From positions 62,001-126,000 of the forward strand of contig JAHBXX010000004.1 of the NCBI GenBank assembly GCA_019636245.1: a stretch of 64,000 nucleotides of DNA, in the 5' to 3' direction. A program made the position numbers and the translations under genes. Source of the stretch: Planctomycetota bacterium. Lineage in GTDB: Bacteria; Planctomycetota; UBA1135; UBA2386. The notes below the pieces were generated by a model, which worked only from the letters and a program-made list of their open reading frames with translations, searched no databases and was not told where the DNA came from. The stretch's first letter is position 1; every line of letters starts with the position of its first letter. Positions 1-64,000 of the stretch are shown here, piece by piece.

Positions 1-652
1 GTTCCAGCGTCTGCACCGGCCGCGGCGGCGCGGCGATCCGCACGTGCTGCCGCGACTCGGCGAGGGTGGCGGTCCCGATGCGTTCGCCGTCGCAGCGCAC
101 CTCCACGGTGGCGGGCTCGAAGGCGCCGGTCGGCGGCCCCGCCAGCGGGCGCAGGTGCACTTCGCGCAGCCGGCGGCCGCCGAGCGCGAAGGTGAGCGGC
201 GGCTGCCCCGCGGCGAGCAGGGGGCGCGGCGGCGACGGCAGCTCGACGACGACCACGGCCCTGGCGGGGGCGCCGAGCCAGCGGGCGAACACGGTGGCGA
301 GCGGCAGGGTCAGCACGAACTGCGCCAGCAGGGCGCCGGCGACCGCGGCGCCGCAGCCGCGCAGGGGACCTCGCTGCAGGCGGGCGACCAGGTCGGCGCC
401 CTGCCGGCGCGCGGCGACCAGCGGCCAGAACGCCGCCGCCCGCGCCGCGCAGGCCGCGGCGGCCACCAGGAGCGGCAGGTGCAACCACGGGGTCCGGGCT
501 CCCGGCGCGTCGGCGAGTCCGGGCAGCGGCACGGCCAGCATCGCCTGCAGCAGCACCGCCAGGCCCGCCGCCGCCAGCGTCGGCAGCCAGGCGGCGGCCA
601 GGCAGGCGCGGCAGCAGAGGGCCAACGGTCGCCGCCAGGCGCGGCCGATCAT
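1..652 (-). CDS. ABC exporter membrane protein (partial, 3' end off the left edge)
   Basis: The reading frame starts with ATG at 652 and stays open to position 1, so about 217 residues are visible and the C-terminus is missing. The N-terminal part is hydrophobic and Ala/Leu-rich, with three probable membrane segments (about residues 15-40, 55-75 and 95-115). A soluble, beta-rich part follows. Its start overlaps the stop of the ATP-binding gene by 4 bp (ATGA), so it is read after the ATPase and is probably its permease partner. No conserved permease motif is clear enough to name the substrate. The call as permease rests on context and hydrophobicity. Confidence 0.6.
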   Translation of the reverse strand, partial: MIGRAWRRPLALCCRACLAAAWLPTLAAAGLAVLLQAMLAVPLPGLADAPGARTPWLHLPLLVAAAACAARAAAFWPLVAARRQGADLVARLQRGPLRGCGAAVAGALLAQFVLTLPLATVFARWLGAPARAVVVVELPSPPRPLLAAGQPPLTFALGGRRLREVHLRPLAGPPTGAFEPATVEVRCDGERIGTATLAESRQHVRIAAPPRPVQTLE

Positions 653-1506
653 CGCTCCGCCTCCGGGCGCGTGCCGTCGGCCAGCTGGCGGAACAGGGCG
701 AACAGGTGCCGGCGCTGCGGTTCGACGGCCAGTACTTCGCCGCCGAGTTCCCGCGCGGTCGCGGCGAGGCGGTCCATGGCGGTGGCGTCGAGACCGCGCA
801 CGACCAGCGATCGTGCCTCGGTGCCGAGCAGCGTGGCCAACGGCCCGCGCGCGCGCAGCTTGCCGCCCTGCAGCACCAGCACCTCGTCGCAGATCTCCTC
901 GACCTCGAGCAGGTGGTGCGAGGCCATCAGCACGGTGCCGCCGGCCGCCGCCCGTTCGCGCAGGATCTGCATGACGACGGCGCTGCCGAACGGGTCGAGC
1001 CCGGCGGTCGGCTCGTCGAGCAGCAGCACCTCGGGTTCGCCCAGCAGCGCGGCGGCCAGCGCGAGGCGCCGCTGCATGCCGGTGCTGAAGGTGCGCACGC
1101 GGCGGCGCCCGGCGTGCCGCAGGTCGAGCCGCTCGAGCCAGCGCGCCGCGCGCGCGTCGGATTCGGCGTTCGGCAGGTCCAACTCGGCGCCCACGTAGGC
1201 GAGGAACTCGGGCGCCGACAGCACGTCGAGCGGCAGCGGGCCCTCCGGCTGGAACGCGACCAGGCGGCGCAGCGCCCGCGCGGTGGGCGGCAGGTCGAGC
1301 ACCGTGGCGGTGCCGCCGGTCGGCGCCTGCAGGCCGGCGAGCACGCGCAGCAGCGTGGTCTTGCCGGAGCCGTTCGGCCCCAGCACGCCGACGATGCGTC
1401 CCCGCGGGACGTCGAGATCGAGCGGCTGCAGCGCCGGGACCGCGGCCCTCTTGCCGCGGCCGGCGAACGTCACCGCCAGCTGGCGAGCCGAGATGGCGGT
1501 TGCCAT
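649..1506 (-). CDS. ABC transporter ATP-binding protein
   Basis: 285-residue ATPase subunit of an ABC-2 type exporter; it hydrolyses ATP at the membrane to drive a partner permease. Walker A GPNGSGKT lies at residues 43-50, the Q-loop near residue 86, the signature STGMQRR at 141-147, Walker B LLLDEP at 161-166 with the D-loop AGLD after it, and the switch histidine in the SHH motif around 196. The order and spacing are normal for the CcmA/drug-export family. The next gene, encoding a membrane protein, overlaps by 4 bp and is the likely permease. The start (ATG 1506) is 68 bp from the divergent FHA gene. The substrate cannot be told. Confidence 0.9.
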   Translation of the reverse strand: MATAISARQLAVTFAGRGKRAAVPALQPLDLDVPRGRIVGVLGPNGSGKTTLLRVLAGLQAPTGGTATVLDLPPTARALRRLVAFQPEGPLPLDVLSAPEFLAYVGAELDLPNAESDARAARWLERLDLRHAGRRRVRTFSTGMQRRLALAAALLGEPEVLLLDEPTAGLDPFGSAVVMQILRERAAAGGTVLMASHHLLEVEEICDEVLVLQGGKLRARGPLATLLGTEARSLVVRGLDATAMDRLAATARELGGEVLAVEPQRRHLFALFRQLADGTRPEAER

Positions 1507-1520
1507 GCCGGGCGGGATGG

Positions 1521-1526
1521 TATCCT
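1521..1526 (+). promoter_or_regulatory. putative -10 element of the FHA gene
   Basis: TATCCT in the 68-bp divergent gap, 48 nt before the proposed TTG start. The same hexamer recurs before other operon heads in this window. No convincing -35 is seen. Confidence 0.35.
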
Positions 1527-1574
1527 GCGCCGCCTGCCTTTCCTCGTCGCGCCTCCTGGCGTGCGGAGCTTCGG

Positions 1575-2345
1575 TTGAGCGGTTACCTGCGCTTGTCGGA
1601 TGGTCGGATCGTGCCGGTGCAGAACGGCCTCGTCATCGGCCGCGTCGCCGGCTGCGACGTCGTCGTCGACGACGGCAAGGCCTCGCGGCGCCATGCGCGC
1701 CTCGTCGTCGAGGGCGGCGTGGTCGAGGTCGAAGACCTCGGCTCCAGCAACGGCACGCTGCTCAACGGCAAGCCGGTGACCCGCCGCGTGCTGCGGCCCG
1801 GGGACACGGTGCGGATCGGCAAGACCGAACTCGTCTACGTCGACGGGGCGCCGCCGGGCGCGGCGCCCGCTGCCAGGCCGGCGGCGGCCGCTCTCGGCGA
1901 CGAGGACGATCTGTTCGCGGCGCCGCCGACCGCGGCGACCGAGCCACCCGCCAAGGCGCCGCCCGCGCCCCCGCCCGCGGTTCCCTTGCCGCCGCGACCA
2001 GCCGTTCCGCCGCCGGCGCCGCCCGTTCCGCCTGCCGCGCCGGCAGGAGCCGCCGCGCCGCCGCCGCCGCCGCCGCCGCGGCAGGTCGTCGAGTTCGAGG
2101 ACGAGGTGGTCGAGGTCCGCCGCGCGGCCGCGCCCACGCCAGCCGCCGGTGCCCGTGCCGCGGCCGGCGAACCGCAGGTGAAGGCCGCGTCGCGCCTGCT
2201 GCAGTACCACAAGACCGAGGCGGCCGGCGGCCTGCTCGCCGACGACCTCGGCCAGATGAGCGGTGGCATGCGTTCCCTCCTCTACGGCGCCGTGCTGCTG
2301 CTGGCCGCCGGCGTCGTCTACGCGATCGTGCACCTGGTGCGCTGA
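1575..2345 (+). CDS. FHA-domain membrane protein
   Basis: 256 residues. An N-terminal forkhead-associated domain (about residues 3-92) carries the usual phosphothreonine-binding motifs: GR at 22-23, SRRHA at 37-41 and the SSNGT loop at 57-61. A long Pro/Ala-rich linker (about 95-180) follows, then a charged segment and a single C-terminal membrane helix (about 233-253) ending in four or five residues. The topology suggests a tail-anchored protein with the FHA domain in the cytoplasm. I chose TTG 1575 because GGAG sits six bases upstream and the protein then begins just before the first beta strand; an upstream ATG at 1500 would overlap the divergent ABC gene. The phosphorylated partner is unknown. 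Confidence 0.85.
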   Translation: MSGYLRLSDGRIVPVQNGLVIGRVAGCDVVVDDGKASRRHARLVVEGGVVEVEDLGSSNGTLLNGKPVTRRVLRPGDTVRIGKTELVYVDGAPPGAAPAARPAAAALGDEDDLFAAPPTAATEPPAKAPPAPPPAVPLPPRPAVPPPAPPVPPAAPAGAAAPPPPPPPRQVVEFEDEVVEVRRAAAPTPAAGARAAAGEPQVKAASRLLQYHKTEAAGGLLADDLGQMSGGMRSLLYGAVLLLAAGVVYAIVHLVR

Positions 2346-2354
2346 CGCGGGTCC

Positions 2355-3452
2355 TCAATCCGCCGGCGCGCCACGGCCGTCCGTCCGGCCGGCGAACCGC
2401 TGCCCGTGGAGGCGCCGCCACACCGCCAGCAGCCGGGCCGCGGCTTCCGGCCACGCGAACTGCTGCGCCCGCGCCCGCCGCCTGCTGCCACCGCCGTCGT
2501 CGACCGCGGTGGCGAGGATCGCCGCCGCCCACGCGGCGCTGTCGTCGGTCGGCAGCAGCACGCCGGTGCCGCCCAGGACTTCGGGCAGCGCGCCGGCGTC
2601 GCTGGCGAGCACCGGCCGGCCGTGCGCGAGTCCTTCGAGCGCGCACAGACCGAAGCCCTCGTGCCGCGAGGGCACGACGACCGCGCGCGCGTGCTGGTAG
2701 AGCGCCGGCAGTTCGTCGTCGTCGACGGCGCCGAACCAGCGCACGCCCGGCACCCGGGCGAGTTCGAGGCCGCGCCCGGCGTCGCGGCCGGCAAGCCACA
2801 GCTCCGGTCGCTGCGCGGCCGGCAGCGAGGCGAGGGCGCGCACGACCACGTCGAGGTTCTTGCGCGCCTCGAGGTGGCCGACGTGCAGCAGGTAGCCTTG
2901 CGGCGGCAGCGGCCGCCGCGGCGCGGTTGCGGCACAGGCCAGCGGCAGCTCGACGCCATTGGGCACCACGATCGGCGGCGACAGGCCAGGAGCGAGTGCT
3001 TCGAGCCGCCGCGCCGTCCAGGCGCTGGGGGTGACCACTGCATCGGCGCGGCGCAGGGCGCGGCGCAGCACCGCGCGCGCCAGCCAGCGCGGCCAGCGCG
3101 ACAGGCCTTCGGCGGCGCGCGTGTCGTGCACCAAGAGGCAGGTGGGCAGCAGCGTGCGCGGCAGCGGCAGGAAGCCGTGGTCGAGCACGGTGGCGCCGAG
3201 GTGGTCGAGCGCCGCCGGCAGCAGACGCCGTTCGGCGCGCGCCCGCTCCAGGGTCGGCCCCGGCGGAATCGCGATCGGCCGCCACGCCACACCGTCGTCG
3301 CCCGGCGGCGCGAACGTCTCGCCATGCAGCACGGTGATGCGCTCGCCGGGCGCCAGCAGGCGGCCGGCGGCGGCGACCAGCGCGAGGAGGCGCCGGTTGG
3401 CGCCCGAGGGCGGGCCGAGCAGCCAGCCGGCGACGGCGACGTGCAGCTTCAT
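2355..3452 (-). CDS. GT4-family glycosyltransferase (third gene of operon)
   Basis: 365 residues with the GT-B fold of family 4 (GT1 Pfam) glycosyltransferases, which move a sugar from a nucleotide donor to a glycan or lipid acceptor at the inner face of the membrane. The C-terminal half has EARKNLDVVVRAL (donor domain start) and the acidic E-x7-E motif EGFGLCALE followed by GRPVLASDAGALPEV, as expected. The start ATG 3452 overlaps the upstream stop by 4 bp. The gene is last in a three-gene glycosyltransferase operon, so it probably builds the same polysaccharide as its neighbours. Donor and acceptor cannot be inferred. Confidence 0.88.
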   Translation of the reverse strand: MKLHVAVAGWLLGPPSGANRRLLALVAAAGRLLAPGERITVLHGETFAPPGDDGVAWRPIAIPPGPTLERARAERRLLPAALDHLGATVLDHGFLPLPRTLLPTCLLVHDTRAAEGLSRWPRWLARAVLRRALRRADAVVTPSAWTARRLEALAPGLSPPIVVPNGVELPLACAATAPRRPLPPQGYLLHVGHLEARKNLDVVVRALASLPAAQRPELWLAGRDAGRGLELARVPGVRWFGAVDDDELPALYQHARAVVVPSRHEGFGLCALEGLAHGRPVLASDAGALPEVLGGTGVLLPTDDSAAWAAAILATAVDDGGGSRRRARAQQFAWPEAAARLLAVWRRLHGQRFAGRTDGRGAPAD

Positions 3453-4435
3453 CGCCGGTGCAGCGCCGTGTGCACGGCGCGCCAGCGCGCCGCCGTGTCG
3501 GCGGCGGGGAAGGCAGCCGCGCGGGCCGGTCCGGCGGCGGCCAGGACGGCGCGCAGGTCGGGGTCGAGCACGCGCAACAGGCCCCGGGCGATCGCGGCCG
3601 GATCGCGTGGATCGACGTAGATGGCCGCGTCGCCCGCGAGCTCGCGCAACGGCGGCAGGTCGCTGCAGACGACCGGGGCGCCGGCCTGCAACGCCTCGAG
3701 CACGGGCAGGCCGAAGCCCTCGAACAGCGACGCCTGCACCAGGGCGGTGCAGCGCAGCAGCCACCGCCGCTTCTCGGCTTCGTCGACGTACGCGTCCGGC
3801 GGGCCCAGGAACCGCAGCGGCGGCAGGTCGGGCCTGCGGGCGGCGGCGAGGGCATGGGCGGCGAGGGTGCGCTGCCGGTTCTTGCGCGGACGGTCGTCGC
3901 CGAGCACCAGCAGCGGACCGTCGCGCGGCGGCCGCGGCGCGGCCGGCAGCGGCGGCAGGCCGTGCGGCACGACGTGCAGGCGCTCGGGATCGCGCAGCAG
4001 CGGGCGGGCGGCCGCGGCGGTGAACTGGGACGGCGCCAGCACCGCCGCGGCCGACCGCAGCGCCAGCCAGGTCGCCAGGCGGCGCCGCAGCGGCGTGCGT
4101 TCGACGGGATCGGCGGCGCGCCAGGGCAGGTCGTGCACGGTCGCGATCGTCGGGCACGGCGCCGCCAGCGGCACCGCGGCGACGGGGCTGTGCAGCACGT
4201 CGGCGCGCAGGCGGCGCAGCAGCTGCGGCAGCGTCCGCTGCCGCGACCATGCCCCGGCCGGGGCGGCGACGGCGTTCACGCCGTCGAGCCGCGGATCCTC
4301 GGCGGCCGGCGGCAGCAGCAGGTCGAGGTCGCCGCCGAACGCCGCCGCATAGGCCGCGAGGCCGTGCAGGAAGGCGCGGCCGACGCCGGTGATCGGGCCG
4401 TCGCCGAGGCAGATGCCGTCGAACACCACCTTCAT
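3449..4435 (-). CDS. GT4-family glycosyltransferase (second gene of operon)
   Basis: 328 residues, GT-B fold. The N-terminus MKVVFDGICLGDGPITGVGR is typical of family 4 enzymes, with the glycine-rich acceptor loop. The donor domain has DDRPRKNRQRTLAAHAL and the E-x7-E motif in LFEGFGLPVLEAL, then GAPVVCSDLPPLREL. It is shorter than the usual 360-400 residues, mainly through a compact N-terminal domain. It overlaps both neighbours by 4 bp, which points to coupled translation and a shared pathway for a surface or exopolysaccharide. Confidence 0.88.
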   Translation of the reverse strand: MKVVFDGICLGDGPITGVGRAFLHGLAAYAAAFGGDLDLLLPPAAEDPRLDGVNAVAAPAGAWSRQRTLPQLLRRLRADVLHSPVAAVPLAAPCPTIATVHDLPWRAADPVERTPLRRRLATWLALRSAAAVLAPSQFTAAAARPLLRDPERLHVVPHGLPPLPAAPRPPRDGPLLVLGDDRPRKNRQRTLAAHALAAARRPDLPPLRFLGPPDAYVDEAEKRRWLLRCTALVQASLFEGFGLPVLEALQAGAPVVCSDLPPLRELAGDAAIYVDPRDPAAIARGLLRVLDPDLRAVLAAAGPARAAAFPAADTAARWRAVHTALHRR

Positions 4436-5517
4436 CCGGCTGCCTCGCGGTAGATCGCCGCGTGCGCGGCGGCGCAGTCGCGCCAGCGGAACGCGGCGGC
4501 GCGGCGCCGGCCGGCGGCGCGCCGGCGTTCGGCCAGGGCGCGGTCGCCCAGCAGGCGAGCGATGCCGGCGGCGAGCGCCCCGGCGTCGTGCGGCGCCACC
4601 AGTTCCAGCGCGCCGTCGCCGAGTTCCTGCATCGGCGCCGTGTCGCAGGCGACGACCGGCACCCCGAGCTGCATCGCTTCGAGCGGGGGGAAGCCGAAGC
4701 CCTCCCACAGCGAGGGGTAGACCAGGAGGTCGGCGGCGTGCAGCAGCGCGAACACGGCGGCATCGTCGGCGTCGGTGCGCCAGTGCACGAGCCCTTCGGC
4801 GACCGCGGCGCGAAGCTCGGCGACGATCGGTCCGCAGGCCCAGCCGACGTGGCCCAGGACCACCAGCAGCGGGCGGGGTGGCGGCAGCAGGCGAACGGCC
4901 GCGAGCAGCGTGCGGTGGTCCTTGCGCGGTTCGATCGTGCCCAGGCACAGGACGTAGCGGCGGCCGCCGAACGGGTGACCGGCCGGCGCCGGGGGCGGCA
5001 CGTGGTCGGCGCCGAACGGCACCACGTGCGGCGCCGGCGCCGCCGGCGCGAACGCGCGCACGTCGGCGGCGGTCGCCCGCGACGGCACGACGACGGCGGT
5101 CGCCGCCGCCAGCGCCGCGCGCGTGCGTTCGCGCAGCACCGCGGCGTTGGCGCCGTGCCAGGCCGGGTCGCGCACGAACGCGAGGTCGTGCACGGTCAGC
5201 ACGGCCGCCGCGCGCGAAAGCGGCGGCTGCACGAAGTCCGTCCAGTGGAACACGGGCACACGTCCCGCCAGGCGGTCGGCGCCGAGGCCGAGGCGCGCCA
5301 GCCACGGCAGGCTGCGGCCGGCGATCGGCAGCCGGTGCAGCCGCGCGCCCGTGGGCACGGCGACGGGGCGCCGTGCCGCGGCGAGGCTGTGGGCGAACAG
5401 GTGCACGGCCAGGTCGTCGCGCGCCGCCAGCGCCGCGGCCAGTTCGCGCACCGCGCGGCCGATGCCGGCGCACGACAGCAGCGCGGGACGGTAGTCGAGG
5501 GCGATCGGCAGGAGCAC
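4432..5517 (-). CDS. GT4-family glycosyltransferase (first gene of operon)
   Basis: 361 residues from GTG 5517. The N-terminus LLPIALDYRPALLSCAGIGR matches the beginning of family 4 enzymes, which is why I prefer this GTG to the much longer open frame that runs into the divergent gene. The donor domain carries GTIEPRKDHRTLLAAV and the E-x7-E motif in WEGFGFPPLEAM, followed by GVPVVACDTAPMQEL. It is the head of the operon. No Shine-Dalgarno sequence precedes the GTG; a good AAGGAGG lies 40-50 bases upstream on this strand but has no usable in-frame start after it, so the exact start remains uncertain. Confidence 0.85.
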   Translation of the reverse strand: MLLPIALDYRPALLSCAGIGRAVRELAAALAARDDLAVHLFAHSLAAARRPVAVPTGARLHRLPIAGRSLPWLARLGLGADRLAGRVPVFHWTDFVQPPLSRAAAVLTVHDLAFVRDPAWHGANAAVLRERTRAALAAATAVVVPSRATAADVRAFAPAAPAPHVVPFGADHVPPPAPAGHPFGGRRYVLCLGTIEPRKDHRTLLAAVRLLPPPRPLLVVLGHVGWACGPIVAELRAAVAEGLVHWRTDADDAAVFALLHAADLLVYPSLWEGFGFPPLEAMQLGVPVVACDTAPMQELGDGALELVAPHDAGALAAGIARLLGDRALAERRRAAGRRRAAAFRWRDCAAAHAAIYREAAG

Positions 5518-5561
5518 GGCAGGGCGTCGCGAGCGCGCCGGCGCTCGGACGCTGGCGACGG

Positions 5562-5567
5562 TATCCT
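5562..5567 (+). promoter_or_regulatory. putative -10 element
   Basis: TATCCT in the 69-bp divergent gap, 19 nt before the ATG at 5587. The leader would be about 12 nt. No clear -35 hexamer. Confidence 0.4.
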
Positions 5568-5586
5568 CCTTCCGTTCCGGCTCCGC

Positions 5587-7119
5587 ATGCAACGCCGCAT
5601 CGTTCCGATCCTCCTGCTCGGGCTCGTCGTCGCGGCGGCGATCGGCTACCGATTCGGCCGGGGCGCGGAACCGGCGCCGCACCCGCCGGGCCTGCGCGGC
5701 GCCTTCCCGCCGCCGGATCCACGGCCGTGGCAGGACGACGATCGGGTGCCCGTTGGCGTCGAGGCCGGGCCCGGTCTGCAGGTGCACGTCGCCGTGCGCG
5801 CCGATGCGGTGTTCGTGCCGCCGCCGGTGGAGCGGGTGCGGGGGCTGCTCGCGGGGAGCGGGGTCCGGCTGCCGGCGGTGCCGCTGGCCGGGGAAGGGGC
5901 CGGCTTCGCCGCGGAGCGGCCGCGCGACGGCGTGGCGATGGTCGAAGTCGCGCTACCGGATGGCCGACGCCTGCTGCGGCAGGTGGCGCTCGCCGCCGAG
6001 GGCGTGGCCGAGTGCCTGGTCGGCGCCCGGGTGACCGTGCACGGTCGCATCGTCGCGGCGCAGGACCTGCCGCGGCGCGAGGCGTGGGTGTGGCTCGGCG
6101 AGATCGACGCCGACGGCCGCCGCGTCGAAGCGCGGACGGACGCCACCGGGGCGTTCGAGCTCGACACCCCGGCGGGCGCGGGGGTGCCGTTCGTCATCGG
6201 CGCCGCGGAATGCGCGTCGCAGTGGCGCGCCGTCGAGGTGGCGCCGCCCGGCCTCGAACTGGCCGCCGTGCTGGCTCCGGCGCCGTCGCTCGAGGTGCAG
6301 CTGGCGGCGGCCGTCGACGGCATCGCTGCGGCGCGGGTGTTCGTGCTGCCCGACGGGCCGGTCAGCACGGGCCTCGCGGCCTACCCGTTCTTCGTGCAGG
6401 CTCTCGACGACGGCTTCCCGGTCGACGACAACGGCCGCGCCCGCGTGCCCGATCTGCCGGCGGACGTCCAGGTGGCCGTCGTCGTGCGGCATGCGCTCCT
6501 GCCGGCGGTCGCGCCGCACGCCGTGGTGGTGCGCGATCGGCCGCAGCGCGCCGTCGTGCCGCTGCAGTTCGCGGCCTCGGCCTTCCGCCTGCGAGTGGTC
6601 GATCCGGCCGGCGCGCCGCGGCCGGGCACGGCCGTCTGGTCGCGGCTGCCCGGCCAGGCGCTCGGCGTTCCGGGTTCGGCACGCTTGCTGCCGCCGCAGC
6701 TGCCCGTGCGCGGCACCTGCCTCGGCGCGACCGACGCCGACGGCAGGATCGCGATCGGCGCCCTGCCCGCCGCGGATGCGATCGTGTCGCTGCGGGCCGT
6801 GGACTGCGCCGGCCTCGACCTGCCGGCGGCGGCGCTAGGAGCGGCGGCGATCGAACTGCCTCCCTGGCAGGGCGGCGAGTGCGCCTTCCGGCTGCTGCCG
6901 CCCGCGCCCGGAGTGCCGTGGCGCGCGTCGACCGACCTCGGCGGCGGCGTGCACGCCGCCGTCGAGGCCGACCAGGCGTGGCAGGTGTCGTTCCCGCACC
7001 CCGGCCGCTTCACGGTCGTGCTGACGACCCGGCGGGACGGCGAGGTGGTCGGCGCGCGGGAGTACACGGGGTTGGCCGTGACCGGCACCGTCGAACTGCA
7101 GGCGCCCACGGCGCCCTGA
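5587..7119 (+). CDS. secreted/anchored carboxypeptidase-regulatory-like protein
   Basis: 510 residues. An N-terminal hydrophobic helix (about 5-20) after two arginines is a signal anchor or signal peptide. The rest is beta-rich and contains transthyretin-like (carboxypeptidase D regulatory) units, seen as G-x-V-hydrophobic strands followed by TDATGAFELDTPAG (about 180-195) and TDADGRIAIGALPA (about 378-391). There is no metallopeptidase domain. Such repeat proteins are common in planctomycetes and are thought to be structural or adhesive envelope proteins; the particular role is unknown. It is transcribed away from the glycosyltransferase operon and is followed, 180 bp later, by a strong terminator. 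Confidence 0.75.
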   Translation: MQRRIVPILLLGLVVAAAIGYRFGRGAEPAPHPPGLRGAFPPPDPRPWQDDDRVPVGVEAGPGLQVHVAVRADAVFVPPPVERVRGLLAGSGVRLPAVPLAGEGAGFAAERPRDGVAMVEVALPDGRRLLRQVALAAEGVAECLVGARVTVHGRIVAAQDLPRREAWVWLGEIDADGRRVEARTDATGAFELDTPAGAGVPFVIGAAECASQWRAVEVAPPGLELAAVLAPAPSLEVQLAAAVDGIAAARVFVLPDGPVSTGLAAYPFFVQALDDGFPVDDNGRARVPDLPADVQVAVVVRHALLPAVAPHAVVVRDRPQRAVVPLQFAASAFRLRVVDPAGAPRPGTAVWSRLPGQALGVPGSARLLPPQLPVRGTCLGATDADGRIAIGALPAADAIVSLRAVDCAGLDLPAAALGAAAIELPPWQGGECAFRLLPPAPGVPWRASTDLGGGVHAAVEADQAWQVSFPHPGRFTVVLTTRRDGEVVGAREYTGLAVTGTVELQAPTAP

Positions 7120-7236
7120 ACGCGCCCGGTCGGCGTTCTCGCCGCGGGACACGCACGAGGCGCCATGGCATCGCCGCCTCGGAGCGGCGGGACGGGCCAC
7201 ACGGCGCGCCGGCCGACCTCGCCCCGGGTCGCGGGG

Positions 7237-7242
7237 TATCCT
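7237..7242 (+). promoter_or_regulatory. putative -10 element of a short transcript
   Basis: TATCCT preceded by GGGG, inside the 257-bp gap between two same-strand genes. A start about 7 nt downstream would give a transcript of about 90 nt ending at the terminator at 7298-7340. Confidence 0.35.
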
Positions 7243-7249
7243 CCGTCTG

Positions 7250-7340
7250 CGTGCCGCGTGTGAGCGCTGCGCGTACCTCGTGTGGCTTCGTTGTGTGGTG
7301 GGGGGATCGGGCCCGAGCGGGCCCGGTCCCCACTTTTCTT
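7250..7340 (+). ncRNA. candidate small RNA between promoter motif and terminator
   Basis: A 90-nt stretch that has a TATCCT -10-like element just upstream and ends in the best rho-independent terminator of the window. It holds no convincing reading frame and does not resemble any RNA family I know. It might also be a premature-termination leader of the following HD gene, but that gene has its own -10-like element after the terminator. Confidence 0.35.
7298..7340 (+). terminator. strong rho-independent terminator
   Basis: Stem GTGGGG/CCCCAC, a GG bulge, A-T, T-G and C-G pairs, then GGGCCC/GGGCCC closing a GAGC loop: about 15 base pairs in all, followed directly by TTTTCTT. The T-run shows it acts on the plus strand. 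U-tract terminators are otherwise rare in this window. Confidence 0.8.
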
Positions 7341-7361
7341 GGCCGGCGGTGGGGCCGCGGC

Positions 7362-7367
7362 TACGGT
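7362..7367 (+). promoter_or_regulatory. putative -10 element of the HD gene
   Basis: TACGGT nine nucleotides before the GTG start at 7377. At normal spacing the transcript would begin within about two bases of the start codon, which implies a leaderless mRNA. Confidence 0.35.
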
Positions 7368-7376
7368 CGGCCCCGC

Positions 7377-8720
7377 GTGAGCATCCTGCGCGATCCTGTG
7401 CACGGCGACATCGAGTTGTCGCGCGACGAGCTGCGGCTGGTCGACACGCTCGAGTTCCAGCGCCTGCGCGGCATCCAGCAGCTCGGCAGCGCGAGCCTGG
7501 TCTACCCGGGCGCCACCCACACGCGCTTCGAGCACTCGATCGGCACGCTGCACGTCTGCGACCAGCTGCTCGACGCCTGCAACCGGAACGCGGCGCGCGA
7601 TCCGGCCGTTTGCCACCGCGTCACCGACGCCGAGCGCCGCGTGCTGCGCGCCGCGGCGCTGCTGCACGACGTCACCCACATTCCCTACGGGCACAACATC
7701 GAGGACCAGACCGGGCTGCTGCCACGGCACGACGAGCCGGCGCGCTTCGAGACGGTGCTCGGCGACACCGAGCTCGGCGCCGAACTCGACCGCCAGGGGC
7801 TGCGCCAGGACGTGCTTTCGGTGCTGGCCGGCGCGGGCCGCAGCGTGCCGGCGTTCTGGCGCCAGGTCGTCAGCGACACGATCGACGCCGACCTGCTGGA
7901 CTACCTGCGCCGCGACGCCCACTACACCGGCCTCGAGCTGCGCTACGACCGCCGCGTCGTCGACTACTTCCGCGTCGGCCGCGCCGACGGGCGCATGTTC
8001 GTCGACTGCGAGAAGAACGGCATGCTGCGCGAGGACATCGTCAGCGAGCTGCTGCGCGTCCTCGAGTGCCGCTACCACTTCAGCGAGCGCGTCTACTACC
8101 ACCACGCCAAGGTCGCCGCCGGCGCCCTGCTGTCGCGCATGGTGGAGCTGGCGCTGCGCGCCGGGGCGCTCGCGCCGGGCGAACTGCAGTCGATGACCGA
8201 CGCGTCGCTGGTGCTGCACCTGGGCCGGCTCGATCTCGGCGAAGCCGAGGCGACGGCGCGCCTGCACCGCTTCGTCGCCCGCTACCGCCGCCGCGCGCTG
8301 CCCAAGCGCGTCCTGGTGCTGCCCTACTACCAGAACCACGGCGTGCAGGACGAACTGCTCGCTCGCTTCTTCACGCCCGGCCAGCCGGAGCCGCGGTTCG
8401 CCTGGGAGGCGGAGCTGGAGGCCGCGGCGCAGCGCACGTTCGGCCAGCCGGTCGACGTGATCCTCTACTGCCCGAAACGCCGCATGCAGCTCAAGGAGGC
8501 GAAGACGCTGGTGCGTTTTCCCGGCGCGGGCGAGCGCACGTTGCCGCTGGATGCGTTCGCCGAGCAGATCCCGCGGCTGCGCGACCTCGCCGACAGCTAT
8601 CCGCGCACGTGGAAGCTCTACGTCTTCACGTCGCTCGAGGACAAGGCGGCGCGGCGGCGGCTGCAGCAGATGTGCCTCGCGGCGCTGCCGGCGGGCTGCC
8701 GGAACGCGCTGGTGCTGTGA
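7377..8720 (+). CDS. HD-domain phosphohydrolase (dNTPase-like)
   Basis: 447 residues of the HD superfamily related to SAMHD1/COG1078 and bacterial dGTPases. Residues 1-55 hold DPVHGDI and TRFEHSIG, where a conserved His supplies a metal ligand (H53). The HD doublet is H97-D98 in LLHDVTHIPYGH, followed by H101, and the last metal-binding Asp is in DADLLDYLRRD (about residue 172). Family members hydrolyse nucleotides or (deoxy)nucleoside triphosphates; the substrate here is not known. GTG 7377 is chosen because the protein then begins exactly at the conserved N-terminus. It is convergent with the exonuclease gene. Confidence 0.85.
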   Translation: MSILRDPVHGDIELSRDELRLVDTLEFQRLRGIQQLGSASLVYPGATHTRFEHSIGTLHVCDQLLDACNRNAARDPAVCHRVTDAERRVLRAAALLHDVTHIPYGHNIEDQTGLLPRHDEPARFETVLGDTELGAELDRQGLRQDVLSVLAGAGRSVPAFWRQVVSDTIDADLLDYLRRDAHYTGLELRYDRRVVDYFRVGRADGRMFVDCEKNGMLREDIVSELLRVLECRYHFSERVYYHHAKVAAGALLSRMVELALRAGALAPGELQSMTDASLVLHLGRLDLGEAEATARLHRFVARYRRRALPKRVLVLPYYQNHGVQDELLARFFTPGQPEPRFAWEAELEAAAQRTFGQPVDVILYCPKRRMQLKEAKTLVRFPGAGERTLPLDAFAEQIPRLRDLADSYPRTWKLYVFTSLEDKAARRRLQQMCLAALPAGCRNALVL

Positions 8721-8835
8721 ACGGCGTCCGTGTTCCGCCGCGTGCCAGCGCCGCGCCCAGCCACCAGCGCGATGGCGCCGACGAACGGCAGGATCTCGGC
8801 CGGTGCAGCCGCGGCCGGGTCCGGGTCGGCCTGGC

Positions 8836-9912
8836 TCACTTCCAGTCGGCGCGGTAGCGGAGGATCAGGTCGCGGCAGCGCCGGTAGACCGCGGCCGTGG
8901 CGCGCACGTCGTGGGCGTTGTACTCGGCGATCCGCACGATCTCGCCGCGCTCGTAGGCCGGCGCGACCATCGACCCGTCCATCACCTCCTTCGGGCTCTC
9001 GATGCCGAGCGCCCAGCAGACGACGTCGAGCTTGCTCGGGCCGCGCCCGCGCTGCGTCAGCAACTCGAACAGGTCGAGGTGCGGCTGCAGGCCGAACCGC
9101 TGCGACATCAGGTCGACGCGCGCGGGGATGCCGTGGATCAGGCTGCGCGCGACCAGGAACGGCACGTCGAAGCCGCGGCCGTTGAACGTCACGACGGTCT
9201 CGGCCCGGCTGGCCAGCGCCCAGAACGAACGCAGCAGCGCGGCTTCGCCCATCGGCCGCAGCCAGCGCGGGCAATCGGCGAGCTCGACGCCGTCCGGCGG
9301 TACCGCGAGCACGGTCACGTCGTCCTCGCCCGGCTCGGCGTCGCCGTCGCCGATCGCCAGCGACACCACCTTGCCGAAGAACGGCGACATGCCCATCACC
9401 GCCTGCGGCTCCATCTCCTTGCGCTGCGCGTTGTCGGCCAGCGCCTCGGCGACCGTCGGCGGCAGTTCGCGGCGGTCGAACGCCGGCACCGTCTCGATGT
9501 CGAACACCAGCGTGCGGCAGCACAGGTCCTCGACGGGCGCCAGCGCCGGGTCGACCAGCTGATCGATGTCGAAGCCGTCCGGCGCCTCGCCCGGCGCGAT
9601 CGCCTTCAGGCGTTCGATCACCAGCTGCGCCTTGCCGTTCCACTCCTTGACGCGGCCGCGCACCTTGACCGGCCCGCGCAGCGGCGCCGCCTTCGTGGCC
9701 TCCATCGCGTCCTTCGCGTCGCCCCAGATCTTGGCCTCGATCACGGCGTGCACGTCGGCGAGTTCGACCACCAGGAACGGCTTCTGGTCGCGGGTCTGCA
9801 GCTCCTTCCACGAACGGAGCTGCGCGTACACGTCCCAGTCGTGGTCGGCGACCGTCAGCGCGGCGAGGTTCGGGGCCTGCACGACGCGCTGCTTCTGTTC
9901 GTCGTGGTTCAT
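8836..9912 (-). CDS. OB-fold plus DEDD 3'-5' exonuclease fusion
   Basis: 358 residues. Residues 25-110 look like a nucleic-acid OB fold of the YhaM/tRNA_anti type (strands around FLVVELADVHAVIEAKIWG and PVKVRGRVKEWNGKAQLVIE). Residues 130-358 form a DNA polymerase B-like exonuclease: Exo I FDIE (D138, E140), Exo II FNGRGFD, and Exo III in YNAHD. All four acidic residues are present, so it should degrade DNA or RNA 3' to 5'. There is no polymerase domain. The start overlaps the aminotransferase stop by 4 bp, though no functional link to that gene is obvious. Confidence 0.82.
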   Translation of the reverse strand: MNHDEQKQRVVQAPNLAALTVADHDWDVYAQLRSWKELQTRDQKPFLVVELADVHAVIEAKIWGDAKDAMEATKAAPLRGPVKVRGRVKEWNGKAQLVIERLKAIAPGEAPDGFDIDQLVDPALAPVEDLCCRTLVFDIETVPAFDRRELPPTVAEALADNAQRKEMEPQAVMGMSPFFGKVVSLAIGDGDAEPGEDDVTVLAVPPDGVELADCPRWLRPMGEAALLRSFWALASRAETVVTFNGRGFDVPFLVARSLIHGIPARVDLMSQRFGLQPHLDLFELLTQRGRGPSKLDVVCWALGIESPKEVMDGSMVAPAYERGEIVRIAEYNAHDVRATAAVYRRCRDLILRYRADWK

Positions 9913-11096
9913 CGCGCCTCCGCGAAGTCGCGCAGCCGCGTCACGGCCTGCTGCAGCTCGGGCATCGACACGGCGTAGCTGAGGCGCAGGAAGCCCGGGA
10001 TCGCGAACGCGCTGCCGGGTACGACGGCGAGCAGGTGGCGTTCGAGCAGCTGTTCCGCCATGGCGACGTCGTCGAGTCCGCGGCGGCGGCCGAGTTCCCG
10101 CGCGTCGACCAGCGCGTAGAAGGCGCCCCGCGGCGGCTCGAGCGCCAGCCCGGGCACGCCCGCGAGCGCCTCGAGCAGGAAGGCCCGCCGTTCGCCGAAG
10201 GCCTGCATGCGCGCCGCGTGCTCCGCCGGCAGCGGGGTCCGGCAGGCCTCGAGCATCGCCTCCTGGCTGATCGTGCACGGATTGCCGAGCACCTGGCTCT
10301 GGATGCGGCTGCAGGCGTCGATCACCGCCTGCGGCGCGGCCAGGAAGCTGGTGCGCCAGCCGGTCATCGTGTGGCTCTTGGTGAAGCCGCTGACGACCAT
10401 CGTGCGCTCGCGGCCGCCCGGCAGCGTCGCCGGCGAGACGTGCTCGGCGCCGTCGTAGAGCAGGCTGCCGTAGATCTCGTCGGACAGCAGCCAGAGGTCG
10501 TGCGCCCTGGCGGCATCGACGATGGCCTGCAACTGGGCGCGCGTCGGCACGGCGCCGGACGGGTTGTTCGGGTAGTTGAGGATCAGGCCGCGGGCCCCGT
10601 GCTGGCGCGCGGCGGCGGCGATCGTGTCCGCGTCGTGCACGAAGCCCCGCTCGGGGACCGGCGGCACGACCACCGGCACGCCATCGGCCATCGTGACCAG
10701 CGCCGGGTAGGACACCCAGTAGGGGGCCAGGATCAGCACCCGGTCGCCGGGCTCCACGGTGGCGTCGAGCGCCATGTGCAGCGCCGCCTTGGCGCCGGCG
10801 CAGACCATGACCTCGGCCGGTCCGTGGTCGAGGCCGAAGGTGGCCCGCAGCCAGTCGGCGCCGGCGGTGCGCAGTTCGGGCAGGCCGGCGGCGGCGGTGT
10901 AGCGCGTCTTGCCCTGCTCGATGGCGCGGATGCCGGCCGCGGCGATCGGCCCCGGCGTGGGGAAGTCCGGTTCGCCGGCGCCGAGCGAAACGACGTCGAG
11001 GCCGCGCCGTTTCATCGCCGCGGCCCTGGCCGTGATCGCGAGGGTCGCCGACTCCTCGATGCGGCGGGAACGGGCGTTCGGGACGGGGCCGGCCAT
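9909..11096 (-). CDS. class I pyridoxal-phosphate aminotransferase (aspartate aminotransferase-like)
   Basis: 395 residues, full length for the fold-type I aspartate/tyrosine aminotransferase group (Ib). Seen: LGAGEPDFPTP near the N-terminus, TRYTAAAGLPELR, the NYPNNPSGAV motif containing the Asn that contacts PLP, SDEIYGSL with the Asp that binds the pyridine nitrogen, the PLP lysine in SGFTKSHTMTGWR, and the substrate-carboxylate Arg in FLRLSYA. It transfers amino groups between aspartate or another amino acid and 2-oxoglutarate in the cytoplasm. Specificity cannot be read from the sequence. It is first in a two-gene operon. Confidence 0.88.
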   Translation of the reverse strand: MAGPVPNARSRRIEESATLAITARAAAMKRRGLDVVSLGAGEPDFPTPGPIAAAGIRAIEQGKTRYTAAAGLPELRTAGADWLRATFGLDHGPAEVMVCAGAKAALHMALDATVEPGDRVLILAPYWVSYPALVTMADGVPVVVPPVPERGFVHDADTIAAAARQHGARGLILNYPNNPSGAVPTRAQLQAIVDAARAHDLWLLSDEIYGSLLYDGAEHVSPATLPGGRERTMVVSGFTKSHTMTGWRTSFLAAPQAVIDACSRIQSQVLGNPCTISQEAMLEACRTPLPAEHAARMQAFGERRAFLLEALAGVPGLALEPPRGAFYALVDARELGRRRGLDDVAMAEQLLERHLLAVVPGSAFAIPGFLRLSYAVSMPELQQAVTRLRDFAEAR

Positions 11097-11228
11097 GCGG
11101 CGAGTAGACCTGCCCGCCGCGGCGAAGGCAAACGCGCGCGAGCCGCCGGCCCGGTGCTCGGGCGGGAAGGTCCGACCGCCCGCGGCCGTCGGAGCGCGCT
11201 CGCGCTCCTGATGCGAGCTGCGTTCCGC

Positions 11229-11234
11229 TACGCT
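11229..11234 (+). promoter_or_regulatory. putative -10 element
   Basis: TACGCT nine nucleotides before ATG 11244, in a 147-bp divergent gap. The spacing would give an essentially leaderless transcript. Confidence 0.35.
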
Positions 11235-11243
11235 CGGTCCCAG

Positions 11244-13376
11244 ATGGTGAAGCCCAAGCAGAAGCGCGGCCGGCGGTGGCTGCGCCGGTTCGCGATCGCC
11301 GCCGCCGCAGCCGCGGCGTTCGTGTTCCTGTTCGTCGTCGCGTTCGTCTTCAATCCGTTCGAGGCCTCGCTGCCGGAACTGCGGGACATCGTGCCGCGCG
11401 GCGTCAACTTCTTCGCCCGCAAGACGCGCCTCGCCGGCGACTTCGCCGCTTTCCCCGAGCCGCGCTTCTGGGCCGCGTTCAGCGACGCGCGCGCCTACGG
11501 CGACGTGATGCAGACCCGTCTGGTGCAGGACTGGAAGCGGCAAGGGCTCGACCGGGCGCTGCAGCAGGCGGCCGAGGCCCTCGAGCAGGTGCGCCGGGAC
11601 ACCGGCGGCTCGATCGACGTGCTGCGCGACCTGCTCGGCCAGGAGGTGATCGTCGCCGGCTACGAACTGGACTACGAGCAGCAGCCGCCGCGACCCCTGG
11701 CGGAGCCCTGGTGGTGCTGCTACACGCGCGTGTCGTGGCGCATCCGGGCCGCCGACGGCCTGTTGCGCTTCGGGCTGGTGCAGGACCGGCTGCGGCCGCA
11801 CGGGATCGACATCGCCGAGGACGGCGACCTGCTGCAGGTGAAGTTGCCGGGCGCGGCGACACCGCTCTACGTCAAGCGGCACCTCGACGCATTGATGATC
11901 GGCAACCACCGGCGGCTGCTCGACCAGAGCCAGCGCCTGATCGACGGCGGCCGCGACGAGGAGCCGATCGGCCAGATGCCGGCCTACACCGACGGCGCCC
12001 AGCGGCGCATCGACGACTGGGGGCGGCGCAACGCCGTCGACCGGCCCAACGTGCTCGAGTTCGTGGTCGAGCCGAACGCGTTCGACGGCTTCCGCCGGTT
12101 CGCCGCCGAGTGGCCGAACCCGCAGAACCGCGACAGCATGAACGAACGCGTCATGGCCAGCTTCCTGAACCTGAAGGGCTGGCAGCAGGTGACCGGCGGG
12201 CTGATCTTCGGTCCCGACGGGATCTCGGCGACCGGCCAGGTCGGACTCAACAGCAAGCAGCACACGTCGTTCCAGAGCAGCTTCTATCGGGCCGAGCAGC
12301 AGCGCCGTTCGGAGTGGCTCGACCCGTTCCTGGCCATGGTGCCGGAGTCGGCCTGCGCGGCGGCGGCGTTGCGCATGCCCGCCGGCGAGTTCCTCTACGC
12401 GATGTTCGACGCGCTCGACCAGGCCGACAAGGACATGATCAACGACAGCATGAAGCGCGCGGTGTTCCAGGGTGCGCCGCTGCAGGACATGCGCGACCTG
12501 ATCGAGAAGCTGAAGCTGGCGTTCCTGCCCCGCACCGGGTTCGTCTTCCGCCGCAACGTGCCGGACGAGGACCGGGACGAGAAGGGGGAACTCAAGGTGC
12601 CGGTCACGGCCCGGTCGCCGATGCCGCAGGTGGCGTGGGTGTTCTGGCTGCGGCCCGGGACGACGCAGCTGGTCGAGGACTTCGTGGCGATGCTGCGCGC
12701 CCACTTCCAGACGTTCTGGTTCCGTCGCGTCTACTACCTGAAGGTGCCGCACGCGAACGGCACCTTCGCCGAGCCGGTGAGCGAGTTCACCAATCCGCAG
12801 ATCCCGGCCACCGGGGCGATCGCGATGATCGTCTTCCGCGACTTCTTCGTGGTCTCCAACTCCGGTCCGTTCGTGCGCGACATCCTGCGGACGCGGTATC
12901 CCGCGCTGTCGGGGGTGCGCTCGATGCGTTCGCTGCCCGAGTTCGAGGCATTCGAGGCCAACATGCCGGCGGAGCTGAACGGCGTCGTGTGGCTGCGCGG
13001 CGAGACGCTGGTGCCGGTGCTCGACGACTACCTGCAGTTCGCCGAGTCGGCCAGCACGACGCCGGATCCGGACTGGCTGCGGCAGAGCCGGCCGGCCGCC
13101 GAGGAGCAGGTGCGCCGCACGCGCTACCCGCAGTACCCGAGCCTGGCGAGCATGCCGCGCTCGATGACGCAGCCGGGCGGCGAGTTCGACCAGGCGGTCG
13201 TGGCCCACATGCAGGAGCAGTGGCGGCGCGAGCGCACCAGCTTCACCGCCGACGACCGGGCGAAGATGCAGCAGCTGCGGGCGTTCGCGAAGGTCCTGCG
13301 TGCCGGCTTCGTCCAGCTCGAACTCGAGAACAGCTACATCCGCTTCCTGGCGACCCTGCTGCCCGACCTGCGGTGA
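11244..13376 (+). CDS. large membrane-anchored protein of unknown function
   Basis: 710 residues. A basic N-terminus (KPKQKRGRRWLRRF) and one hydrophobic helix (about 17-37) anchor it as a type II membrane protein, with the bulk outside the cytoplasm. The body is rich in aromatic and charged residues with no repeats, no low-complexity segment and no catalytic motif I recognise. Alternating amphipathic stretches around residues 180-330 and 470-560 suggest a duplicated alpha/beta fold of about 300 residues each, similar to DUF3352-like secreted domains, but I cannot confirm this. An in-frame ATG at 11211 would add 11 residues; the shorter start has the closer promoter motif. Confidence 0.6.
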   Translation: MVKPKQKRGRRWLRRFAIAAAAAAAFVFLFVVAFVFNPFEASLPELRDIVPRGVNFFARKTRLAGDFAAFPEPRFWAAFSDARAYGDVMQTRLVQDWKRQGLDRALQQAAEALEQVRRDTGGSIDVLRDLLGQEVIVAGYELDYEQQPPRPLAEPWWCCYTRVSWRIRAADGLLRFGLVQDRLRPHGIDIAEDGDLLQVKLPGAATPLYVKRHLDALMIGNHRRLLDQSQRLIDGGRDEEPIGQMPAYTDGAQRRIDDWGRRNAVDRPNVLEFVVEPNAFDGFRRFAAEWPNPQNRDSMNERVMASFLNLKGWQQVTGGLIFGPDGISATGQVGLNSKQHTSFQSSFYRAEQQRRSEWLDPFLAMVPESACAAAALRMPAGEFLYAMFDALDQADKDMINDSMKRAVFQGAPLQDMRDLIEKLKLAFLPRTGFVFRRNVPDEDRDEKGELKVPVTARSPMPQVAWVFWLRPGTTQLVEDFVAMLRAHFQTFWFRRVYYLKVPHANGTFAEPVSEFTNPQIPATGAIAMIVFRDFFVVSNSGPFVRDILRTRYPALSGVRSMRSLPEFEAFEANMPAELNGVVWLRGETLVPVLDDYLQFAESASTTPDPDWLRQSRPAAEEQVRRTRYPQYPSLASMPRSMTQPGGEFDQAVVAHMQEQWRRERTSFTADDRAKMQQLRAFAKVLRAGFVQLELENSYIRFLATLLPDLR

Positions 13377-13430
13377 ACGGTCGCCCGGGGGAGCGTCGCC
13401 TCGGCCGGGCGGGCGACGGCACCGACAGGG

Positions 13431-13458
13431 TTGAAAACGCCTCCGTGCCGGCTACCTT
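13431..13458 (+). promoter_or_regulatory. tRNA-Leu promoter
   Basis: TTGAAA (13431-13436) and TACCTT (13453-13458) separated by 16 bp, 21 bp before the mature tRNA 5' end. It is one of the best sigma-70-like pairs in the window. Confidence 0.65.
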
Positions 13459-13479
13459 CCCCCGCCCCGCGCCGGATCG

Positions 13480-13567
13480 GCCCAGGTGGCGGAATTGGCA
13501 GACGCACTAGCTTGAGGTGCTAGCGCCCCAAAAGGGCTTGCAGGTTCAAATCCTGTCCTGGGCACCA
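13480..13567 (+). tRNA. tRNA-Leu (anticodon GAG)
   Basis: 88 nt including an encoded CCA. The acceptor stem pairs GCCCAGG with CCTGGGC; the D arm is GCG/CGC; the anticodon stem CTAGC/GCTAG encloses the loop TTGAGGT, giving anticodon GAG (reads CUC and CUU). The long variable arm CCC-CAAAA-GGG marks it as a class II tRNA, as expected for leucine. The T arm has TTCAAAT. Confidence 0.97.
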
Positions 13568-13569
13568 CT

Positions 13570-13602
13570 CCTCGCTGTCGAAGACCACGACAGTGGGCGA
13601 GG
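13570..13602 (+). terminator. hairpin after tRNA-Leu
   Basis: CCTCG-CTGTCG, a 7-nt loop, then CGACAG-TGGG-CGAGG: two stems of 6 and 5 bp with a TGGG bulge, directly after the CCA. There is no T-run, so it is a factor-dependent or processing hairpin at best. Confidence 0.4.
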
Positions 13603-13668
13603 CGCGGTCCGCCGGGCGGCCGGACGGCGGCTAAGGAGGCGCTCCGCCGGCCGCCGATAGCCGCGGCG

Positions 13669-14508
13669 ATGGCAGCACGCCGAACGGAGCCGGTCGCCGC
13701 AGCGGGCTTCACCCTGCTGGAGCTGATGATCGTCGTGTCGATCCTGGCGATCCTCGCCGGCATCGGCGTGCCGCAGTACGTGTCGGCGTTGCGCACCGCC
13801 CGCATCGGCAAGGCGCGGCACGAGCTCGTCACCATGTCGCATGCGATCGACGCCTACGCGGCGTCCAACGCCGGCCGGTGGCCGCTGACGCTGCACCAGG
13901 TCGGCTTCGGCGGCCGCAGGGATCCGTGGGGGGTGCCCTACTGCTACCTGAACTACGCGGATGGGACCGGTGACGGGCTGCATTGGGCGATCGAGGTGGG
14001 CCTGGTCGACCCGAGCGCCATCGTCGGCGGTGGCGGTGGCGGCAGCGGCACCGTCAGCGGCGGTGCCGCCGGCGGCCTGGGCGGCGAGACCGGCGGCGCC
14101 AGCGGCAGCCTCGGCCCCCGTCGGGCCGGCTTCGTGCCGTGGCCGCGGCCGCGACGGCCGCGGGCGATCGTGCAGGACGAAGTGCAGCTGCTGTCCGGTC
14201 GCGTGGGCGCGGCCCGGGACACGGCCGCGACCGTGCTCGGCAAGCTCGACCGCGAAGTGCTCTCGACCGAGGCCGACTCGCTGGTGACCAGCATCGCCGC
14301 CAGCACTGGCTTCTCGATGTTCACCGACGTGCCGACCGAGGCCACTCGCCGGCGCGACCGCTACATGTTCCCGCTGAACACCGACTACGACCTGTTCAGC
14401 CTCGGCCCGAACGGTCGCACCAGCGTCTCGCTCGGCGAGATCATGGGCCAGGACGACGTCATCCGGGCCAACAACGGCGGCTTCTTCGGCCTCGCCTCGG
14501 ACTACTAG
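13669..14508 (+). CDS. type II secretion/type IV pilus-like pseudopilin
   Basis: 279 residues. A short positively charged leader ends in AAAG, and the mature protein would start FTLLELMIVVSILAILAG, the classic prepilin peptidase site with Glu at +5. The ensuing GspG-like region includes RIGKARHELVTMSHAIDAYA and RDPWGVPYCY. A Gly/Ser-rich stretch (about 116-150) interrupts the C-terminal domain, which ends with SLGPNGRTS, a usual GspG end motif. It would be a major-pseudopilin-like subunit assembled into a periplasmic or surface fibre. It is followed 10 bp later by a HAMP-type membrane protein, with a histidine kinase after that. Confidence 0.85.
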   Translation: MAARRTEPVAAAGFTLLELMIVVSILAILAGIGVPQYVSALRTARIGKARHELVTMSHAIDAYAASNAGRWPLTLHQVGFGGRRDPWGVPYCYLNYADGTGDGLHWAIEVGLVDPSAIVGGGGGGSGTVSGGAAGGLGGETGGASGSLGPRRAGFVPWPRPRRPRAIVQDEVQLLSGRVGAARDTAATVLGKLDREVLSTEADSLVTSIAASTGFSMFTDVPTEATRRRDRYMFPLNTDYDLFSLGPNGRTSVSLGEIMGQDDVIRANNGGFFGLASDY

Positions 14509-14518
14509 GGAGAAGGTC

Positions 14519-15175
14519 ATGAACCGGCGGATCCTGCGTTGGCGCTACATCGTCGATTGGCGGCTGCAGGGCAGCCTGTGCGCCCATGGCCTGCTCTACG
14601 GGCTCCTGGTCCTGGTCGCCGTCTGCGCCGGCATCTTCCTGCCGCTGCTGTGGAACCTCCGCGACGTCGACCGCGCCGTCGTGCTCGAGGAGCAGGCGGT
14701 GGTCATGGTCTACATGCACGAGCGGTTCTGGTGGCTGGCGCTGTGGTGCTTCCTGATCGTCGTGCTCGGGTCGATCAAGTTCTCGCACCGCATTGCCGGC
14801 CCCCTGGTCCGCTACAAGCGCAACCTGCGGCTGATGGCCGACGGCAAGCTGCCGGCGCCGCTGCGGACCCGGGCGGGCGACTACCTGCAGGAGGAAGTGG
14901 CGTGCCTCAACCGCGCCGTCGCCGGCATCGCGGCGCGCGTCGAGGCGATGCAGGCCGCGCAGGCGGTGCTCGATCGCGCGTTGCACGACGCGCTCGACCG
15001 CCTGCCGCAGGCGGCCGCGTCCGAACTCGAACCGGTGCTGGCGGCGAACCGGGAGCTGGAGCGGCGCCTCGCGGCGATCGAGCGGTTCGACCCGCGCGAC
15101 GACGTCCTGCCCGAGCCCGTCACCGCGCCGGTCGCCGCCCTGGCGCTGGCGGGTCCGACCGGCGAGGGCGGCTGA
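14519..15175 (+). CDS. HAMP-type membrane protein without output domain
   Basis: 218 residues. Two membrane helices (about 22-43 and 70-92) flank a short outside loop; the second is followed by a HAMP-like segment (AGPLVRYKRNLRLMADGKL, then a second amphipathic helix from about 118). The remainder is helical and likely coiled-coil (about 130-195), ending in a Pro/Ala tail. There is no kinase, cyclase or methyl-accepting domain. GGAGAAGG lies 4 bases before the ATG. A paralogue with the same layout occurs at 31264, also with envelope genes. The place between a pseudopilin and a sensor kinase suggests a role in fibre assembly or sensing; this is inference. Confidence 0.7.
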   Translation: MNRRILRWRYIVDWRLQGSLCAHGLLYGLLVLVAVCAGIFLPLLWNLRDVDRAVVLEEQAVVMVYMHERFWWLALWCFLIVVLGSIKFSHRIAGPLVRYKRNLRLMADGKLPAPLRTRAGDYLQEEVACLNRAVAGIAARVEAMQAAQAVLDRALHDALDRLPQAAASELEPVLAANRELERRLAAIERFDPRDDVLPEPVTAPVAALALAGPTGEGG

Positions 15176-15176
15176 G

Positions 15177-16973
15177 ATGTCCGAGCGCGGGCGGACGGCG
15201 GCGACGGGCGTCCTGGCGTCGCGCATCGGCCGACGGCTGGTGGCGCTGTTCCTCGGCTGCGCGCTGCTGCCGTTGGTGGGTTTCGCCTTCGTGACGCTGT
15301 CCCGCGTCACCGAGCAGATGAACGCCGACCTGCGCGAGGCCCTGCACAATGGCGCCAAGACCTCGGGCATGGGCCTCGCGGCGCGCCTCGCCCAGGTCGC
15401 CGCGGACCTGAACCTGGTGGCGGAACTCGTGGAGCAGGCGGAGCGCGGGCCGGAGGCCGGGCGCCTGCCGGATCTGCACGAGCAGGTCGCCAGCCGCTGC
15501 TCGGCGCTGTGGCTCGCCGAGGGCGAAGCGACGCAGATGCTGCGCGGCGATGCATCGGTGCCCGTTCCGCTGCTGGACGAGATCGACCGCGCCCACCTTG
15601 CCGCCGGCAAGGCGCTGGTCAGGATCGCCGGATCGACGCCCCAGCTGGTGATGCTGCGCGCCATCGGCGAGGTCGCTGCCGGCAGGCTCCTGGTGGCGGA
15701 GCTGCGCGACGACCGCTTCTGGGATGCGCAGGAACTGCGCAGTCCGGGCGCCCAGTTCGCCGTGCTGGACACCAGTGGTCGGGTGCTGCACCACTCGTTC
15801 GAGCATCTGCCGCACCTGACGCCGCTGTTGGCCACGCTGGCCAGGCAGCCCTCGTCGGGCACCTTCGAGTGGCAGGCCGACGGGGAACCGCACCTGGCGC
15901 GCTACTGGCGCGCCTTCCTGCGCCCCCAGTACGCGATGGACCTCCTGGTCGTCCAGTCGCGGCCGTTGCGCGAGGCCTCCGGGATGGTCGATGGCTTCGT
16001 GCGCTGGTTCCTGCTCACCGCGGCATGCACCCTGCTCTGCGTGCTGTTCGCCAGCCTCGTGCAGATGCGTCGCACCCTGGGACCGATCCTGTCGCTGACC
16101 GAGGCGACGCGCCGCGTCGCGCGTGGTGAACTGGACGTGCGCGTGTCGATCCGGAGCCGGGACGAGTTCGGCGAACTGGGCAAGGCGTTCAACCACATGA
16201 CGGCGCAGCTGCAGGAGAGCCTGCGGCGCCGCGAGCAGACCGAACGCGAGCTGGTGGCATCGCGCGACGCCGCCCTGGCCGCGGCGCGAGCGAAGGCCGA
16301 GTTCGTCACCAACGTCTCGCACGAGTTCCGAACCCCGATGGCGCAGATCCAGGGCGCGACGGAGATCCTGGTGCAGATGCGGGAGCCCGACCTCGAGGTG
16401 CTGCAGGAGTTCGCGGCGATCGCCGACCACGGCGCCCAGCGCCTCGCGCGGCTCGTCGACGACGTGCTGCAGCTGGGTTCGACCGCGGCCTGGGACGTCG
16501 AGCCCACCGACGTGGCGGCCACGCTCCGGACGGCCATCCAGTCGCTGCCGGCCGCGGTGCAGCTGCGGGTCCGTTGCCAGTGCGCCGCCGACCTGCCACC
16601 GGTCGCGGCGGTGCCGCATCGCCTGCGGGACGTCTGGGAGCGCCTGCTCGACAATGCGCGGAAGTTCAGCCCGGAGGATGCGCCCATCGACGTGCAGGCG
16701 CGGTGCGTGGGCGGTGAGATCCAGGTCGAGATCTCCGACCAGGGCGTCGGCATCTCGCGCCTCGACCTGCACACGATCTTCGAGCCGTTCCGGCAGGTCG
16801 GCCGCGACCAGTTGACCGACAAGGCGCATGGCACCGGGCTCGGCCTGACGTTGGTGAAGAACACCGTCGAGCGCCTGGGCGGACGGGTCGAGGTGGAGAG
16901 CGAGCTGGGCAACGGCTCGACGTTCCGGGTCGCGCTGCCGTCGGTCGCGGCGGTCCCGGTGCCGCCGGCGTGA
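15177..16973 (+). CDS. sensor histidine kinase
   Basis: 598 residues. TM1 (about 18-40), an extracytoplasmic sensor region of about 230 residues with no recognised fold, TM2 (about 278-300), a HAMP domain (about 300-352), a dimerisation/phosphoacceptor domain with SHEFRTPMAQIQGATEI (His near residue 382), and a HATPase domain with N box LLDNARKFSP, G1 DQGVGIS and G2 GTGLGLTLVKN. All catalytic boxes are intact, so it should autophosphorylate and pass phosphate to a response regulator; none is encoded nearby. It begins one base after the preceding stop codon, so it is probably co-expressed with the HAMP protein and pseudopilin. Its stop abuts the convergent decarboxylase stop with no gap. Confidence 0.92.
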   Translation: MSERGRTAATGVLASRIGRRLVALFLGCALLPLVGFAFVTLSRVTEQMNADLREALHNGAKTSGMGLAARLAQVAADLNLVAELVEQAERGPEAGRLPDLHEQVASRCSALWLAEGEATQMLRGDASVPVPLLDEIDRAHLAAGKALVRIAGSTPQLVMLRAIGEVAAGRLLVAELRDDRFWDAQELRSPGAQFAVLDTSGRVLHHSFEHLPHLTPLLATLARQPSSGTFEWQADGEPHLARYWRAFLRPQYAMDLLVVQSRPLREASGMVDGFVRWFLLTAACTLLCVLFASLVQMRRTLGPILSLTEATRRVARGELDVRVSIRSRDEFGELGKAFNHMTAQLQESLRRREQTERELVASRDAALAAARAKAEFVTNVSHEFRTPMAQIQGATEILVQMREPDLEVLQEFAAIADHGAQRLARLVDDVLQLGSTAAWDVEPTDVAATLRTAIQSLPAAVQLRVRCQCAADLPPVAAVPHRLRDVWERLLDNARKFSPEDAPIDVQARCVGGEIQVEISDQGVGISRLDLHTIFEPFRQVGRDQLTDKAHGTGLGLTLVKNTVERLGGRVEVESELGNGSTFRVALPSVAAVPVPPA

Positions 16974-18410
16974 TCAGCCGACCGCTCGCTGCATCGCCTG
17001 CCACAGGGCTGCCACGTCGGCGCGTTCGGTCGGCAGTGCGCCGATCGAGACGCGCACGAACCAGCGCCCGTCGAGCTGGGCGGGCGTGACCCAGGCGGCA
17101 CCGCTCTGGTGCAGGCGGTCGACCCAGGCCAGCGTGTGACGGTCGAGCGCTTCGCCGGCGAGGCCGGGCGGCTCGTGGCGGACGCAGACGGTCTGCAGGG
17201 CAACCGGCGCGAGGACCCGCCACGGCGGCAGACCGCGCACCTGGTCGGCGAACCAGCGGGCGTTGGCCAGGTCGCGGCGGAGGCGTGCCTGCAGCCGCGC
17301 CGTGCCGTGCGTGCGGATCAGGCTCCAGAGCTTCAGCGCGCGGAAGCGCCGGCCGAGGGCGATGCCCCAGTCGCGGTAGTTGCGGACCTGGTCGTCGACG
17401 GCGGTGCGGAGGTAGCTGGGGTTGGTGCTCATCACGCGCACCAGGTGCTGCTCGTCGCGTACGAAGTAGACCGAGCAGTCGAACGAGGCGCCGAGCCACT
17501 TGTGCGGGTTGGTCACGATCGAGTCGGCCCGTTCGATGCCGTGCCACAGGTGGCGGCACTCGGGCAGGATGGCGGCGGAACCCGCCATCGCCGCGTCGAC
17601 GTGCAGCCAGGCGCCATGCGCCGCGGCGAGGTCGGCGCAGGCGTCGACCGGATCCATCGCCGTGGTGGTGGTGGTGCCCGTCGTGGCGACGATCGCGCAG
17701 GGTCGCCGGCCGGCGGCGGCGTCGGCCTCCAGGGCCGCCTGCAGCGCGCGCGGGTCCATGGCCCGGTCGGCGTCGACGCCGACGAGCCGCAGGTGGTCGC
17801 GGCCGAAGCCGGCCAGCAGCGCCGCCTTCGCCACCGAGCTGTGGGCCTCGCGGCTGGCGTAGACGGTCAGCGGCGGCCCGGCGTGCTGCAGGCCGCGCGT
17901 GGCGGCGCCGTGGCCGCTGGCGCGTTCCCGGGCGCAGAGCAGGGCGACCAGGGTCCCGGTCGACGCCGTGTCCTGGATCACGCCGCTCCAGGCAGGCGAG
18001 AGGCCGGTCATCTGCCGCAGCCAGTCGACGGCGACCTCCTCGACCTCGGTCAGGGCCGGCGCCGACTGCCAGGCGAGGCCCAGCACACCGAGGCCCGTCG
18101 ACAGGAAGTCGCCCAGGACCGCGGCGAGGTCGCTGTTCGAAGGGAAATAGGCGAAGAACCGTGGGTGTTGCCAGTGCGACAACGCCGGCGCGATCGTCCG
18201 GTCGAGATCGTCCAGCACGGCGCCGAAGCCCTCGGGTTCCGTCGGCGGCGTCGACGGCAGCTGGGCGCGCACCGAACCCGGCGGGACGTTCGAGACGACG
18301 GGCCGGGAGGCCAGCCCCTGCCGGTAGTCCGCGATCCAGTCGACCACGGCGTGGGCGAGGCGCCGGAACTCCTCGGGGCTCATCGACAGGGGGTTGGCGT
18401 GGTCGTGCAT
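16974..18410 (-). CDS. PLP-dependent aromatic-L-amino-acid/L-glutamate-type decarboxylase
   Basis: 478 residues, the normal size of group II amino-acid decarboxylases. The N-terminal helix region (MSPEEFRRLAHAVVDWIADY) forms the family's dimer arm; HPRFFAYFPSNS and DTASTGTLVALLCAR are family motifs, HVDAAMAG holds the His-x-Asp pair, and the PLP lysine is in NPHKWLGASFDCSVYF. It removes CO2 from an amino acid such as tryptophan, DOPA, tyrosine or phenylalanine; the family also includes aldehyde synthases and the substrate cannot be told. MHDH at 18410 is the chosen start; ATG 18383 (MSPEE) is equally possible. Confidence 0.88.
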   Translation of the reverse strand: MHDHANPLSMSPEEFRRLAHAVVDWIADYRQGLASRPVVSNVPPGSVRAQLPSTPPTEPEGFGAVLDDLDRTIAPALSHWQHPRFFAYFPSNSDLAAVLGDFLSTGLGVLGLAWQSAPALTEVEEVAVDWLRQMTGLSPAWSGVIQDTASTGTLVALLCARERASGHGAATRGLQHAGPPLTVYASREAHSSVAKAALLAGFGRDHLRLVGVDADRAMDPRALQAALEADAAAGRRPCAIVATTGTTTTTAMDPVDACADLAAAHGAWLHVDAAMAGSAAILPECRHLWHGIERADSIVTNPHKWLGASFDCSVYFVRDEQHLVRVMSTNPSYLRTAVDDQVRNYRDWGIALGRRFRALKLWSLIRTHGTARLQARLRRDLANARWFADQVRGLPPWRVLAPVALQTVCVRHEPPGLAGEALDRHTLAWVDRLHQSGAAWVTPAQLDGRWFVRVSIGALPTERADVAALWQAMQRAVG

Positions 18411-18572
18411 GCGGGCAGCGGGCCGTCGGCGAGGCAGCGGCGATGCGATGGGACTTTCGTCGCCGTGCTGCCGCGAACGGGCGATTGCAGCGCCTCGGCG
18501 CGCGCGGCGCCAGCTTCGCCGATGATCGCCACGAAGGCGGATCCGCACCGGAGAACCTTGGCGCGCGCTCGC

Positions 18573-18578
18573 TATGCT
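18573..18578 (+). promoter_or_regulatory. putative -10 element
   Basis: TATGCT in the 215-bp divergent gap, 47 nt before ATG 18626. No good -35 at the right distance. Confidence 0.35.
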
Positions 18579-18625
18579 CGGGGTCAGCGAAGGCGCGGCG
18601 AACGCCATCGCGGCCCGGCCACACG

Positions 18626-19507
18626 ATGAACCACGAGCCAGCACCCCTCGAGCCTTCTTCCCCGTCGCCGGCGCAGATCGCCGCGGCGATCGCGCTGCTG
18701 GGTGACGACCGCGGCACCGTCCGCGACGCGGCGCACCACCGCCTGCTGCGCTGGGGCGAGATCGCCGCGCCGCAGTTGCGCGAGGGCGCGCAGTGCGAGC
18801 ATGCACGGACGCGGGCCCGCTGCCGGGTCCTGCTGCGCGCGCTCGAGGTCCGCGACAGCCTGCGGCGCTTCGGGCGCCTGCGCATCGGACCGGGTTCCCG
18901 CAGTTCGTCGCCGGTGTTGCTCGAGGGAGCGTTGCTGCTGTCGAACATGGTGCGCACCTTCGTGCCGCCGGCCGCCGAGCTGGGGCGTGTGCTGCGGCTC
19001 GAGGCGAACCGGCTGCGCCGCGATTTCGTCGGCCGCAGCCTGCCGATGTGCGCGCGCATGCTGGCCGAGCGCCTGCACGACGAGTTCGGCCTGCAGGGCG
19101 GCAACGCGAGCGTGCTCGAACTGGACCACGTGCTCGTCGACCGGGTGCTGCATGGCCGCATCGGCGTGCCGGTGTCGCTGTCCCTGATCTACCTGCTGGT
19201 GGCGCGCTGGGCCGGGTTGTCGGTGGCCGGAGTTGCGTTGCCCGACCACTTCCTGGTCCGCCTGCACGGCGTGCGGCCGGTGCTGGTGGATCCGTTCCAC
19301 GGCGGTCGCACCGTCACGAAGGCGGATTGCGCCCGTTACCTGCGCGCGAACGGCCACGAGCAGATCCGCGACCACTTGCGCGACCTGGACGACCGGGAGG
19401 TGCTGATCCACTACCTGCGCAGTCTGCGGCGGGCGGCGAAGTACCGCGGCGCCGCCGAAGGCCAGCAATCGCTGGGTCGTGCCCTCGAACTGCTCGAGAC
19501 CAGCTGA
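18626..19507 (+). CDS. SirB1-like transglutaminase-fold protein
   Basis: 293 residues. The central part has the SirB1/transglutaminase-like pattern: a helical region rich in Arg and Leu, then NASVLELDHVLVDRVLHGRIGVPVSLSLIYLLVARWAGL, VALPDHFLVR (His) and VLVDPFHGGR (Asp). Family members keep the fold, while the cysteine nucleophile is often lost; here no Cys is at the usual helix start (the equivalent segment is GVPVSLS), so it is probably a non-catalytic member. The first 80 residues look HEAT-like. Function in the family is not established. It precedes the ceramidase-like gene by one base. Confidence 0.75.
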   Translation: MNHEPAPLEPSSPSPAQIAAAIALLGDDRGTVRDAAHHRLLRWGEIAAPQLREGAQCEHARTRARCRVLLRALEVRDSLRRFGRLRIGPGSRSSSPVLLEGALLLSNMVRTFVPPAAELGRVLRLEANRLRRDFVGRSLPMCARMLAERLHDEFGLQGGNASVLELDHVLVDRVLHGRIGVPVSLSLIYLLVARWAGLSVAGVALPDHFLVRLHGVRPVLVDPFHGGRTVTKADCARYLRANGHEQIRDHLRDLDDREVLIHYLRSLRRAAKYRGAAEGQQSLGRALELLETS

Positions 19508-19508
19508 C

Positions 19509-20786
19509 ATGCCCGCGGGTCGGGCGGTGGGGCGTGTCGGCGCGTTGCTGCTGTGCGCGGGCGCCGGCTGCAACGGCGTGTTCCAGCACGCCATGCCGGA
19601 TCGCCTCGCCGAGCATGCGGTGACGGTCGATGCCTCGGCCGGGCTCCGCGTCGGCAGCGCCGAGCGCGACGTGACCCCGCCGATCGGCGTGTATCTGGCC
19701 GGATTCGACCTGGCGCGCACGAGCACCGCGGTCGCTTCGCCGCTGAAGGTGCGTGTGCTCGTGTTCGAGACCGGTGGCCGTTGGTTCGCCATCGCCGGCA
19801 TCGACAACCTCGGCCTGATGCGCGAGGACGTCGACTGGATCAAGGCGGGTATCGAGGGCTTCGCCAACGGCGACGTCTTCGTCTGCGCCAGCCACACGCA
19901 CGCCGGTCCCGACCTGATCGGGCTCTGGGGCTGGTACTTCCTGAGTTCGGGCCGCGACCACGAGTACCTGGCCGTGGTGCGCGAGGCGACAGCGGCGGCG
20001 GTCGCCGAGGCGCAGGCCAACGCCGCGCCGGCGCGGTTGGTGCGCGGCGAGGCCCTGCTGCCGCCAGCGGGCCTGGTCAAGAACGCCAACCGCGCCCAGG
20101 TGTTCGATCGCCGCGTCACCGTGCTGCAGGCCCGCGCGATCGCCGACGGCCGTCCGCTCGGTTCGCTGCTGCACCTCGCCTGCCATCCCGAGGTGCTGCC
20201 GCGCCGCAACACCGCGATCGGCGCGGACTTCGTCGGCGACCTCTGCGACCAGTGGCGGGCCCGGGGCCACGGCCAGGCGGTGTTCGCCAACGGGGCGCTG
20301 GGGGCGATGGTCTCGCCAGACGTCCAGCCGCGCGATCAGACCGGCGTCGAGGCGATGGGGCGTGCGCTCTGCGACCTGTGCGAACGGGCGCTGCAGGCGG
20401 CCGAACCGGTGCCGGTCGACGCCGTCGAGGTCCGCCGGCGCGACGTCTACCTGCCGATGGTGGCGGCGGGCTTCCGGTTCGGTCGGCTGGCGACCGTGCT
20501 GCAACGCGAACTGTACGCCGGCCACGCACGCAGCACGGTCGGCTGGCTGCGCATCGGCACCTTCGCGGCCGTGGCCGTGCCCGGCGAGATGGAGCCGGCG
20601 CTGGCGCGGCAGCTGCGAGCGGAGCTGGGGCAGCCGGAGCTGGTCGTCCTGGGGCTCTGCGACGACGAGGTCGGCTACCTGCTGCGCGACCAGGAGGCAC
20701 GCGACCCGGAGTTCGCCTACGAGCGGTCGATGAGCCCGTGCCGCTCGGCCGGCGAGCGAGTGCGCGCGGCGATCACCGGCCGGTGA
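19509..20786 (+). CDS. neutral/alkaline ceramidase-like secreted hydrolase
   Basis: 425 residues. The N-terminus GRVGALLLCAGAGCNG is a signal peptide, probably with lipoprotein processing at the Cys although the -3 residue (Gly) is not ideal. After it comes the N-terminal domain of the neutral ceramidase family: GSAERDVTPPIGVYLAGF, the metal-binding SHTHAGPD and a histidine in LACHPEVL. The active serine segment of true ceramidases is not obvious and the C-terminal Ig-like domain is missing, so I call it a family member of unknown substrate (as often in planctomycetes, where such proteins are annotated as neutral/alkaline non-lysosomal ceramidase). It starts one base after the SirB1-like gene. 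Confidence 0.75.
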   Translation: MPAGRAVGRVGALLLCAGAGCNGVFQHAMPDRLAEHAVTVDASAGLRVGSAERDVTPPIGVYLAGFDLARTSTAVASPLKVRVLVFETGGRWFAIAGIDNLGLMREDVDWIKAGIEGFANGDVFVCASHTHAGPDLIGLWGWYFLSSGRDHEYLAVVREATAAAVAEAQANAAPARLVRGEALLPPAGLVKNANRAQVFDRRVTVLQARAIADGRPLGSLLHLACHPEVLPRRNTAIGADFVGDLCDQWRARGHGQAVFANGALGAMVSPDVQPRDQTGVEAMGRALCDLCERALQAAEPVPVDAVEVRRRDVYLPMVAAGFRFGRLATVLQRELYAGHARSTVGWLRIGTFAAVAVPGEMEPALARQLRAELGQPELVVLGLCDDEVGYLLRDQEARDPEFAYERSMSPCRSAGERVRAAITGR

Positions 20787-20817
20787 ACGACCTCGGCCGC
20801 AGCGCCGTCGCGCCGGA

Positions 20818-21462
20818 CTACCAGGGGCGGTAGGGGTACGGCAGCCAGCTGCTGACGGTGCGGTAGATCGGCACGAACAGCGTCGGCACCATCGCGTTGG
20901 CGAGCAGGAACCCGGCGATGCCGACGTAGGGCAGCCGTTCGATCTGTTCCATGACCGCCCGCACCGGTCGGCCGAATCCCTTGACGACGCCGGCGCCGTC
21001 GAGCGGCGGCAGCGGCACGAGGTTGAACACGGCCAGCAGCAGGTTCAGGAACAGGAACGTGCCGGCGATGCGGTGCACGGCTTCGGCGGCGCCTGGTTCG
21101 GGGCGGCCGATGATCCAGAGCACGACGAAGGCGATCGCCGCGAGCAGCACGTTCGCGAGCGGGCCGGCGGCCGACATCACCGCGGCCCGGCCAGGGTGGC
21201 GGTAGGCCCACAACGGGTCGATCGGCGTGCTGGCGAAGCCGAAGCACCAGCGGCCACCGTTCAGGTAGAGGCTGAGCAGGGGCAGCAGCACCATGCCGAA
21301 CGGCTCGCGCTGGGCGTGCGGAATCGGGTTCAGGGTGACCTGGCCGCCGAGGTAGGCGGTCGGGTCGCCGCCGAGCTTGGCGAACAGGGCATGCGCGGCT
21401 TCGTGCACGGTGACGCTGACCAGGAACGTGGCGTACCAGAGGAATGCCAGTTCCCAGTTCAC
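20818..21462 (-). CDS. M50/site-2 protease family membrane protein
   Basis: 214 residues with about five membrane helices. The zinc site HEAAH (H20, E21, H24) is in the first helix, and NLVPLPPLDGAGV near residue 165 supplies the third metal ligand (Asp) and the typical NPxPxxPLDG-like loop. It belongs to the short rhomboid-free S2P group (SpoIVFB-/YwhC-like). Such proteases cut substrates within the membrane, but no substrate is suggested. The start overlaps the xseB stop by 4 bp, making it the last gene of the lipB-xseA-xseB operon. Confidence 0.85.
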   Translation of the reverse strand: MNWELAFLWYATFLVSVTVHEAAHALFAKLGGDPTAYLGGQVTLNPIPHAQREPFGMVLLPLLSLYLNGGRWCFGFASTPIDPLWAYRHPGRAAVMSAAGPLANVLLAAIAFVVLWIIGRPEPGAAEAVHRIAGTFLFLNLLLAVFNLVPLPPLDGAGVVKGFGRPVRAVMEQIERLPYVGIAGFLLANAMVPTLFVPIYRTVSSWLPYPYRPW

Positions 21463-21713
21463 GACCCGGCCTCGTCGTCGGTGTCCTGCGGTTCCACCGC
21501 GGCGGCGAGGTCGGCGGCGACCTGCTTCACCTTGGCTTCGGTGGTGGCGAGCTTCTGGCGGCAGATCGCCAGCAGTGCCGCTGCGCGCTCGACCCGCTCG
21601 GACAGCAGGTCGAGGTCGAAGTCGCCGGACTCGATGTCGGCGAGGATTCGTTCGAGTTCGTGGCTGGCGGCGGCGTAGGTCGGCTCGTCGCCCTTCTTCT
21701 TCTTGTCGGTCAT
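21459..21713 (-). CDS. xseB: exodeoxyribonuclease VII small subunit
   Basis: 84 residues, close to the normal 70-85. The helical core TYAAASHELERILADIESGDFDLD is the standard XseB motif in which two helices form a hairpin, followed by LLSERVERAAALLAICRQKL. It binds several copies per XseA to make ExoVII, a processive single-strand-specific nuclease. It overlaps xseA upstream and the protease downstream by 4 bp each. Confidence 0.93.
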   Translation of the reverse strand: MTDKKKKGDEPTYAAASHELERILADIESGDFDLDLLSERVERAAALLAICRQKLATTEAKVKQVAADLAAAVEPQDTDDEAGS

Positions 21714-23341
21714 GGTCGATCCTGGTCTACGCCTTCGATGCGGGCGGCGGCGCGCCCGTCACGGAACTGGATCTGCACCTCGGTCCCGGCGTGCAATCGG
21801 GTTGCCGAAGGCAGGATGCCGCCGTCCCGGCCGCGCACCAGCGTGTAGCCGCGCTCCAGCACGCGCGCCGGATCGAGCAGCCGCAGGCGCGTCCCGCACT
21901 GTTCGAGCCGGGCCCGGGTCCGGTCGAGCTGCCGTTCGACCGCGTGCTTCGTCCGTGTCGCCCGGCCGTGCAGGGCCGCGGCTTCGGCGGCGAACCGCAG
22001 CAGGAGGCGGGAGCTCAGGTCGTGCGCGGTGGTCGCCACCCGCATCCGTTCGAGGTGCAGACGGCGCTCGACGGCTCGCTGCACGGCGCCCGCATGCTCT
22101 CGCAGGCGCACCCGCTCGGCCGCCAGCCGTCGGGTTGCGGCCGCGGCCAGGTTCGTGGCCCGTTCGGCGGTGTCGGCGCGGGCGGCTTCCACCCCCCGAA
22201 CCAAGAGGTCGGCGACGGCCGTGGGCGTCTTCTCCGAGTGGGCGATCGCGTCGAGCACGGTCTGGTCGCGCTGGTGGCCGATGCCGACCACGATCTTGAG
22301 CGGGTGCGTGGCCGCGGCGATGGCCAGGTCGAGGTCGTCGAACCAGGCGAGGTCGGTGCGGGAACCACCCCCGCGCACGATGCACAGCACGTCGAACCGA
22401 CCGGCGCGGTCGGCGAACCAGGCCAGGCCCTGCAGCAGGCTCCGCTTCAGCTCGGTGCCCTGCACGCGGATCGGCACCAGGGTGATCTCGAAGCCGATCC
22501 GCGCCTCCTGCAGGTGGCGCAGGAAGTCGTTCCAGCCATCCGAGTCGGGGCTGGTCAGCACCCCGACGCGCAGCGCCGGGACGGGCAGGCCGCGCGATCG
22601 GTTGCGCTCGGCGAGTCCACGTTGCCCGATCTCGGCGAGGATCTGCTCCCGCGAGAGAGCCAGCTTGCCGAGCGTGAAGGTCGGATCGACGTCCTCGACG
22701 ACGACCTGGTAGCGGCCGCTGCCGACGTAGAGATCGACCCGGACGAGGGCCCGGATCTCGATGCCGTCACGCAGCGTCAGCGGGCTGTCGCCCCGGGCCA
22801 GGCGCGGCAACAGGGTCGCGGCGGTGCGACCGAACAGGGCGACCTCGACGACGGCGACAGCGCGCGCCTGCTGCGGCGACTTCTCGACCAGCTGGAAGAA
22901 GCGGTGTTCCCGACCGGACGACTTGTCGAAGTCGAGCACCTCGCCGACGACCCACACGGCGCTGGGGAAGGAGGACCGCAGGCAGTCCCGCACGCGGCTG
23001 TTGAGGGCCGAGATGGTCATCGCCGCCGCCGCGGCCGGCGTGGACTCGGGGGCTGGTTGCGGCGTTGCCGGGGGATCCGGCATCCCATCTGCGCCGGCGG
23101 TGGCGGGCCGGCCCAGGGTGCCGGCGAGCAGCGCGGGGATCTCCGGCGCGAAGTCGAACAGATGCCGGGACAGCTGCTGGAACACGCGTTCGACCTGCGA
23201 ACTCGGCACGCGCCAGACCTTGCCCTTGGGATCCCAGCGACGGCCCGGCAGCTCCTTGACCAGGGCGACGAGATCCTCCCGGTAGGGGAAGCGGATCAGG
23301 AGGTTGGCCCCGTCGGCATCGAGTTCCACGCTGCCCGTCAT
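21710..23341 (-). CDS. xseA: exodeoxyribonuclease VII large subunit with N-terminal HARP-like domain
   Basis: 543 residues, about 100 longer than usual. From residue 108 (MTISALNSRVRDCLRSSFPS) it is a normal XseA: OB fold with AVWVVGEV, catalytic region with GVLTSPDSDGWNDFLRHL, IVRGGGSRTDLAWFDD and VVGIGHQRDQTVLD, then long helices and the C-terminal GYTLVRGRDG. Residues 1-75 form an extra domain whose core FPYREDLVALVKELPGRRWD and KVWRVP resemble the HARP domain of SMARCAL1-type annealing helicases, joined by a Pro/Ala linker (about 78-107). The ATG at 23341 is 10 bp after the lipB stop, so the extension is probably real. It degrades ssDNA from both ends; the extra domain may bind DNA junctions. 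Confidence 0.9.
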   Translation of the reverse strand: MTGSVELDADGANLLIRFPYREDLVALVKELPGRRWDPKGKVWRVPSSQVERVFQQLSRHLFDFAPEIPALLAGTLGRPATAGADGMPDPPATPQPAPESTPAAAAAMTISALNSRVRDCLRSSFPSAVWVVGEVLDFDKSSGREHRFFQLVEKSPQQARAVAVVEVALFGRTAATLLPRLARGDSPLTLRDGIEIRALVRVDLYVGSGRYQVVVEDVDPTFTLGKLALSREQILAEIGQRGLAERNRSRGLPVPALRVGVLTSPDSDGWNDFLRHLQEARIGFEITLVPIRVQGTELKRSLLQGLAWFADRAGRFDVLCIVRGGGSRTDLAWFDDLDLAIAAATHPLKIVVGIGHQRDQTVLDAIAHSEKTPTAVADLLVRGVEAARADTAERATNLAAAATRRLAAERVRLREHAGAVQRAVERRLHLERMRVATTAHDLSSRLLLRFAAEAAALHGRATRTKHAVERQLDRTRARLEQCGTRLRLLDPARVLERGYTLVRGRDGGILPSATRLHAGTEVQIQFRDGRAAARIEGVDQDRP

Positions 23342-23351
23342 CGGCCTGGGT

Positions 23352-23960
23352 TCATAGCGCAGCGGTGGGGACGACGAGCACGGAAACCGCGGCGCGCACG
23401 GCCAGCCTCGCCGCTGCCATGTCGATCGGCCGGCCGGCCGCCGTGCTCAGGTCGGTCATCACCTCCGGGGCGAGGCCGCACGGGCGGACCGCGTGGAATG
23501 GCGCCAGGTCCATGGCGACGTTGATGGCGATGCCGTGCAGGTTGATCCAGTGCCGCACGGCGACGCCGATCGACGCGAACTTGCGTCGGTCGACGAAGAC
23601 GCCGGTGCCGTCGACCGACGGGGTCGCCGACAGCCCGAACGTGCTGGCCACCTCGACGCCGAGGCGCTCGAGGCGACGCAGCCAATCCCGCACGTCGCGG
23701 CGCGGCAGGCGCAGGACCGGGTAGACGACCAACTGGCCGGGCCCGTGGTAGGTGATCCTGCCGCCGCGTTCGACCTCGACCATGCCGGGGCGAAGATCGT
23801 CGGCCGGGGTGGCGCGGCCGGCGGTGAACACGGGATCGTGCTCGACCAGCAGCACCCGGCCTGCGCTCTCGCCGAGGTGCACCTGCCGATGCAGCGCCCG
23901 CATGTGCGCCAGCACCTCGGCGAAGGGGGCGCGGCCGCGGTCCTCGATTTCCGGGAGCAA
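23352..23960 (-). CDS. lipB: lipoate-protein ligase B (octanoyltransferase)
   Basis: 202 residues. It moves octanoyl from acyl carrier protein to lipoyl domains. Seen: VLLVEHDPVFTAGRA, GGRITYHGPGQLVVYPVLRL with the conserved RxTYHGPGQ loop, KFASIGVAVRHWINLHGIAINV with the catalytic Lys, and the acyl-accepting Cys in RPCGL. The only start that keeps the conserved N-terminus is TTG 23960 (LPEIEDRGR); it has no good Shine-Dalgarno. LipA is not in the window. It is head of an operon with xseA, xseB and the M50 protease, a combination that looks like a shared promoter rather than a pathway. Confidence 0.92.
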   Translation of the reverse strand: MLPEIEDRGRAPFAEVLAHMRALHRQVHLGESAGRVLLVEHDPVFTAGRATPADDLRPGMVEVERGGRITYHGPGQLVVYPVLRLPRRDVRDWLRRLERLGVEVASTFGLSATPSVDGTGVFVDRRKFASIGVAVRHWINLHGIAINVAMDLAPFHAVRPCGLAPEVMTDLSTAAGRPIDMAAARLAVRAAVSVLVVPTAAL

Positions 23961-23979
23961 GGCGGCAGACTATCGGATC

Positions 23980-24360
23980 GTGAGCCTCGTTGCGTCCCTG
24001 GTGGTGGTCCTGCTGGGACAACAGCTGTCCATCGAGCCCTACCCAGGTCGGGTCGGCGAGCCGATGACCGTGACGCTGCGCGGGGCAGAAGGGCCGGTCG
24101 CGGGTTGCCCGATCGAGGTCGAGGTTCCCTCCGGCGTGGCTCGGCCACTCGGGGCGACCAGCGCGGCGGGTGCGATCGGCTTCGTGCCCGAGGCCATCGG
24201 CCAGCACGTCTTCACCGCCTCGGTCGGCGGCCTGCGCGTGCTCGCGCCCTGCCCCGTGGTCGGCGCCGGTCGTCGGCGCTGGCTGGCGGTGGGCAGCGTC
24301 CCGCTCGGGCTCGCGCTGCTGTGGCGACTCAGCCGAGCACGCGGTCGACGTGCCCCTTGA
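23980..24360 (+). CDS. small membrane/secreted protein with Ig-like or filamin-like domain
   Basis: 126 residues from GTG 23980. A short hydrophobic N-terminus (SLVASLVVVLLGQQ) looks like a signal peptide, the middle (about 15-95) is a beta sandwich with GEPMTVTLRGAEGPVAGCPI and VRPLGATSAAGAIGFVPEAIGQHVF-like strands typical of Ig/carboxypeptidase-regulatory folds, and the C-terminus holds a membrane helix (about 100-117) followed by an Arg-rich end. No function known. It diverges from lipB with 19 bp between starts and its last 32 bp overlap the end of the convergent thioredoxin gene. Confidence 0.6.
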   Translation: MSLVASLVVVLLGQQLSIEPYPGRVGEPMTVTLRGAEGPVAGCPIEVEVPSGVARPLGATSAAGAIGFVPEAIGQHVFTASVGGLRVLAPCPVVGAGRRRWLAVGSVPLGLALLWRLSRARGRRAP

Positions 24361-24649
24361 CGGTGCGCAGGTCAGCGTTGCCCGTGAAGCGATCGACCTC
24401 TTTGCCTTCCTTGAAGAAGACGCAGGTCGGCACGCTCATGATGCCGAGGTTCGCCGCCGAGTCCTGGGCGGCGTCGATGTCGATCTTGTAGACGTCCATC
24501 CGGCCCTTGTACTCGCCGGCGACCTTCTCGATCGTCGGTGCCAGGGCCTTGCAGGGCTGGCACCAACTGGCGGAGAAATCGACCAGCACGGGGACCTTGG
24601 CGGCCTGGAGCGTGCTCAGGAAGTTGGCGTCGGTGAGTTCGGTGACCAT
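24329..24649 (-). CDS. thioredoxin with WCQPC active site
   Basis: 106 residues, normal thioredoxin length: VPVLVDFSASWCQPCKALAPTI contains the redox pair C30 and C33, and the cis-proline region is in GIMSVPTCVFFKEG. The active site is WCQPC rather than WCGPC; the change should alter redox potential, but the rest is conventional cytoplasmic thioredoxin. The start MVTELTDANF at 24649 is the family's usual beginning. Its 3' end overlaps the convergent small membrane-protein gene by 32 bp. It lies downstream of the DUF1858 and Mrp genes on the same strand, with 197 bp between. Confidence 0.9.
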   Translation of the reverse strand: MVTELTDANFLSTLQAAKVPVLVDFSASWCQPCKALAPTIEKVAGEYKGRMDVYKIDIDAAQDSAANLGIMSVPTCVFFKEGKEVDRFTGNADLRTVKGHVDRVLG

Positions 24650-24846
24650 GGGTTTCGTGGTGGCTCGGGTCCGCCGTCGCGGCAGCGACATTCTGACCCT
24701 CGGTGACGGGCGTGCAAGGCGTTCGTCGTGCGGCGTGCCACGGGTGGCCCGCCGGTCGACACGGAACGGCTGCTCGCGGCGACTCGCGCCCTCGATGCGC
24801 GGTGGCGGGCGAGCCGTCGGTTTCTGGGTCAGGCCCCGGATCCGGG

Positions 24847-25071
24847 TCAGGCTCCGGTGCGGTTCATCGCGGCCAGCAGCCGTTCGGTCGGGATCCCGTT
24901 CTGCATCGCCACGTCCTCGATCGAGTCGTGGGGATTGAAGCCGCAGTTGCGGCAGCCGCCGAGGTGGAAGTCGCGCATCAGGACCATGCCGAGCGAAGGG
25001 TCGGCGGTCAGGACCTCGAGCATCGTGGACTTCGGGGTGAAGGCGGTCTTCTTGTCGGTGTTCTGGTGCAT
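24847..25071 (-). CDS. DUF1858-like small protein
   Basis: 74 residues. After a short hydrophilic tail, residues 12-70 follow the DUF1858/ScdA-N pattern: FTPKSTMLEVLTADPSLGMVL, then a central CxxC in GGCRNCGFNP and the helix DSIEDVAMQNGIPTERLLAAMN. DUF1858 proteins are thought to take part in redox or Fe-S handling, often next to hybrid cluster proteins. Here it follows the Mrp Fe-S carrier gene by 8 bp, which supports a role in Fe-S or disulfide chemistry. Confidence 0.8.
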   Translation of the reverse strand: MHQNTDKKTAFTPKSTMLEVLTADPSLGMVLMRDFHLGGCRNCGFNPHDSIEDVAMQNGIPTERLLAAMNRTGA

Positions 25072-25079
25072 GATTCGAT

Positions 25080-26144
25080 TCACTCTGCGTTGGCGATGCT
25101 GATCCGTTGGGCGACCTTGCCGGCGATCTCGACCATGGCGCGCGCACTGGCGGACTCGGGCGCGGCGAGCACGATCGGCCGCCCCGTGTCGCCGCCTTCG
25201 CGGACGGCCATCTCGATCGGCACCTGACCGAGCAGGGGAATGCCGAACTCGCGTTCGATCCGCGCGCCGCCACCGGTGCCGAAGAGGTGGTAACGCTCGC
25301 CCGAACCGGGTGGCTGGAACCAAGCCATGTTCTCGACGACGCCGAGCACGGGCACGTTCACGGTCTGGAACATGCGGATGGCCTTCTTCACGTCCAGCAC
25401 CGAGACATCCTGCGGGGTCGTGACGATGACGGCCCCCATGAGGTGCGCTTGCTGGCTCAGGGACAACTGGGCGTCGCCTGTGCCCGGGGGCAGGTCGACG
25501 ATCAGGTAGTCGAGATCCCGCCAGGCGACATCGAACAGGAACTGCCGCACCGCCGAGTGCAGCATGGGCCCACGCCAGATCACCGGTTGGTCCTCGGCCA
25601 CCAGCAGCGCCATCGACATGACCTGCAACCCGTGGCGCTCGAAGGGCACGATGCGCTTGTCCTCGACGGCGGGCTGGCCCGAGACCCCCAGCATCAGCGG
25701 CACGTTGGGGCCGTAGACGTCGGCGTCGAGGATGCCGACCTTGGCCCCGGCAGCCCGGAGGGCGCAGGCGAGGTTCACGGCGACCGTCGACTTGCCGACG
25801 CCGCCCTTGCCGGAGGACACGGCCACGACGTTCTTGACGCCCGGGATCAGCCCCTTCTCGCCCAGGACCGGACGGCTTGCGGTCACCCTGGCCGAGAGGG
25901 TGACCTCGACGCGCTCGACGCCGGGCAGCCTGCCCACGGCCTGCTGCGCCTGGTCGCGCATCAGGTCCTTGACCGGGCAGGCGGGCGTCGTCAGCTCGAG
26001 CGTGAAGGCGACGTTGCTGCCGCAGATGCGCAGGTCCTTCACGAAGCCCAGCTCGACCACATCCCGCCGCAGGTCGGGGTCCTGTACGGCGCGCAGCGCG
26101 TCGAGCACGGCGGCTTCGGTCGGGGCGGCAAGCGGCATGGCCAT
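25080..26144 (-). CDS. Mrp/NBP35 family Fe-S cluster carrier ATPase
   Basis: 354 residues from ATG 26144. The N-terminal DUF59 (MIP18-like) domain covers about 6-90 (AVLDALRAVQDPDLRRDVVELGFV, with the active-site Cys in PACPVKD). The P-loop ATPase domain starts with AVSSGKGGVGKSTVAVNLA and has DADVYGPNVP and DLPPGTGDAQL. The C-terminal CxxC that binds the cluster in classical Mrp/ApbC is not visible: the corresponding segment reads VVENMAWFQPPGSGERYHLFG, so cluster binding may use other residues. Family role: transfer of 4Fe-4S clusters to target proteins in the cytoplasm. It is followed by the DUF1858 and thioredoxin genes. An ATG at 26174 would add 10 residues. Confidence 0.88.
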   Translation of the reverse strand: MAMPLAAPTEAAVLDALRAVQDPDLRRDVVELGFVKDLRICGSNVAFTLELTTPACPVKDLMRDQAQQAVGRLPGVERVEVTLSARVTASRPVLGEKGLIPGVKNVVAVSSGKGGVGKSTVAVNLACALRAAGAKVGILDADVYGPNVPLMLGVSGQPAVEDKRIVPFERHGLQVMSMALLVAEDQPVIWRGPMLHSAVRQFLFDVAWRDLDYLIVDLPPGTGDAQLSLSQQAHLMGAVIVTTPQDVSVLDVKKAIRMFQTVNVPVLGVVENMAWFQPPGSGERYHLFGTGGGARIEREFGIPLLGQVPIEMAVREGGDTGRPIVLAAPESASARAMVEIAGKVAQRISIANAE

Positions 26145-26151
26145 CGCCCGA

Positions 26152-26181
26152 GAAATAGCCTGAGAATAGGGCACATTTCAA
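26152..26181 (-). promoter_or_regulatory. putative mrp promoter
   Basis: On the minus strand, TTGAAA (26181-26176) and TATTTC (26157-26152) with an 18-bp spacer; the start codon ATG 26144 begins 8 nt after the -10 element. This AT-rich patch stands out from its surroundings. Confidence 0.4.
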
Positions 26182-26396
26182 GCCCTGCCGGATTCCGTCC
26201 GCCGGCCTGCGCCAGCGTCGGCCCGGCACCACCGGCGAGGCAGCGCCGCCTGCGCCCGGCGACTGCCGCCAGGATCGCCGGGGGCGGAAGCAAACCCCGG
26301 CCGGTTCCGTCCTAGTCCTTTCGCCGTCGCGCCGATCGCGGCAGCATCGGCGTGCACCCGGCGTGCAAGGCCCGTCCCCTCCCCTGGAACCTGCCC

Positions 26397-27350
26397 ATGA
26401 TCGCATTCTGTCGCCTCCTTCCCCTGCTGCTGCTGGCTGTCGTTGCCAAGGGGCAGGAAGACCGGTTGTCCGAGCGGGAAGCGGAGATGGAGCGGCGCAT
26501 CCGGGCCCGCGCGGAACGCGGCAATGGCGAGAAGCAGGAGCGCGATGGCGAGCGCACGGAGAAGGACGAAGAAGAGGAGTTGGCGCGGCTGACGCCGGAA
26601 GAGCGGCTCGCGCGTTCGGTTCGCAGCAATGCGTCCGCCTTCTGCCGCTTCGTCCCGGCCCTGAAGCCCGCGAAACTGCTGCCCGGCCAGAGCGGAACAT
26701 TGGTGATCTCGGCCCTCTTCAACGGCCAGGCCGTGATGCCGTCGCCCGCGCCGATGGAGATGCTCGGGGGGAGCCGCCAGGGTGTCGTCACCCTCGGTGG
26801 GCTCTCCGTCCAACCCGCGGAGATGGGACGGCACGCGTCGGCCTACCTTGGGCGCCCCGTCTACGACAACTACGCGATCCTCGAGATTCCCGTGACCGTG
26901 GCGCCCGACGCCCCGCTCGGCACCAAGCAGCCGGTGAGCGTCGACCTCCGGTTCGACATCTACGATGGTGCATCGGCGCAGCCGATCGGCCGGTTCGTCG
27001 ATCGCATCAACGCCGAGGTCGAAGTGGGGCGCGTGCCCGACCCCGCCGTGGTCGGCATGCCGGTCGCCGGGGGCGAAGCTGGCTCCCCAGGGGAGGCACC
27101 GTCGACGGCCGCACCAAGCCAGGCCGCGGCGCCGGCGGCGGGCTCTGCCGATCGCGTCCTCGGCGCCCAGGCCTCGACGTCCGAGCCGGAGTCCCAGGCC
27201 CCCCCCGCCCCGGAGCCGGAGGGCCCGGGGGCGACCGAGCCGGATTGGTCCCGGTTGGCCGCCGAGGATCACGCCTCCCCGGCACCGTTCTGGATCGGCG
27301 GTGGCGTCCTGCTGCTGGCGCTCGTCCTGCTGCTGACGCGCAAGAAGTAG
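26397..27350 (+). CDS. secreted DsbD-alpha-like protein, Cys-free
   Basis: 317 residues from ATG 26397. Signal peptide IAFCRLLPLLLLAVVAKGQ (cleavage after KG or GQ), a charged helical segment (about 25-75, Glu/Arg-rich, possibly a short coiled coil), then a beta domain (about 85-205) with the pattern of the DsbD N-terminal fold: AILEIPVTVAPDAPLGT and VDLRFDIYDGASAQ, but the cysteines of DsbD-alpha are missing. A Pro/Ala/Glu linker (about 215-290) leads to a C-terminal membrane helix and KK end. It is therefore an outside domain tethered by its C-terminus; function unknown. In-frame ATG 26352 precedes but the shorter form begins at the signal peptide. Confidence 0.65.
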   Translation: MIAFCRLLPLLLLAVVAKGQEDRLSEREAEMERRIRARAERGNGEKQERDGERTEKDEEEELARLTPEERLARSVRSNASAFCRFVPALKPAKLLPGQSGTLVISALFNGQAVMPSPAPMEMLGGSRQGVVTLGGLSVQPAEMGRHASAYLGRPVYDNYAILEIPVTVAPDAPLGTKQPVSVDLRFDIYDGASAQPIGRFVDRINAEVEVGRVPDPAVVGMPVAGGEAGSPGEAPSTAAPSQAAAPAAGSADRVLGAQASTSEPESQAPPAPEPEGPGATEPDWSRLAAEDHASPAPFWIGGGVLLLALVLLLTRKK

Positions 27351-27352
27351 GC

Positions 27353-27376
27353 GCTCCCCGCCCTCCTTCGGGGAGC
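27353..27376 (+). terminator. hairpin after the DsbD-alpha-like gene
   Basis: Perfect 8-bp stem GCTCCCCG / CGGGGAGC with the loop CCCTCCTT, two bases after the stop codon. No T-run. Confidence 0.5.
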
Positions 27377-27408
27377 CCAGGCACCTCGCCCCCGTCGTGT
27401 CGGGCATG

Positions 27409-27493
27409 GTTGTTGTCGTCCGCGCCCCCAAGTGGTGCGTCCGCCCGTATCGGAACGACGAACAACTTGCTGGCGCGGCGCTCGTATCGAGCG
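27409..27493 (+). promoter_or_regulatory. structured leader of the sigma-factor gene
   Basis: An imperfect inverted repeat pairs GTTGTTGTCGT (27409-27419) with ACGACGAACAAC (27455-27466) around a 28-nt loop, followed by the small hairpin CGCTCG-TAT-CGAGCG (27479-27493). Both lie 35-120 nt before the ATG, so they can fold in a leader transcript. Regulatory meaning is inferred only. Confidence 0.4.
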
Positions 27494-27526
27494 TCGCGGA
27501 GGCCAACTGCCACGGAGGCGATGCAA

Positions 27527-28729
27527 ATGCTGTCCAAGATCTTGCCGAAGCGGCGTAACCGTCTGCCGGACGGGCAGATCGTTTCCCTCGAGCAGTTGGA
27601 CCAGATGCTCGACGTGACGACCGACCGGTTCGTCGCCACGGTGGAGCGACTGGCCGACGAGTTCGGCCGGAGCCGTGCCACCCTGGATCTGGCTACCTTC
27701 CGCGAGATGCGGCGGGTGGCTGCCAATCCGGCAGTCCTGGCTGACATCCCCGACTTGCGCGGCACGACCTACCAGACCGAACTCCGGCGCATCCAACCGA
27801 TGGATCGCGACGAGGAGTTCCGCATGGCGCGTCGCCACGAGTTCCTCCGCGTGCTCGTGCAACGGCACCTGCGCGCTGCAGGCTTCCCGGAGGAGCAGAT
27901 CGAGGCGTCGATCCGGCGGCCGGCCCGCGAGACCGTCGCGGAGTTGCGGGCCCGCCCTAGCGACGCTCCGGTCGACCGGGGGTGGTTGGCGACCATGGTC
28001 GAGCAGTTCGAGGAGCTGCGCAATCTCTACGTCGAAGGGGCGCTCTACATCGTGCTCAGCACGGTGAACCGCTACCGCGGGCTCGGCGTCGACACCGCCG
28101 ACCTGATCCAGGAGGGCAACGCGTCCCTGTTCCAGGCGATCGACGGCTTCGACTGGCGGCGCGACGTCCGCTTCCGCACCTATGCCCAGTACTGGGTGCA
28201 TCAGGCGGTCCTGAAGATGCTCTACAACAGTTCGCGCACCGTTCGGGTGCCGATCTGGGTGCAGAAGATCCTCGGCAAGATCCGACGGGCCCAGGAAGCA
28301 GGCCGCCGGGAAGGCCGCGAACTGTCGCACGAGGAGATCGGAGCCCGGGTCGGCATTCCTGCCGAGCGCGTGGCTTGGGTTCTGAACACCCGTCGCTATG
28401 CCGTCAGTCTGGATGCCGAGACCTCGGCAGGCGAGGGCGGCACCCTGGCGCAGGCGTTGCCGGACCCGAACCAGGTGCCGATCCCCGACGCCATCCCGCC
28501 TGGCGATCTGCGGCAGGCTCTCGACGAGGCGATGTCCGATCTGCCGCCGCGGGAGCAGCGCATCTTGCGGCGCCGATTCGGTCTCGACGGCCACGAGCCC
28601 CAGACTCTCGGCGAGATCGCGGTGGAGCTGGGAATCACCGCCGAGCGAGTCCGGCAACTGCAGAACGCCGCCATCGGCAGGATCAAGAAGCCGGCCAAGC
28701 TCCGGCAACTGCAGGCCTTCGTCGACTGA
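27527..28729 (+). CDS. sigma-70 family RNA polymerase sigma factor with unusual N-terminus
   Basis: 400 residues. Regions: a region 1.2-like helix DRDEEFRMARRHEFLRVLVQ (about 93-112), region 2 from about 153 (GALYIVLSTVNRYRGLGVDT, DLIQEGNASLFQAIDGFDW, then the -10-reading FRTYAQYWVHQAVLKMLY), region 3 (about 235-310) and region 4 (about 329-400) with LPPREQRILRRRFGLDG, IAVELGITAERVRQLQ as the helix-turn-helix for the -35. Region 1.1 is missing and residues 1-90 match nothing I know, so it is a group 2/3 factor rather than RpoD. ATG 27527 is preferred over 27521 because GGAGG lies 8 bases before it. The leader is strongly structured. Confidence 0.85.
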   Translation: MLSKILPKRRNRLPDGQIVSLEQLDQMLDVTTDRFVATVERLADEFGRSRATLDLATFREMRRVAANPAVLADIPDLRGTTYQTELRRIQPMDRDEEFRMARRHEFLRVLVQRHLRAAGFPEEQIEASIRRPARETVAELRARPSDAPVDRGWLATMVEQFEELRNLYVEGALYIVLSTVNRYRGLGVDTADLIQEGNASLFQAIDGFDWRRDVRFRTYAQYWVHQAVLKMLYNSSRTVRVPIWVQKILGKIRRAQEAGRREGRELSHEEIGARVGIPAERVAWVLNTRRYAVSLDAETSAGEGGTLAQALPDPNQVPIPDAIPPGDLRQALDEAMSDLPPREQRILRRRFGLDGHEPQTLGEIAVELGITAERVRQLQNAAIGRIKKPAKLRQLQAFVD

Positions 28730-28739
28730 TGCCGGCGCT

Positions 28740-29636
28740 TCAGCCGGCCCCCTCGTCCGCCGGATCGACACCCTCGCCGGCGTTGGCCAGCATCTCCGGC
28801 CAGGCGTCGTCGAACAACCGCCGGTAGACGGAGGGGCGCTGGTCGCGGTGCACCGGCAGGATGCGTTGCATCGTGCGGACCTTGCGTAGTTCGATCTCCG
28901 CGACCAGGGCGCCCGAGTCGCCAGCGCCTGCCACCAGGATCTCGCCCGTCGGATCGACGATGCGGCCATCGCCCGGGAACGACTGCAGTTCCTGGCTCTT
29001 CGGCGACGGTTCCTGTCCGGTGCGGTTGCTGCCGAGCACGAACACCTCGTTCTCGATGGCTCGCGCGCGGAGCAGGGTTCGCCAGTGCTGGGCCCTTGCC
29101 TCGGGCCACTGGCCAGGAACCAGGAGCAGCTGGACGCCCTTGTGGAAGTAGTAGCGGGCCAGTTCCGGGAACCGGAGGTCGTAGCAGATCAGGATGCCCA
29201 GTCGCCCCAGCCGCGTGGCGAAGACCTTGGGCTCGTTGCCCGCCGCGTGGCGGCGTGGCTCCAGGTTCGGGGAGAACAGGTGGATCTTGCGGTAGGAGCC
29301 CAATGACTCGCCGCGGTCGAACACGGTCGCGGTGTTGTAGATCCGCCCTGCATCGGCCTCGATCGCGCTGCCGACGGCGATCAAGTCGTGGGTCGCCGTC
29401 AGCTCCTGCAGTTCGCGGTCCGCGGCCTCGGCGGCTGCGATCGTCGCATCGTCGAACGTCGACAGGAACGACGTCGACCACAACTCGGGCAGGACGCAGA
29501 GCGCGGCACCGGCGGCCGCGGCCTCCTCGATGCCCGCCCGCATGGCGGCACAGTTGGCCGCGACGTCACCCGACCGCACGTCGAACTGGATGCACGCCGC
29601 GCGGAAGGTCTCGACGGTCGGTTGGTTCGCAGTCAC
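28740..29636 (-). CDS. carbon-nitrogen hydrolase (nitrilase/omega-amidase-like)
   Basis: 298 residues of the nitrilase superfamily: the catalytic triad is Glu in LCVLPELW, Lys in SYRKIHLFSP, and Cys in LGILICYDLRFPEL. The RKIHLF and CYDLRFPEL patterns are those of Nit2/omega-amidase, which releases ammonia from 2-oxoglutaramate or 2-oxosuccinamate; YafV-like enzymes share this. It starts with GTG 29636, seven bases after a TATCCT element. The sigma factor gene converges on it, stop codons ten bases apart. Confidence 0.85.
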   Translation of the reverse strand: MTANQPTVETFRAACIQFDVRSGDVAANCAAMRAGIEEAAAAGAALCVLPELWSTSFLSTFDDATIAAAEAADRELQELTATHDLIAVGSAIEADAGRIYNTATVFDRGESLGSYRKIHLFSPNLEPRRHAAGNEPKVFATRLGRLGILICYDLRFPELARYYFHKGVQLLLVPGQWPEARAQHWRTLLRARAIENEVFVLGSNRTGQEPSPKSQELQSFPGDGRIVDPTGEILVAGAGDSGALVAEIELRKVRTMQRILPVHRDQRPSVYRRLFDDAWPEMLANAGEGVDPADEGAG

Positions 29637-29643
29637 CCGGGAC

Positions 29644-29649
29644 AGGATA
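29644..29649 (-). promoter_or_regulatory. putative -10 element of the amidase gene
   Basis: TATCCT on the minus strand, 7 nt before the GTG start at 29636; a transcript would begin at or beside the start codon (leaderless). Confidence 0.45.
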
Positions 29650-29747
29650 GCCCATCGCCGCCGCCGCGCCGCAGCGGAGTGCCGCGCCGTCCGCTGGCCG
29701 TGCGCGGCAGGTGACGCCTTGGTGCGCGGGCGTCGCCCGCGCCCGGT

Positions 29748-30179
29748 TCAGCCCTTGAACAGCATGTCGTCGGTCGGCAGCCCCGGGGACTTCCGGTTGC
29801 GGGGCGCGGCGTTCGTCCGGGTTTCGACGATCAGCTGGTCGCTGGGCTTGAAGATGATCGTCTCCTTGTTGGCGACGTCGATGCTCTCGCCCGTGAGCGG
29901 GTGCTTGTAGGCCCGCCCCTTGCGGATCCGGCGTTCGAAGGTGCCGAAGCCCTTCACCGCCACCTTGCCCCGGCCGCGCAGCAGATCGCTCACGGCGTCC
30001 AGCACGGCGTCGAGGACGCGCGCTGCCGTGCGCCGCGGCACGTTCAGTTCCTCGGCGACCTTGTCGGCGAGGATCCCCTTGTTGGCCTGACGGCCGAAGG
30101 CCTCTTCGGCCGCGGCGGCGAGCTTGCCCGCCGCCTGATCCATGCGTTCCATCGCGTCCTGCTTCGTGGTGCGAGTCAT
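29748..30179 (-). CDS. HU/IHF-family DNA-binding protein with long C-terminal tail
   Basis: 143 residues. The HU/IHF core is present: GILADKVAEELNVPRRTAARVLDAVLDAVSDLLRGRGKV, KGFGTFERRIRKGRAYKHPLTGESI, with the beta-arm region between. It is 50 residues longer than HU, mainly an N-terminal helix (about 1-40) and a C-terminal tail PRNRKSPGLPTDDMLFKG. ATG 30179 has GGGGAAG 7 bases before it; a GTG at 30257 overlaps the upstream stop by 4 bp but would add a hydrophilic stretch not seen in HU. It would bend or wrap DNA. It follows the MinD-like gene. Confidence 0.8.
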   Translation of the reverse strand: MTRTTKQDAMERMDQAAGKLAAAAEEAFGRQANKGILADKVAEELNVPRRTAARVLDAVLDAVSDLLRGRGKVAVKGFGTFERRIRKGRAYKHPLTGESIDVANKETIIFKPSDQLIVETRTNAAPRNRKSPGLPTDDMLFKG

Positions 30180-30253
30180 CACTTGCTTCCCCTGGTTCCC
30201 TCGTGGCCTGTTGCCGGCCGGCTCTCCGCCTGCCGTGTGGTCCGACTTCCCCG

Positions 30254-31069
30254 TCACGTCCTGGCGGCCTGCGGCGTCGTACGCGGCGCCCCGACGTAGC
30301 GTTCGAGGCCCGAAACGAGTTTCGCCAGGTATCGCGCAGCGACGCTGCCGGGGAAGACTTCGCTGAAGGGGGCGCGCTTCAAGACCGCGCCCTCAACGGA
30401 GCTATCTTCCGGCAGGAGGCCGAGCCAGTTGAGGTCGAAGCCCAGAAAGCGCTCCGTGCAGCCCTTCAGCTTCAGGAACACCTGCTCCGCTTCCTCGGGT
30501 GAGCGCACCCGGTTCACCACGCAGTGGATCGGCTTGTTGTAGCCGTCCTGCACCAGGACCTTGACGATCCCATAGGCGTCGGCGATCGCGGCGAAGTTGC
30601 TGGTGGTCACCACGATCGCGTGGTCGGCGAGGTGAACGAAGTCGGTCACGCCCTTCGACACGCCCGCGCCGGTGTCGAGGAGGACGACATCGCAGAACGG
30701 CGCCAGTTCCTCGACGGCGACGCAGATGCGGGCCCGCCCGTTGTCGTCCAGGTTGGCCATCTCCTTCACGCCGCTGCCGCCGCTGATGAACTTCACCTTG
30801 CAGGGGCCGGTCTCGATGATCTGGGCCAGCTCGGCCTTGCCCTCGACGTAGTCCGACAGGGTCTTCGCCGGCTTGATGCCGGCCAGGATGTGCGCGTTGG
30901 CCAGGCCGAGATCGGTGTCGACGATGATCGTGCGATGCCCGCGCCGGCTGAACTCGCAGGCGAGGTTGACCGACAAGGACGTCTTGCCGACGCCGCCCTT
31001 GCCGGATGTCACGGCGAAGATCGTGGCCCGCTTGCCTGCCTGGTCCGGCGTGTTGAGTTGCTCACCCAT
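30254..31069 (-). CDS. MinD/FlhG-like ParA-type ATPase
   Basis: 271 residues with a deviant Walker A box at residues 22-30 (SGKGGVGKT, containing the signature Lys), NLACEFSRRGHRTIIVDTDLGLAN, and VVLLDTGAGVSKG as the DTGAG variant of the Walker B/switch II region that is typical of FlhG/YlxH and MinD-like proteins. It lacks the C-terminal amphipathic helix of MinD in recognisable form. Members position flagella, pili, chemoreceptors or division machinery by ATP-driven dimerisation; there are no flagellar, min or par partner genes here, so its cargo is unknown. It is followed by the HU-like gene. Confidence 0.85.
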   Translation of the reverse strand: MGEQLNTPDQAGKRATIFAVTSGKGGVGKTSLSVNLACEFSRRGHRTIIVDTDLGLANAHILAGIKPAKTLSDYVEGKAELAQIIETGPCKVKFISGGSGVKEMANLDDNGRARICVAVEELAPFCDVVLLDTGAGVSKGVTDFVHLADHAIVVTTSNFAAIADAYGIVKVLVQDGYNKPIHCVVNRVRSPEEAEQVFLKLKGCTERFLGFDLNWLGLLPEDSSVEGAVLKRAPFSEVFPGSVAARYLAKLVSGLERYVGAPRTTPQAART

Positions 31070-31263
31070 GGTTCGTCCCGTCCGCTCGCGGCGGCACGTG
31101 TGGGATCATCGGCAAGCGGCTTGCCGGAGCTTGTGTCCAAGTGCGGGACGCCGTGCGAGCCACGGCTCAACCCGCCACGCACGGCAGCCGATCCCGGGGG
31201 GGCCGAGCTGGCTGGCGACGACGCCTGCCCAGGGTCGGTCCCGGCGCTCCTTGCGAATCCAAC

Positions 31264-31752
31264 ATGCCGTCGCACCCGCGGCGTTCCACTGATCGCGGCG
31301 TCCAGCCGTTGGCCCTGGCCGCCAGTCGGCACCTGGCGTTGGTACTGCCGGTGCTGGTGGTCGCGGCCACGTCGCTGCTGCTCGTCGATCACTGCCGCGT
31401 CCTGCTCGCGGATGCCGGTGCCGCCGATCGCGTCGTGCGCGCCGACCTGCGCCTGGTCTTCGTCCTGGGTGGGTTCGTGCTGGCCTGCGCCGCCCTGGTC
31501 GGGGTCCAGGCCGCAAGGGTCGCCGGGCGGCTGATGGGGCCGGAGCGCAGGCTGGTGGACGCCTTGCGCCGCATGCGCAGCGGAGATCTCGCCTTCCGCG
31601 TCCACGTGCGGCGCGGCGATCCCCTGACCGGGGTCGTCCGGGAGTGCAACGAACTGCTCGACTGGCTGAACGCCAATCCGCCAGCTGGGGTGCGTACCGG
31701 CGGCGACGTCATCGAGATGGAGTCCGCGGTCGCGGCCGAGGACACGCCGTGA
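31264..31752 (+). CDS. HAMP-type membrane protein (paralogue of the 14519 protein)
   Basis: 162 residues. Two membrane helices (about 17-38 and 60-83) with a short loop between, then a HAMP-like module: GRLMGPERRLVDALRRMRSGDLAFRVHVRRGDPLTGVVRECNELLDWL, ending in a short acidic tail. No output domain. It heads a 4-bp-overlapping operon with two membrane/secreted proteins. The architecture matches the gene at 14519, which also accompanies envelope fibre genes. ATG 31264 begins just before TM1; upstream in-frame starts only add low-complexity residues. Confidence 0.7.
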   Translation: MPSHPRRSTDRGVQPLALAASRHLALVLPVLVVAATSLLLVDHCRVLLADAGAADRVVRADLRLVFVLGGFVLACAALVGVQAARVAGRLMGPERRLVDALRRMRSGDLAFRVHVRRGDPLTGVVRECNELLDWLNANPPAGVRTGGDVIEMESAVAAEDTP

Positions 31753-32093
31753 CCGGGACGGCCGCGGAGGCGAACGGGCTGCGCGCCGCCCGGAGGCACG
31801 GTCTCCGGCTCGGTCCACGCGGCGGCGAGTGGCTGGTTGCGGCGATCGTGCTGTTGGTGAGCGGCTGGGCAGCGCAGCAACTGCGCGCATGTGCCGGCGA
31901 GCTGGATGGAGCCGTCGAGAATCGGCGTCGCCAGATCGTGCAGCTCGGCGAACTGATGGGCGCACCGGTGCTGCCGGCGACGGGCACGCAACCCTTGACG
32001 GGCCTGTTCGCCGATCACGACGTCGTGGTGGGGACCACGGCCTGGGGGCGGCAACTGGCGCTGCGTCCGCATGCCCAGGCGAGCCGGCGATGA
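31749..32093 (+). CDS. small single-span membrane protein
   Basis: 114 residues from GTG 31749, overlapping the preceding stop by 4 bp (GTGA). A basic N-terminus leads to one membrane helix (about 28-45), then a helix that may be coiled (about 48-68). It lacks the GFTLxE cleavage pattern of pilins. Function unknown; the position and size resemble PilN/PilO- or FtsL-like partners, but no motif supports that. Confidence 0.5.
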   Translation: MTGTAAEANGLRAARRHGLRLGPRGGEWLVAAIVLLVSGWAAQQLRACAGELDGAVENRRRQIVQLGELMGAPVLPATGTQPLTGLFADHDVVVGTTAWGRQLALRPHAQASRR

Positions 32094-33283
32094 CCTGCCG
32101 GCCGGGATCCCGGGGGGGGCGGCGTTGGCGGGCGCTCGGTGACGCCCCGCTGCTGCTCGCGGCGTGTGTGGCGATCGTGCAGATCAGCCTGGCGCTCGGC
32201 GACCTGGGTGCCTCGCTGCACAGCGCCGCGACGACCCGGGCGACGGCGATGCCCGAGCTGGCGCGACTTGCCGCGGACACCGCTCTGGCCACGGCGCTCG
32301 AGCACGACCCGGCGACGACGTTCGCGCGCGTCGATGTGGGGGCAGTCGAGGTGACCTTGACCCGCGATCGGGGCCTGTACCACCTGCGCAGCGTCGTTGC
32401 GGGCCAGGACACGTTCGCCTTCCGTTGCTCGGAGGTGCCGGGTGCGGCGCCGGACGCCTTCCGGTATCCCGGCACGGCCGTCGATCCTCCCGGCGGCGAT
32501 CTCGTCGTCGGATTGCGTCGTGTCGCGGCCGACCAGTTGCCGTGCCTCGATGCTGCCGAAGTCTCGTTGGCGCCGCGGGCCGACCAGCTGCCCGCCTTCC
32601 GCCAGGATGGAGGTGTCGCCCTGCTGACGTGGGAATCGGGCACCGACCGCCCTGACTTCGTGTTCGAGCCGCGCCGTGCCGCGGACCTCGATGCCGCGGG
32701 CGGGCTCGTCGTCGTCTGCGGCAACCTCTGGGTCGAGGTGGGCAGCCGTCCCCTGCGGTTGGCGCTGCAGCGTGACCTCGTGGTGGTCGTGCGCGGCAAT
32801 CTGTACCTGGGCAGGTCCATCCAGGTGGATGGTCCCGGGCGTCTCGTGCTGGTGGCGAGCCGCTCCCGCGGCGAGCCCGTGTTCGCCGACCGGGACGGCA
32901 ACGGGCGCTGGTCGCCCGGCGATGTCCTGCGGGGTGCGGATGCGTTCACCGGCCCCTCGGAGGGCGCCGGCAACGTCTACCTGGGGCTGCCGGAGTCGAC
33001 GGCGGCGATCCGTTGCGACGCCGGCCTCGTCGTCGGGGGCGAAGCGCACGTCGCGGCGCCGACCAGGGTCGGCGGACCGCTGGTGCTGGCCCACGGCGTC
33101 ACCCAGCTCAAGCCGGGGGGGCTCCCGCTCCAGGCCGCCGGGGATTGGGTGTTCGCGGTCGAACGCGAACGGGTGCCCGGTTTCGTCACCACCGGCCGGC
33201 CGCGCCCCGGCCTGCTGGCGCGCGAGGTCGCTTCGGATCCGCGCCGACACGAGCCTCTTTACCTCGCGGCCCCGGCTCGCTAA
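32090..33283 (+). CDS. membrane-anchored beta-rich protein with a dockerin-like Ca loop
   Basis: 397 residues from ATG 32090, overlapping the preceding stop (ATGA). One N-terminal helix (about 17-40) anchors a large extracytoplasmic part. The later region (about 200-350) has regular short beta repeats with GxLVV and NLYLG patterns that suggest a beta-helix or polymer-forming fold. At about 265-280 DRDGNGRWSPGD matches an EF-hand/dockerin-type loop (Asp at 1, 3 and 12-like spacing). I see no known family. The trio 31264-33283 is probably one envelope complex; its job is unknown. The stop codon coincides with the -10 element of the tRNA-Ala promoter. Confidence 0.55.
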   Translation: MTCRPGSRGGRRWRALGDAPLLLAACVAIVQISLALGDLGASLHSAATTRATAMPELARLAADTALATALEHDPATTFARVDVGAVEVTLTRDRGLYHLRSVVAGQDTFAFRCSEVPGAAPDAFRYPGTAVDPPGGDLVVGLRRVAADQLPCLDAAEVSLAPRADQLPAFRQDGGVALLTWESGTDRPDFVFEPRRAADLDAAGGLVVVCGNLWVEVGSRPLRLALQRDLVVVVRGNLYLGRSIQVDGPGRLVLVASRSRGEPVFADRDGNGRWSPGDVLRGADAFTGPSEGAGNVYLGLPESTAAIRCDAGLVVGGEAHVAAPTRVGGPLVLAHGVTQLKPGGLPLQAAGDWVFAVERERVPGFVTTGRPRPGLLAREVASDPRRHEPLYLAAPAR

Positions 33284-33286
33284 CCT
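33258..33286 (+). promoter_or_regulatory. tRNA-Ala promoter
   Basis: TTTACC (33258-33263) and TAACCT (33281-33286) with 17 bp between, 18 nt before the mature tRNA. The -10 contains the stop codon of the preceding gene. Confidence 0.5.
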
Positions 33287-33304
33287 GCTGCCCCCGATGT
33301 GCGC

Positions 33305-33380
33305 GGGGTCGTAGCTCAGTTGGTAGAGCGATGCGTTCGCAATGCATAGGTCAGGGGTTCGACTCCCCTCGACTCCACCA
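33305..33380 (+). tRNA. tRNA-Ala (anticodon CGC)
   Basis: 76 nt with an encoded CCA. The acceptor stem GGGGTCG/CGACTCC contains the G3-U70 wobble pair, the identity element of tRNA-Ala. D arm GCTC/GAGC, anticodon stem ATGCG/TGCAT (last pair G-T) around TTCGCAA gives anticodon CGC, which reads only GCG, a codon favoured at this GC content. T arm CAGGGGTTCGACTCCCCT is regular. Confidence 0.95.
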
Positions 33381-33387
33381 CCTCTTG

Positions 33388-33421
33388 CGGCCTGCCGGGC
33401 GCGTAGGCGCCCGGTAGGCCG
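33388..33421 (+). terminator. strong hairpin after tRNA-Ala
   Basis: CGGCCT-G-CCGGGCGC, loop GTAG, GCGCCCGG-T-AGGCCG: 14 Watson-Crick pairs plus a G-T, starting 8 nt after the CCA. No T-run follows. Confidence 0.5.
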
Positions 33422-33492
33422 TCGGCTCGGGCGCCGGCTGGTTCCCCGCCGCATGAGCCCGCCGGCGCATGGCGGGCCCGCCTGGGGCGGCC

Positions 33493-33498
33493 TAGACT
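33493..33498 (+). promoter_or_regulatory. putative -10 element of the acyl-CoA operon
   Basis: TAGACT, 89 nt before ATG 33588 in a 207-bp gap. No good -35 seen. Confidence 0.3.
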
Positions 33499-33587
33499 GC
33501 GCCCCCTCGCCGGCCGGTCGAAACCGCGCCGCCGAAGCTGCCGAACGCCCTTCCGTCGACCCGAACCCCGCACAGGAGCCTCGTCCC

Positions 33588-34769
33588 ATGGGCCGCCCCG
33601 TCATCGTCTCCGCTTGCCGCACTGCGATCGGCAGGTTCCAAGGTGCCCTGGCTTCCGTGACGGCGCCGAAACTCGGTGGCCTTGCGGTCGCGGAGGCCCT
33701 GCGCCGGGCCCGGATCCCCGCCGACCAGGTCGAGGAAGTGCTGATGGGGAACGTGCTGCAGGCCGGGTTGGGCCAGAACCCGGCGCGCCAGGCGCTCCGG
33801 CACGCCGGCATCCCCGACGCGGCGGCCGCCGTCACGATCAACAAGGTGTGCGGGTCGGGCCTCAAGTCGGTGATGCTCGCCGCGCAGGCGATCAAGGCCG
33901 GCGACCTCCAGGTGGCGATCGCCGGCGGCATGGAGTCCATGTCGAACGCTCCCTACTACCTGCCGGCGGCGCGCAACGGTGCGCGGCTCGGCCACGCGCA
34001 GGCGGTCGACGCGATCGTCTGGGACGGCCTGTGGGACCACTACAACGACTTCCACATGGGCAACACCGCCGAGCTGGTGGCCCAGAAGTACGGTGTGACG
34101 CGGGAGCAGCAGGATGCCTACGCGGCCGAGAGCCACCGGCGCGCGGTGGCGGCCCAGGCCGACGGCGCCTTCCGCAACGAGGTCTTCGCGGTCGAGATCC
34201 CGCAGAAGAAGGGCGAGACGGTGCGCTTCGAGCGCGACGAGGGGCCACGCGCCGACAGCACCGTCGAGGCGCTCGCCCGGCTGCGACCGGCGTTCCAGAA
34301 GGACGGGACCGTGACGGCGGGCAACGCCAGTTCGATCAACGACGGCGCCGCGGCGGTGGCGGTGTGCGACGAGGACTGGGCCAAGGCGCACGGCCTCGCG
34401 CCGATGGCGCGCATCACCGGCTACGCGACCGGCGGCCTGGCGCCGGAGTGGGTGATGATGGCCCCCGAGGTCGCGACCCGGAAGCTCTGCGCGTTGCAGA
34501 AGAGCAGCCCGCGGGACTTCGACCTCGTCGAGATGAACGAGGCCTTCTCGGTGCAGATGGTCGCCCTGCAGCGCCAGCTCGAGATCGACCCGGCCCGGTG
34601 GAACGTGCACGGTGGCGCCGTCGCGCTCGGTCATCCGATCGGCTGCTCGGGCGCCCGCGTCCTCGTCACCCTGCTGCACGCGCTGCAGCGGCACGGCAAG
34701 ACGCGCGGACTGGCCGGGCTGTGTCTCGGCGGCGGCAATGCGGTGGTGATGAGCGTCGAGAGGATCTGA
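33588..34769 (+). CDS. thiolase (acetyl-CoA C-acetyltransferase)
   Basis: 393 residues, full length. The acyl-binding Cys is in [16 protein letters not shown], the second catalytic motif NEAFSVQM and the base Cys/His motif [22 protein letters not shown] are intact. The [14 protein letters not shown] stretch is typical of degradative/biosynthetic acetoacetyl-CoA thiolases. It joins or splits acetyl units in beta-oxidation or acetoacetyl-CoA formation. AGGAG lies 9 bases before the ATG. It is the first of five co-directional genes (dehydrogenase, acyl-CoA dehydrogenases, SppA) that reach 38987. Confidence 0.95.
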
Positions 34770-34773
34770 TCCG

Positions 34774-35645
<872 letters not shown>

Positions 35646-35649
<4 letters not shown>

Positions 35650-36818
35650 CGCGAACCGCAGACAGGGGCGTGCAGGTCCCCGACTTCGAACTCTCCGCCG
35701 AGCTGCAGCAGTTCCGTGCCTTCGTGCGGGACTTCGCCGCCAGACACCTCGGCGAGGCGCCGCGCTACGACGCCGAGGCTCGGTTCCCGCGCGAACCCGT
35801 CGCCGCGGCGGCCGAACTCGGGCTGCTGCGCACCACGGTCGATCGCGAATACGGCGGTTCGGCCATGGGCAACCTCGCCAGTTGCGTGATGCTCGAGGAG
35901 ATCAACGCGGTCTGCGCATCGACCGGCGTCACGATCAGCGTGCACAACTCGCTGGTGAACTCCCTGCTCGGCAAGTGGTGCTCGGACGCGCAGAAGCGAC
36001 GCTGGTTCCCGAAGCTGGTGACCGGCGAATGGCTCGGTGCCTACTGCCTCAGCGAGGCGTTCTCGGGCTCCGACGCGGCGGCGCTGCGGTGCGAGGCGCG
36101 ACGCGACGGCGACCGCTGGGTGCTGAACGGCGCCAAGCTGTGGATCACGACCGGCAGCGAGGCCCAGCTGTTCGTGGTGTTCGCGCGCACCGGCGCCGAC
36201 CGCGTCAAGGGCATCTCGGCGTTCGTGGTCGAGCGGCAGTGGCCGGGGGTCGGCGTCGGCAAGAAGGAACGCAAGCTCGGGCTGCGCGGCTCGCCGACCA
36301 CGGAGATCGTGCTGGAGAACGTCCAGGTGCCAGCCGACTGCCTGATCGCCGCCGAGGGCCAGGGCTTCACCATCGCGCTCGACACGCTGGATGGCGGTCG
36401 CCTCGGCATCGCCTCGCAGTCGCTGGGCATCGCCCGGGCGGCGATCGAGCTGATCCGCGACAGCCTGGCGCGCCAGGTGGATGCGAAGGGCCGGTCGACG
36501 GCCACGCAGCCCGACCAGTGGCTGCTGGCCGATCTGGCCAGCGATCTCGACGCCTACCGGATGCTGACCTGGCGCGCCGCGATCCTGCGCGACAAGGGCG
36601 TGCGCTGCAGCGTCGAGGCGGCGATGGCCAAGTCGTGCGCGTCGCGGCTCGCCAACCGGGCCGCGCGGGCGGCCGTGGCGGTCCTGGGGCTCGACGGCGT
36701 CAGCGGCGCGACCGCCGCCGAACGCCTCCTGCGCGATGCGCGCATCACCGAGATCTACGAGGGCGCGACCGACATCCAGCGGCTCGTGATCGCTCGCGGC
36801 CTGACGAGTCCGCAATGA
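35646..36818 (+). CDS. acyl-CoA dehydrogenase (short/branched-chain type)
   Basis: 390 residues. Flavoprotein signatures: [19 protein letters not shown] (FAD/substrate binding), [17 protein letters not shown], and the catalytic Glu in [19 protein letters not shown]. It introduces a trans double bond between C2 and C3 of acyl-CoA and gives electrons to ETF; neither etfAB is in the window. ATG 35646 overlaps the dehydrogenase stop by 4 bp. Together with thiolase and dehydrogenase it makes a partial beta-oxidation set; the enoyl-CoA hydratase is missing here. Confidence 0.95.
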
Positions 36819-37912
36819 CCGTCCCTCCGCTTCCTCCTGGCGACGATCCGGCCCGGCCTCCGGGCGTGCCGCCGCAGCCGTGGCCCGGTGCCGCCGGGCA
36901 ACCCCGGGAGTCGCGCGGGGTCGCCTTCTTCGTCGCGATCTTCCTCGGCATCCTGCTCGTCGCCTCGGCCGGACTGAACGTGCTGCTGTTGCTGCTGAGC
37001 ATCGGCACGTTCGCTGGCGCCGGTTTCGGCCCCGAGGCCGATGGCGTGTTCGACGAAGTCCACGTCGCTGGGGAACGCGGTGCGCGCACGAAGATCCTGC
37101 AGGTGCGGATCCATGGCGCGATCGCCGAGGCGGGCAGCCCCTTGCTCGGGGCTGCGGGCGGCACCGTGTCGCAGGTGCGCCGTGCCCTGCGCAAGGCGGC
37201 GTCGAACGAGGTGCACGGGCTCCTCCTGCACATCGATTCGCCCGGCGGGGGGGTCACCGACTCGGACGAGATCCACCAGCTGCTGGTGCGGTTCCGCCGC
37301 GAGCATCCCGACAAGCGCATCATGGCGCTGTTCGGCGACATGGCGGCGTCGGGCGGCTACTACGTCGCCGCCGCGGCCGACCGGATCGTCGCCCGCCCGA
37401 CCAGCATCACCGGCAGCATCGGCGTCATCATGAGCGCCTGGAACTTCGCCCGCGCCGCCGAGCAGTGGGGCATCGAGCAGGTGGTGATCAAGTCGGCCCG
37501 CACGCCCTTCAAGGACCTGCTGTCGCCGACGCGGCCGATGCAGGACGAGGAACGCGTGATGCTGACCGGCATCGTCGACGAACTGCTGGACCGCTTCGTC
37601 GACGTCGTCGACGAGGGGCGGCCGAACCTCGACCGCGGCCAGGTCCTCGCCCTGGCGACGGGGGCGCTCTACACCGCTTCGCAGGCCGTCGCCAACGGAC
37701 TCGTCGACGAGCTGGGCGACCACGAAACCGCCGTGGCCTGGTTCCGCGAGAGGACCGGCAAGCCGGTGGCCATCGTCGAACATCGTCGACGGATCGGATT
37801 GGGCGAACTGCTGTTCGGAGCCGACGCCGCGGCTCCCGCCGACCCGGTCGGTTCGCTGCTGCGAACGAGCAGCGGTCCGCGCTTCCTCTACTACTGGCAA
37901 GGCGCGCGCTGA
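36815..37912 (+). CDS. sppA: signal peptide peptidase SppA-type serine protease
   Basis: 365 residues, the short (Bacillus-type) form. A Pro-rich cytoplasmic N-terminus, a membrane anchor (about 35-62), then the ClpP-like domain: LLLHIDSPGGGVTDSDEIHQ, the nucleophile Ser in FGDMAASGGYYVAAAADRI, ITGSIGVIM, and the general-base Lys in VIKSARTPFKDL. It clears leftover signal peptides or cuts membrane proteins. ATG 36815 overlaps the acyl-CoA dehydrogenase stop by 4 bp, so a protease is embedded in a fatty-acid operon. Confidence 0.9.
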   Translation: MTVPPLPPGDDPARPPGVPPQPWPGAAGQPRESRGVAFFVAIFLGILLVASAGLNVLLLLLSIGTFAGAGFGPEADGVFDEVHVAGERGARTKILQVRIHGAIAEAGSPLLGAAGGTVSQVRRALRKAASNEVHGLLLHIDSPGGGVTDSDEIHQLLVRFRREHPDKRIMALFGDMAASGGYYVAAAADRIVARPTSITGSIGVIMSAWNFARAAEQWGIEQVVIKSARTPFKDLLSPTRPMQDEERVMLTGIVDELLDRFVDVVDEGRPNLDRGQVLALATGALYTASQAVANGLVDELGDHETAVAWFRERTGKPVAIVEHRRRIGLGELLFGADAAAPADPVGSLLRTSSGPRFLYYWQGAR

Positions 37913-37934
37913 CCCCCGTCTCCAGGATCCCCCG

Positions 37935-38987
37935 ATGCACAATCTGCAACTCACCGAGGACCAGGATCTCGTCGTCGACACGGTGCGCAAGTTCGTCGAC
38001 GACGCCGTCGCGCCCGTCGTGCAGGAGGCCGACGAGCACCGTCGCCCGCTGCGTTCGGAGTTCGCCACGCTGGCCGAGCTCGGTGTGTTCGGCCTCGTCG
38101 TCGCCGAAGCGAACGGTGGTGCCGGCATGGGCCTCCTGCCGCTCGTCGCCGCGCTCGAGACCGTGGGGGCGCAGAGCGGTTCGTTGGCCCGGCTGTGGAT
38201 CGAACAGGTCCAGGTCGCCGCGGCGCTGGAGGCAGCTGCTGCAGCCGGCCTCGACGACGTGCTCGCCGGCGCCCGGCCGTCGGCCTTCCTCGGCACCGAG
38301 CACGCGATCCGGCTCGATGGCGGGCTGCTGGCCGGCAGCGCGACGGTGGTGCCCGGCGGCGGTGCGGCGACCCAGTTCGTGGTCGCGGCGCGCGAGGGCT
38401 CGGGCTGGGCCCTCGTCCGGGTCGATGCGGCGACGGTGCGACGGCGCGAGCTGGGCGCGCTCGGCCTCCACAGCGCGGAGTGCACGCAGGTGGATTGCAG
38501 CGGCGCTCGGCCCGAGGTCCTGGTGACGGGCGATGCGGCCAAGCGGGCGATCGCGCAGGCGCGGCTGCTGGCGCTCCTCGGCACGGCCGCGGCGGCCGTG
38601 GGCAGCGGCGCCGCCACCCTTGCCGCGGCCCGCAAGCATGCCGCCGAGCGCATCGCGTTCGGCAAGCCGCTGCTGGTGCAGGAAGCGGTCTTGCGCAAGC
38701 TGGTCGACGGCCGCGCGCTGGTGGACGCCGCGCGGCAGCTCGCCTGGCACGCCGCGCGCCTCGCCGACCTGGGCCAGGACGCGACCGCGGCCGCCATGCA
38801 GGCCCGCGTCGCCGCCGTCGACGCCATGGTGCTGGCCGCGGACGAAGCCGTGCAGATCCACGGCGGGTTCGGCTACACGGTCGAGTACCACGTCGAGCGT
38901 CACTACCGCGACGGCAAGATGTTCGAGGTCCTCGACGGCGGCTCCAGCCGCCTGCGCGACGAACTCGCCCGCCTTCAGTTCGCCTGA
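37935..38987 (+). CDS. acyl-CoA dehydrogenase-like protein, catalytic Glu replaced
   Basis: 350 residues, 30-40 shorter than usual. The fold is recognisable: VRKFVDDAVAPVVQEADE at the N-terminus, IAFGKPLLVQEAVLRKLVD, and QIHGGFGYTVEYHVERHYRDGKMFEVLDGGSSRLR near the end. The loop that normally reads IYEGT(S) has VLDGGS, so the catalytic Glu is apparently Asp and the Thr Gly. The central FAD/substrate region is much reduced. It could be a slow or dedicated dehydrogenase, or a non-catalytic partner. AGGA lies 7 bases before the ATG. It ends 13 bp inside the convergent kinase gene. Confidence 0.85.
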   Translation: MHNLQLTEDQDLVVDTVRKFVDDAVAPVVQEADEHRRPLRSEFATLAELGVFGLVVAEANGGAGMGLLPLVAALETVGAQSGSLARLWIEQVQVAAALEAAAAAGLDDVLAGARPSAFLGTEHAIRLDGGLLAGSATVVPGGGAATQFVVAAREGSGWALVRVDAATVRRRELGALGLHSAECTQVDCSGARPEVLVTGDAAKRAIAQARLLALLGTAAAAVGSGAATLAAARKHAAERIAFGKPLLVQEAVLRKLVDGRALVDAARQLAWHAARLADLGQDATAAAMQARVAAVDAMVLAADEAVQIHGGFGYTVEYHVERHYRDGKMFEVLDGGSSRLRDELARLQFA

Positions 38988-40522
38988 CCGGCGGCGGGGC
39001 GGTGGGCGCTGGCCCACTCCCTGGCCCGCAGTTCCGCGCGGCGACGGATCCGCCGCCAGGGGACGGGTCGGCGCAGGGCGCGGTGGGCGCGCAGGTAGGC
39101 GGCGACGAAGCGGCGCTGCGCCGCCGCTCCACCCGGCGCACCGGCGGCCACGAACGCCGCCAGCAGGCGGCCCAGGTCGGCGCCGAGCCCACGGGTGTCC
39201 TCGCCCCGGCAGCGGCGCACGCCGTCGAGGTCGACCATGCACGGCCAGCCGGTGTCCGGATCGCGCACCAGGTTCTCGAACTTCAGGTCGCGGTTGCGCA
39301 GGCCGTGCGCGTGCAGGCGGCCGACGCTGGTGCCGAGCGCGCTCGCGGTCGCCAACGGGTCGGCGGTGCCGGTCGCCAGTTCCTCGGCCAGCGTCGGGCC
39401 ATGCAGCCGGCGGCAGAAGACGAGCCCGCGGTCGGGCAGCAGGCCCAGCGCCACGGGCAGCGCCGTGGCCACCCCGGCGAACGAGAGCCAGTAGGCAGCC
39501 CGCCACAGCGAGCGCGCTGCCCCGCGGTCGCGCTCCTTGACGGCCAGGTCGCCGTCGAGCCAGACGGCGCCGCGCCGACCCCGCCGCAGCGGTATCGGGG
39601 CGGTGGCGAGGAACTCCAGGCATGCCGTGCGCAGCGGAGCGGCGTCGGCGGCTGCCGGCAGGTGCCAGTGCCAACGGGGTTGTCCCCTTCGCCGGGAAGG
39701 CACCTCGGTGTGGCGGCAACTGCGCGTGGCCCGGCGCCCGAACGCGACCAGGGCGTGGGCCCGCCAGCGGCGGGTCGCGAGCTCGAGTTCGCGGCGGAAG
39801 GATGCAGGCATCGGTCCGCCCGTCGCTTCGTAGCCCTGCAGCAGGTCCTTCGCCGCCGGGTCCAGGGGGCCTCCGTCGAGATCGTGGCAGAAGAGGGCCA
39901 GGGCCGCGGCCCGCCGCCGCAGCGGCACCGCGCCGGCGTGCCGCATCGAGGTGAGGTCGAGCAGCCACGGCCGCCCGGCGTCGTCGACGAGCAGGTTGCC
40001 CGGGTGCAGGTCGGCGGGATCGAGTCCCCGCTCGTGCGCCTGGCGCAGCAGCGCGCCGACGCAGCGCTGCACGTCGGCGGGCAGCCTGAACTGGAACGGC
40101 TCCGCGTCGGCGATCGTGCGCGTCAGCACGAAGCTGCGCAGCTGACCGCGGTCGATCGCCGCGCCCCAGGCCAGCGCCTCGACGGCGGGCAACCCCAGCG
40201 ATCGAGCCACGGCCAGATTGGCCGCCTCGCGTTCGCCGCGATCGCGCCGCAGGGCATCCCGGGCGCGGTCGGCGAGCGTGTCGGGTCGGAACACCTTCAC
40301 GTGCACGTCGAAGTCGCCGAGTCGGCCGTGCAGCACGCTGCGCACGGTGCGTTCCTTGCGCGAATGCAAGCCGAGACCGCCCCAATCGGCGACGTCGTAC
40401 CGCAGCAGGTGCGCCAGCGGCGCCGCGATCGAGGTGGCGGCACGGGCGTGCGCTCTGCCCACGGCGATCGACGTGGAATGCGCCTCTGGGCCGTTGCCCG
40501 GCGGACTGCCTTGCGGAACCAT
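38975..40522 (-). CDS. tandem Kdo/WaaP-like LPS kinase protein
   Basis: 515 residues with two kinase-like domains. First: Lys76 in DVHVKVFRP, then DPADLHPGNLLVDD (D171, N176) and LLDLTS (D189). Second: Lys329 in GDLAVKERDRG, then NRDLKFENLVRD (D412, N417) and MVDLDG (D431). Both have the Lys, HxD-like Asp/Asn and second Asp, so both could be active. They resemble the InaA/WaaP/KdkA family that phosphorylates Kdo or heptose of LPS cores. Its start is 11 bp from divergent LptF; GTG 40462 (residue 21) is an alternative that leaves room for promoters. The context with LptF/G supports an LPS role. Confidence 0.8.
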   Translation of the reverse strand: MVPQGSPPGNGPEAHSTSIAVGRAHARAATSIAAPLAHLLRYDVADWGGLGLHSRKERTVRSVLHGRLGDFDVHVKVFRPDTLADRARDALRRDRGEREAANLAVARSLGLPAVEALAWGAAIDRGQLRSFVLTRTIADAEPFQFRLPADVQRCVGALLRQAHERGLDPADLHPGNLLVDDAGRPWLLDLTSMRHAGAVPLRRRAAALALFCHDLDGGPLDPAAKDLLQGYEATGGPMPASFRRELELATRRWRAHALVAFGRRATRSCRHTEVPSRRRGQPRWHWHLPAAADAAPLRTACLEFLATAPIPLRRGRRGAVWLDGDLAVKERDRGAARSLWRAAYWLSFAGVATALPVALGLLPDRGLVFCRRLHGPTLAEELATGTADPLATASALGTSVGRLHAHGLRNRDLKFENLVRDPDTGWPCMVDLDGVRRCRGEDTRGLGADLGRLLAAFVAAGAPGGAAAQRRFVAAYLRAHRALRRPVPWRRIRRRAELRAREWASAHRPAAGQAN

Positions 40523-40533
40523 GGCGCGACTCG

Positions 40534-41601
40534 ATGTGGAAGCTGCAGCGATACTACCTCAGGGAGCTGACGGTCAACGCCGCCATCACGTTCCTGGTGA
40601 TGTTCGCCGTGGTGCTGCTGTCGTCGATCGCCCGCGGCATCCAGCGGTCGCAGGGCGGCGGCGTGCTCGACGCCGTCAAGATCACCCTGCTGTTCGCGTT
40701 GGACGCGTTTCCGCACCTGCTGACGATCGCGTTCCTGATCGCCACCGTGCTGACGTTCGTGCGCGCGGCCCAGGACCGTGAACTGCTGGCGATCCGCGCC
40801 GCGGGCATCTCGCCGCGGGTGCCGATGTCGGCGGCGGTGCTGGTCGGCATCCTGCTGTCGGTGCTCGGTTCGGTGGCGATGCACTACGTGATCCCCGACG
40901 TGCACTTCCACAAGTACCGCGTGGTCGCCGACGTGGTGCGCAACGCGTTCCTGAACCTCAAGCTCGGTTCGGACCGGATCAAGATCCTCGACACCGGCTA
41001 CGTGATGACGTTCCGCGAGCACGTCGGGACCGACTACCTCGACTGCACGATCTACTGTCCGCCGGAGCGGGTGCTCGCCGACATGCGGTCGCCGATCCTG
41101 CGCGTCGACCGGGTGTCGATGCCGCCGCCGGATCGGTTCAGCGACAGCATCCACATCCTGCCGCAGGGGGTGCGGGACCCGATCGGCGGCGCCTACACGC
41201 GCGAGATCCCGATCGAGATCCCGTTGCGCGACATCGCCGACCGCGAGCGGCGCCACGACCGGGACGACGACCTGCGCAGCGACCAGTTGCTCGCCGAGGT
41301 GCTGCGCGGGGTGCATCTGCGGCCGCACGAGGCGGTCTACGCGCTGTTCCGGCGCTGCTGCTTCTCGCTGATGCCGGCCCTGCTGGCGCCGATCGGCTTC
41401 TGCATCGCCGAGTTCGCGCGCGAACGGGGCCGGGTGCTGGCGCTCGTGTTCGCCCTGGTGCCGCTGGCGGTCTTCTACCTCGGCGAGGTGCTCGGTGCCC
41501 GGCTGCTGCTGACGACGGCCAGTCCGTGGGCTGCCTGGCTGCCGGCGGCGATGCTGCTCGTCGTCGGCGTGCCCTTCTGCTGGAGGCAGTTGCGGCGATG
41601 A
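40534..41601 (+). CDS. lptF: LPS export ABC permease LptF (YjgP/YjgQ family)
   Basis: 355 residues. It has three N-terminal helices (about 12-35, 52-75, 100-122), a periplasmic beta-jellyroll (about 125-260), and three C-terminal helices (about 275-350), the family layout. DRELLAIRAAGIS is the coupling-helix motif that contacts the LptB ATPase. With LptG it extracts lipopolysaccharide from the inner membrane and passes it to LptC. ATG 40534; the next gene overlaps by 4 bp. Which of the two is F and which is G is by order and analogy only. Confidence 0.88.
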   Translation: MWKLQRYYLRELTVNAAITFLVMFAVVLLSSIARGIQRSQGGGVLDAVKITLLFALDAFPHLLTIAFLIATVLTFVRAAQDRELLAIRAAGISPRVPMSAAVLVGILLSVLGSVAMHYVIPDVHFHKYRVVADVVRNAFLNLKLGSDRIKILDTGYVMTFREHVGTDYLDCTIYCPPERVLADMRSPILRVDRVSMPPPDRFSDSIHILPQGVRDPIGGAYTREIPIEIPLRDIADRERRHDRDDDLRSDQLLAEVLRGVHLRPHEAVYALFRRCCFSLMPALLAPIGFCIAEFARERGRVLALVFALVPLAVFYLGEVLGARLLLTTASPWAAWLPAAMLLVVGVPFCWRQLRR

Positions 41602-42677
41602 CGCTGCTCGACCGCTACGTCGGCCGCATCGTCGCCGGCGCCTTCGGCGCCTGCCTGCTGTTCTTCCTGTTCCTGACCATCCTGCTGGACCTGCTGAACA
41701 ACCTGCCGCGCTACGTCGATCGAGCGGCCGAGCAGGGGTTCGGCGGCATGCAGCTGGCGGTCTACCTGGGCCTCTACTACCTCAAGCTGTTGCCGGTGCT
41801 GTTCACGACCGTGACGCCGTTCGTGACCGTCATCGCCTGCATGTTCGCCGTGGCGCGTCTGCAGCAGGCGAACGAGGTGGTGGCGATGCTGTTCGTCGGC
41901 CGCAGCATCCAGCGCATCCTGGCGCCGATGCTGGTCTGCGGCGCGTGCGCCGGCCTGGCGATGGCGGCCTGCTGGCAGTGGGTCGTGCCGCACGTCGGTG
42001 CCGCGCTCGCCGCCGACGAGACGTTCCTTCGCCGCGGTTCGGCCGTGCAGACCAACCTGGTGCACGAGGTGCGCGGCGAGATCGACCAGTTCCTCTACGT
42101 CAGCGAGTTCGATCCGGTGGCGAAGACGCTGCGCGGCGTGCGCATGCTGACCGAGTCGGCGTTGGCGATCGAGACGACCCTGGTCAGCGCGCCGGTCGCG
42201 GTCTGGGATCCGGAGCGCCGCGACTGGCGGCTCGCCGAGGGCAAGGCGATCAGCCGCGAACGCGATGTCCCCCAGGCCTGGTTGCAGCGACCCGACGTGA
42301 CGCCCGAGATCCTGCTGCAGCGGAGCCGGGATACGATCGACCCGGAGATCCTCTCCTACACCGATCTGCTCGAACTGGTCGAGTCGCGGCCGAATCGCGC
42401 CGACGTGCGCCTCGCCCTCCACCGGCACTTCACGCATCCTCTGGGCAACCTGCTGCTGCTGCTGCTGGCCTTGCCGATGGCGATCTGGTACGAGCGCGGC
42501 AGCCGGACCGAACGCTTGCTGCTCGCCATCGCGTTGTGCGGCGGCTTCACGATGCTCGACATCACCTGCCAGAACCTCGGTTCGCACGGGCTGCTGCACC
42601 CGGTGGTGGCGGCCTGGTCGCCGACGATCGTGTTCGGTGCGCTGGGTGCCGTGCTGTTCGGGGGGACGCGCACGTGA
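41598..42677 (+). CDS. lptG: LPS export ABC permease LptG (YjgP/YjgQ family)
   Basis: 359 residues from ATG 41598. Same plan as LptF: LLDRYVGRIVAGAFGACLLF starts TM1, the coupling helix is in QQANEVVAMLFVGRSIQRI (a variant of the usual NSELvalrasG), then a periplasmic domain with WRLAEGKAISRERDVP-like strands, and a final block NLLLLLLALPMAIWYERGSRT. The ATPase LptB, LptA and LptC are not in this window. It overlaps LptF and a 35-residue gene by 4 bp or so. Confidence 0.88.
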   Translation: MTLLDRYVGRIVAGAFGACLLFFLFLTILLDLLNNLPRYVDRAAEQGFGGMQLAVYLGLYYLKLLPVLFTTVTPFVTVIACMFAVARLQQANEVVAMLFVGRSIQRILAPMLVCGACAGLAMAACWQWVVPHVGAALAADETFLRRGSAVQTNLVHEVRGEIDQFLYVSEFDPVAKTLRGVRMLTESALAIETTLVSAPVAVWDPERRDWRLAEGKAISRERDVPQAWLQRPDVTPEILLQRSRDTIDPEILSYTDLLELVESRPNRADVRLALHRHFTHPLGNLLLLLLALPMAIWYERGSRTERLLLAIALCGGFTMLDITCQNLGSHGLLHPVVAAWSPTIVFGALGAVLFGGTRT

Positions 42678-42784
42678 TGGAACGCAGGAAGGAACGGCGT
42701 GTGCCCGGCTGGCTGGTGCTGCTCGTGCTCACGGCCGTGATCGGCGGCGTGACGTGGGTGATCCTGCAGGGGCCGCGGCGCTGA
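42677..42784 (+). CDS. 35-residue single-span membrane peptide
   Basis: MERRKERRVP, a 19-residue hydrophobic helix GWLVLLVLTAVIGGVTWVI, and the end LQGPRR. A GTG at 42674 overlaps the lptG stop by 4 bp (GTGA) and would add one residue. The pattern (basic end, single helix, short tail, coupled start) is convincing for a real small membrane protein of the Lpt operon. No homologue is known to me. Confidence 0.55.
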   Translation: MERRKERRVPGWLVLLVLTAVIGGVTWVILQGPRR

Positions 42785-42815
42785 ACGGCCGTCGACGCCG
42801 CCCGCCACTCGCCGC

Positions 42816-43811
42816 TCAGACGAGGTCCGAGTCGCCGAGCGTGTGGTACCAGTGCTCCTTGTAGAAGTGCGTGTCGTGCTGGTCGAACGGGATCACGACC
42901 TGGAAGTAGACCGAACCGTAGACGAGGAAACCCAGGCGCTGGAAGCCGAGGAATCGCGGATCGCGATGCTGGAAGAGGGTGGCCAGCACGCCGGCCTGCA
43001 GGGCGTCGGCGCGCTGTTCGGCCGTGGCCACCAGGGCCATGGTGGCGTCCAGATCGTCGGCGGGCAGCAGCCAGTCGACCAGGAAGCAGGTGCGGGGGAA
43101 CAGAAGGTCCCGCAGCGCCACGACCGCGATGCCGCGCAGGCGGCCGGACCCCCGTTCGCGGCACTCGTAGAGTTCGTAGTGCGCATCCTGCGCGTCGGCG
43201 AACCGCCAGTTCAGGTAGCGGGAGTCCCGCACCAGCGCCAGGGCCAGCGAACGCTCCTGCGCGGCCCACAGCGCGTCGACCTCGGCGCCGAAACGGGCGA
43301 CGCGGCGAACCTCCAGCTCGGCCGAGGTCGGGCGGACCGGGAAGCCGCCGGCCGGCCGCTCGCGGAACAGGAAGTCCCAGTCGCGCACCATCTCGTAGCG
43401 CAGGTAGCGCTGGCCGATGCGCCAGGTGGCGATCGGCCAGCCGTAGTGGAAGGCGTTCTGGTCGGCGTCCTGCCCGCCCCAGAGTTCGTAGTGGGCGAGC
43501 GCGAGGTTGACGAACAGACCCGGGCGCGGGCCGTGGCGGCGATGCTCGGGCAGCACCCACAGATCGACGCACTGGCCGCAGAGGCGCGTCGCCGTCTCCA
43601 TGCGCACGCGGGCCGGGATCGTGACGTAGGCGCCGACGATGCCCTCGGTCGCGTGCTCGGCGACCATCGTGTGGACGAGGCCGGTCGGGTTGTCGCGGAA
43701 CTTCCACTGCCAGTGCGCGAGCGAGCGCCGCGGGAAGATCCGGTTGTGGCCGGCCAGCAGCCCTTCTTCGTCGCCTGGGCGGTACGGGCGGATCGTGATC
43801 GGGTCGGTCAT
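42816..43811 (-). CDS. GNAT-family acetyltransferase
   Basis: 331 residues. The first part follows the GNAT fold: ITIRPYRPGDEEGLLAGHNRIF, then GIVGAYVTIPARVRM and VDLWVLPEHRRHGPRPGLFVNL, where RRHGPRPG stands in for the usual Q/RxxGxG/A acetyl-CoA loop. The remainder (about 130-331) looks like a second, weaker GNAT-like domain (LVRDSRYLNWRFA, ending QRLGFLVYGSVYFQVV). The substrate is unknown. It follows mutS by 10 bp. Confidence 0.8.
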   Translation of the reverse strand: MTDPITIRPYRPGDEEGLLAGHNRIFPRRSLAHWQWKFRDNPTGLVHTMVAEHATEGIVGAYVTIPARVRMETATRLCGQCVDLWVLPEHRRHGPRPGLFVNLALAHYELWGGQDADQNAFHYGWPIATWRIGQRYLRYEMVRDWDFLFRERPAGGFPVRPTSAELEVRRVARFGAEVDALWAAQERSLALALVRDSRYLNWRFADAQDAHYELYECRERGSGRLRGIAVVALRDLLFPRTCFLVDWLLPADDLDATMALVATAEQRADALQAGVLATLFQHRDPRFLGFQRLGFLVYGSVYFQVVIPFDQHDTHFYKEHWYHTLGDSDLV

Positions 43812-43821
43812 CGCCGACCCC

Positions 43822-46439
<2,618 letters not shown>

Positions 46440-46443
<4 letters not shown>

Positions 46444-47615
46444 CGCCGATTCGCCTCGCTCGGCGACAGGGAGCGCAGCCGCAGGGCCTCCTCGGCGATG
46501 ATCTGCGCCGCCGACGCGGCCTCGGCGTGCGTCGTCTCGCCGCTGAAGGAGAGCCTGATCACCTCGCGCTGGGCCCGGCGGTCGAGGCCGATCGCGGCGA
46601 GCACCGGGTTGCCCGCCTGGGCTTCGTCGGCGCCGTGGCAGGCGGCGCCGGTCGAGAACGCCACCTGACGGGCGTCGCAGCGCTCGAGCAGGGTCTGGCC
46701 GACGACGCCGGGCAGGCGCAGCGACAGGATGTGCGGCAACCGGCGTTCGGGATGGCCGAGCCGGAGCGTGTCGGGCAGGGCGGCGCGCACCCGTTCGTGC
46801 ACGTGTGCGGCGAGGGTCCCGGTGTGCGCCGCGGTGGTCGCCTGATGGGACAGCGCGGCCTCGGCGGCGATCGCCATGCCGACGGCGCCGGGCACGTTCT
46901 CGGTGCCGCCGCGCAGGCCGGACTCCTGGCCGCCGGCGACCAGCAACGGCGCCACCTCGGCGGTGCTCGACAGGGCGAGGAACCCGGCGCCGCGCGGGCC
47001 GTGGAACTTGTGCCCCGAGACGGCGACGGAATCGACGCCCATGGCATCCAGATCGAACGGCAACTTGCCGTAGGTCTGCACGAGATCGACGTGCACATGG
47101 GCGTCCGGCGCGGCCCGCCGCACGAGTTCGACCAGATCGTCGAGCTGGCAGAGCGTGCCCAGTTCGTTGTGGCCGTGCAGCAGGGCGACGCAGCGCACGT
47201 CGCGGCCCAGGGCCTCGAACAGGGTCTCCGGGGCGAGGTCGCCGTGCTCGGTGACGGGCAGCACGCCGACGTGGTGGCGCCAACGGGCCAGCAATCCGGC
47301 GCACTGCAGCAGCGCCGGGTGGTCGCTGCGGGCCATCAGCACGCGTCCCGGCGGCCGCAGGGCGGCGCTGCCGACGATGCCGAGCTGGTCGGCCTCGCTG
47401 CCGCCGGAGGTGAAGACGAGCCGGGCGGCCCCGAGGGAGCCGCGCAGGAACTCGCGTGCGTCCTCGAGCGCACGCCGCGCCGGCGGCCCGAACGAGTGCG
47501 AACTGCTGGGGTTGCCGAAGCACTCGATCTGGGTGCGTGCCATCGCCTCGACCACGGCCGGCAGCGGTCGGGTGGTCGCAGCGTTGTCGAGGTAGATGCG
47601 GCGGTCACCGGCCAT
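46440..47615 (-). CDS. cysteine desulfurase (IscS/NifS-like)
   Basis: 391 residues. Fold-type I PLP enzyme: YLDNAATTRPLPAVVEAM, FTSGGSEADQLGI (cofactor phosphate), HVDLVQTYGKLPFDL (Asp and His/Gln), the PLP Lys in SGHKFHGPRGAGFL, and the persulfide Cys in FSTGAACHG. This short loop fits the IscS/NifS group more than SufS. It feeds sulfur to Fe-S clusters or tRNA thiolation. Cotranscribed with mutS (4 bp overlap), which is unusual; no IscU or thiouridylase is adjacent. Confidence 0.9.
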
Positions 47616-47762
47616 CGGCGGATCATCCCGGAACCGGCGGGCCCTGGCCAGCGATGCCGGCGGCGCCGTCCAGGTCGACGGCAGGTCGTGTCCGAGGGGC
47701 CGGTGGGCGCCGCCGGCGAGGAGACCTCCACGTCCGTGGCGCCCGCAGCCGATAACCGCGGC

Positions 47763-48626
47763 ATGTGGTGGTGGGTGGCATTCGGCTGGTGTGGCCTGGC
47801 TCTGCTGCTGGCCTTGGTGCACCACCGGTTGCGGCGACTGCAGGGCGACTATCCGTCGCCCGTCGCTGCGTTCGTGCTGCGCCTGGAGAACGAACTGGCG
47901 CGCGCGCACCCACGCGTGCAGTTCCTCGGCATGCTGCCGGGTCGCTTCGCCTGCCTGTTGCGCATCGACGGACAGGAGACCCCGGTCGGCCTGCACGAGG
48001 CGTGGCGGCACGCGCAGGCGTTCCCGGATGCCTTTGCCCGCATGGTGGCGCGGCTCGTCGCGGACGTGGGCGAGACGGGACTCGATCGCGTCGAGGACGT
48101 CGATTTCGCGGCGGCAGCGCCGATCCTGCTGCCCCAGGTCCGCAGCCGTTCGTGGGTCGAGGCGCACGGTGCGTTCGGCGACGCCGCGCTGGTGCAGCGA
48201 CCGCTGAACGAGGATCTCGTCACGGTCTACGTGCTCGACGATCCCCATTGCATGGTGTTCGTCTGCCGGGAGCACCTGCGGCGGTGGCGCAAGTCGGAGG
48301 CCGACGTGCACCACCTGGCGCTGGCCAACCTCGCGCGGCGCGGCCGCGAGGCCCTGCGCGTCGCCGATGCCGGCCAGGAACCCGTCCTGCTGCAGTCGGG
48401 CGATGGCTTCGACGCGGCGCGCGTGCTGCTGCTCGAACAGGCGGAGGGACTGCTCGTGGCGATTCCCGAACGGGACACCCTGTGGGTCGGGCGGGCGGAG
48501 GGCTCGCGGCTCGAACGACTGATGGCGACGACGGCCGCGATCGCGCGCGAGTCCGCTCGCCCGGTCTCGCCGCACGTCTACCAGGTCAAGGACGGTTGCC
48601 TCGCGCCCCTGCCAAGGTCGGACTGA
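47763..48626 (+). CDS. DUF1444-like protein with N-terminal membrane helix
   Basis: 287 residues. WWWVAFGWCGLALLLALV at the N-terminus is a membrane anchor. The rest is cytoplasmic and resembles DUF1444 proteins in VTVYVLDDPHCMVFV and the helix SEADVHHLALANLARR. No active site is known in that family. It begins 147 bp from the divergent cysteine desulfurase, with GATAACC just before the ATG. Its 3' end overlaps the convergent gene by 41 bp. Confidence 0.7.
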   Translation: MWWWVAFGWCGLALLLALVHHRLRRLQGDYPSPVAAFVLRLENELARAHPRVQFLGMLPGRFACLLRIDGQETPVGLHEAWRHAQAFPDAFARMVARLVADVGETGLDRVEDVDFAAAAPILLPQVRSRSWVEAHGAFGDAALVQRPLNEDLVTVYVLDDPHCMVFVCREHLRRWRKSEADVHHLALANLARRGREALRVADAGQEPVLLQSGDGFDAARVLLLEQAEGLLVAIPERDTLWVGRAEGSRLERLMATTAAIARESARPVSPHVYQVKDGCLAPLPRSD

Positions 48627-49383
48627 GCACCACCGGGCCGCTCGCGGGCACCTGGAACCGCTGCCGCCGTTCGGGCGCGATCGGGTCGATCAGCTCGTAG
48701 TCGCCGGCCCCGAGGGCCAATGCGGTCGGTTGCCCGGCCTGCAGTTCGATGCCGGTGGCGGCGTGGAACGTCGGCAGCCACTGGGGATCGTCGCAGCGGA
48801 CCAGTCGCAAGGGGCCGGCCCGCTGGGCGCTGGCGGGCAGTTCGAACCGCACCGTCGTGATGCCGCCGCGCAGGTCGACGACCAGGGCCTGCCCGGCGGC
48901 GCCGCGGTCGCCGGCGACGATCGTGCGCGCCACGTAGCCGTGGCGGGCAAGTCCCGGCGCGCTCGCCAGCGCCACGACCAGGTCACCCCGGACGAGGGTC
49001 GCCGAGGGCAACGACCACGCGTCGTCGTCCAGGGGCATGCCCGCGGAGAGCGGGGTCCAGGCGAAGTCGGCACCGGTGTGGGCGTCGTAGGTGGCGATTC
49101 CGGCAGCGGGTCCGAGGGCCTCGAGGGCGAACCCGTGCAGGCGCACCGTGAATTCGGCGTGGGTGCGGCGGCGACGGGCCGTCGCGGGCACCACCTGACG
49201 ATCGAACTCCGTTGCCGTGGGGAGTCGTTCCGGCCGGGCCAGGGCGGCGGGGGTCGGCGGGAAGGGGATCCCCGGCAGCGCCGGAACCGGCGGGCGCTGC
49301 CAGGCGAGCAGCCCGCAGAACCCCGCGACCGCGATGGCGATGGCGAGCAGCAGGGCGAGAGCAGCGGCGGCGAGCAGGCGGAT
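48586..49383 (-). CDS. secreted protein, probable ATC start
   Basis: About 265 residues if read from ATC 49383; the only ATG/GTG/TTG start downstream is GTG 49194, which would remove the membrane helix. In frame, IRLLAAAALALLLAIAIAV (about 1-20) gives a clear signal anchor and GGAG lies 5 bases before the ATC; the frame is closed only by the TAA of the upstream gene. The rest is a beta-rich, secreted carboxypeptidase-regulatory-like region (GFALEALGPAAGIAT, PTALALGAGDYELID). Either the initiation codon is ATC or the sequence has an error (ATG to ATC). Function unknown. Confidence 0.6.
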   Translation of the reverse strand: MRLLAAAALALLLAIAIAVAGFCGLLAWQRPPVPALPGIPFPPTPAALARPERLPTATEFDRQVVPATARRRRTHAEFTVRLHGFALEALGPAAGIATYDAHTGADFAWTPLSAGMPLDDDAWSLPSATLVRGDLVVALASAPGLARHGYVARTIVAGDRGAAGQALVVDLRGGITTVRFELPASAQRAGPLRLVRCDDPQWLPTFHAATGIELQAGQPTALALGAGDYELIDPIAPERRQRFQVPASGPVVLSPTLAGARGNRP

Positions 49384-49413
49384 GGTGGCTCCGGGGTTGC
49401 GGGGTGGCGGAGC

Positions 49414-52302
49414 TTACCGCGGCTGGCCACGCCGCGGGGTCGCCGCCGGCTCGGACGCACCTTCGGCCGCCGCGGCGCGGGCCGGGCCCGCCGGCAGGGC
49501 CAGGTCGGTCGCTCCGCCTTCGCCGACGGTCACGGGCTGGGAGGCACGTTCCCGGCCCCGGACGGTCACGACGGCGAGGTAGCTGCCGGGCGGCACCCCT
49601 TCGAACTGGAAGGCGCCGTCGTCGATGCGGGTTTCGAACGCCGGGTTGTCCCGCCGCCACGCGTTCAGGTTCTCGGGCAGGGAGGTGAGTCCGGGCAGCA
49701 GCGCGATCTGCCCGTTCCGCTCGCTGGCAGGGGTGCCATCGTCGGCCGTCACGCGTCCCGCCACGGAAACGGCGCGCAGCGAGAGATGGCGTTCGGTGTC
49801 GACGCTGGCGACGATCCGGACGCGTTCGTCGTGCAGGGTGCCACGGCGGCGGCCCTGCTGTACCCGCAGCCGGTAGTCGCCCGCGGGCACGCCCTCGAGG
49901 TGGAACCGGCCGGATGCGGCCACGGTCGTCTGCTGCGCCGTACCGAAGCCACCCCACATGCCGCGGCCGCCCGCGCCGGGCCGATCGTCGCGCGCGGCGC
50001 TGTTGCCGTCGTCCACCCGCGTCAGCTCGACGCTGAGGCCTGCACCGGCGACGCCATTCAGCAGGATCGAGCCGGAGAGCGAACCGATCTGCGGCCGCCA
50101 CAGCGCCACGTCGAAGCGCACGTCCTCGCCGCCGCGCACCGTCACGTCGGCGGTCAGCGAGCCGTCGAAGAACCGCGGCCCCAACTCCCGCATCAGCTCC
50201 TGGGGCGAGCCGATCCAACTGCGCACCAGGTAGCCACCCGGTTCCAGGCCCTCGATGCGGTAGGAGCCATCGGCCGCGAGCTCGCCGGTGCGGAACGGGC
50301 CGCCCTGCCCGCGGCCGCGGAACATGCCCGGACCCATGTTCCCCATCGAGGCCGGCACCGCGGCGATCCGGGCCTGGGTGTGCTCCCCTTCGGCCAGGCC
50401 GCGCACCATGCCGACGACGGCGCCCAGCGTGCCGAGGCGCAGCACGACCCCCGAGCGATCGCCACCGAGTTCGAACGGATCGACGCTGGCCTCGGCGAAC
50501 CCATCGGCGGTGGCCTGCAGCCGGTAGGTGCCGCGTGGCAGGTGCTTCAGCACGAACTCGCCGTCCACGTTGGTCGTCGCCTCCAGGTTCCAGGCCGCCC
50601 CCGCCAGCTGGCGCGCGAACTCGCGACCCATGCCGACGAAATCGGCGCGCCCGGACTCGGCGTCGCCGCGGTCCCGACGGGCCGGCTGTGGCGACCGCAG
50701 CGTAACCCGCGCGCTGACGACCGGCAGGTCGCGGTCGTCGCGGACGACGCCGGCGAGGTACACGCCCCGGTCGAGGCGGATGCGTTGGTCGGCCACCGGC
50801 GCGCCGAGCCTCAGCTCCACGTTCTCGCCCACGTAGCGGGCGTGCTCGGGCGATTGCACGAGCAGCTCGTAGATGCCCTCCTGCAGGCCGGTGACGGCGA
50901 AGCGGCCGCCAGGATGCGACTCGGGGCGCGCGGTCTCGCGTTGGCCGCCGGGTGCGCGCCCGCCGCCTTCGGCCCGTGCTCCCCGACGACCGTCCTCGAC
51001 CTCGCCGCGCAGGCGCTCGAACTGACCGCGCATCGCTTCGCGTTCGGCGGGGTCCAGGTTGCCGCTGCGCATGCGTTCGAACATCTGGGCCGGATCGGTC
51101 GACTCCATGCCGGCAGCCGGCAGGCCGCGGACTCGCACGGCGCGCACGGAGAACAGCGGGACGGGTGCACCGTCCTCGTCGACGACCGTGCCGGTGATGC
51201 GCAGGCCGTCCGGCAGGGTCAGCCGCACGACGACGCCCGCGGTCGGATCGAGGGGGGCGAGGTGCGAGGGCAGGTAGCCATCGGCGCGGGCGTCCAGGCG
51301 CAAGAATCCCCCGGGCAGGTGTTCGAGGGTGAAGCGTCCCTGCGCGTCGGACGTGGTGCGGTACTCGCGGCCGCCGGGTTCCTGGCTCTCGCCGCGCAAG
51401 GAGCGTGCGCTCACGCTGGCCTCCGCGATCGGCTTGCCGTCGGTGGCGAGCACGACGCCGACCACCTCGTAGCCCGGTCCGAGGCGGATGTCGGCGACAT
51501 CGATGGCCTGCTCGTTCTCGACGGCGAACACGCTCGAACGTCCCTCGGTGTGCTTCTGCGCCTTCGCGCCGAGCGACCAGTCCCCCGCCGCCACCCGTGG
51601 CAGTCGGAAGTAGCCGTTGGCGTCGGTGCTGGCCCCTGCCAGCAACTGCTCGCGGTCGCGCAGGAACCGCATGCGGTTGCCGTTCTCGGGCAGCAGCTCG
51701 ACGGCGGCGCCGGCGATGCCGTTGCCGCCGAGGTCGGTCACGCGCCCGACCACCTCGCCGCCCCGTTCGACCTGGAGATCGCCCACATCGGCCTCGGCGG
51801 TGACCGTGCCGAGGTCCTTGTCGAACAGCGCGGGCGCGAAGCGCGGGTGCAGCACCTGCAGCGACACGCGCAGCGAGCGGAAGGTCTGGCCCTGGAACGC
51901 GAACCGACCCTCGCGATCGGTCTCGACCGGGTCGGGCACCCGACGCTGGCCGGCGCCCTGGCCGGGGCGCGGCCCACCACGGCCGAACTCGAGCCATACC
52001 TTGGCGCCAGCCTGCGGCGCACCGAAGCGATCGACGACGCGGCCACGCAACAGCAGCGCAACACGCGCCTCGCCCGCCGCGGCGAACGGACCGGCCGCGG
52101 CCTCGATCTCGGTGCGCTGCACGCTGGTGTCGCCCGGCATCGCGGCGGCGGCGTCGCCGACCTCGTCGAGGTCGATCTCCTCGTGCTCGGACCAGCGCAG
52201 CGGCCGGGTCTCCTCGGGGGTCAGCAGGCTCGGCAAGGTGAGGCCGCCCGCCACGAGCAAGACCAGGGCACCGACGAGCAGCAGCAGGACGTGTTTCGGC
52301 AT
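49414..52302 (-). CDS. multi-domain carboxypeptidase-regulatory-like envelope protein
   Basis: 962 residues. Signal anchor KHVLLLLVGALVLLVAGG, then a charged linker and at least seven beta-sandwich units of the CarboxypepD_reg/transthyretin type, each with a G-x-V/I-x-D... start and a (T/A)DAxGxFxLxHLPxGxYxL middle: for example around residues 85, 185, 275, 355, 515, 590, 720 and 845. An insert with many Arg, Glu and Gly (about 405-445) interrupts one unit. No enzyme domain is present. Such arrays are frequent in planctomycetes and serve as stalks or adhesins; the target is not known. Confidence 0.85.
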   Translation of the reverse strand: MPKHVLLLLVGALVLLVAGGLTLPSLLTPEETRPLRWSEHEEIDLDEVGDAAAAMPGDTSVQRTEIEAAAGPFAAAGEARVALLLRGRVVDRFGAPQAGAKVWLEFGRGGPRPGQGAGQRRVPDPVETDREGRFAFQGQTFRSLRVSLQVLHPRFAPALFDKDLGTVTAEADVGDLQVERGGEVVGRVTDLGGNGIAGAAVELLPENGNRMRFLRDREQLLAGASTDANGYFRLPRVAAGDWSLGAKAQKHTEGRSSVFAVENEQAIDVADIRLGPGYEVVGVVLATDGKPIAEASVSARSLRGESQEPGGREYRTTSDAQGRFTLEHLPGGFLRLDARADGYLPSHLAPLDPTAGVVVRLTLPDGLRITGTVVDEDGAPVPLFSVRAVRVRGLPAAGMESTDPAQMFERMRSGNLDPAEREAMRGQFERLRGEVEDGRRGARAEGGGRAPGGQRETARPESHPGGRFAVTGLQEGIYELLVQSPEHARYVGENVELRLGAPVADQRIRLDRGVYLAGVVRDDRDLPVVSARVTLRSPQPARRDRGDAESGRADFVGMGREFARQLAGAAWNLEATTNVDGEFVLKHLPRGTYRLQATADGFAEASVDPFELGGDRSGVVLRLGTLGAVVGMVRGLAEGEHTQARIAAVPASMGNMGPGMFRGRGQGGPFRTGELAADGSYRIEGLEPGGYLVRSWIGSPQELMRELGPRFFDGSLTADVTVRGGEDVRFDVALWRPQIGSLSGSILLNGVAGAGLSVELTRVDDGNSAARDDRPGAGGRGMWGGFGTAQQTTVAASGRFHLEGVPAGDYRLRVQQGRRRGTLHDERVRIVASVDTERHLSLRAVSVAGRVTADDGTPASERNGQIALLPGLTSLPENLNAWRRDNPAFETRIDDGAFQFEGVPPGSYLAVVTVRGRERASQPVTVGEGGATDLALPAGPARAAAAEGASEPAATPRRGQPR

Positions 52303-52443
52303 GGGCGGGTGGGGTGCCGCGAGGCGACCGGGCGAAGGCCGCTATTACGTCGCCCGTGGCGGCTCGCCGACAGCAGGGCGCTGTAACGACTTCGCATCCA
52401 GCCGCACGGCGGGGGCGCGCGGCGGCCGCTGCCGCCGGGGCGA

Positions 52444-53799
52444 TCAAGGCAGGAGGTGGAGCCGCCTGGGCGCGGTCGTGCCCAGATCGCCCGTGCCGAA
52501 GGCGTCCCACGCCAGCACCTGCACGTCGATGTCGATCGACTGGCCACCTGGATTCGGGGCGACGAGGTGCGCGGACCCGTCCAGCGCCACGACGCCCGTT
52601 GCCAGCGGGATCGCTGCCAGCGGGTCCAGGCCCAGCCACAGCGGGATGCCGCCGAGGGTGGCGACCACCGTTTCGCCGCCGCTGCCCGCAAGGCTGGCCA
52701 GCACGAGCGCCAGGCCTTGGGGGGGTGCGTTCGCCAGGTCGATGGGGAACGGGCCTGGCGGCACGGCCGTGGCGGTCGGTTGCAACCGGGGCCGCGCGGC
52801 GTGCATCTGCCGCCAGGTGAAGTGGGTGGCGTAGTCGGTGCTGCCGACGGCCAGCCGGGGCGCGGTGTCCGCGGGTTGGAAGCCGCGGAACGGTGCCGAG
52901 GGCAACGGTACGAACTGCAAACCGAGCGCGTAGGCGCCGGGTCCGAGGTCGATCGTCGTGCCGACCGGCACGAGGCCGCCGGGGGCGGTGTGTACGACGC
53001 GGCTGCGCATCGGATCGGTGGCGTGGATCCGGCCCGCGTCGTCCTCGGTCAGGTCGTAGAAGCCATCGAATCCGCTGCCGACCGAGGCGACGTCCGCCAT
53101 CGACAGCGTGGCGCCGGCCATCGCGGCGGCGACCCGGAGCGCTGGCACCTGCAGCAGGCGGGCCGTGCCGGCAGGGGGCGGCACGAGGGAACCGAGTTCG
53201 CCGACGACGAGGTCGCCGTTCGCTCGCAGCAGCAGGGGTGCCGACGGCCCGACCAAGGGCAGGATCTCGCGCGGCGTTCGCCCGGGACCGACCAACCACA
53301 CTCCGGACTGGGCGCCACCCTGTGGCCAGAGCGGGTTGGCGCTGACCAGCAGGTCGGCGCCGAGGGCTATGGCATCGAAGGCATTGCGCACCCCGGGGAA
53401 ACTCGTGATCGCGCCGAGCCGGGGGTCCAGGACCCAGACCACGGCGGACACGAGCGAACCCGCGGCCACGAGGCCACCCGGGTAGGGGGCCAGGAACGCG
53501 ACGTCGTCGCTGGCGCCGAGATCCAGGACCGGCCGGCTTCGGGCCGTCCGCTGTCCGCCGAGGAGGTACACCTCGTGCGCGACGGCGACCACGTGCTGCC
53601 TGGCGTCCCACTGCAGCAGGGCGCGCACCTGCAACGGCTGCGCGGTCTCGGAGAACGTCGCCGAGACTCCCCAGCCGAGCGGCGGCGCCTGCGCGGGCGC
53701 CCGCGCGAGGAAGGGACCAGGGGACAACAGCCAGAGACAGAGAAGGGGAAGCGCGGCAGCAAGCCCGCCGGCCGACCGACCGGTCCGTTCCTCGTGCAT
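52444..53799 (-). CDS. secreted propeller-like protein under a cobalamin riboswitch
   Basis: 451 residues. Signal peptide GLAAALPLLCLWLLSPGPFL with cleavage near APA-QA (about residue 37). Residues 45-330 show repeated short strands with GAxDVAFLAPYPGG, NAFDAIALGADLLVSANP and FYDLTEDDAGRIHATDP patterns that look like blades of a beta-propeller, and the last 110 residues form the Gly/Pro-rich beta module common at the end of planctomycete secreted proteins. A cobalamin riboswitch precedes it on the same strand and GAGGTGG lies 3 bases before the ATG. A surface B12-binding function, as in the propeller protein BtuG, is inferred. Confidence 0.75.
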   Translation of the reverse strand: MHEERTGRSAGGLAAALPLLCLWLLSPGPFLARAPAQAPPLGWGVSATFSETAQPLQVRALLQWDARQHVVAVAHEVYLLGGQRTARSRPVLDLGASDDVAFLAPYPGGLVAAGSLVSAVVWVLDPRLGAITSFPGVRNAFDAIALGADLLVSANPLWPQGGAQSGVWLVGPGRTPREILPLVGPSAPLLLRANGDLVVGELGSLVPPPAGTARLLQVPALRVAAAMAGATLSMADVASVGSGFDGFYDLTEDDAGRIHATDPMRSRVVHTAPGGLVPVGTTIDLGPGAYALGLQFVPLPSAPFRGFQPADTAPRLAVGSTDYATHFTWRQMHAARPRLQPTATAVPPGPFPIDLANAPPQGLALVLASLAGSGGETVVATLGGIPLWLGLDPLAAIPLATGVVALDGSAHLVAPNPGGQSIDIDVQVLAWDAFGTGDLGTTAPRRLHLLP

Positions 53800-53865
53800 C
53801 GACCACCTCGGCGTCTCGCGCGCCGGACGGAAACTCGTTGGGGCGATCCTCGGGATCGCTCCCCG

Positions 53866-54100
53866 CGGGTGTTCTGGCTTCCGGTTCGACCTACTGGCCC
53901 GCCTTCCCAGGGCGCCGACGCGGCGGTCCCAGTGGCGTTTCGGGCGTTCGTTCCCGGTGACAGCTGCGGGACAGCGCCGGATTCGCACCGGCTTCCCCGC
54001 GGGGGCGGGCGACGATACCGGTCCTGCCGTGCCGGACAAGCACGGCGGCTGGCCGGGTATGGGCGCGGGGCTTGCGGGGATGCTCCCGGCACCCGAAAAG
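53866..54100 (-). promoter_or_regulatory. cobalamin (B12) riboswitch
   Basis: Read on the minus strand from 54100: P1 arm CGGGTG (54095-54090) with GGTGCC, the core GGGAAGCCGGTGCGAATCC (53996-53978), CTGTCCCGCAGCTGTCA (53974-53958), GCCACTGGGA (53936-53927), GGGAAGGCGGGCCAGTAG (53908-53891), GAAGCCAGAACACCC (53882-53868) and the closing arm CACCCG (53871-53866). The order and most conserved blocks are those of the cobalamin aptamer (RF00174 consensus from memory). A hairpin GGGG-AG-CGATCC/GGATCG-CCCC (53864-53840) follows as a possible expression platform, without T-run, so translational control is likelier. It would switch off the downstream propeller gene when B12 is plentiful. Confidence 0.93.
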
Positions 54101-54140
54101 TCCGGCTGCCTGCCGGTGTGGCCGGCAGCCGTCCCGACCC

Positions 54141-54920
54141 ATGCACGCATCCCTGCTGGCCGACGTTCGCTGCGGCGCTGCCGAGGCAGGCCTGAACCTG
54201 TTCGGCATGGTCGATGCGGAGCGGTTCGATGCCTCGCAGACGAAGGAGCGCCGGATCCGCGCGATGGCGCCGGGTTGCGGCACGGTGCTCGTCCTCGGCA
54301 GCGGGGGGCGGCAGCTGTGGCAGCGGTTCGCCCGGTCGTGGATCGTGCTCTCCCGCGACTGCGCGGCCGAGCTGGATCGTTATGCGATCGAGCAGGTCGG
54401 CGGCGTCGAGGCACGCTTGCAGGCGGCGTCCCTGCCGGCCCGCGCCGTGGCCCCCGCAGGCGGCACGCGGCTGCCGTTCGAGCAACTGGGCGAAGCGGCG
54501 GGATTCGGCACGATCTCGCCGGTGACGGGCCACCTGCTGCACCCCGAGTTCGGTCCGTGGGTGCGGGTGCGGGGCGTTGTCCTGGTCGATGGCCGACCCT
54601 TCGGTCCGGTCGCGGACGCCTCGATCGCCGATCGCTTCCAACCCTGCTGTGGCTGCAGTCGTCCCTGCGTCGCCGCCTGCCCCGCCGGCGTGCACGATGG
54701 TCTTGGGCGGCAGGATCTGGCCCGCTGCGCCGCACAGCGCCACGTGGAGTCCTGTGCCGCGCACTGCCGCAGCCGCAGCGCGTGTCCGGTGGGCAGCGAA
54801 CACCGCGACGGCGAGCACGAACATGCCCACCGGCATGCGCAATCGCTGGAGGCGATGCGCCGCGGACTGGGGATCGGCCGCTTCCGCTGGTTGCCCGTGC
54901 GGTGGCGTCCACCGACATGA
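54141..54920 (+). CDS. two-cluster Fe-S protein resembling part of QueG/corrinoid reductases
   Basis: 259 residues. The C-terminal third has two Cys sets: C169, C172, C176 and C180-Pro (a ferredoxin-like 4Fe-4S motif) and C196, C205, C209 and C215-Pro. GVVLVDGRPFGPV before it resembles the segment preceding the clusters in epoxyqueuosine reductase QueG, a cobalamin enzyme, but the cobalamin-binding N-terminal domain is not recognisable. A His/Glu/Asp-rich tail (219-232) may bind metal. It starts 41 nt from the 5' end of the divergent riboswitch and overlaps the BtuF-like gene by 4 bp. Probable role: electron transfer in corrinoid handling. Confidence 0.65.
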   Translation: MHASLLADVRCGAAEAGLNLFGMVDAERFDASQTKERRIRAMAPGCGTVLVLGSGGRQLWQRFARSWIVLSRDCAAELDRYAIEQVGGVEARLQAASLPARAVAPAGGTRLPFEQLGEAAGFGTISPVTGHLLHPEFGPWVRVRGVVLVDGRPFGPVADASIADRFQPCCGCSRPCVAACPAGVHDGLGRQDLARCAAQRHVESCAAHCRSRSACPVGSEHRDGEHEHAHRHAQSLEAMRRGLGIGRFRWLPVRWRPPT

Positions 54921-55705
54921 CCGGTGCTCCGCAGCGGATCGTGAGCCTGGTGCCCAGCGCGACGGAGAGCGTCTGCCGACTGGGGGGCGGCAGGGCCCTG
55001 GTCGCGTGCACCCGGTACTGCGTCGAGCCGGCCGCGGAGCTCGCAAGGGTGCCGCGGATCGGCGGGACCAAGAACCCGCGGCTCGACGCCGTGGTGGCGC
55101 TCGGCCCCGACCTCGTGCTGGCCAACGCCGAGGAGAACCGGCCCGAGGACATCGATTGGCTGCGGGCGCGGGTCCCGGTGCTGGTGCAGACGCCCTGTTC
55201 GGTCGACGAGGCGACGGCGGCCCTGGTCGAACTGGCGGCGAGGCTCGGCGTGCCGGAGGCCGCGGCGCCGCTCGTGCGCGAGATCGACCGCATCCTCGCC
55301 GAGGCGGCGGTCGGAGCACCCGGTGCCGCACCCTTGCGGGCGTTCTACGCGGTCTGGCCCAAACCGTGGATGACGGTGAACGGCACCACCTTCGTCCACG
55401 ACCTGATGGGCCGCATCGGCCTGCAGAACGTCGCGGCCGCCGCCGCGGCGCGCTATCCGTCGACGTCGGTCGACGAGGTGCGCAGCTGGTGCCCCGACGT
55501 GGTCCTGCTGCCGAGCGAACCCTGGGCGTTCACGGCCGCCGATCGCGATCGTCTGGCGAGGGAGCGCACCTTCGGCACGCCGGTGGTGGAACTCTGCGAC
55601 GGCCGCGACTTCTGCTGGCACGGTGTGCACATGGCCGCGGGGATCCGCCGGGCGTGGAACGTGGCCTGCCGGCTGGCCACGGCGGCGCGCGCCCGGCGCG
55701 CGTGA
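54917..55705 (+). CDS. BtuF-like cobalamin-binding protein without signal peptide
   Basis: 262 residues of the helical-backbone metal-receptor family (Pfam Peripla_BP_2): RIVSLVPSATESVCRLGGG, IGGTKNPRLDAVVALGPDLVLANAEENRPED and the C-terminal WCPDVVLLPSEPWAF are hallmarks of BtuF-type vitamin B12 binders. No signal peptide precedes the domain (it begins MTGAPQRIV), as in several cytoplasmic homologues. No BtuC or BtuD is present. ATG 54917 overlaps the Fe-S protein gene (ATGA). Together with the riboswitch this makes a corrinoid locus. Confidence 0.87.
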   Translation: MTGAPQRIVSLVPSATESVCRLGGGRALVACTRYCVEPAAELARVPRIGGTKNPRLDAVVALGPDLVLANAEENRPEDIDWLRARVPVLVQTPCSVDEATAALVELAARLGVPEAAAPLVREIDRILAEAAVGAPGAAPLRAFYAVWPKPWMTVNGTTFVHDLMGRIGLQNVAAAAAARYPSTSVDEVRSWCPDVVLLPSEPWAFTAADRDRLARERTFGTPVVELCDGRDFCWHGVHMAAGIRRAWNVACRLATAARARRA

Positions 55706-55709
55706 AGGA

Positions 55710-56069
55710 TCAACTGGCCGCGTTCTCGGCCCGCCGTTTGGTCAGGTCGATGATCGGTGCCGTGTCGCTGAGTCCGCGGATCCGGTCGAGCAGCGCCCGG
55801 GCCGCGGCGGCATCCCCGAGGCGAGGGCTGCGGGCGAGCAGCGCGCCGTCGGCTTCCCGTACGACGACCCAGTGGCCACCCTCGGCATCCGCCTCGGCCT
55901 TGCTGCGCTCGGGGTCGCGCAGGCCGCTGCGTGCATGCAGCACCGCCGTCTGGGCCTTGATCTTGCCATCGCAGCCGACGCTGCGCAGCAGCAGGTCGCC
56001 GTCGGGACTGCGGAGCTGGAAGTGGAATCTGCCCGCGTCGTCGAGCACCAGTTCGAATCGTGTCGCCAT
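55710..56069 (-). CDS. YegP-like DUF1508 protein
   Basis: 119 residues with the YegP/DUF1508 repeat: FELVLDDAGRFHFQLRSPDGDLLLRS (1-30), KIKAQTAVLHAR, and a second, diverged copy GHWVVVREADGALLARSPRLGD (about 65-90), as in the two-repeat family. Function unknown; structural work places it near small alpha/beta folds. ATG 56069 chosen; the frame extends upstream but without conserved sequence. Confidence 0.8.
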   Translation of the reverse strand: MATRFELVLDDAGRFHFQLRSPDGDLLLRSVGCDGKIKAQTAVLHARSGLRDPERSKAEADAEGGHWVVVREADGALLARSPRLGDAAAARALLDRIRGLSDTAPIIDLTKRRAENAAS

Positions 56070-56246
56070 CGTTCGTTGGCTCCTCCGCGGGCAAGACGTC
56101 GGCGGCGTCCGGGATGTTCCGGTGCGGCGTGGATTCCGCGCGCCCGCCGCCAGGTCCGCGGCGGCGCTGGCGCCGCAAGGCCTTTCGGAGGCCAAGCTTG
56201 CCTCGTCGGTAACGGCGGTGTCCCGTTGCACCGCCCGCGGGCGAGG

Positions 56247-57605
56247 TCAGGGGCTCGAGGAACTCGCCGTCCTCGCCGCGGCGCGCTCGCGGCGCCGCCG
56301 CCGGCGGTCGTCCATGGCCCGCTGGTGCTGCAGCGCATCGCGTTCGGCTCGCCGCTGGCTCCACCAGAGCAGCAGCATGAGCCCGGTCAGGATCCCCCCC
56401 AGCACCAGCCCCAGGAGGCGCATCGTCGGATCCGTGCCGAGCACGAACGGATCGAGGTCGGCCGCGACGAACAGCGGCACGAAGCGTCGCTCGCCGTTGC
56501 TCGCCTCGTAGGCGAACCGACGGTAGTAGTGCGCCCGGACCTCCAGTTGGGCGCGCAGCGGCAGTTCGCCCACCCGCCTGGGCACCCAGATCGGCACCGT
56601 GGCGCCGCCGTACTCGCGCACCTGGACCCAGGCAACGGTCCAGAACTTGATCCCCGCCGGATTGGCCGGCGCCGCGAGCGTCGTGCGCCAGATCAGCGTG
56701 CCGATGATGCGCAGCGGCAGCCCTCGTTCGAGCTGTCCGTCCTTGCAGCGGTCGAAGAACTCGGCGGCGTTGAGCGCGGGCAGCTGGCGCCACTCGCCGA
56801 ACGTGCGCCGGTCGGTGGTGTCGCGGGCGAAGGCGGCGAGGTGCCAGAGCGCCTCGGTCTGGTCGTCCTCCAGCGTGTGCCACATCTTGTCGCCCGGCCA
56901 GTAGCTCGAGTCGTCGATCGTGGCCAGGACGGCCGCGTCGAGGGCGTGCACGCCGCCCCAGTCCTCGTAGTCGCGCTGGATCGAGCGCCCGACCAGCATC
57001 GGCGCCTGCCGCAGGTCGAGCGGGTAGGTGGTGTCGCGCAACTTCAGCAGGTAGCCCTCGAGTCGGACCCACGCGCCGCGTCGGATCGAGTCCTCCGGCG
57101 GGATCGAGAAGGCGGCGATCGCGTGGCCGCCGTCCGCGAGCCGGATCGTGGCTTCGTAGATCGAGTAGCCGGCCAGCGGATGCCCTTCGCGCGGGCCTTG
57201 CAGGTCCTCGAGGGTGCCTTCGTACCAGAGCCAGCGGCCGCGCCATGTCGGCATGTCGGCCCGCAGGACCTTGAGCGGCACCGCCTCCTCCGGCGCGCCG
57301 AGCGCCGCGGCCACGGTCGGACCGACGTCGATCGCGAGCGCGAGCAGGTGGCGCAAGGGCTCCGGCTCGAGCTGCAGGCGCCGCTCCCGGGTGTCGTCGC
57401 CGGCGGCGCCGAGCACCGCGCGGTCGAGGATCGGCACGGCGACGACAGGCTCGACGCGCGGTTCGTCGGCGGTGGGCTCCGGGCCTTCGCCGAGCCCGAA
57501 GACCACGTAGACCATCGCCGCCAGCATGGCCCCGGCGACCAGGAAGCGGACGGCGGTGGGGATCGGCGGCAGCAGCCGCGGGGGTGGGGGAGCGCGCATC
57601 GGCAC
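56247..57605 (-). CDS. membrane protein of unknown function
   Basis: 452 residues from GTG 57605 (ATG 57599 is an equally good start). One helix near the N-terminus (about 20-40), a large outside domain (about 60-400), a second helix (about 408-430) and a basic C-terminal tail with RRRRRRERAA. The outside part shows LRADMPTWRGRWLWYEGTLEDLQG and IIGTLIWRTTLAAP, which look like small OB-type beta barrels; the two may be repeats. No enzyme motif. A TATCCT element lies 5 nt before the GTG. Confidence 0.65.
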   Translation of the reverse strand: MPMRAPPPPRLLPPIPTAVRFLVAGAMLAAMVYVVFGLGEGPEPTADEPRVEPVVAVPILDRAVLGAAGDDTRERRLQLEPEPLRHLLALAIDVGPTVAAALGAPEEAVPLKVLRADMPTWRGRWLWYEGTLEDLQGPREGHPLAGYSIYEATIRLADGGHAIAAFSIPPEDSIRRGAWVRLEGYLLKLRDTTYPLDLRQAPMLVGRSIQRDYEDWGGVHALDAAVLATIDDSSYWPGDKMWHTLEDDQTEALWHLAAFARDTTDRRTFGEWRQLPALNAAEFFDRCKDGQLERGLPLRIIGTLIWRTTLAAPANPAGIKFWTVAWVQVREYGGATVPIWVPRRVGELPLRAQLEVRAHYYRRFAYEASNGERRFVPLFVAADLDPFVLGTDPTMRLLGLVLGGILTGLMLLLWWSQRRAERDALQHQRAMDDRRRRRRERAAARTASSSSP

Positions 57606-57610
57606 GAACG

Positions 57611-57616
57611 AGGATA
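57611..57616 (-). promoter_or_regulatory. putative -10 element
   Basis: TATCCT on the minus strand, 5 nt before GTG 57605 and 11 nt before ATG 57599, again at leaderless distance. Confidence 0.45.
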
Positions 57617-57661
57617 ACGGGCCGACCCCGGAACGGGTTGGCCCCGGTCCGGGTCGGCGGC

Positions 57662-58048
57662 TCAGCCCTGGCCGTCGGGCCGCTCGAACAGGCCGCCGAG
57701 GTGGAAGTTGGCGATGTCCGAGCGATCGACGATGGTGGCGGCGTTGACGCCCAGCGTGATGGCGATGACCTCGGCGATCTCCTCGCTGGTCGCACCTTCC
57801 TTCTTCGCCTTCTTCAGGTGGCCCTCGAGGCAGCCCTTGCAGCCCGACGTCAGCGCCGCGGCGATGGCGATGTACTCCTTCGTCTTGAGGTCGAGCTTCG
57901 ACTTGCCGTAGGTCGCCTTGTAGAAGCCCATGTAGAGCTGCTTCAGTTCCGGCGTCAGCAACGCGTAGCTGCGCATCGCCGAACTCGGCAGGCGGCCGTC
58001 GGCCAGGGTGTCGTCGGGTGCGGTCTTCGTCTTGCGATCGTCGCTCAT
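57662..58048 (-). CDS. AhpD/carboxymuconolactone decarboxylase-family protein
   Basis: 128 residues. The family core is KTKEYIAIAAALTSGCKGCLEGHLKKAKKEGAT with the redox-active pair Cys-Lys-Gly-Cys and the His that follows, then SEEIAEVIAITLGVNAATI. This CxxC-x3-H pattern is that of AhpD-like alkylhydroperoxidases. It probably reduces peroxides or acts as a thiol exchanger in the cytoplasm. A hydrophilic N-terminal tail of 25 residues precedes the fold. Confidence 0.87.
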   Translation of the reverse strand: MSDDRKTKTAPDDTLADGRLPSSAMRSYALLTPELKQLYMGFYKATYGKSKLDLKTKEYIAIAAALTSGCKGCLEGHLKKAKKEGATSEEIAEVIAITLGVNAATIVDRSDIANFHLGGLFERPDGQG

Positions 58049-58136
58049 GGCAGAGGTGGCAGGGAGGGCGCGGACGGGAGCAGCCGCATCCGGTGGCTCC
58101 GTTCGTATACGACGCTGGCCCCGAAAGGGATGCGGA

Positions 58137-58562
58137 TTATTGCAGGCCCAACTGCAGGCGCACCAGGGCGTCCCGGTCGGCGGGCAGCTCCAGGGTGCGG
58201 AACGCCTGCTCGAAGGGCAACCAGTGCATCTCGCCGATCATCGGTCCGGGCCGCAGCGCGCCGACCGGCTCGCTCGGCGTGCCGGCTTGCCAGGCGTAGG
58301 GCCATTCGACGACACCGACCTCGCCGAACAGCTCCTTCTGCGGTTGCAGCAGTTCGATCAGGTGCACGGGGCGGCGCAGGCCGGTCTCGGCCATGACTTC
58401 GCGCCGGATCGCGTCCTCCAGCTTCTCTCCCGGCGTCACCGGCCCGACGACCGGGCCGAGCGGCCATTCCTCCCGTGGCTTGTGCCGCAGCAGCAGGTAT
58501 TCGACGCGCTGGTCGAGCACCTGGAACACGAAGACGCGCACGCGGTGTTCGAGGCGGAACAT
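58137..58562 (-). CDS. Nudix hydrolase
   Basis: 141 residues. The Nudix box reads G-x5-E-x7-REVMAETG (GPVTPGEKLEDAIRREVMAETG), with the first Glu of the usual REUxEE replaced by Ala but the catalytic, metal-binding pair E-T-G intact. Sequence around FVFQVLDQRVEYLLLRHKPREEWPLG is typical of small diphosphohydrolases that clean up nucleotide derivatives. Substrate not predictable. Lies 88 bp upstream of the AhpD gene, same strand. Confidence 0.85.
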   Translation of the reverse strand: MFRLEHRVRVFVFQVLDQRVEYLLLRHKPREEWPLGPVVGPVTPGEKLEDAIRREVMAETGLRRPVHLIELLQPQKELFGEVGVVEWPYAWQAGTPSEPVGALRPGPMIGEMHWLPFEQAFRTLELPADRDALVRLQLGLQ

Positions 58563-58697
58563 GCGAGTGGACCCGATGGACGGGAGGTCGACCGGCCGGG
58601 GCCGGAGCGCACCTCTCTAGTCCCCCTCATCGGCCAGGATGCAGCGGGGGCACACGACGGGGGGCGGAATTTCCGGGCTGGGGCGCCGGCCGGGGCC

Positions 58698-59738
58698 TCA
58701 GCGATCCGCCCCCTCCCCGCCCGCGGAGCCCGGCTTCTCGCCCTTGCCAGCGCCGCCTGGTCCGCCGGGGACGGTCTGCCTGGCGCCGTCCGTTCCGCGC
58801 CCGGCGAACGCTTCGCCGACCGCTGTGAACGAGTACGGCAGCGTCTGGTGCTCGAAGTTCGAGCCCCAGGAATGGCCGCCGCCCTCGATCAGGCGCCACG
58901 TGTGCGGGATCGCCTTCGCCGCCAGGGCCTCGTGCAGCAGTTCGTTGCCGGCCTGGAACCCATAGCGGTCCTCGGTGCCGGCGTCGAAGTAGATCCGCAG
59001 GCCGTGCAGGGCCTTGGGCTCGAGCTGCAGGGCGATGCACAGCGGATTGGCCATCTGCCACGGCTCCTTCTGGATCGGATCGCCGAACACCTCGTCGAGG
59101 CCGAGCCGCTTGGCGTAGCCCTTCAGCCGTTCCGGCAACTGGTCGGGATCCTCGGCGAACACGGCGCTGCTGTGGGCGCCGACGACGCCGAACAGGTCGG
59201 GCTGGGTGAAGGCGATGCGCAGGGCGGCCATGCCGCCCATGCTGACGCCCAGGATGGCGCGTTGCTGCCGCTCCGCCCGGATCCGGTAGGTGCCGTCGAG
59301 GTGGGCCAGCAGGTCCTTGGTGATCAGGTCCTCCCAGCGCTGGTCCTTGCGGTTGAAGTACATCGACGTGCGGCCGCCGTTGGGCGTCACGAACACGCAC
59401 GGCGGCAGCTTGCCGTCGGCGATCGCCCGGTCGAGCACGGGGGCGCCACCGCGCTGGTGGAAGCGGAGGTGGTCCTCGTGCATGCCGTGCAGCCAGATCA
59501 CCAGCGGCCAGCGGACCGCCTGGTTGGCGTCGTCGTCGTAGCCCTTCGGCAGGTAGATGCCGTAGGGCACCTCGCGGTCGACGGCCTCGCTGCGGAAGCT
59601 GGTCTCGCGGAACGTCAGGTGCTGCAGCGCGGGCGCTTCGGGTTCGCGCCGGTTCCGGCGCGCCCGATCGCCGTCCTGGGCCATCAGCAACGCGGGAACG
59701 AGCAGGGCTGCGACTGCGAACGGGAACCGGGCCGGCAT
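58698..59738 (-). CDS. secreted alpha/beta-hydrolase esterase (esterase D-like)
   Basis: 346 residues. Signal peptide ARFPFAVAALLVPALLMAQ, then an alpha/beta-hydrolase of the esterase D/acetyl-xylan or feruloyl esterase type: PLVIWLHGMHEDHLRF (oxyanion), the nucleophile in LGVSMGGMAALRIAF, the acid in IYFDAGTED, and the His in GGGHSWGSNFE. The C-terminus is Gly/Pro-rich. It hydrolyses an ester outside the cytoplasm. The start ATG 59738 has no strong Shine-Dalgarno. Confidence 0.85.
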   Translation of the reverse strand: MPARFPFAVAALLVPALLMAQDGDRARRNRREPEAPALQHLTFRETSFRSEAVDREVPYGIYLPKGYDDDANQAVRWPLVIWLHGMHEDHLRFHQRGGAPVLDRAIADGKLPPCVFVTPNGGRTSMYFNRKDQRWEDLITKDLLAHLDGTYRIRAERQQRAILGVSMGGMAALRIAFTQPDLFGVVGAHSSAVFAEDPDQLPERLKGYAKRLGLDEVFGDPIQKEPWQMANPLCIALQLEPKALHGLRIYFDAGTEDRYGFQAGNELLHEALAAKAIPHTWRLIEGGGHSWGSNFEHQTLPYSFTAVGEAFAGRGTDGARQTVPGGPGGAGKGEKPGSAGGEGADR

Positions 59739-59812
59739 GCGTTACCTCCGAGGGAGTGTGGTCGGTAGTGTTGCCGCCGAGGTCTCGTTCGCCCAGTGGG
59801 CGTCGAGAATCC

Positions 59813-61099
59813 ATGGACCCCGCCGCCGAAGCCCTCGCCCCGCTGCTGTCCAGCCTCGTCGACTACGAGCGGCTCCGCCCCGACCGAAGGCTGTGGGACC
59901 TGGCGACCATGCGGCGTCTGCTGGCGCGGCCTGGCGCGCCGCCGCGGCCGCGGCCGGCGGTGCAGGTGGGCGGCAGCAAGGGCAAGGGCACGACGTGCGG
60001 ATTCCTCGGCGCGCTCGCCCGGGCGGCCGGGCGGCGAGCGGGCGTCTACACGTCGCCGCACACCGGCACCCTGCTCGAGCGCCTCGCCGTCGATGGCCGC
60101 AACGTCGAGGTCGAGACCCTGCGCCGGCTGCTCGCCGCGGTGCTGGCCGCACCCGGCGGCGAACGCCCGCCGACGTTCTTCGAGGCGATGACCGTGGCGG
60201 CCGCCGACTGGTTCACCGAGCAGGCCGTCGATCTGGCCGTGTTCGAGGTCGGCCTCGGCGGCCGCCACGACGCGACGACGGCCCTGCCGGTCGACGCGGG
60301 CATCGTCACGACGATCGAACTCGAGCACACCGACGTGCTCGGTGACACCGTGGCCGCGATCGCCGGCGAGAAGGCGTTCGTGGTCCGCCCGGCGGGCATC
60401 GGCTTCACGGCGGCGCAAGGCGAGGCGCTGACGGTGCTGCGCCGCCACGCCGAGGCCGTGCAGGCCAGGCTGCTTGTCCTGGGGGAGCAGTTCGGGCTGC
60501 GCGACGTGCGCTGGGAGCCGCAAGGCTGCCGCGCCCGTCTCTGGTTGCCCGACGGCCGCGACCTGAGCGTGTTCCTGCCGGACGCGGCGGCGTTCGAACT
60601 GCCGGCGCTGGCGCTCGCCGCGGCGGCGTTCGCCCACCTGCTGCCGGCGGCGTCCCTGCCGGTGGATCCGGCACCGCGACCGGGACTGGCGTGCCGCTTC
60701 GAGGTGCGCCGCGACGACGACGGCGAGGTCCTGGTCCTCGACGGCGCCCACACCGAACAGTCCCTGCTCGCGGTCGCCGCCGAACTGCGCCGGCGCCATC
60801 CGGGCCGCCGCGCCGCGGTGCTGTTCGCCAGCGCCGCCGGCAAGCGCTGGCGCGAGGGGTTGAGTGCGCTGCTGGCGGTTGCCGATGACTTCGTCGTCAC
60901 CGAACTCTCGGGCACGGCCAGCGAGGCCGCCGAGGCGCTGGCGGCGCACCTGCGTGCGCACGGCGCCCGGTGCGAAGTGGCGGCGGACGCGGCGTCCGGT
61001 CTGCAGGCGCTGCGCCGGCGGGCCGGCCCGCGGCTGGTCACCGGCTCCTTCTACCTCGCCGGCCGGATCCGCCGGCTCCTCGACGAAGCACAACGATGA
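59813..61099 (+). CDS. folC: folylpolyglutamate synthase/dihydrofolate synthase
   Basis: 428 residues of the Mur ligase family: P-loop GGSKGKGTTCGFLG, SPHTGTLLERLAVDGR, FFEAMTVAAADWF, VGLGGRHDATTAL and ELEHTDVLGDTVAAIAGEKA are FolC motifs, and LDGAHTEQSLLAV is the C-terminal HNxxA-type segment with a Glu substitution. It adds glutamate to folates. Slightly diverged, so related cyanophycin or MurC-type use is possible but less likely. ATG 59813; TAGTGT lies 41 bases upstream. Confidence 0.85.
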   Translation: MDPAAEALAPLLSSLVDYERLRPDRRLWDLATMRRLLARPGAPPRPRPAVQVGGSKGKGTTCGFLGALARAAGRRAGVYTSPHTGTLLERLAVDGRNVEVETLRRLLAAVLAAPGGERPPTFFEAMTVAAADWFTEQAVDLAVFEVGLGGRHDATTALPVDAGIVTTIELEHTDVLGDTVAAIAGEKAFVVRPAGIGFTAAQGEALTVLRRHAEAVQARLLVLGEQFGLRDVRWEPQGCRARLWLPDGRDLSVFLPDAAAFELPALALAAAAFAHLLPAASLPVDPAPRPGLACRFEVRRDDDGEVLVLDGAHTEQSLLAVAAELRRRHPGRRAAVLFASAAGKRWREGLSALLAVADDFVVTELSGTASEAAEALAAHLRAHGARCEVAADAASGLQALRRRAGPRLVTGSFYLAGRIRRLLDEAQR

Positions 61100-61638
61100 A
61101 CGAACGACCCGAACCCCGCGGCGCCGCAGCCACTCCCGTGTTCGTCGAGGACCTGTTCCTGACCGACGTGTTCCTGATCAAGGGACGGCTGCCGAACAAG
61201 AACAAGCGGCTGTCGAACCTGCTCGAGGACTACACGCGCACGTTCCTGCCCGTGCACGATGCCACGCTGGTTTCCCTGCGCAGCCACGAGGTGATCCGCA
61301 CGCCCTCGGTCATGGTCAACGTCGGCGAGGTCATCCTGGCGCACGAACTGGTCGAGGTGGCCGGCGACGAGGCCCAACGGCGGCTGGCCAGCGGCAGCGT
61401 CAAGACCAGCCGCATCCGCGCCTTCTACAACGGCATCGTGCAGTTCGAGATCGCCGGCCTGATCGAGAGTGGCGCCTACGAGTCGCAGCCGGTGGTGAAC
61501 CGGAAGTACTTCGTCATGCAGAAGCCCGTCGTGCGTGGCCTCGACCTCGAGCAGCCGGAACTCGGTCTGCTGCAGGGCCTCGACTACGCGATCGTGCGCA
61601 AGGATCGCATGGCCTACGTCTACGACTTCGGGACGTGA
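61096..61638 (+). CDS. conserved protein of unknown function
   Basis: 180 residues overlapping folC by 4 bp (ATGA). It has no signal peptide or membrane segment. Mixed alpha/beta character with VFLIKGRLPNKNKRLSNLLEDY, ATLVSLRSHEVIRTPSVMVNVGEVILAHELVE and IVQFEIAGLIESG as the best-ordered parts; I do not recognise the family. The coupling to folC and the even composition suggest a genuine cytoplasmic protein. Confidence 0.6.
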   Translation: MNERPEPRGAAATPVFVEDLFLTDVFLIKGRLPNKNKRLSNLLEDYTRTFLPVHDATLVSLRSHEVIRTPSVMVNVGEVILAHELVEVAGDEAQRRLASGSVKTSRIRAFYNGIVQFEIAGLIESGAYESQPVVNRKYFVMQKPVVRGLDLEQPELGLLQGLDYAIVRKDRMAYVYDFGT

Positions 61639-61705
61639 GCGGGGCGACCTTCTCCGCCCGCGTTGCCCCGGCACGGAGGGTCGTCGCCTTGCATCGCGCC
61701 CGGCG

Positions 61706-62500
61706 ATGGCCTCCACTCCAGGTCGCGCGACCCCCATGGCAGCCTCGGCGGACCCAGCAGGAACCTCGCCGGCACCGGCTGCGGACCCGGCCGTTCCGCT
61801 CGCGGCCGGCAGGATCCCGGCCCTGTCGCTGGTCATGCCGGCCCACGACGAAGCCGCCGGCATCGCGTTCGCCGTCGCCGAAGCGGTGCAGGCGCTCGGC
61901 GAGATCGCCGGCAGCTGGGAGCTGATCGTCGTCGACGACGGTTCCGTCGATCGGACCGCGGCGATCGTCGCCGAGCGCGCCCGCCACGAGCCGCGGATCC
62001 GCCTCGTGCGCACGGAGGGCCACGTCGGCTATGGGGCGGCGTTGGCCCGGGGGCTGCGCGCGGCGCGGCTCGAGGTCGTCGCCTACACCGATGCGGACGC
62101 GCAGTTCGAACTGCGGGATCTGCCGGCCCTGCACCAAGGCCTCGCCGACGTCGACATGGCGGTCGGCTACCGGGCCGCGCGCCGGGATCCGCGCCTGCGG
62201 CGCCTCACCTCCGCCGTCTACCGCTGGCTGGTCGGGGTGCTGCTCGGGCTCCGGGTGCGCGACGTCAACTGCGCCCTGAAGATGCTCCGCCGCGACTTCG
62301 TGCAGCGGCTCGACCTGCAGAGCCGCGGCTTCCTGGTCGACGCGGAGCTGTTCCTGCGCACGCGGCAGCTGGGCGGCCGTTGGCGCGAACTGCCGGTGCA
62401 GCATCGACCGCGTGTGCACGGCGCCTCCTCGATCCGCTGCACGACCGCGTTTACGACCATGGGCGAACTGCTCCGCCTGCGGCGCGCGCTGCGCCGCTGA
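61706..62500 (+). CDS. GT2-family glycosyltransferase (dolichol-P-mannose synthase-like)
   Basis: 264 residues. GT-A fold: LSLVMPAHDEAAGIAFAV, VVDDGSVDRTAAIV, and the metal-binding YTDADAQF (DxD). ALKMLRRDFVQRLDL and FLVDAELFLRTRQLGGRW are typical of DPM1/GtrB-like enzymes that transfer sugar to a polyprenyl phosphate. There is no C-terminal membrane pair as in GtrB. ATG 61706; a second in-frame ATG at 61736 would shorten it by 10 residues. It is followed by a small membrane-protein gene. Confidence 0.87.
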   Translation: MASTPGRATPMAASADPAGTSPAPAADPAVPLAAGRIPALSLVMPAHDEAAGIAFAVAEAVQALGEIAGSWELIVVDDGSVDRTAAIVAERARHEPRIRLVRTEGHVGYGAALARGLRAARLEVVAYTDADAQFELRDLPALHQGLADVDMAVGYRAARRDPRLRRLTSAVYRWLVGVLLGLRVRDVNCALKMLRRDFVQRLDLQSRGFLVDAELFLRTRQLGGRWRELPVQHRPRVHGASSIRCTTAFTTMGELLRLRRALRR

Positions 62501-62619
62501 CCGCCGCTGCCCGCCGGTCCGGCGGGGTCGCCCCGACCCGTTCGAGGACCGGCTTGACCCGGCCGCCGCTGCCGCCACGATCTCGCGTCGCGGCGGCGCC
62601 AGGCGGCCCGCCTGTTGTC

Positions 62620-63102
62620 ATGACCTCACCCGCGACCCCCGCCGTGCGCGCGCCGCTGACGATCCCGCTCGCCGACGGGCCGGTCGCGGCCTGGGCCGAT
62701 CGCTGCGCCGCTGCCGTCGTCGTCGGCGGGGTCGCCGCCGTGACCCTCGTGCTCCGGGGCGTCCAGCCGGATGGGCGCGGCTTCGGCACCCACGAGCAGC
62801 TGGGGCTCGAGCCGTGCGGGTGGCCGTTGGCCTACGGCATTCCGTGCCCGACCTGCGGCGTCACCACGGCGGCCTGCCACCTCGTGCACGGCAACCTGCT
62901 GGCGGCGTTCGCGACGCAGCCGTTCGGCGCCACCCTGATGCTCACGGCCCTGCTGGCCGCGCTGCACGCCGCGGCGTGCCTCGTGCGCCGCCGCTCGTTC
63001 GCCGACCTGCTGGTGCGCCTGCCCGTGCGACGCCTGTTCGCCGGTGCGGTGGCGCTGCTGTTGGCGACCTGGGGCTGGAAGTGCCTCGTGTTCGTCCCCT
63101 GA
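62620..63102 (+). CDS. DUF2752 membrane protein
   Basis: 160 residues with two or three membrane helices. YGIPCPTCGVTTAACHLVHGN matches the DUF2752 pattern (CPxCGxTxxxxx...G), in which the CxxC may bind metal. Found in many planctomycetes and Bacteroidetes; function unknown. 120 bp after the GT2 gene. Confidence 0.8.
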   Translation: MTSPATPAVRAPLTIPLADGPVAAWADRCAAAVVVGGVAAVTLVLRGVQPDGRGFGTHEQLGLEPCGWPLAYGIPCPTCGVTTAACHLVHGNLLAAFATQPFGATLMLTALLAALHAAACLVRRRSFADLLVRLPVRRLFAGAVALLLATWGWKCLVFVP

Positions 63103-63112
63103 CCGACCGCGG

Positions 63113-64000
63113 TCAGCGCCGGCCCGGCCGTCGCCGCCCGCCGCCCGGCCGCCGTGCCGACCCGGCGCGGCCCGCCGGTCGCTCGGCGTCCAGCGCCCCT
63201 TCGAGCATCGTGCGGTAGCTGCGGTAGCGCGACGGCGCCAGCGCGCCGCCGGCCAGGGCCGCCCGCACGGCGCAATGCTCCTCCTCGGCGTGCAGGCAGC
63301 TGCGGTACTCGCACTGGGGCAGCAGGGCCGCGATCTCGGGGAACAGGAACTGCAGCTCCTGCGAGCCGACGCAGAACAGGTGGAAGTTGCGCACTCCCGG
63401 CGTGTCGAGCACGTGGCCGCCGCCCGGCAGCGGCAGCAGCTCCGTGTGCGTCGTCGTGTGCCGACCCTGGCGGATGTGGTTGAGGTCGCCGACCCGCAAC
63501 TGAACGCCCGGCACGACGGCGTTCAGCAGCGACGACTTGCCGGCGCCGGACAGGCCGCAGACGACGGTGCGGTTGTGGTGGAGCAGCGCGGCGACCTCTT
63601 GCAGCGCGGCGACCGTCTCGTGCCCGGGCCGGATGCTGGTCGCCAGGGTCCGCACGCCGGCGGGAGCGTAGACCTGCTGCCACCGCGCCGCGGCGGCCGG
63701 ATCCAGGTCGGCCTTGGTCAGCGCCAGCGTCGCCGGGATGCGCTCGCGCGCCGCTGCCGCCAGGATGCCGTCGACCAGTTCCGGCTGGAACGGCGGCGAG
63801 TCGACGCTGGCCACCGCCAGCACCTGGGTCAGGTTCGCCGCGAGCACCTGCGCCTGTTCCTCACCCTCGCTGCTGGCGCGGCGGTGCAGCTGCGAACTGC
63901 GCGGCAGCACCGCGTCGATCGAACGCCCGCTCGGACCGAGCACGATGCGGTCGCCGACCGCGAGCGGCCGCTTCTCGCGCGAGGCGCCCTCGAACAGCTT
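63113..64000 (-). CDS. rsgA: ribosome-associated GTPase RsgA (partial, N-terminus off the right edge)
   Basis: The frame is open from 64000 to the stop at 63113, 296 residues visible. Order is the circularly permuted G4-G5-G1-G3 layout of RsgA: end of the OB fold at the window edge (VGDRIVLGPSG), then G4 LTKADL, G1 GLSGAGKSSLLNAV, G3 DTPGVRNFHL, and a zinc finger with CEYRSCLHAEEEHCAV. It matures the 30S subunit. The C-terminal tail is Arg/Gly-rich. The start lies beyond the window. Confidence 0.92.
   Translation of the reverse strand, partial: KLFEGASREKRPLAVGDRIVLGPSGRSIDAVLPRSSQLHRRASSEGEEQAQVLAANLTQVLAVASVDSPPFQPELVDGILAAAARERIPATLALTKADLDPAAAARWQQVYAPAGVRTLATSIRPGHETVAALQEVAALLHHNRTVVCGLSGAGKSSLLNAVVPGVQLRVGDLNHIRQGRHTTTHTELLPLPGGGHVLDTPGVRNFHLFCVGSQELQFLFPEIAALLPQCEYRSCLHAEEEHCAVRAALAGGALAPSRYRSYRTMLEGALDAERPAGRAGSARRPGGGRRRPGRR

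Follow-up and report, generated by a model that had tools for sequence, protein, structure and literature searches.

The large subunit of exonuclease VII (ExoVII) encoded in the window, i.e., the whole 64,000-nucleotide stretch of planctomycete DNA analyzed here, begins with 76 residues that are a genuine HARP-fold domain, its fold class being predicted from sequence profiles and structural modeling. This architecture (HARP-XseA) occurs in several families of planctomycetes as well as in a second phylum. By analogy with related domains, we favor, with some reservation, the view that these proteins form a genuine ExoVII subfamily in which the tethered HARP domain docks at single-/double-stranded (ss/ds) DNA junctions or fork-like DNA. 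The cellular role and substrate choice of ExoVII are still only loosely defined, and an ExoVII lineage carrying a putative fork- or junction-recognition domain under selection of catalytic strength would provide a direct handle on the latter. No description of a HARP domain on ExoVII was found in the literature searched, which comprised few subscription papers and no domain-architecture databases.

Gene organization and domain architecture

Table 1. Features of the HARP-XseA locus (positions in the window)
Feature	Coordinates	Strand	Details and basis
xseA, ExoVII large subunit with N-terminal HARP domain	21710..23341	minus	543 aa (stop codon included in the coordinates); ATG at 23341, stop at 21710-21712; ORF, TIGR00237
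HARP-fold domain, residues 1-76 (fold class predicted)	23114..23341	minus	Pfam, 4o66 profile match, AlphaFold2, fold matches, conservation
Pfam PF07443 HARP match, residues 16-57	23171..23296	minus	27.5 bits, N-terminus alone
Pro/Ala-rich flexible linker, residues 77-107	23021..23113	minus	identity 0.17, low pLDDT
OB-fold domain, residues 108-218	22688..23020	minus	PF13742 tRNA_anti_2, 55.5 bits (cut-off 27)
ExoVII catalytic and coiled-coil region, residues 245-533	21743..22609	minus	PF02601, 196.9 bits
xseB, ExoVII small subunit	21459..21713	minus	84 aa; PF02609, 46.8 bits; TIGR01280, 50.1 bits
lipB, octanoyltransferase, upstream of xseA	23352..23960	minus	PF21948, 105.8 bits; TIGR00214, 135 bits
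Gene downstream of xseB	20818..21462	minus	membrane-metalloprotease-like by eye

The gene content is that of an ordinary two-subunit ExoVII, with approximately 107 additional N-terminal residues (Table 1). The initial annotation of this gene had placed the beginning of XseA proper near residue 108, and the standard models agree, the TIGR00237 xseA match (274.4 bits, cut-off 180) covering residues 109-535 and the OB-fold model starting at residue 108. The N-terminal features that it had pointed out, namely a FPYREDLVALVKELPGRRWD...KVWRVP motif followed by a Pro/Ala-rich linker, are likewise present, on the minus strand, which it had left unspecified, and the ATG of xseA indeed stands 10 bp past the end of lipB. 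The stop codon of xseA and the start codon of xseB share four bases (ATGA, 21710-21713), an overlap that suggests translational coupling of both subunits. The gene order lipB-xseA-xseB-(protease-like gene) is found again in most close-relative loci of sufficient length; in a scan of genome contigs, a BLAST match to the xseB of the window was present in 22 of the 27 loci, and a homologue of the downstream protease-like gene occurred on the same contig in 20.

Residues D272, R323, H356, and D359 align with D155, R205, H238, and D241 of the Escherichia coli ExoVII structure (8txr, the title of which names H238A), which we take to be the ExoVII catalytic set, and all four are invariant in the 69 HARP-bearing rows of the tree described below (69/69). 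Judged by sequence, the HARP-type enzyme has retained its catalytic residues as well as its XseB partner. The OB fold, the catalytic domain, the long coiled coil, and the adjacent XseB gene are all shared with E. coli XseA, whereas the HARP domain and the linker are additions, and the core itself lies on a branch apart from canonical XseA. When the model of the whole protein was superimposed on 8txr with VIA (Z 23.0, 289 aligned residues), the deviation was 16.4 Å, which probably reflects flexing between domains.

Identification of the HARP domain

The initial annotation had described the N-terminus as HARP-like and had named an HMM search as a check, and the similarity is upheld by sequence, profile, and predicted fold. 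Residues 1-107 alone match Pfam HARP with an E-value of 2.3e-6 (27.5 bits, cut-off 25), and residues 1-80 reach 28.5 bits, the score falling slightly below the cut-off (24.1 bits) when the full 543-aa protein is used. In the other direction, a profile built from the aligned N-terminal 80 residues of 25 members of the family was searched against 177635 PDB sequences, and the HARP domain of SMARCAL1 (4o66) was the top match (E 1.8e-5), with the second match at 0.93; a single-sequence search gave an E-value of 0.18 against 4o66. Because the Pfam scan and the PDB profile search represent independent directions and agree with each other, chance matching and sequence composition can be rejected as sources of the similarity.

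When the 25 members were scanned singly, all of them matched Pfam HARP at E<=1, 12 matched XPB_DRD (PF18458; best E-value 0.0011, with no row for the N-terminus of the window), and 13 matched DUF5710 (PF18974; best 2e-4, under its cut-off of 26.5 bits). R34 and W43 fall on identical residues of SMARCAL1 HARP when aligned to 4o66. The N-terminus of the window protein has the sequence profile, the predicted fold, and these two positions in common with that domain. Among 80 distinct N-termini, F18, W43, and F62 are invariant (80/80), and R34 is retained in 76.

An AlphaFold2 model computed from the 80-residue alignment has a mean pLDDT of 88.2 and a pTM of 0.74. In a Foldseek search of the PDB with this model, ranks 1-13 were all XPB or 4o66, at E-values of 0.01-0.6 with none below 0.001. 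With VIA-align 2, the highest match of the HARP/DRD class was T4 UvsW (1rif; Z 6.8, 3.0 Å, 70 aligned residues), followed by XPB (6p66; Z 6.7, 3.1 Å, 68 aligned) and, at a lower score, SMARCAL1 HARP (4o66; Z 4.3, 2.2 Å, 50 aligned, 26% identity). Taken alone, these structural matches carry moderate weight, because a Z-score below 8 is middling and some unrelated structures score nearly as well, CASTOR1 being close behind at Z 6.3; in combination, the sequence profiles and the predicted fold make the assignment to the HARP/DRD fold convincing.

Conservation of the extension

In the 25-row alignment, mean pairwise identity (300 pairs for each region) is 0.57 for the HARP domain, 0.53 for the OB fold, 0.66 for the catalytic domain, 0.30 for the coiled coil, and 0.17 for the linker, and it is 0.44 for the C-terminus (253 pairs). 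For 10 pairs drawn from the window gene, L001, L002, L004, and L024, dN/dS (NG86) ranged over 0.11-0.35 for HARP, 0.16-0.35 for the catalytic domain, 0.24-0.50 for the OB fold, and 0.39-2.31 for the linker, rates that are rough because some pairs have high dS and the regions are short. The HARP domain is under purifying selection as strong as that on the active-site domain, while the linker drifts. In the whole-protein model, linker residues 77-102 have pLDDT values below 50.

Distribution in bacteria

In the genome-contig scan, HARP and XseA lie in one ORF in 24 of the 27 loci, the other three being cut by the contig within the gene. Pfam HARP was found in 39 of 61 relatives and XseA in 59 of 61, and among the 30 relative loci listed for the HARP matches, 29 are fused and the remaining one is truncated at a contig end. 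In the window's own family (f1), 31 of 34 genomes have a HARP match; as for the other three, G004 shows no XseA, G024 has only a C-terminal piece, and G028 is contig-cut. The contig of G028 stops (at 16360) roughly 500 bases ahead of the PF02601 match, near residue 78 as estimated by arithmetic, so that the HARP part is missing. Within the same order, families f1, f3, and f6 carry the HARP-XseA fusion, and XseA without HARP was seen in 18 of the best 30 loci listed, all from f2, f4, f5, f7, and f8.

At the level of the phylum, 35 of 392 sampled genomes match HARP at E<=0.01, including 31 strong matches (E<=1e-12). Both domains occur in one ORF in 28 of the 30 loci listed, and with two further loci (L181 and L182) the fusion is confirmed in 30 of the 31 strong genomes, the remaining one (G174) being cut. 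The four weak matches (G412, G087, G114, and G156; E 0.0016-0.0035) were left out of the HARP-XseA count; no XseA was found at the matches of G412, which falls in a carboxypeptidase-like ORF, and G087. The second phylum sampled is that of G430, the source of L025, whose record bears the title Deltaproteobacteria. Here, 30 of 377 genomes match at E<=0.001, with fusion in 26 of the 30 loci; the others are two contig-end pieces (L143 and L147) and two SF2 helicases. These helicases carry Pfam XPB_DRD (55.8 and 40.4 bits, cut-off 26); they are the sole proteins other than XseA in this set of 30 matches and are of a kind expected for a HARP/DRD-class domain. The extension, for which a scan of XseA proteins had been proposed, therefore defines an entire subfamily across both phyla covered by the family and phylum surveys, rather than a one-off fusion.

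HARP is not a general feature of XseA, because none of 14 named control genomes has HARP above the cut-off and 10 of them have XseA. A third phylum, entered via L027, gave no match in a sample of two genomes, too small to inform, and one scan of viral contigs yielded a single XseA (L180), matched from residue 107 on, with no Pfam HARP in the matched stretch. In addition, one genome (G217) contains a separate HARP-like ORF of 118 aa from stop to stop (L085, G217:C20:37901-38116) that is unfused to XseA and is possibly a free-standing HARP protein, and the same genome encodes the fused HARP-XseA L181 on another contig.

Two branches of XseA

For phylogenetic analysis, 141 XseA sequences whose cores span 330 residues or more were thinned at 80% identity to 104, the HARP columns were removed, and a tree was built by a quick IQ-TREE search without bootstrap. 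The tree splits, with an SH-aLRT value of 100, into 28 canonical and 76 HARP-type cores, and each branch mixes both phyla, canonical rows standing on one side and HARP-type rows on the other; the HARP-less XseA of other families in the same order form a separate branch. A split with both phyla on each side indicates that the HARP-type enzyme is an old separate lineage and does not result from repeated local gains, and the lineage was possibly spread by transfer. The core columns that distinguish the branches include five (canonical to HARP-type: 223 G to T, 268 A to D, 335 N to D, 349 P to K, and 369 R to S), which means that conserved core positions changed along with the added domain.

A clear HARP domain is present in 69 of the 76 HARP-type rows and is weak or missing in seven. 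One of the latter (L021) is cut by the contig, two (L175 and L177) have only a HARP/DUF5710-like domain, and four (L170, L171, L173, and L179) have no recognizable HARP, L171 having been assessed by eye and by profile search only; loss or strong divergence of the domain therefore occurs. The N-termini of L175-L178 align with the HARP set (hhalign E 3.2e-8, probability 93.6, with little diversity in the query alignment). In Pfam, the L175 N-terminus matches DUF5710 best, at 24.2 bits below the cut-off of 26.5. These N-terminal 80 residues hint that DUF5710, HARP, and XPB_DRD may constitute one superfamily. The N-termini of L170, L173, and L179 gave no alignment with the HARP set. Together with L171, these proteins carry on their HARP-type core an N-terminal extension of approximately 100-200 residues that was unmatched by searches; it would be a HARP that has diverged strongly or else another kind of added domain.

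Proposed role of the HARP domain

SMARCAL1 is reported to bind forks, ss/ds junctions, gaps, and Holliday junctions, and other SNF2 proteins are reported to acquire annealing activity from their fused HARP domains (PMC4035279). Another paper describes UvsW as having one N-terminal HARP domain and classes HARP among junction-specific DNA-binding domains (PMC4666394). SMARCAL1 carries its HARP on an SNF2 ATPase, unlike the window protein, where a single copy sits on a bacterial nuclease. Similarly, the N-terminal domain of T4 UvsW and the DRD of XPB are the top structural matches, but each precedes a helicase motor. In XPB-Bax1, according to PDB titles, a DRD helicase works with a separate nuclease, whereas HARP-XseA has domain and nuclease in one chain. 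A Pfam scan of all 543 aa revealed no helicase domain. An annealing-helicase function is ruled out by the absence of an SNF2/SF2 ATPase motor, and because there is no motor, DNA remodeling, annealing, or fork regression is not expected.

The existence of a conserved fusion branch in two phyla makes it probable that HARP directs the nuclease toward DNA resembling a fork. In the mechanism we propose, the HARP domain would act as a motorless recognition module that binds an ss/ds junction or fork-like DNA. The leash of approximately 31 residues would place it just ahead of the ssDNA-binding OB fold, and the docked domain would hold the XseA-XseB nuclease beside the single-stranded arm, where the OB fold and the active site could trim flaps, gaps, or blocked ends up to the duplex. 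The chances seem about even that HARP-XseA is a distinct, structure-selective ExoVII that replaces the ordinary enzyme in the second phylum and in several families of planctomycetes, the HARP domain and the altered core together making a junction-guided, motorless nuclease. If true, HARP-XseA would be a covalent counterpart to the fork-recognition domains otherwise found on annealing helicases. HARP-class domains do occur outside motor proteins, which implies that HARP could serve as a portable reader of junctions.

Several points weigh against docking at junctions. The net charge of the HARP part lies between -2 and +4, mostly -1 to 0, in the 25 rows, and with a value near zero the domain is not obviously a basic DNA binder. 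The fold scores are middling, the HARP of SMARCAL1 and UvsW acts beside an ATPase motor that HARP-XseA lacks, and seven rows within the HARP-type branch are weak.

The same near-zero charge would suit a domain that makes protein contacts or serves in assembly, for instance with SSB, with a helicase, or by packing within the ExoVII complex, instead of binding DNA; such a role would also fit a domain leashed to a multisubunit enzyme, and the invariant F18, W43, and F62 may be fold core only. We regard this as improbable but worth retaining, since the nearest solved relatives are DNA-recognition domains and the conserved R34 and W43 are common to SMARCAL1 HARP.

A further alternative holds that HARP is a gate over the OB fold or the active site until a DNA end or junction binds, thereby curbing indiscriminate digestion of ssDNA. 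Its tethering directly before the OB fold by the linker of approximately 31 residues would allow this, and the departures of the HARP-type core at the five columns given above can be read as the core and the HARP domain having diverged together. The linker is disordered and hypervariable, however, and no docked HARP interface is predicted with confidence in the whole-protein model (pTM 0.51), which makes gating quite unlikely in our judgment.

It is scarcely credible that the true start lies near residue 108 and that the upstream frame is fortuitous or a separate product, as might be supposed from the XseA of other families of the order, which begins near the OB fold, because the identity (57% on average over 300 pairs) and dN/dS of residues 1-76 rule out a mis-called start codon and the extension itself is matched by standard HMMs. 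Of the 25 aligned members, 22 have ATG at the position of Met1 and three (L022, L023, and L025) have GTG or TTG there, and many members have no start codon at all between the preceding stop and Met1. The initial annotation had envisaged close relatives that start at residue 108 with an unconserved upstream region; instead, the extension is kept and conserved, and in the window's own family it is present in all genes with an intact 5' end.

Follow-up and report, generated by a model that had tools for sequence, protein, structure and literature searches.

What does a cobalamin riboswitch control in a planctomycete when the gene behind it resembles none of the usual targets? To our knowledge, extracellular capture of vitamin B12 has been well studied only in gut Bacteroides, and a search of the literature, with subscription papers and preprints outside its reach, retrieved no paper joining cobalamin riboswitches with planctomycetes. 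The question is raised by one locus in the 64,000-nt stretch of planctomycete DNA analysed here (the window), for which an earlier note, made by a model from the letters and their open reading frames, had proposed a minus-strand cobalamin riboswitch in front of a secreted, propeller-like protein. The features of the locus are as follows.

49414..52302, minus strand: 962-aa protein with eight carboxypeptidase-regulatory-like domains (Pfam PF13620), next gene of the putative operon
52444..53799, minus strand: gene of the secreted propeller protein (family 'A', 451 aa), first gene 3′ of the riboswitch, with no Pfam, NCBIfam or PDB sequence family
52453..52755, minus strand: C-terminal beta-sandwich module of that protein (residues 349-449), from model strands and from C-terminal-only profile matches in other ORFs of relatives
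52777..53673, minus strand: propeller domain (residues 43-341), its model strands fitting six blades of four
53803..53809, minus strand: possible Shine-Dalgarno sequence GAGGTGG before the ATG at 53799, read from the sequence
53866..54095, minus strand: cobalamin riboswitch, with an RF00174 core at 53998-53867 and possible outer P1 arms at 54095-54090 and 53871-53866
54141..54920, plus strand: CblC(MMACHC)/QueG-like protein, its tail rich in cysteines, divergent neighbour, from profile matches and Foldseek
54917..55705, plus strand: BtuF-like/TroA-like binding protein (262 aa), 3′ of the CblC-like gene (PF01497, 63.6 bits; NF038402, 163 bits)

The riboswitch itself was confirmed by the Rfam covariance model RF00174, which matched the minus strand at 53998-53867 with 81.8 bits (E 1.3e-18; gathering score 31.5). 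This alignment spans model positions 45-169 and leaves the 5′ stretch 54100-53999 unaligned, and several relatives gave full-length alignments (model 1-189). The earlier note had drawn the aptamer from 54100 to 53866 and closed it with a P1 helix of CGGGTG and CACCCG. Its core is matched by the model and the two arms (54095-54090 and 53871-53866) are complementary, but they fall outside the RF00174 alignment, in which the 3′ strand at 53871-53866 is paired with GGG at 53998-53996 instead of the CGGGTG arm. Because of this limited coverage and the different partner, we regard the outer P1 helix as plausible only. From the end of the match to the start codon of the 451-aa gene there are 67 bases; minimum-energy folds of the leader revealed no clear terminator or anti-Shine-Dalgarno element, and a pairing that CACC could form instead with the Shine-Dalgarno sequence may be due to chance in GC-rich RNA. 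Only two cobalamin riboswitches were found in the host genome, the one described here and another on contig G000:C27.

The first gene 3′ of the riboswitch starts at 53799 on the minus strand, as the earlier note had stated. Searches of Pfam, NCBIfam and PDB sequences assigned its product to no family, let alone to a known transporter or B12-synthesis enzyme; no Pfam family reached its cut-off. The open reading frame (53799-52444) begins with ATG and encodes an N-terminal hydrophobic signal of the Sec type that ends in AQA and shows no typical lipobox (secretion signals were judged by eye throughout, and gene calls came from a simple composition script). An AlphaFold2 model built from 17 homologous sequences reached a mean pLDDT of 90.2 and a pTM of 0.85, and its Foldseek matches are propellers, bearing out the fold anticipated from the letters alone; reading of the model's DSSP string gave the count of six blades. 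A secreted propeller protein is thus the well-supported prediction for this gene.

The Foldseek matches cover many kinds of propeller, and the BtuG2-cyanocobalamin complex is among them without standing out: it is the ninth match by E-value (6e-7), with a TM-score by target of 0.46, whereas better overlap with the model is seen for six-bladed structures of the NHL, Pizza and SMP-30 types (TM by target 0.6-0.7). As these six-bladed folds fit better than BtuG, the fold alone is no proof of B12 binding. In a PDB profile search, the family profiles matched a single blade in designed Pizza propellers and in PknD. Between the two faces of the propeller, loop conservation differed only marginally in favour of the one where ligands usually sit (p about 0.07), and we do not count this in favour of binding.

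In a first search with the window protein as query, propeller homologues were detected in 22 of 61 genomes of relatives, nearly all with a cobalamin riboswitch upstream. They form two related groups, 'A' (the window type) and 'B', which often occur in tandem in the order riboswitch, A, B, 962-aa protein. The window locus holds A and the 962-aa gene without B, and in the host genome the B profile matches the A gene only. Both same-genus genomes carry the tandem B gene, for which the host has nothing between 52302 and 52444 or elsewhere.

We extended the analysis to a class-level sample of 154 genomes, all from one order, 110 of which were matched by the B profile; two had a short or C-terminal match only and were left out of the distance count. 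Of the 108 genomes counted, 103 had a cobalamin-type riboswitch on the strand of the propeller gene and upstream of it, compared with a chance expectation of about 0.01 genomes. In 82 of them RF00174 matched within 1 kb (median about 170 bases), in five more the distance was 1-3 kb, with the second secreted family described below or btuCDF in between, and in 16 more a scan of the upstream kilobase gave a weaker match to the cobalamin clan, some below the gathering score. The five genomes without an upstream riboswitch include three whose gene lies at a contig end. In other families of the phylum, RF00174 was detected in 14 of 18 upstream regions, corresponding to 13 of 16 tested genomes, with scores of 51-109 bits. 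Most of the genomes are metagenome assemblies (those relatives that carry names are Planctomycetota MAGs), and per-genome counts are not independent evolutionary events. The pairing of riboswitch and propeller across Planctomycetota is no local accident.

Unremarked in the earlier note, the propeller gene sits within a conserved operon and beside a CblC-like gene. The 962-aa gene occupies the same, last place of the operon in many relatives. On the other side, the divergent gene at 54141-54920 encodes 259 residues and keeps its position in many relatives. Its profile found QueG as best PDB match (E 6e-4) and matched PceA and human MMACHC weakly, and the top 23 Foldseek matches of its predicted structure (overall pLDDT 70; for residues 1-160 mostly 70-96) were all MMACHC or QueG entries, with E-values down to 4e-6. 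MMACHC and QueG are cobalamin-binding proteins, so that the CblC-like product is probably a cobalamin-binding or B12-processing protein, as judged from its predicted fold. It resembles them in this fold and in a conserved LLHPxFGPW stretch that falls where MMACHC aligns, but differs in its poorly predicted tail, which carries cysteines that are partly missing in relatives. For the adjoining BtuF-like protein (54917-55705) no signal peptide was evident. The neighbours of the window propeller gene include no TonB receptor gene.

Among relatives, operons combine the propeller with B12 uptake genes. The order riboswitch, btuC, btuD, btuF-like gene, propeller was seen in two genomes (G047 and G053), and in a third (G310) a btuF-like gene comes after the propeller gene that the riboswitch controls. 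Together with the pairing within the order and in other families of the phylum, these btuCDF- or btuF-containing operons back the earlier note's proposal of a B12 function that does not depend on BtuG. In G036, the gene between the riboswitch and btuF, btuC and btuD encodes a secreted protein whose propeller-type match is weak, and YVTN-like secreted proteins take the first place behind the riboswitch in G057 and G045. At these three loci (L105, L106 and L132 of G057, G036 and G045, respectively), which thus hold secreted propeller-type proteins behind cobalamin riboswitches (with YVTN repeats in G057), the A/B propeller has apparently been replaced by another propeller family; these families of the order are without A or B.

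Other riboswitch-associated arrangements were observed as well. A BtuB-like TonB receptor behind a riboswitch was found only in G011, at a separate locus (L099; G011:C518), where two serial cobalamin riboswitches precede a DUF6580 membrane protein and the receptor, respectively, and a probable cobalamin adenosyltransferase follows the receptor. The recurrence of DUF6580-like proteins behind B12 riboswitches (G011, also G019 and G038) suggests that they are a B12 transport component. In G002, a riboswitch precedes a BtuF-like protein. At L123:4659-5885 on the minus strand (G002:C33), as well as in G030:C77 and G033:C50, the protein behind the riboswitch is secreted and joins an N-terminal domain lacking an assignment to a BtuF-like domain.

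The host's other cobalamin riboswitch, on G000:C27, precedes a second secreted protein, of 338 residues (L023:8084-9097; G000:C27:34083-35096). Its family is present in 18 of 61 genomes at 19 loci, 18 of which carry RF00174 just upstream, while the remaining one starts at a contig end. It has many invariant residues and a weak similarity to the LIC_13355 lipoprotein; it was assigned to no Pfam family, the PDB yielded no relative of it, and neither Pfam nor the PDB profile search gave a DUF4465 match. We consider it a candidate B12 binder. In G015 a gene of this family comes first in the riboswitch-propeller operon, and in G374 a long ORF matching its profile lies behind the propeller. At L033:10019-10394 (G005:C53), cobalamin riboswitches stand back to back and divergent, one serving propellers and the other the second secreted family.

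The gene content of the host (its genome is 92% complete) points to a need for the vitamin: the activation domain of B12-dependent methionine synthase (MetH) was matched, and CobD/CbiB and CbiA/CobB gave no match while controls were found. Since it holds a MetH domain and gave no match to these biosynthetic proteins, the host is probably unable to make B12 and would have to import it. Its three TonB-dependent receptors are all encoded away from the window locus, and we found none of them tied to B12. The same applies to its single FecCD-type ABC permease, encoded with a binding protein and an ATPase beside it and not near a riboswitch.

Taken together, these data make it probable, in our judgement, that the locus serves riboswitch-run scavenging by a B12 auxotroph, in which a secreted propeller captures corrinoid outside the cytoplasm and passes it to the uptake machinery. 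The window propeller is most likely an extracellular corrinoid-capture protein, BtuG-like in its working but no BtuG, because its pairing with the riboswitch recurs phylum-wide beside B12 transport and processing genes; the regulatory evidence for a B12 role of this family is strong. The riboswitch would sense cellular cobalamin and presumably repress the operon when B12 suffices. At low B12, repression would be lifted and the propeller secreted; outside the cytoplasm it would bind corrinoids, cobalamin or others, and deliver them to outer- and inner-membrane importers, and the CblC-like enzyme could then strip the corrinoid's upper ligand inside the cell. Speaking against this reading are the placement of the model among general six-bladed propellers, where BtuG2 is one match of many, the marginal difference in loop conservation, the lack of a TonB receptor gene next to the propeller gene and the position of the FecCD-type transporter away from any riboswitch.

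Propellers of SMP-30/gluconolactonase and Drp35 match the model at least as well as BtuG does, and for other genes it is established that riboswitches control B12-independent isozymes. The propeller might accordingly be a secreted enzyme of the lactonase, lyase or dehydrogenase type, or a quinoprotein, that binds no B12 and acts as a B12-independent substitute when the vitamin is short. We consider this unlikely, as relatives encode the propeller in one operon with btuCDF or next to btuF, and in G057, G045 and G036 unrelated secreted propeller-type proteins stand in its place; such replacement behind the riboswitch is easier to reconcile with binding than with a fixed enzymatic step. About equally improbable is a reading in which an uptake complex includes the propeller as a structural or partner subunit (a scaffold at the surface, the lid of a receptor, or an adaptor), with the second secreted family as the real corrinoid binder. 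Their common regulon, their single operon in G015 and the many invariant residues of the second family would agree with such a division of labour, but numerous genomes carry the propeller without the second family, so that there, at least, it works alone.

A further explanation accepts the riboswitch-gene association as genuine, yet takes the later 962-aa gene, which follows in many relatives, for the main target, or the RNA for a relic without control. Riboswitch and propeller are, however, the only conserved pair in many genomes of three groups (f8, f27 and f71), and aptamer scores well above the cut-off speak against a relic, leaving this explanation with very little probability. Corrinoid capture by the propeller remains our preferred reading. 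Whether it belongs to a wider scheme is more doubtful: it is conceivable, though we would not bet on it, that Planctomycetota own a convergent extracellular B12-acquisition system, in which secreted propellers, frequently paired in tandem, and the second secreted family stand behind cobalamin riboswitches and CblC-like processing takes place inside the cell. As most genomes have no dedicated adjacent BtuB, corrinoid may enter these cells by a non-BtuBG route. The propellers constitute a testable protein family without a Pfam or NCBIfam entry, conserved across a phylum common in soil, water and sea, and if they bind B12, many genes now called hypothetical would gain a function.

How does this protein relate to known systems? 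With NHL, SMP-30 and YVTN propellers it shares the overall six-bladed fold, but it stays below every Pfam cut-off, and the functions of these look-alikes vary and give no assignment. DUF4465/BtuJ proteins are extracellular B12-binding proteins, and a DUF4465 member from the planctomycete Mucisphaera calidilacus was among the proteins picked for B12-binding tests (PMC12751083, PMC13398666). They resemble the proposed system as secreted B12 capture proteins from riboswitch-controlled loci; however, DUF4465 is a beta jelly roll whereas the window protein is a predicted propeller, in which no DUF4465 domain was matched.

BtuG2 of Bacteroides thetaiotaomicron, a seven-bladed propeller, acts in complex with BtuB (PMC10404256; structure PDB 8ptf). 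Orthology of the window propeller to BtuG was rejected: Pfam gave no match to PF16819, the BtuG propeller family, the PDB profile search returned no BtuG entry at E-values up to 1, the model fits six blades rather than seven, and BtuB is not a neighbour. BtuG2 is, moreover, a surface lipoprotein always adjoining BtuB, while the window protein has neither a typical lipobox nor an adjacent BtuB. What the two have in common is that both are extracytoplasmic beta-propellers (in the window protein, by prediction) under a cobalamin riboswitch, from loci with btuF, btuC and btuD, here those of the window's relatives. If the planctomycete protein binds B12, propellers would have been put to use in capturing corrins on at least two occasions.
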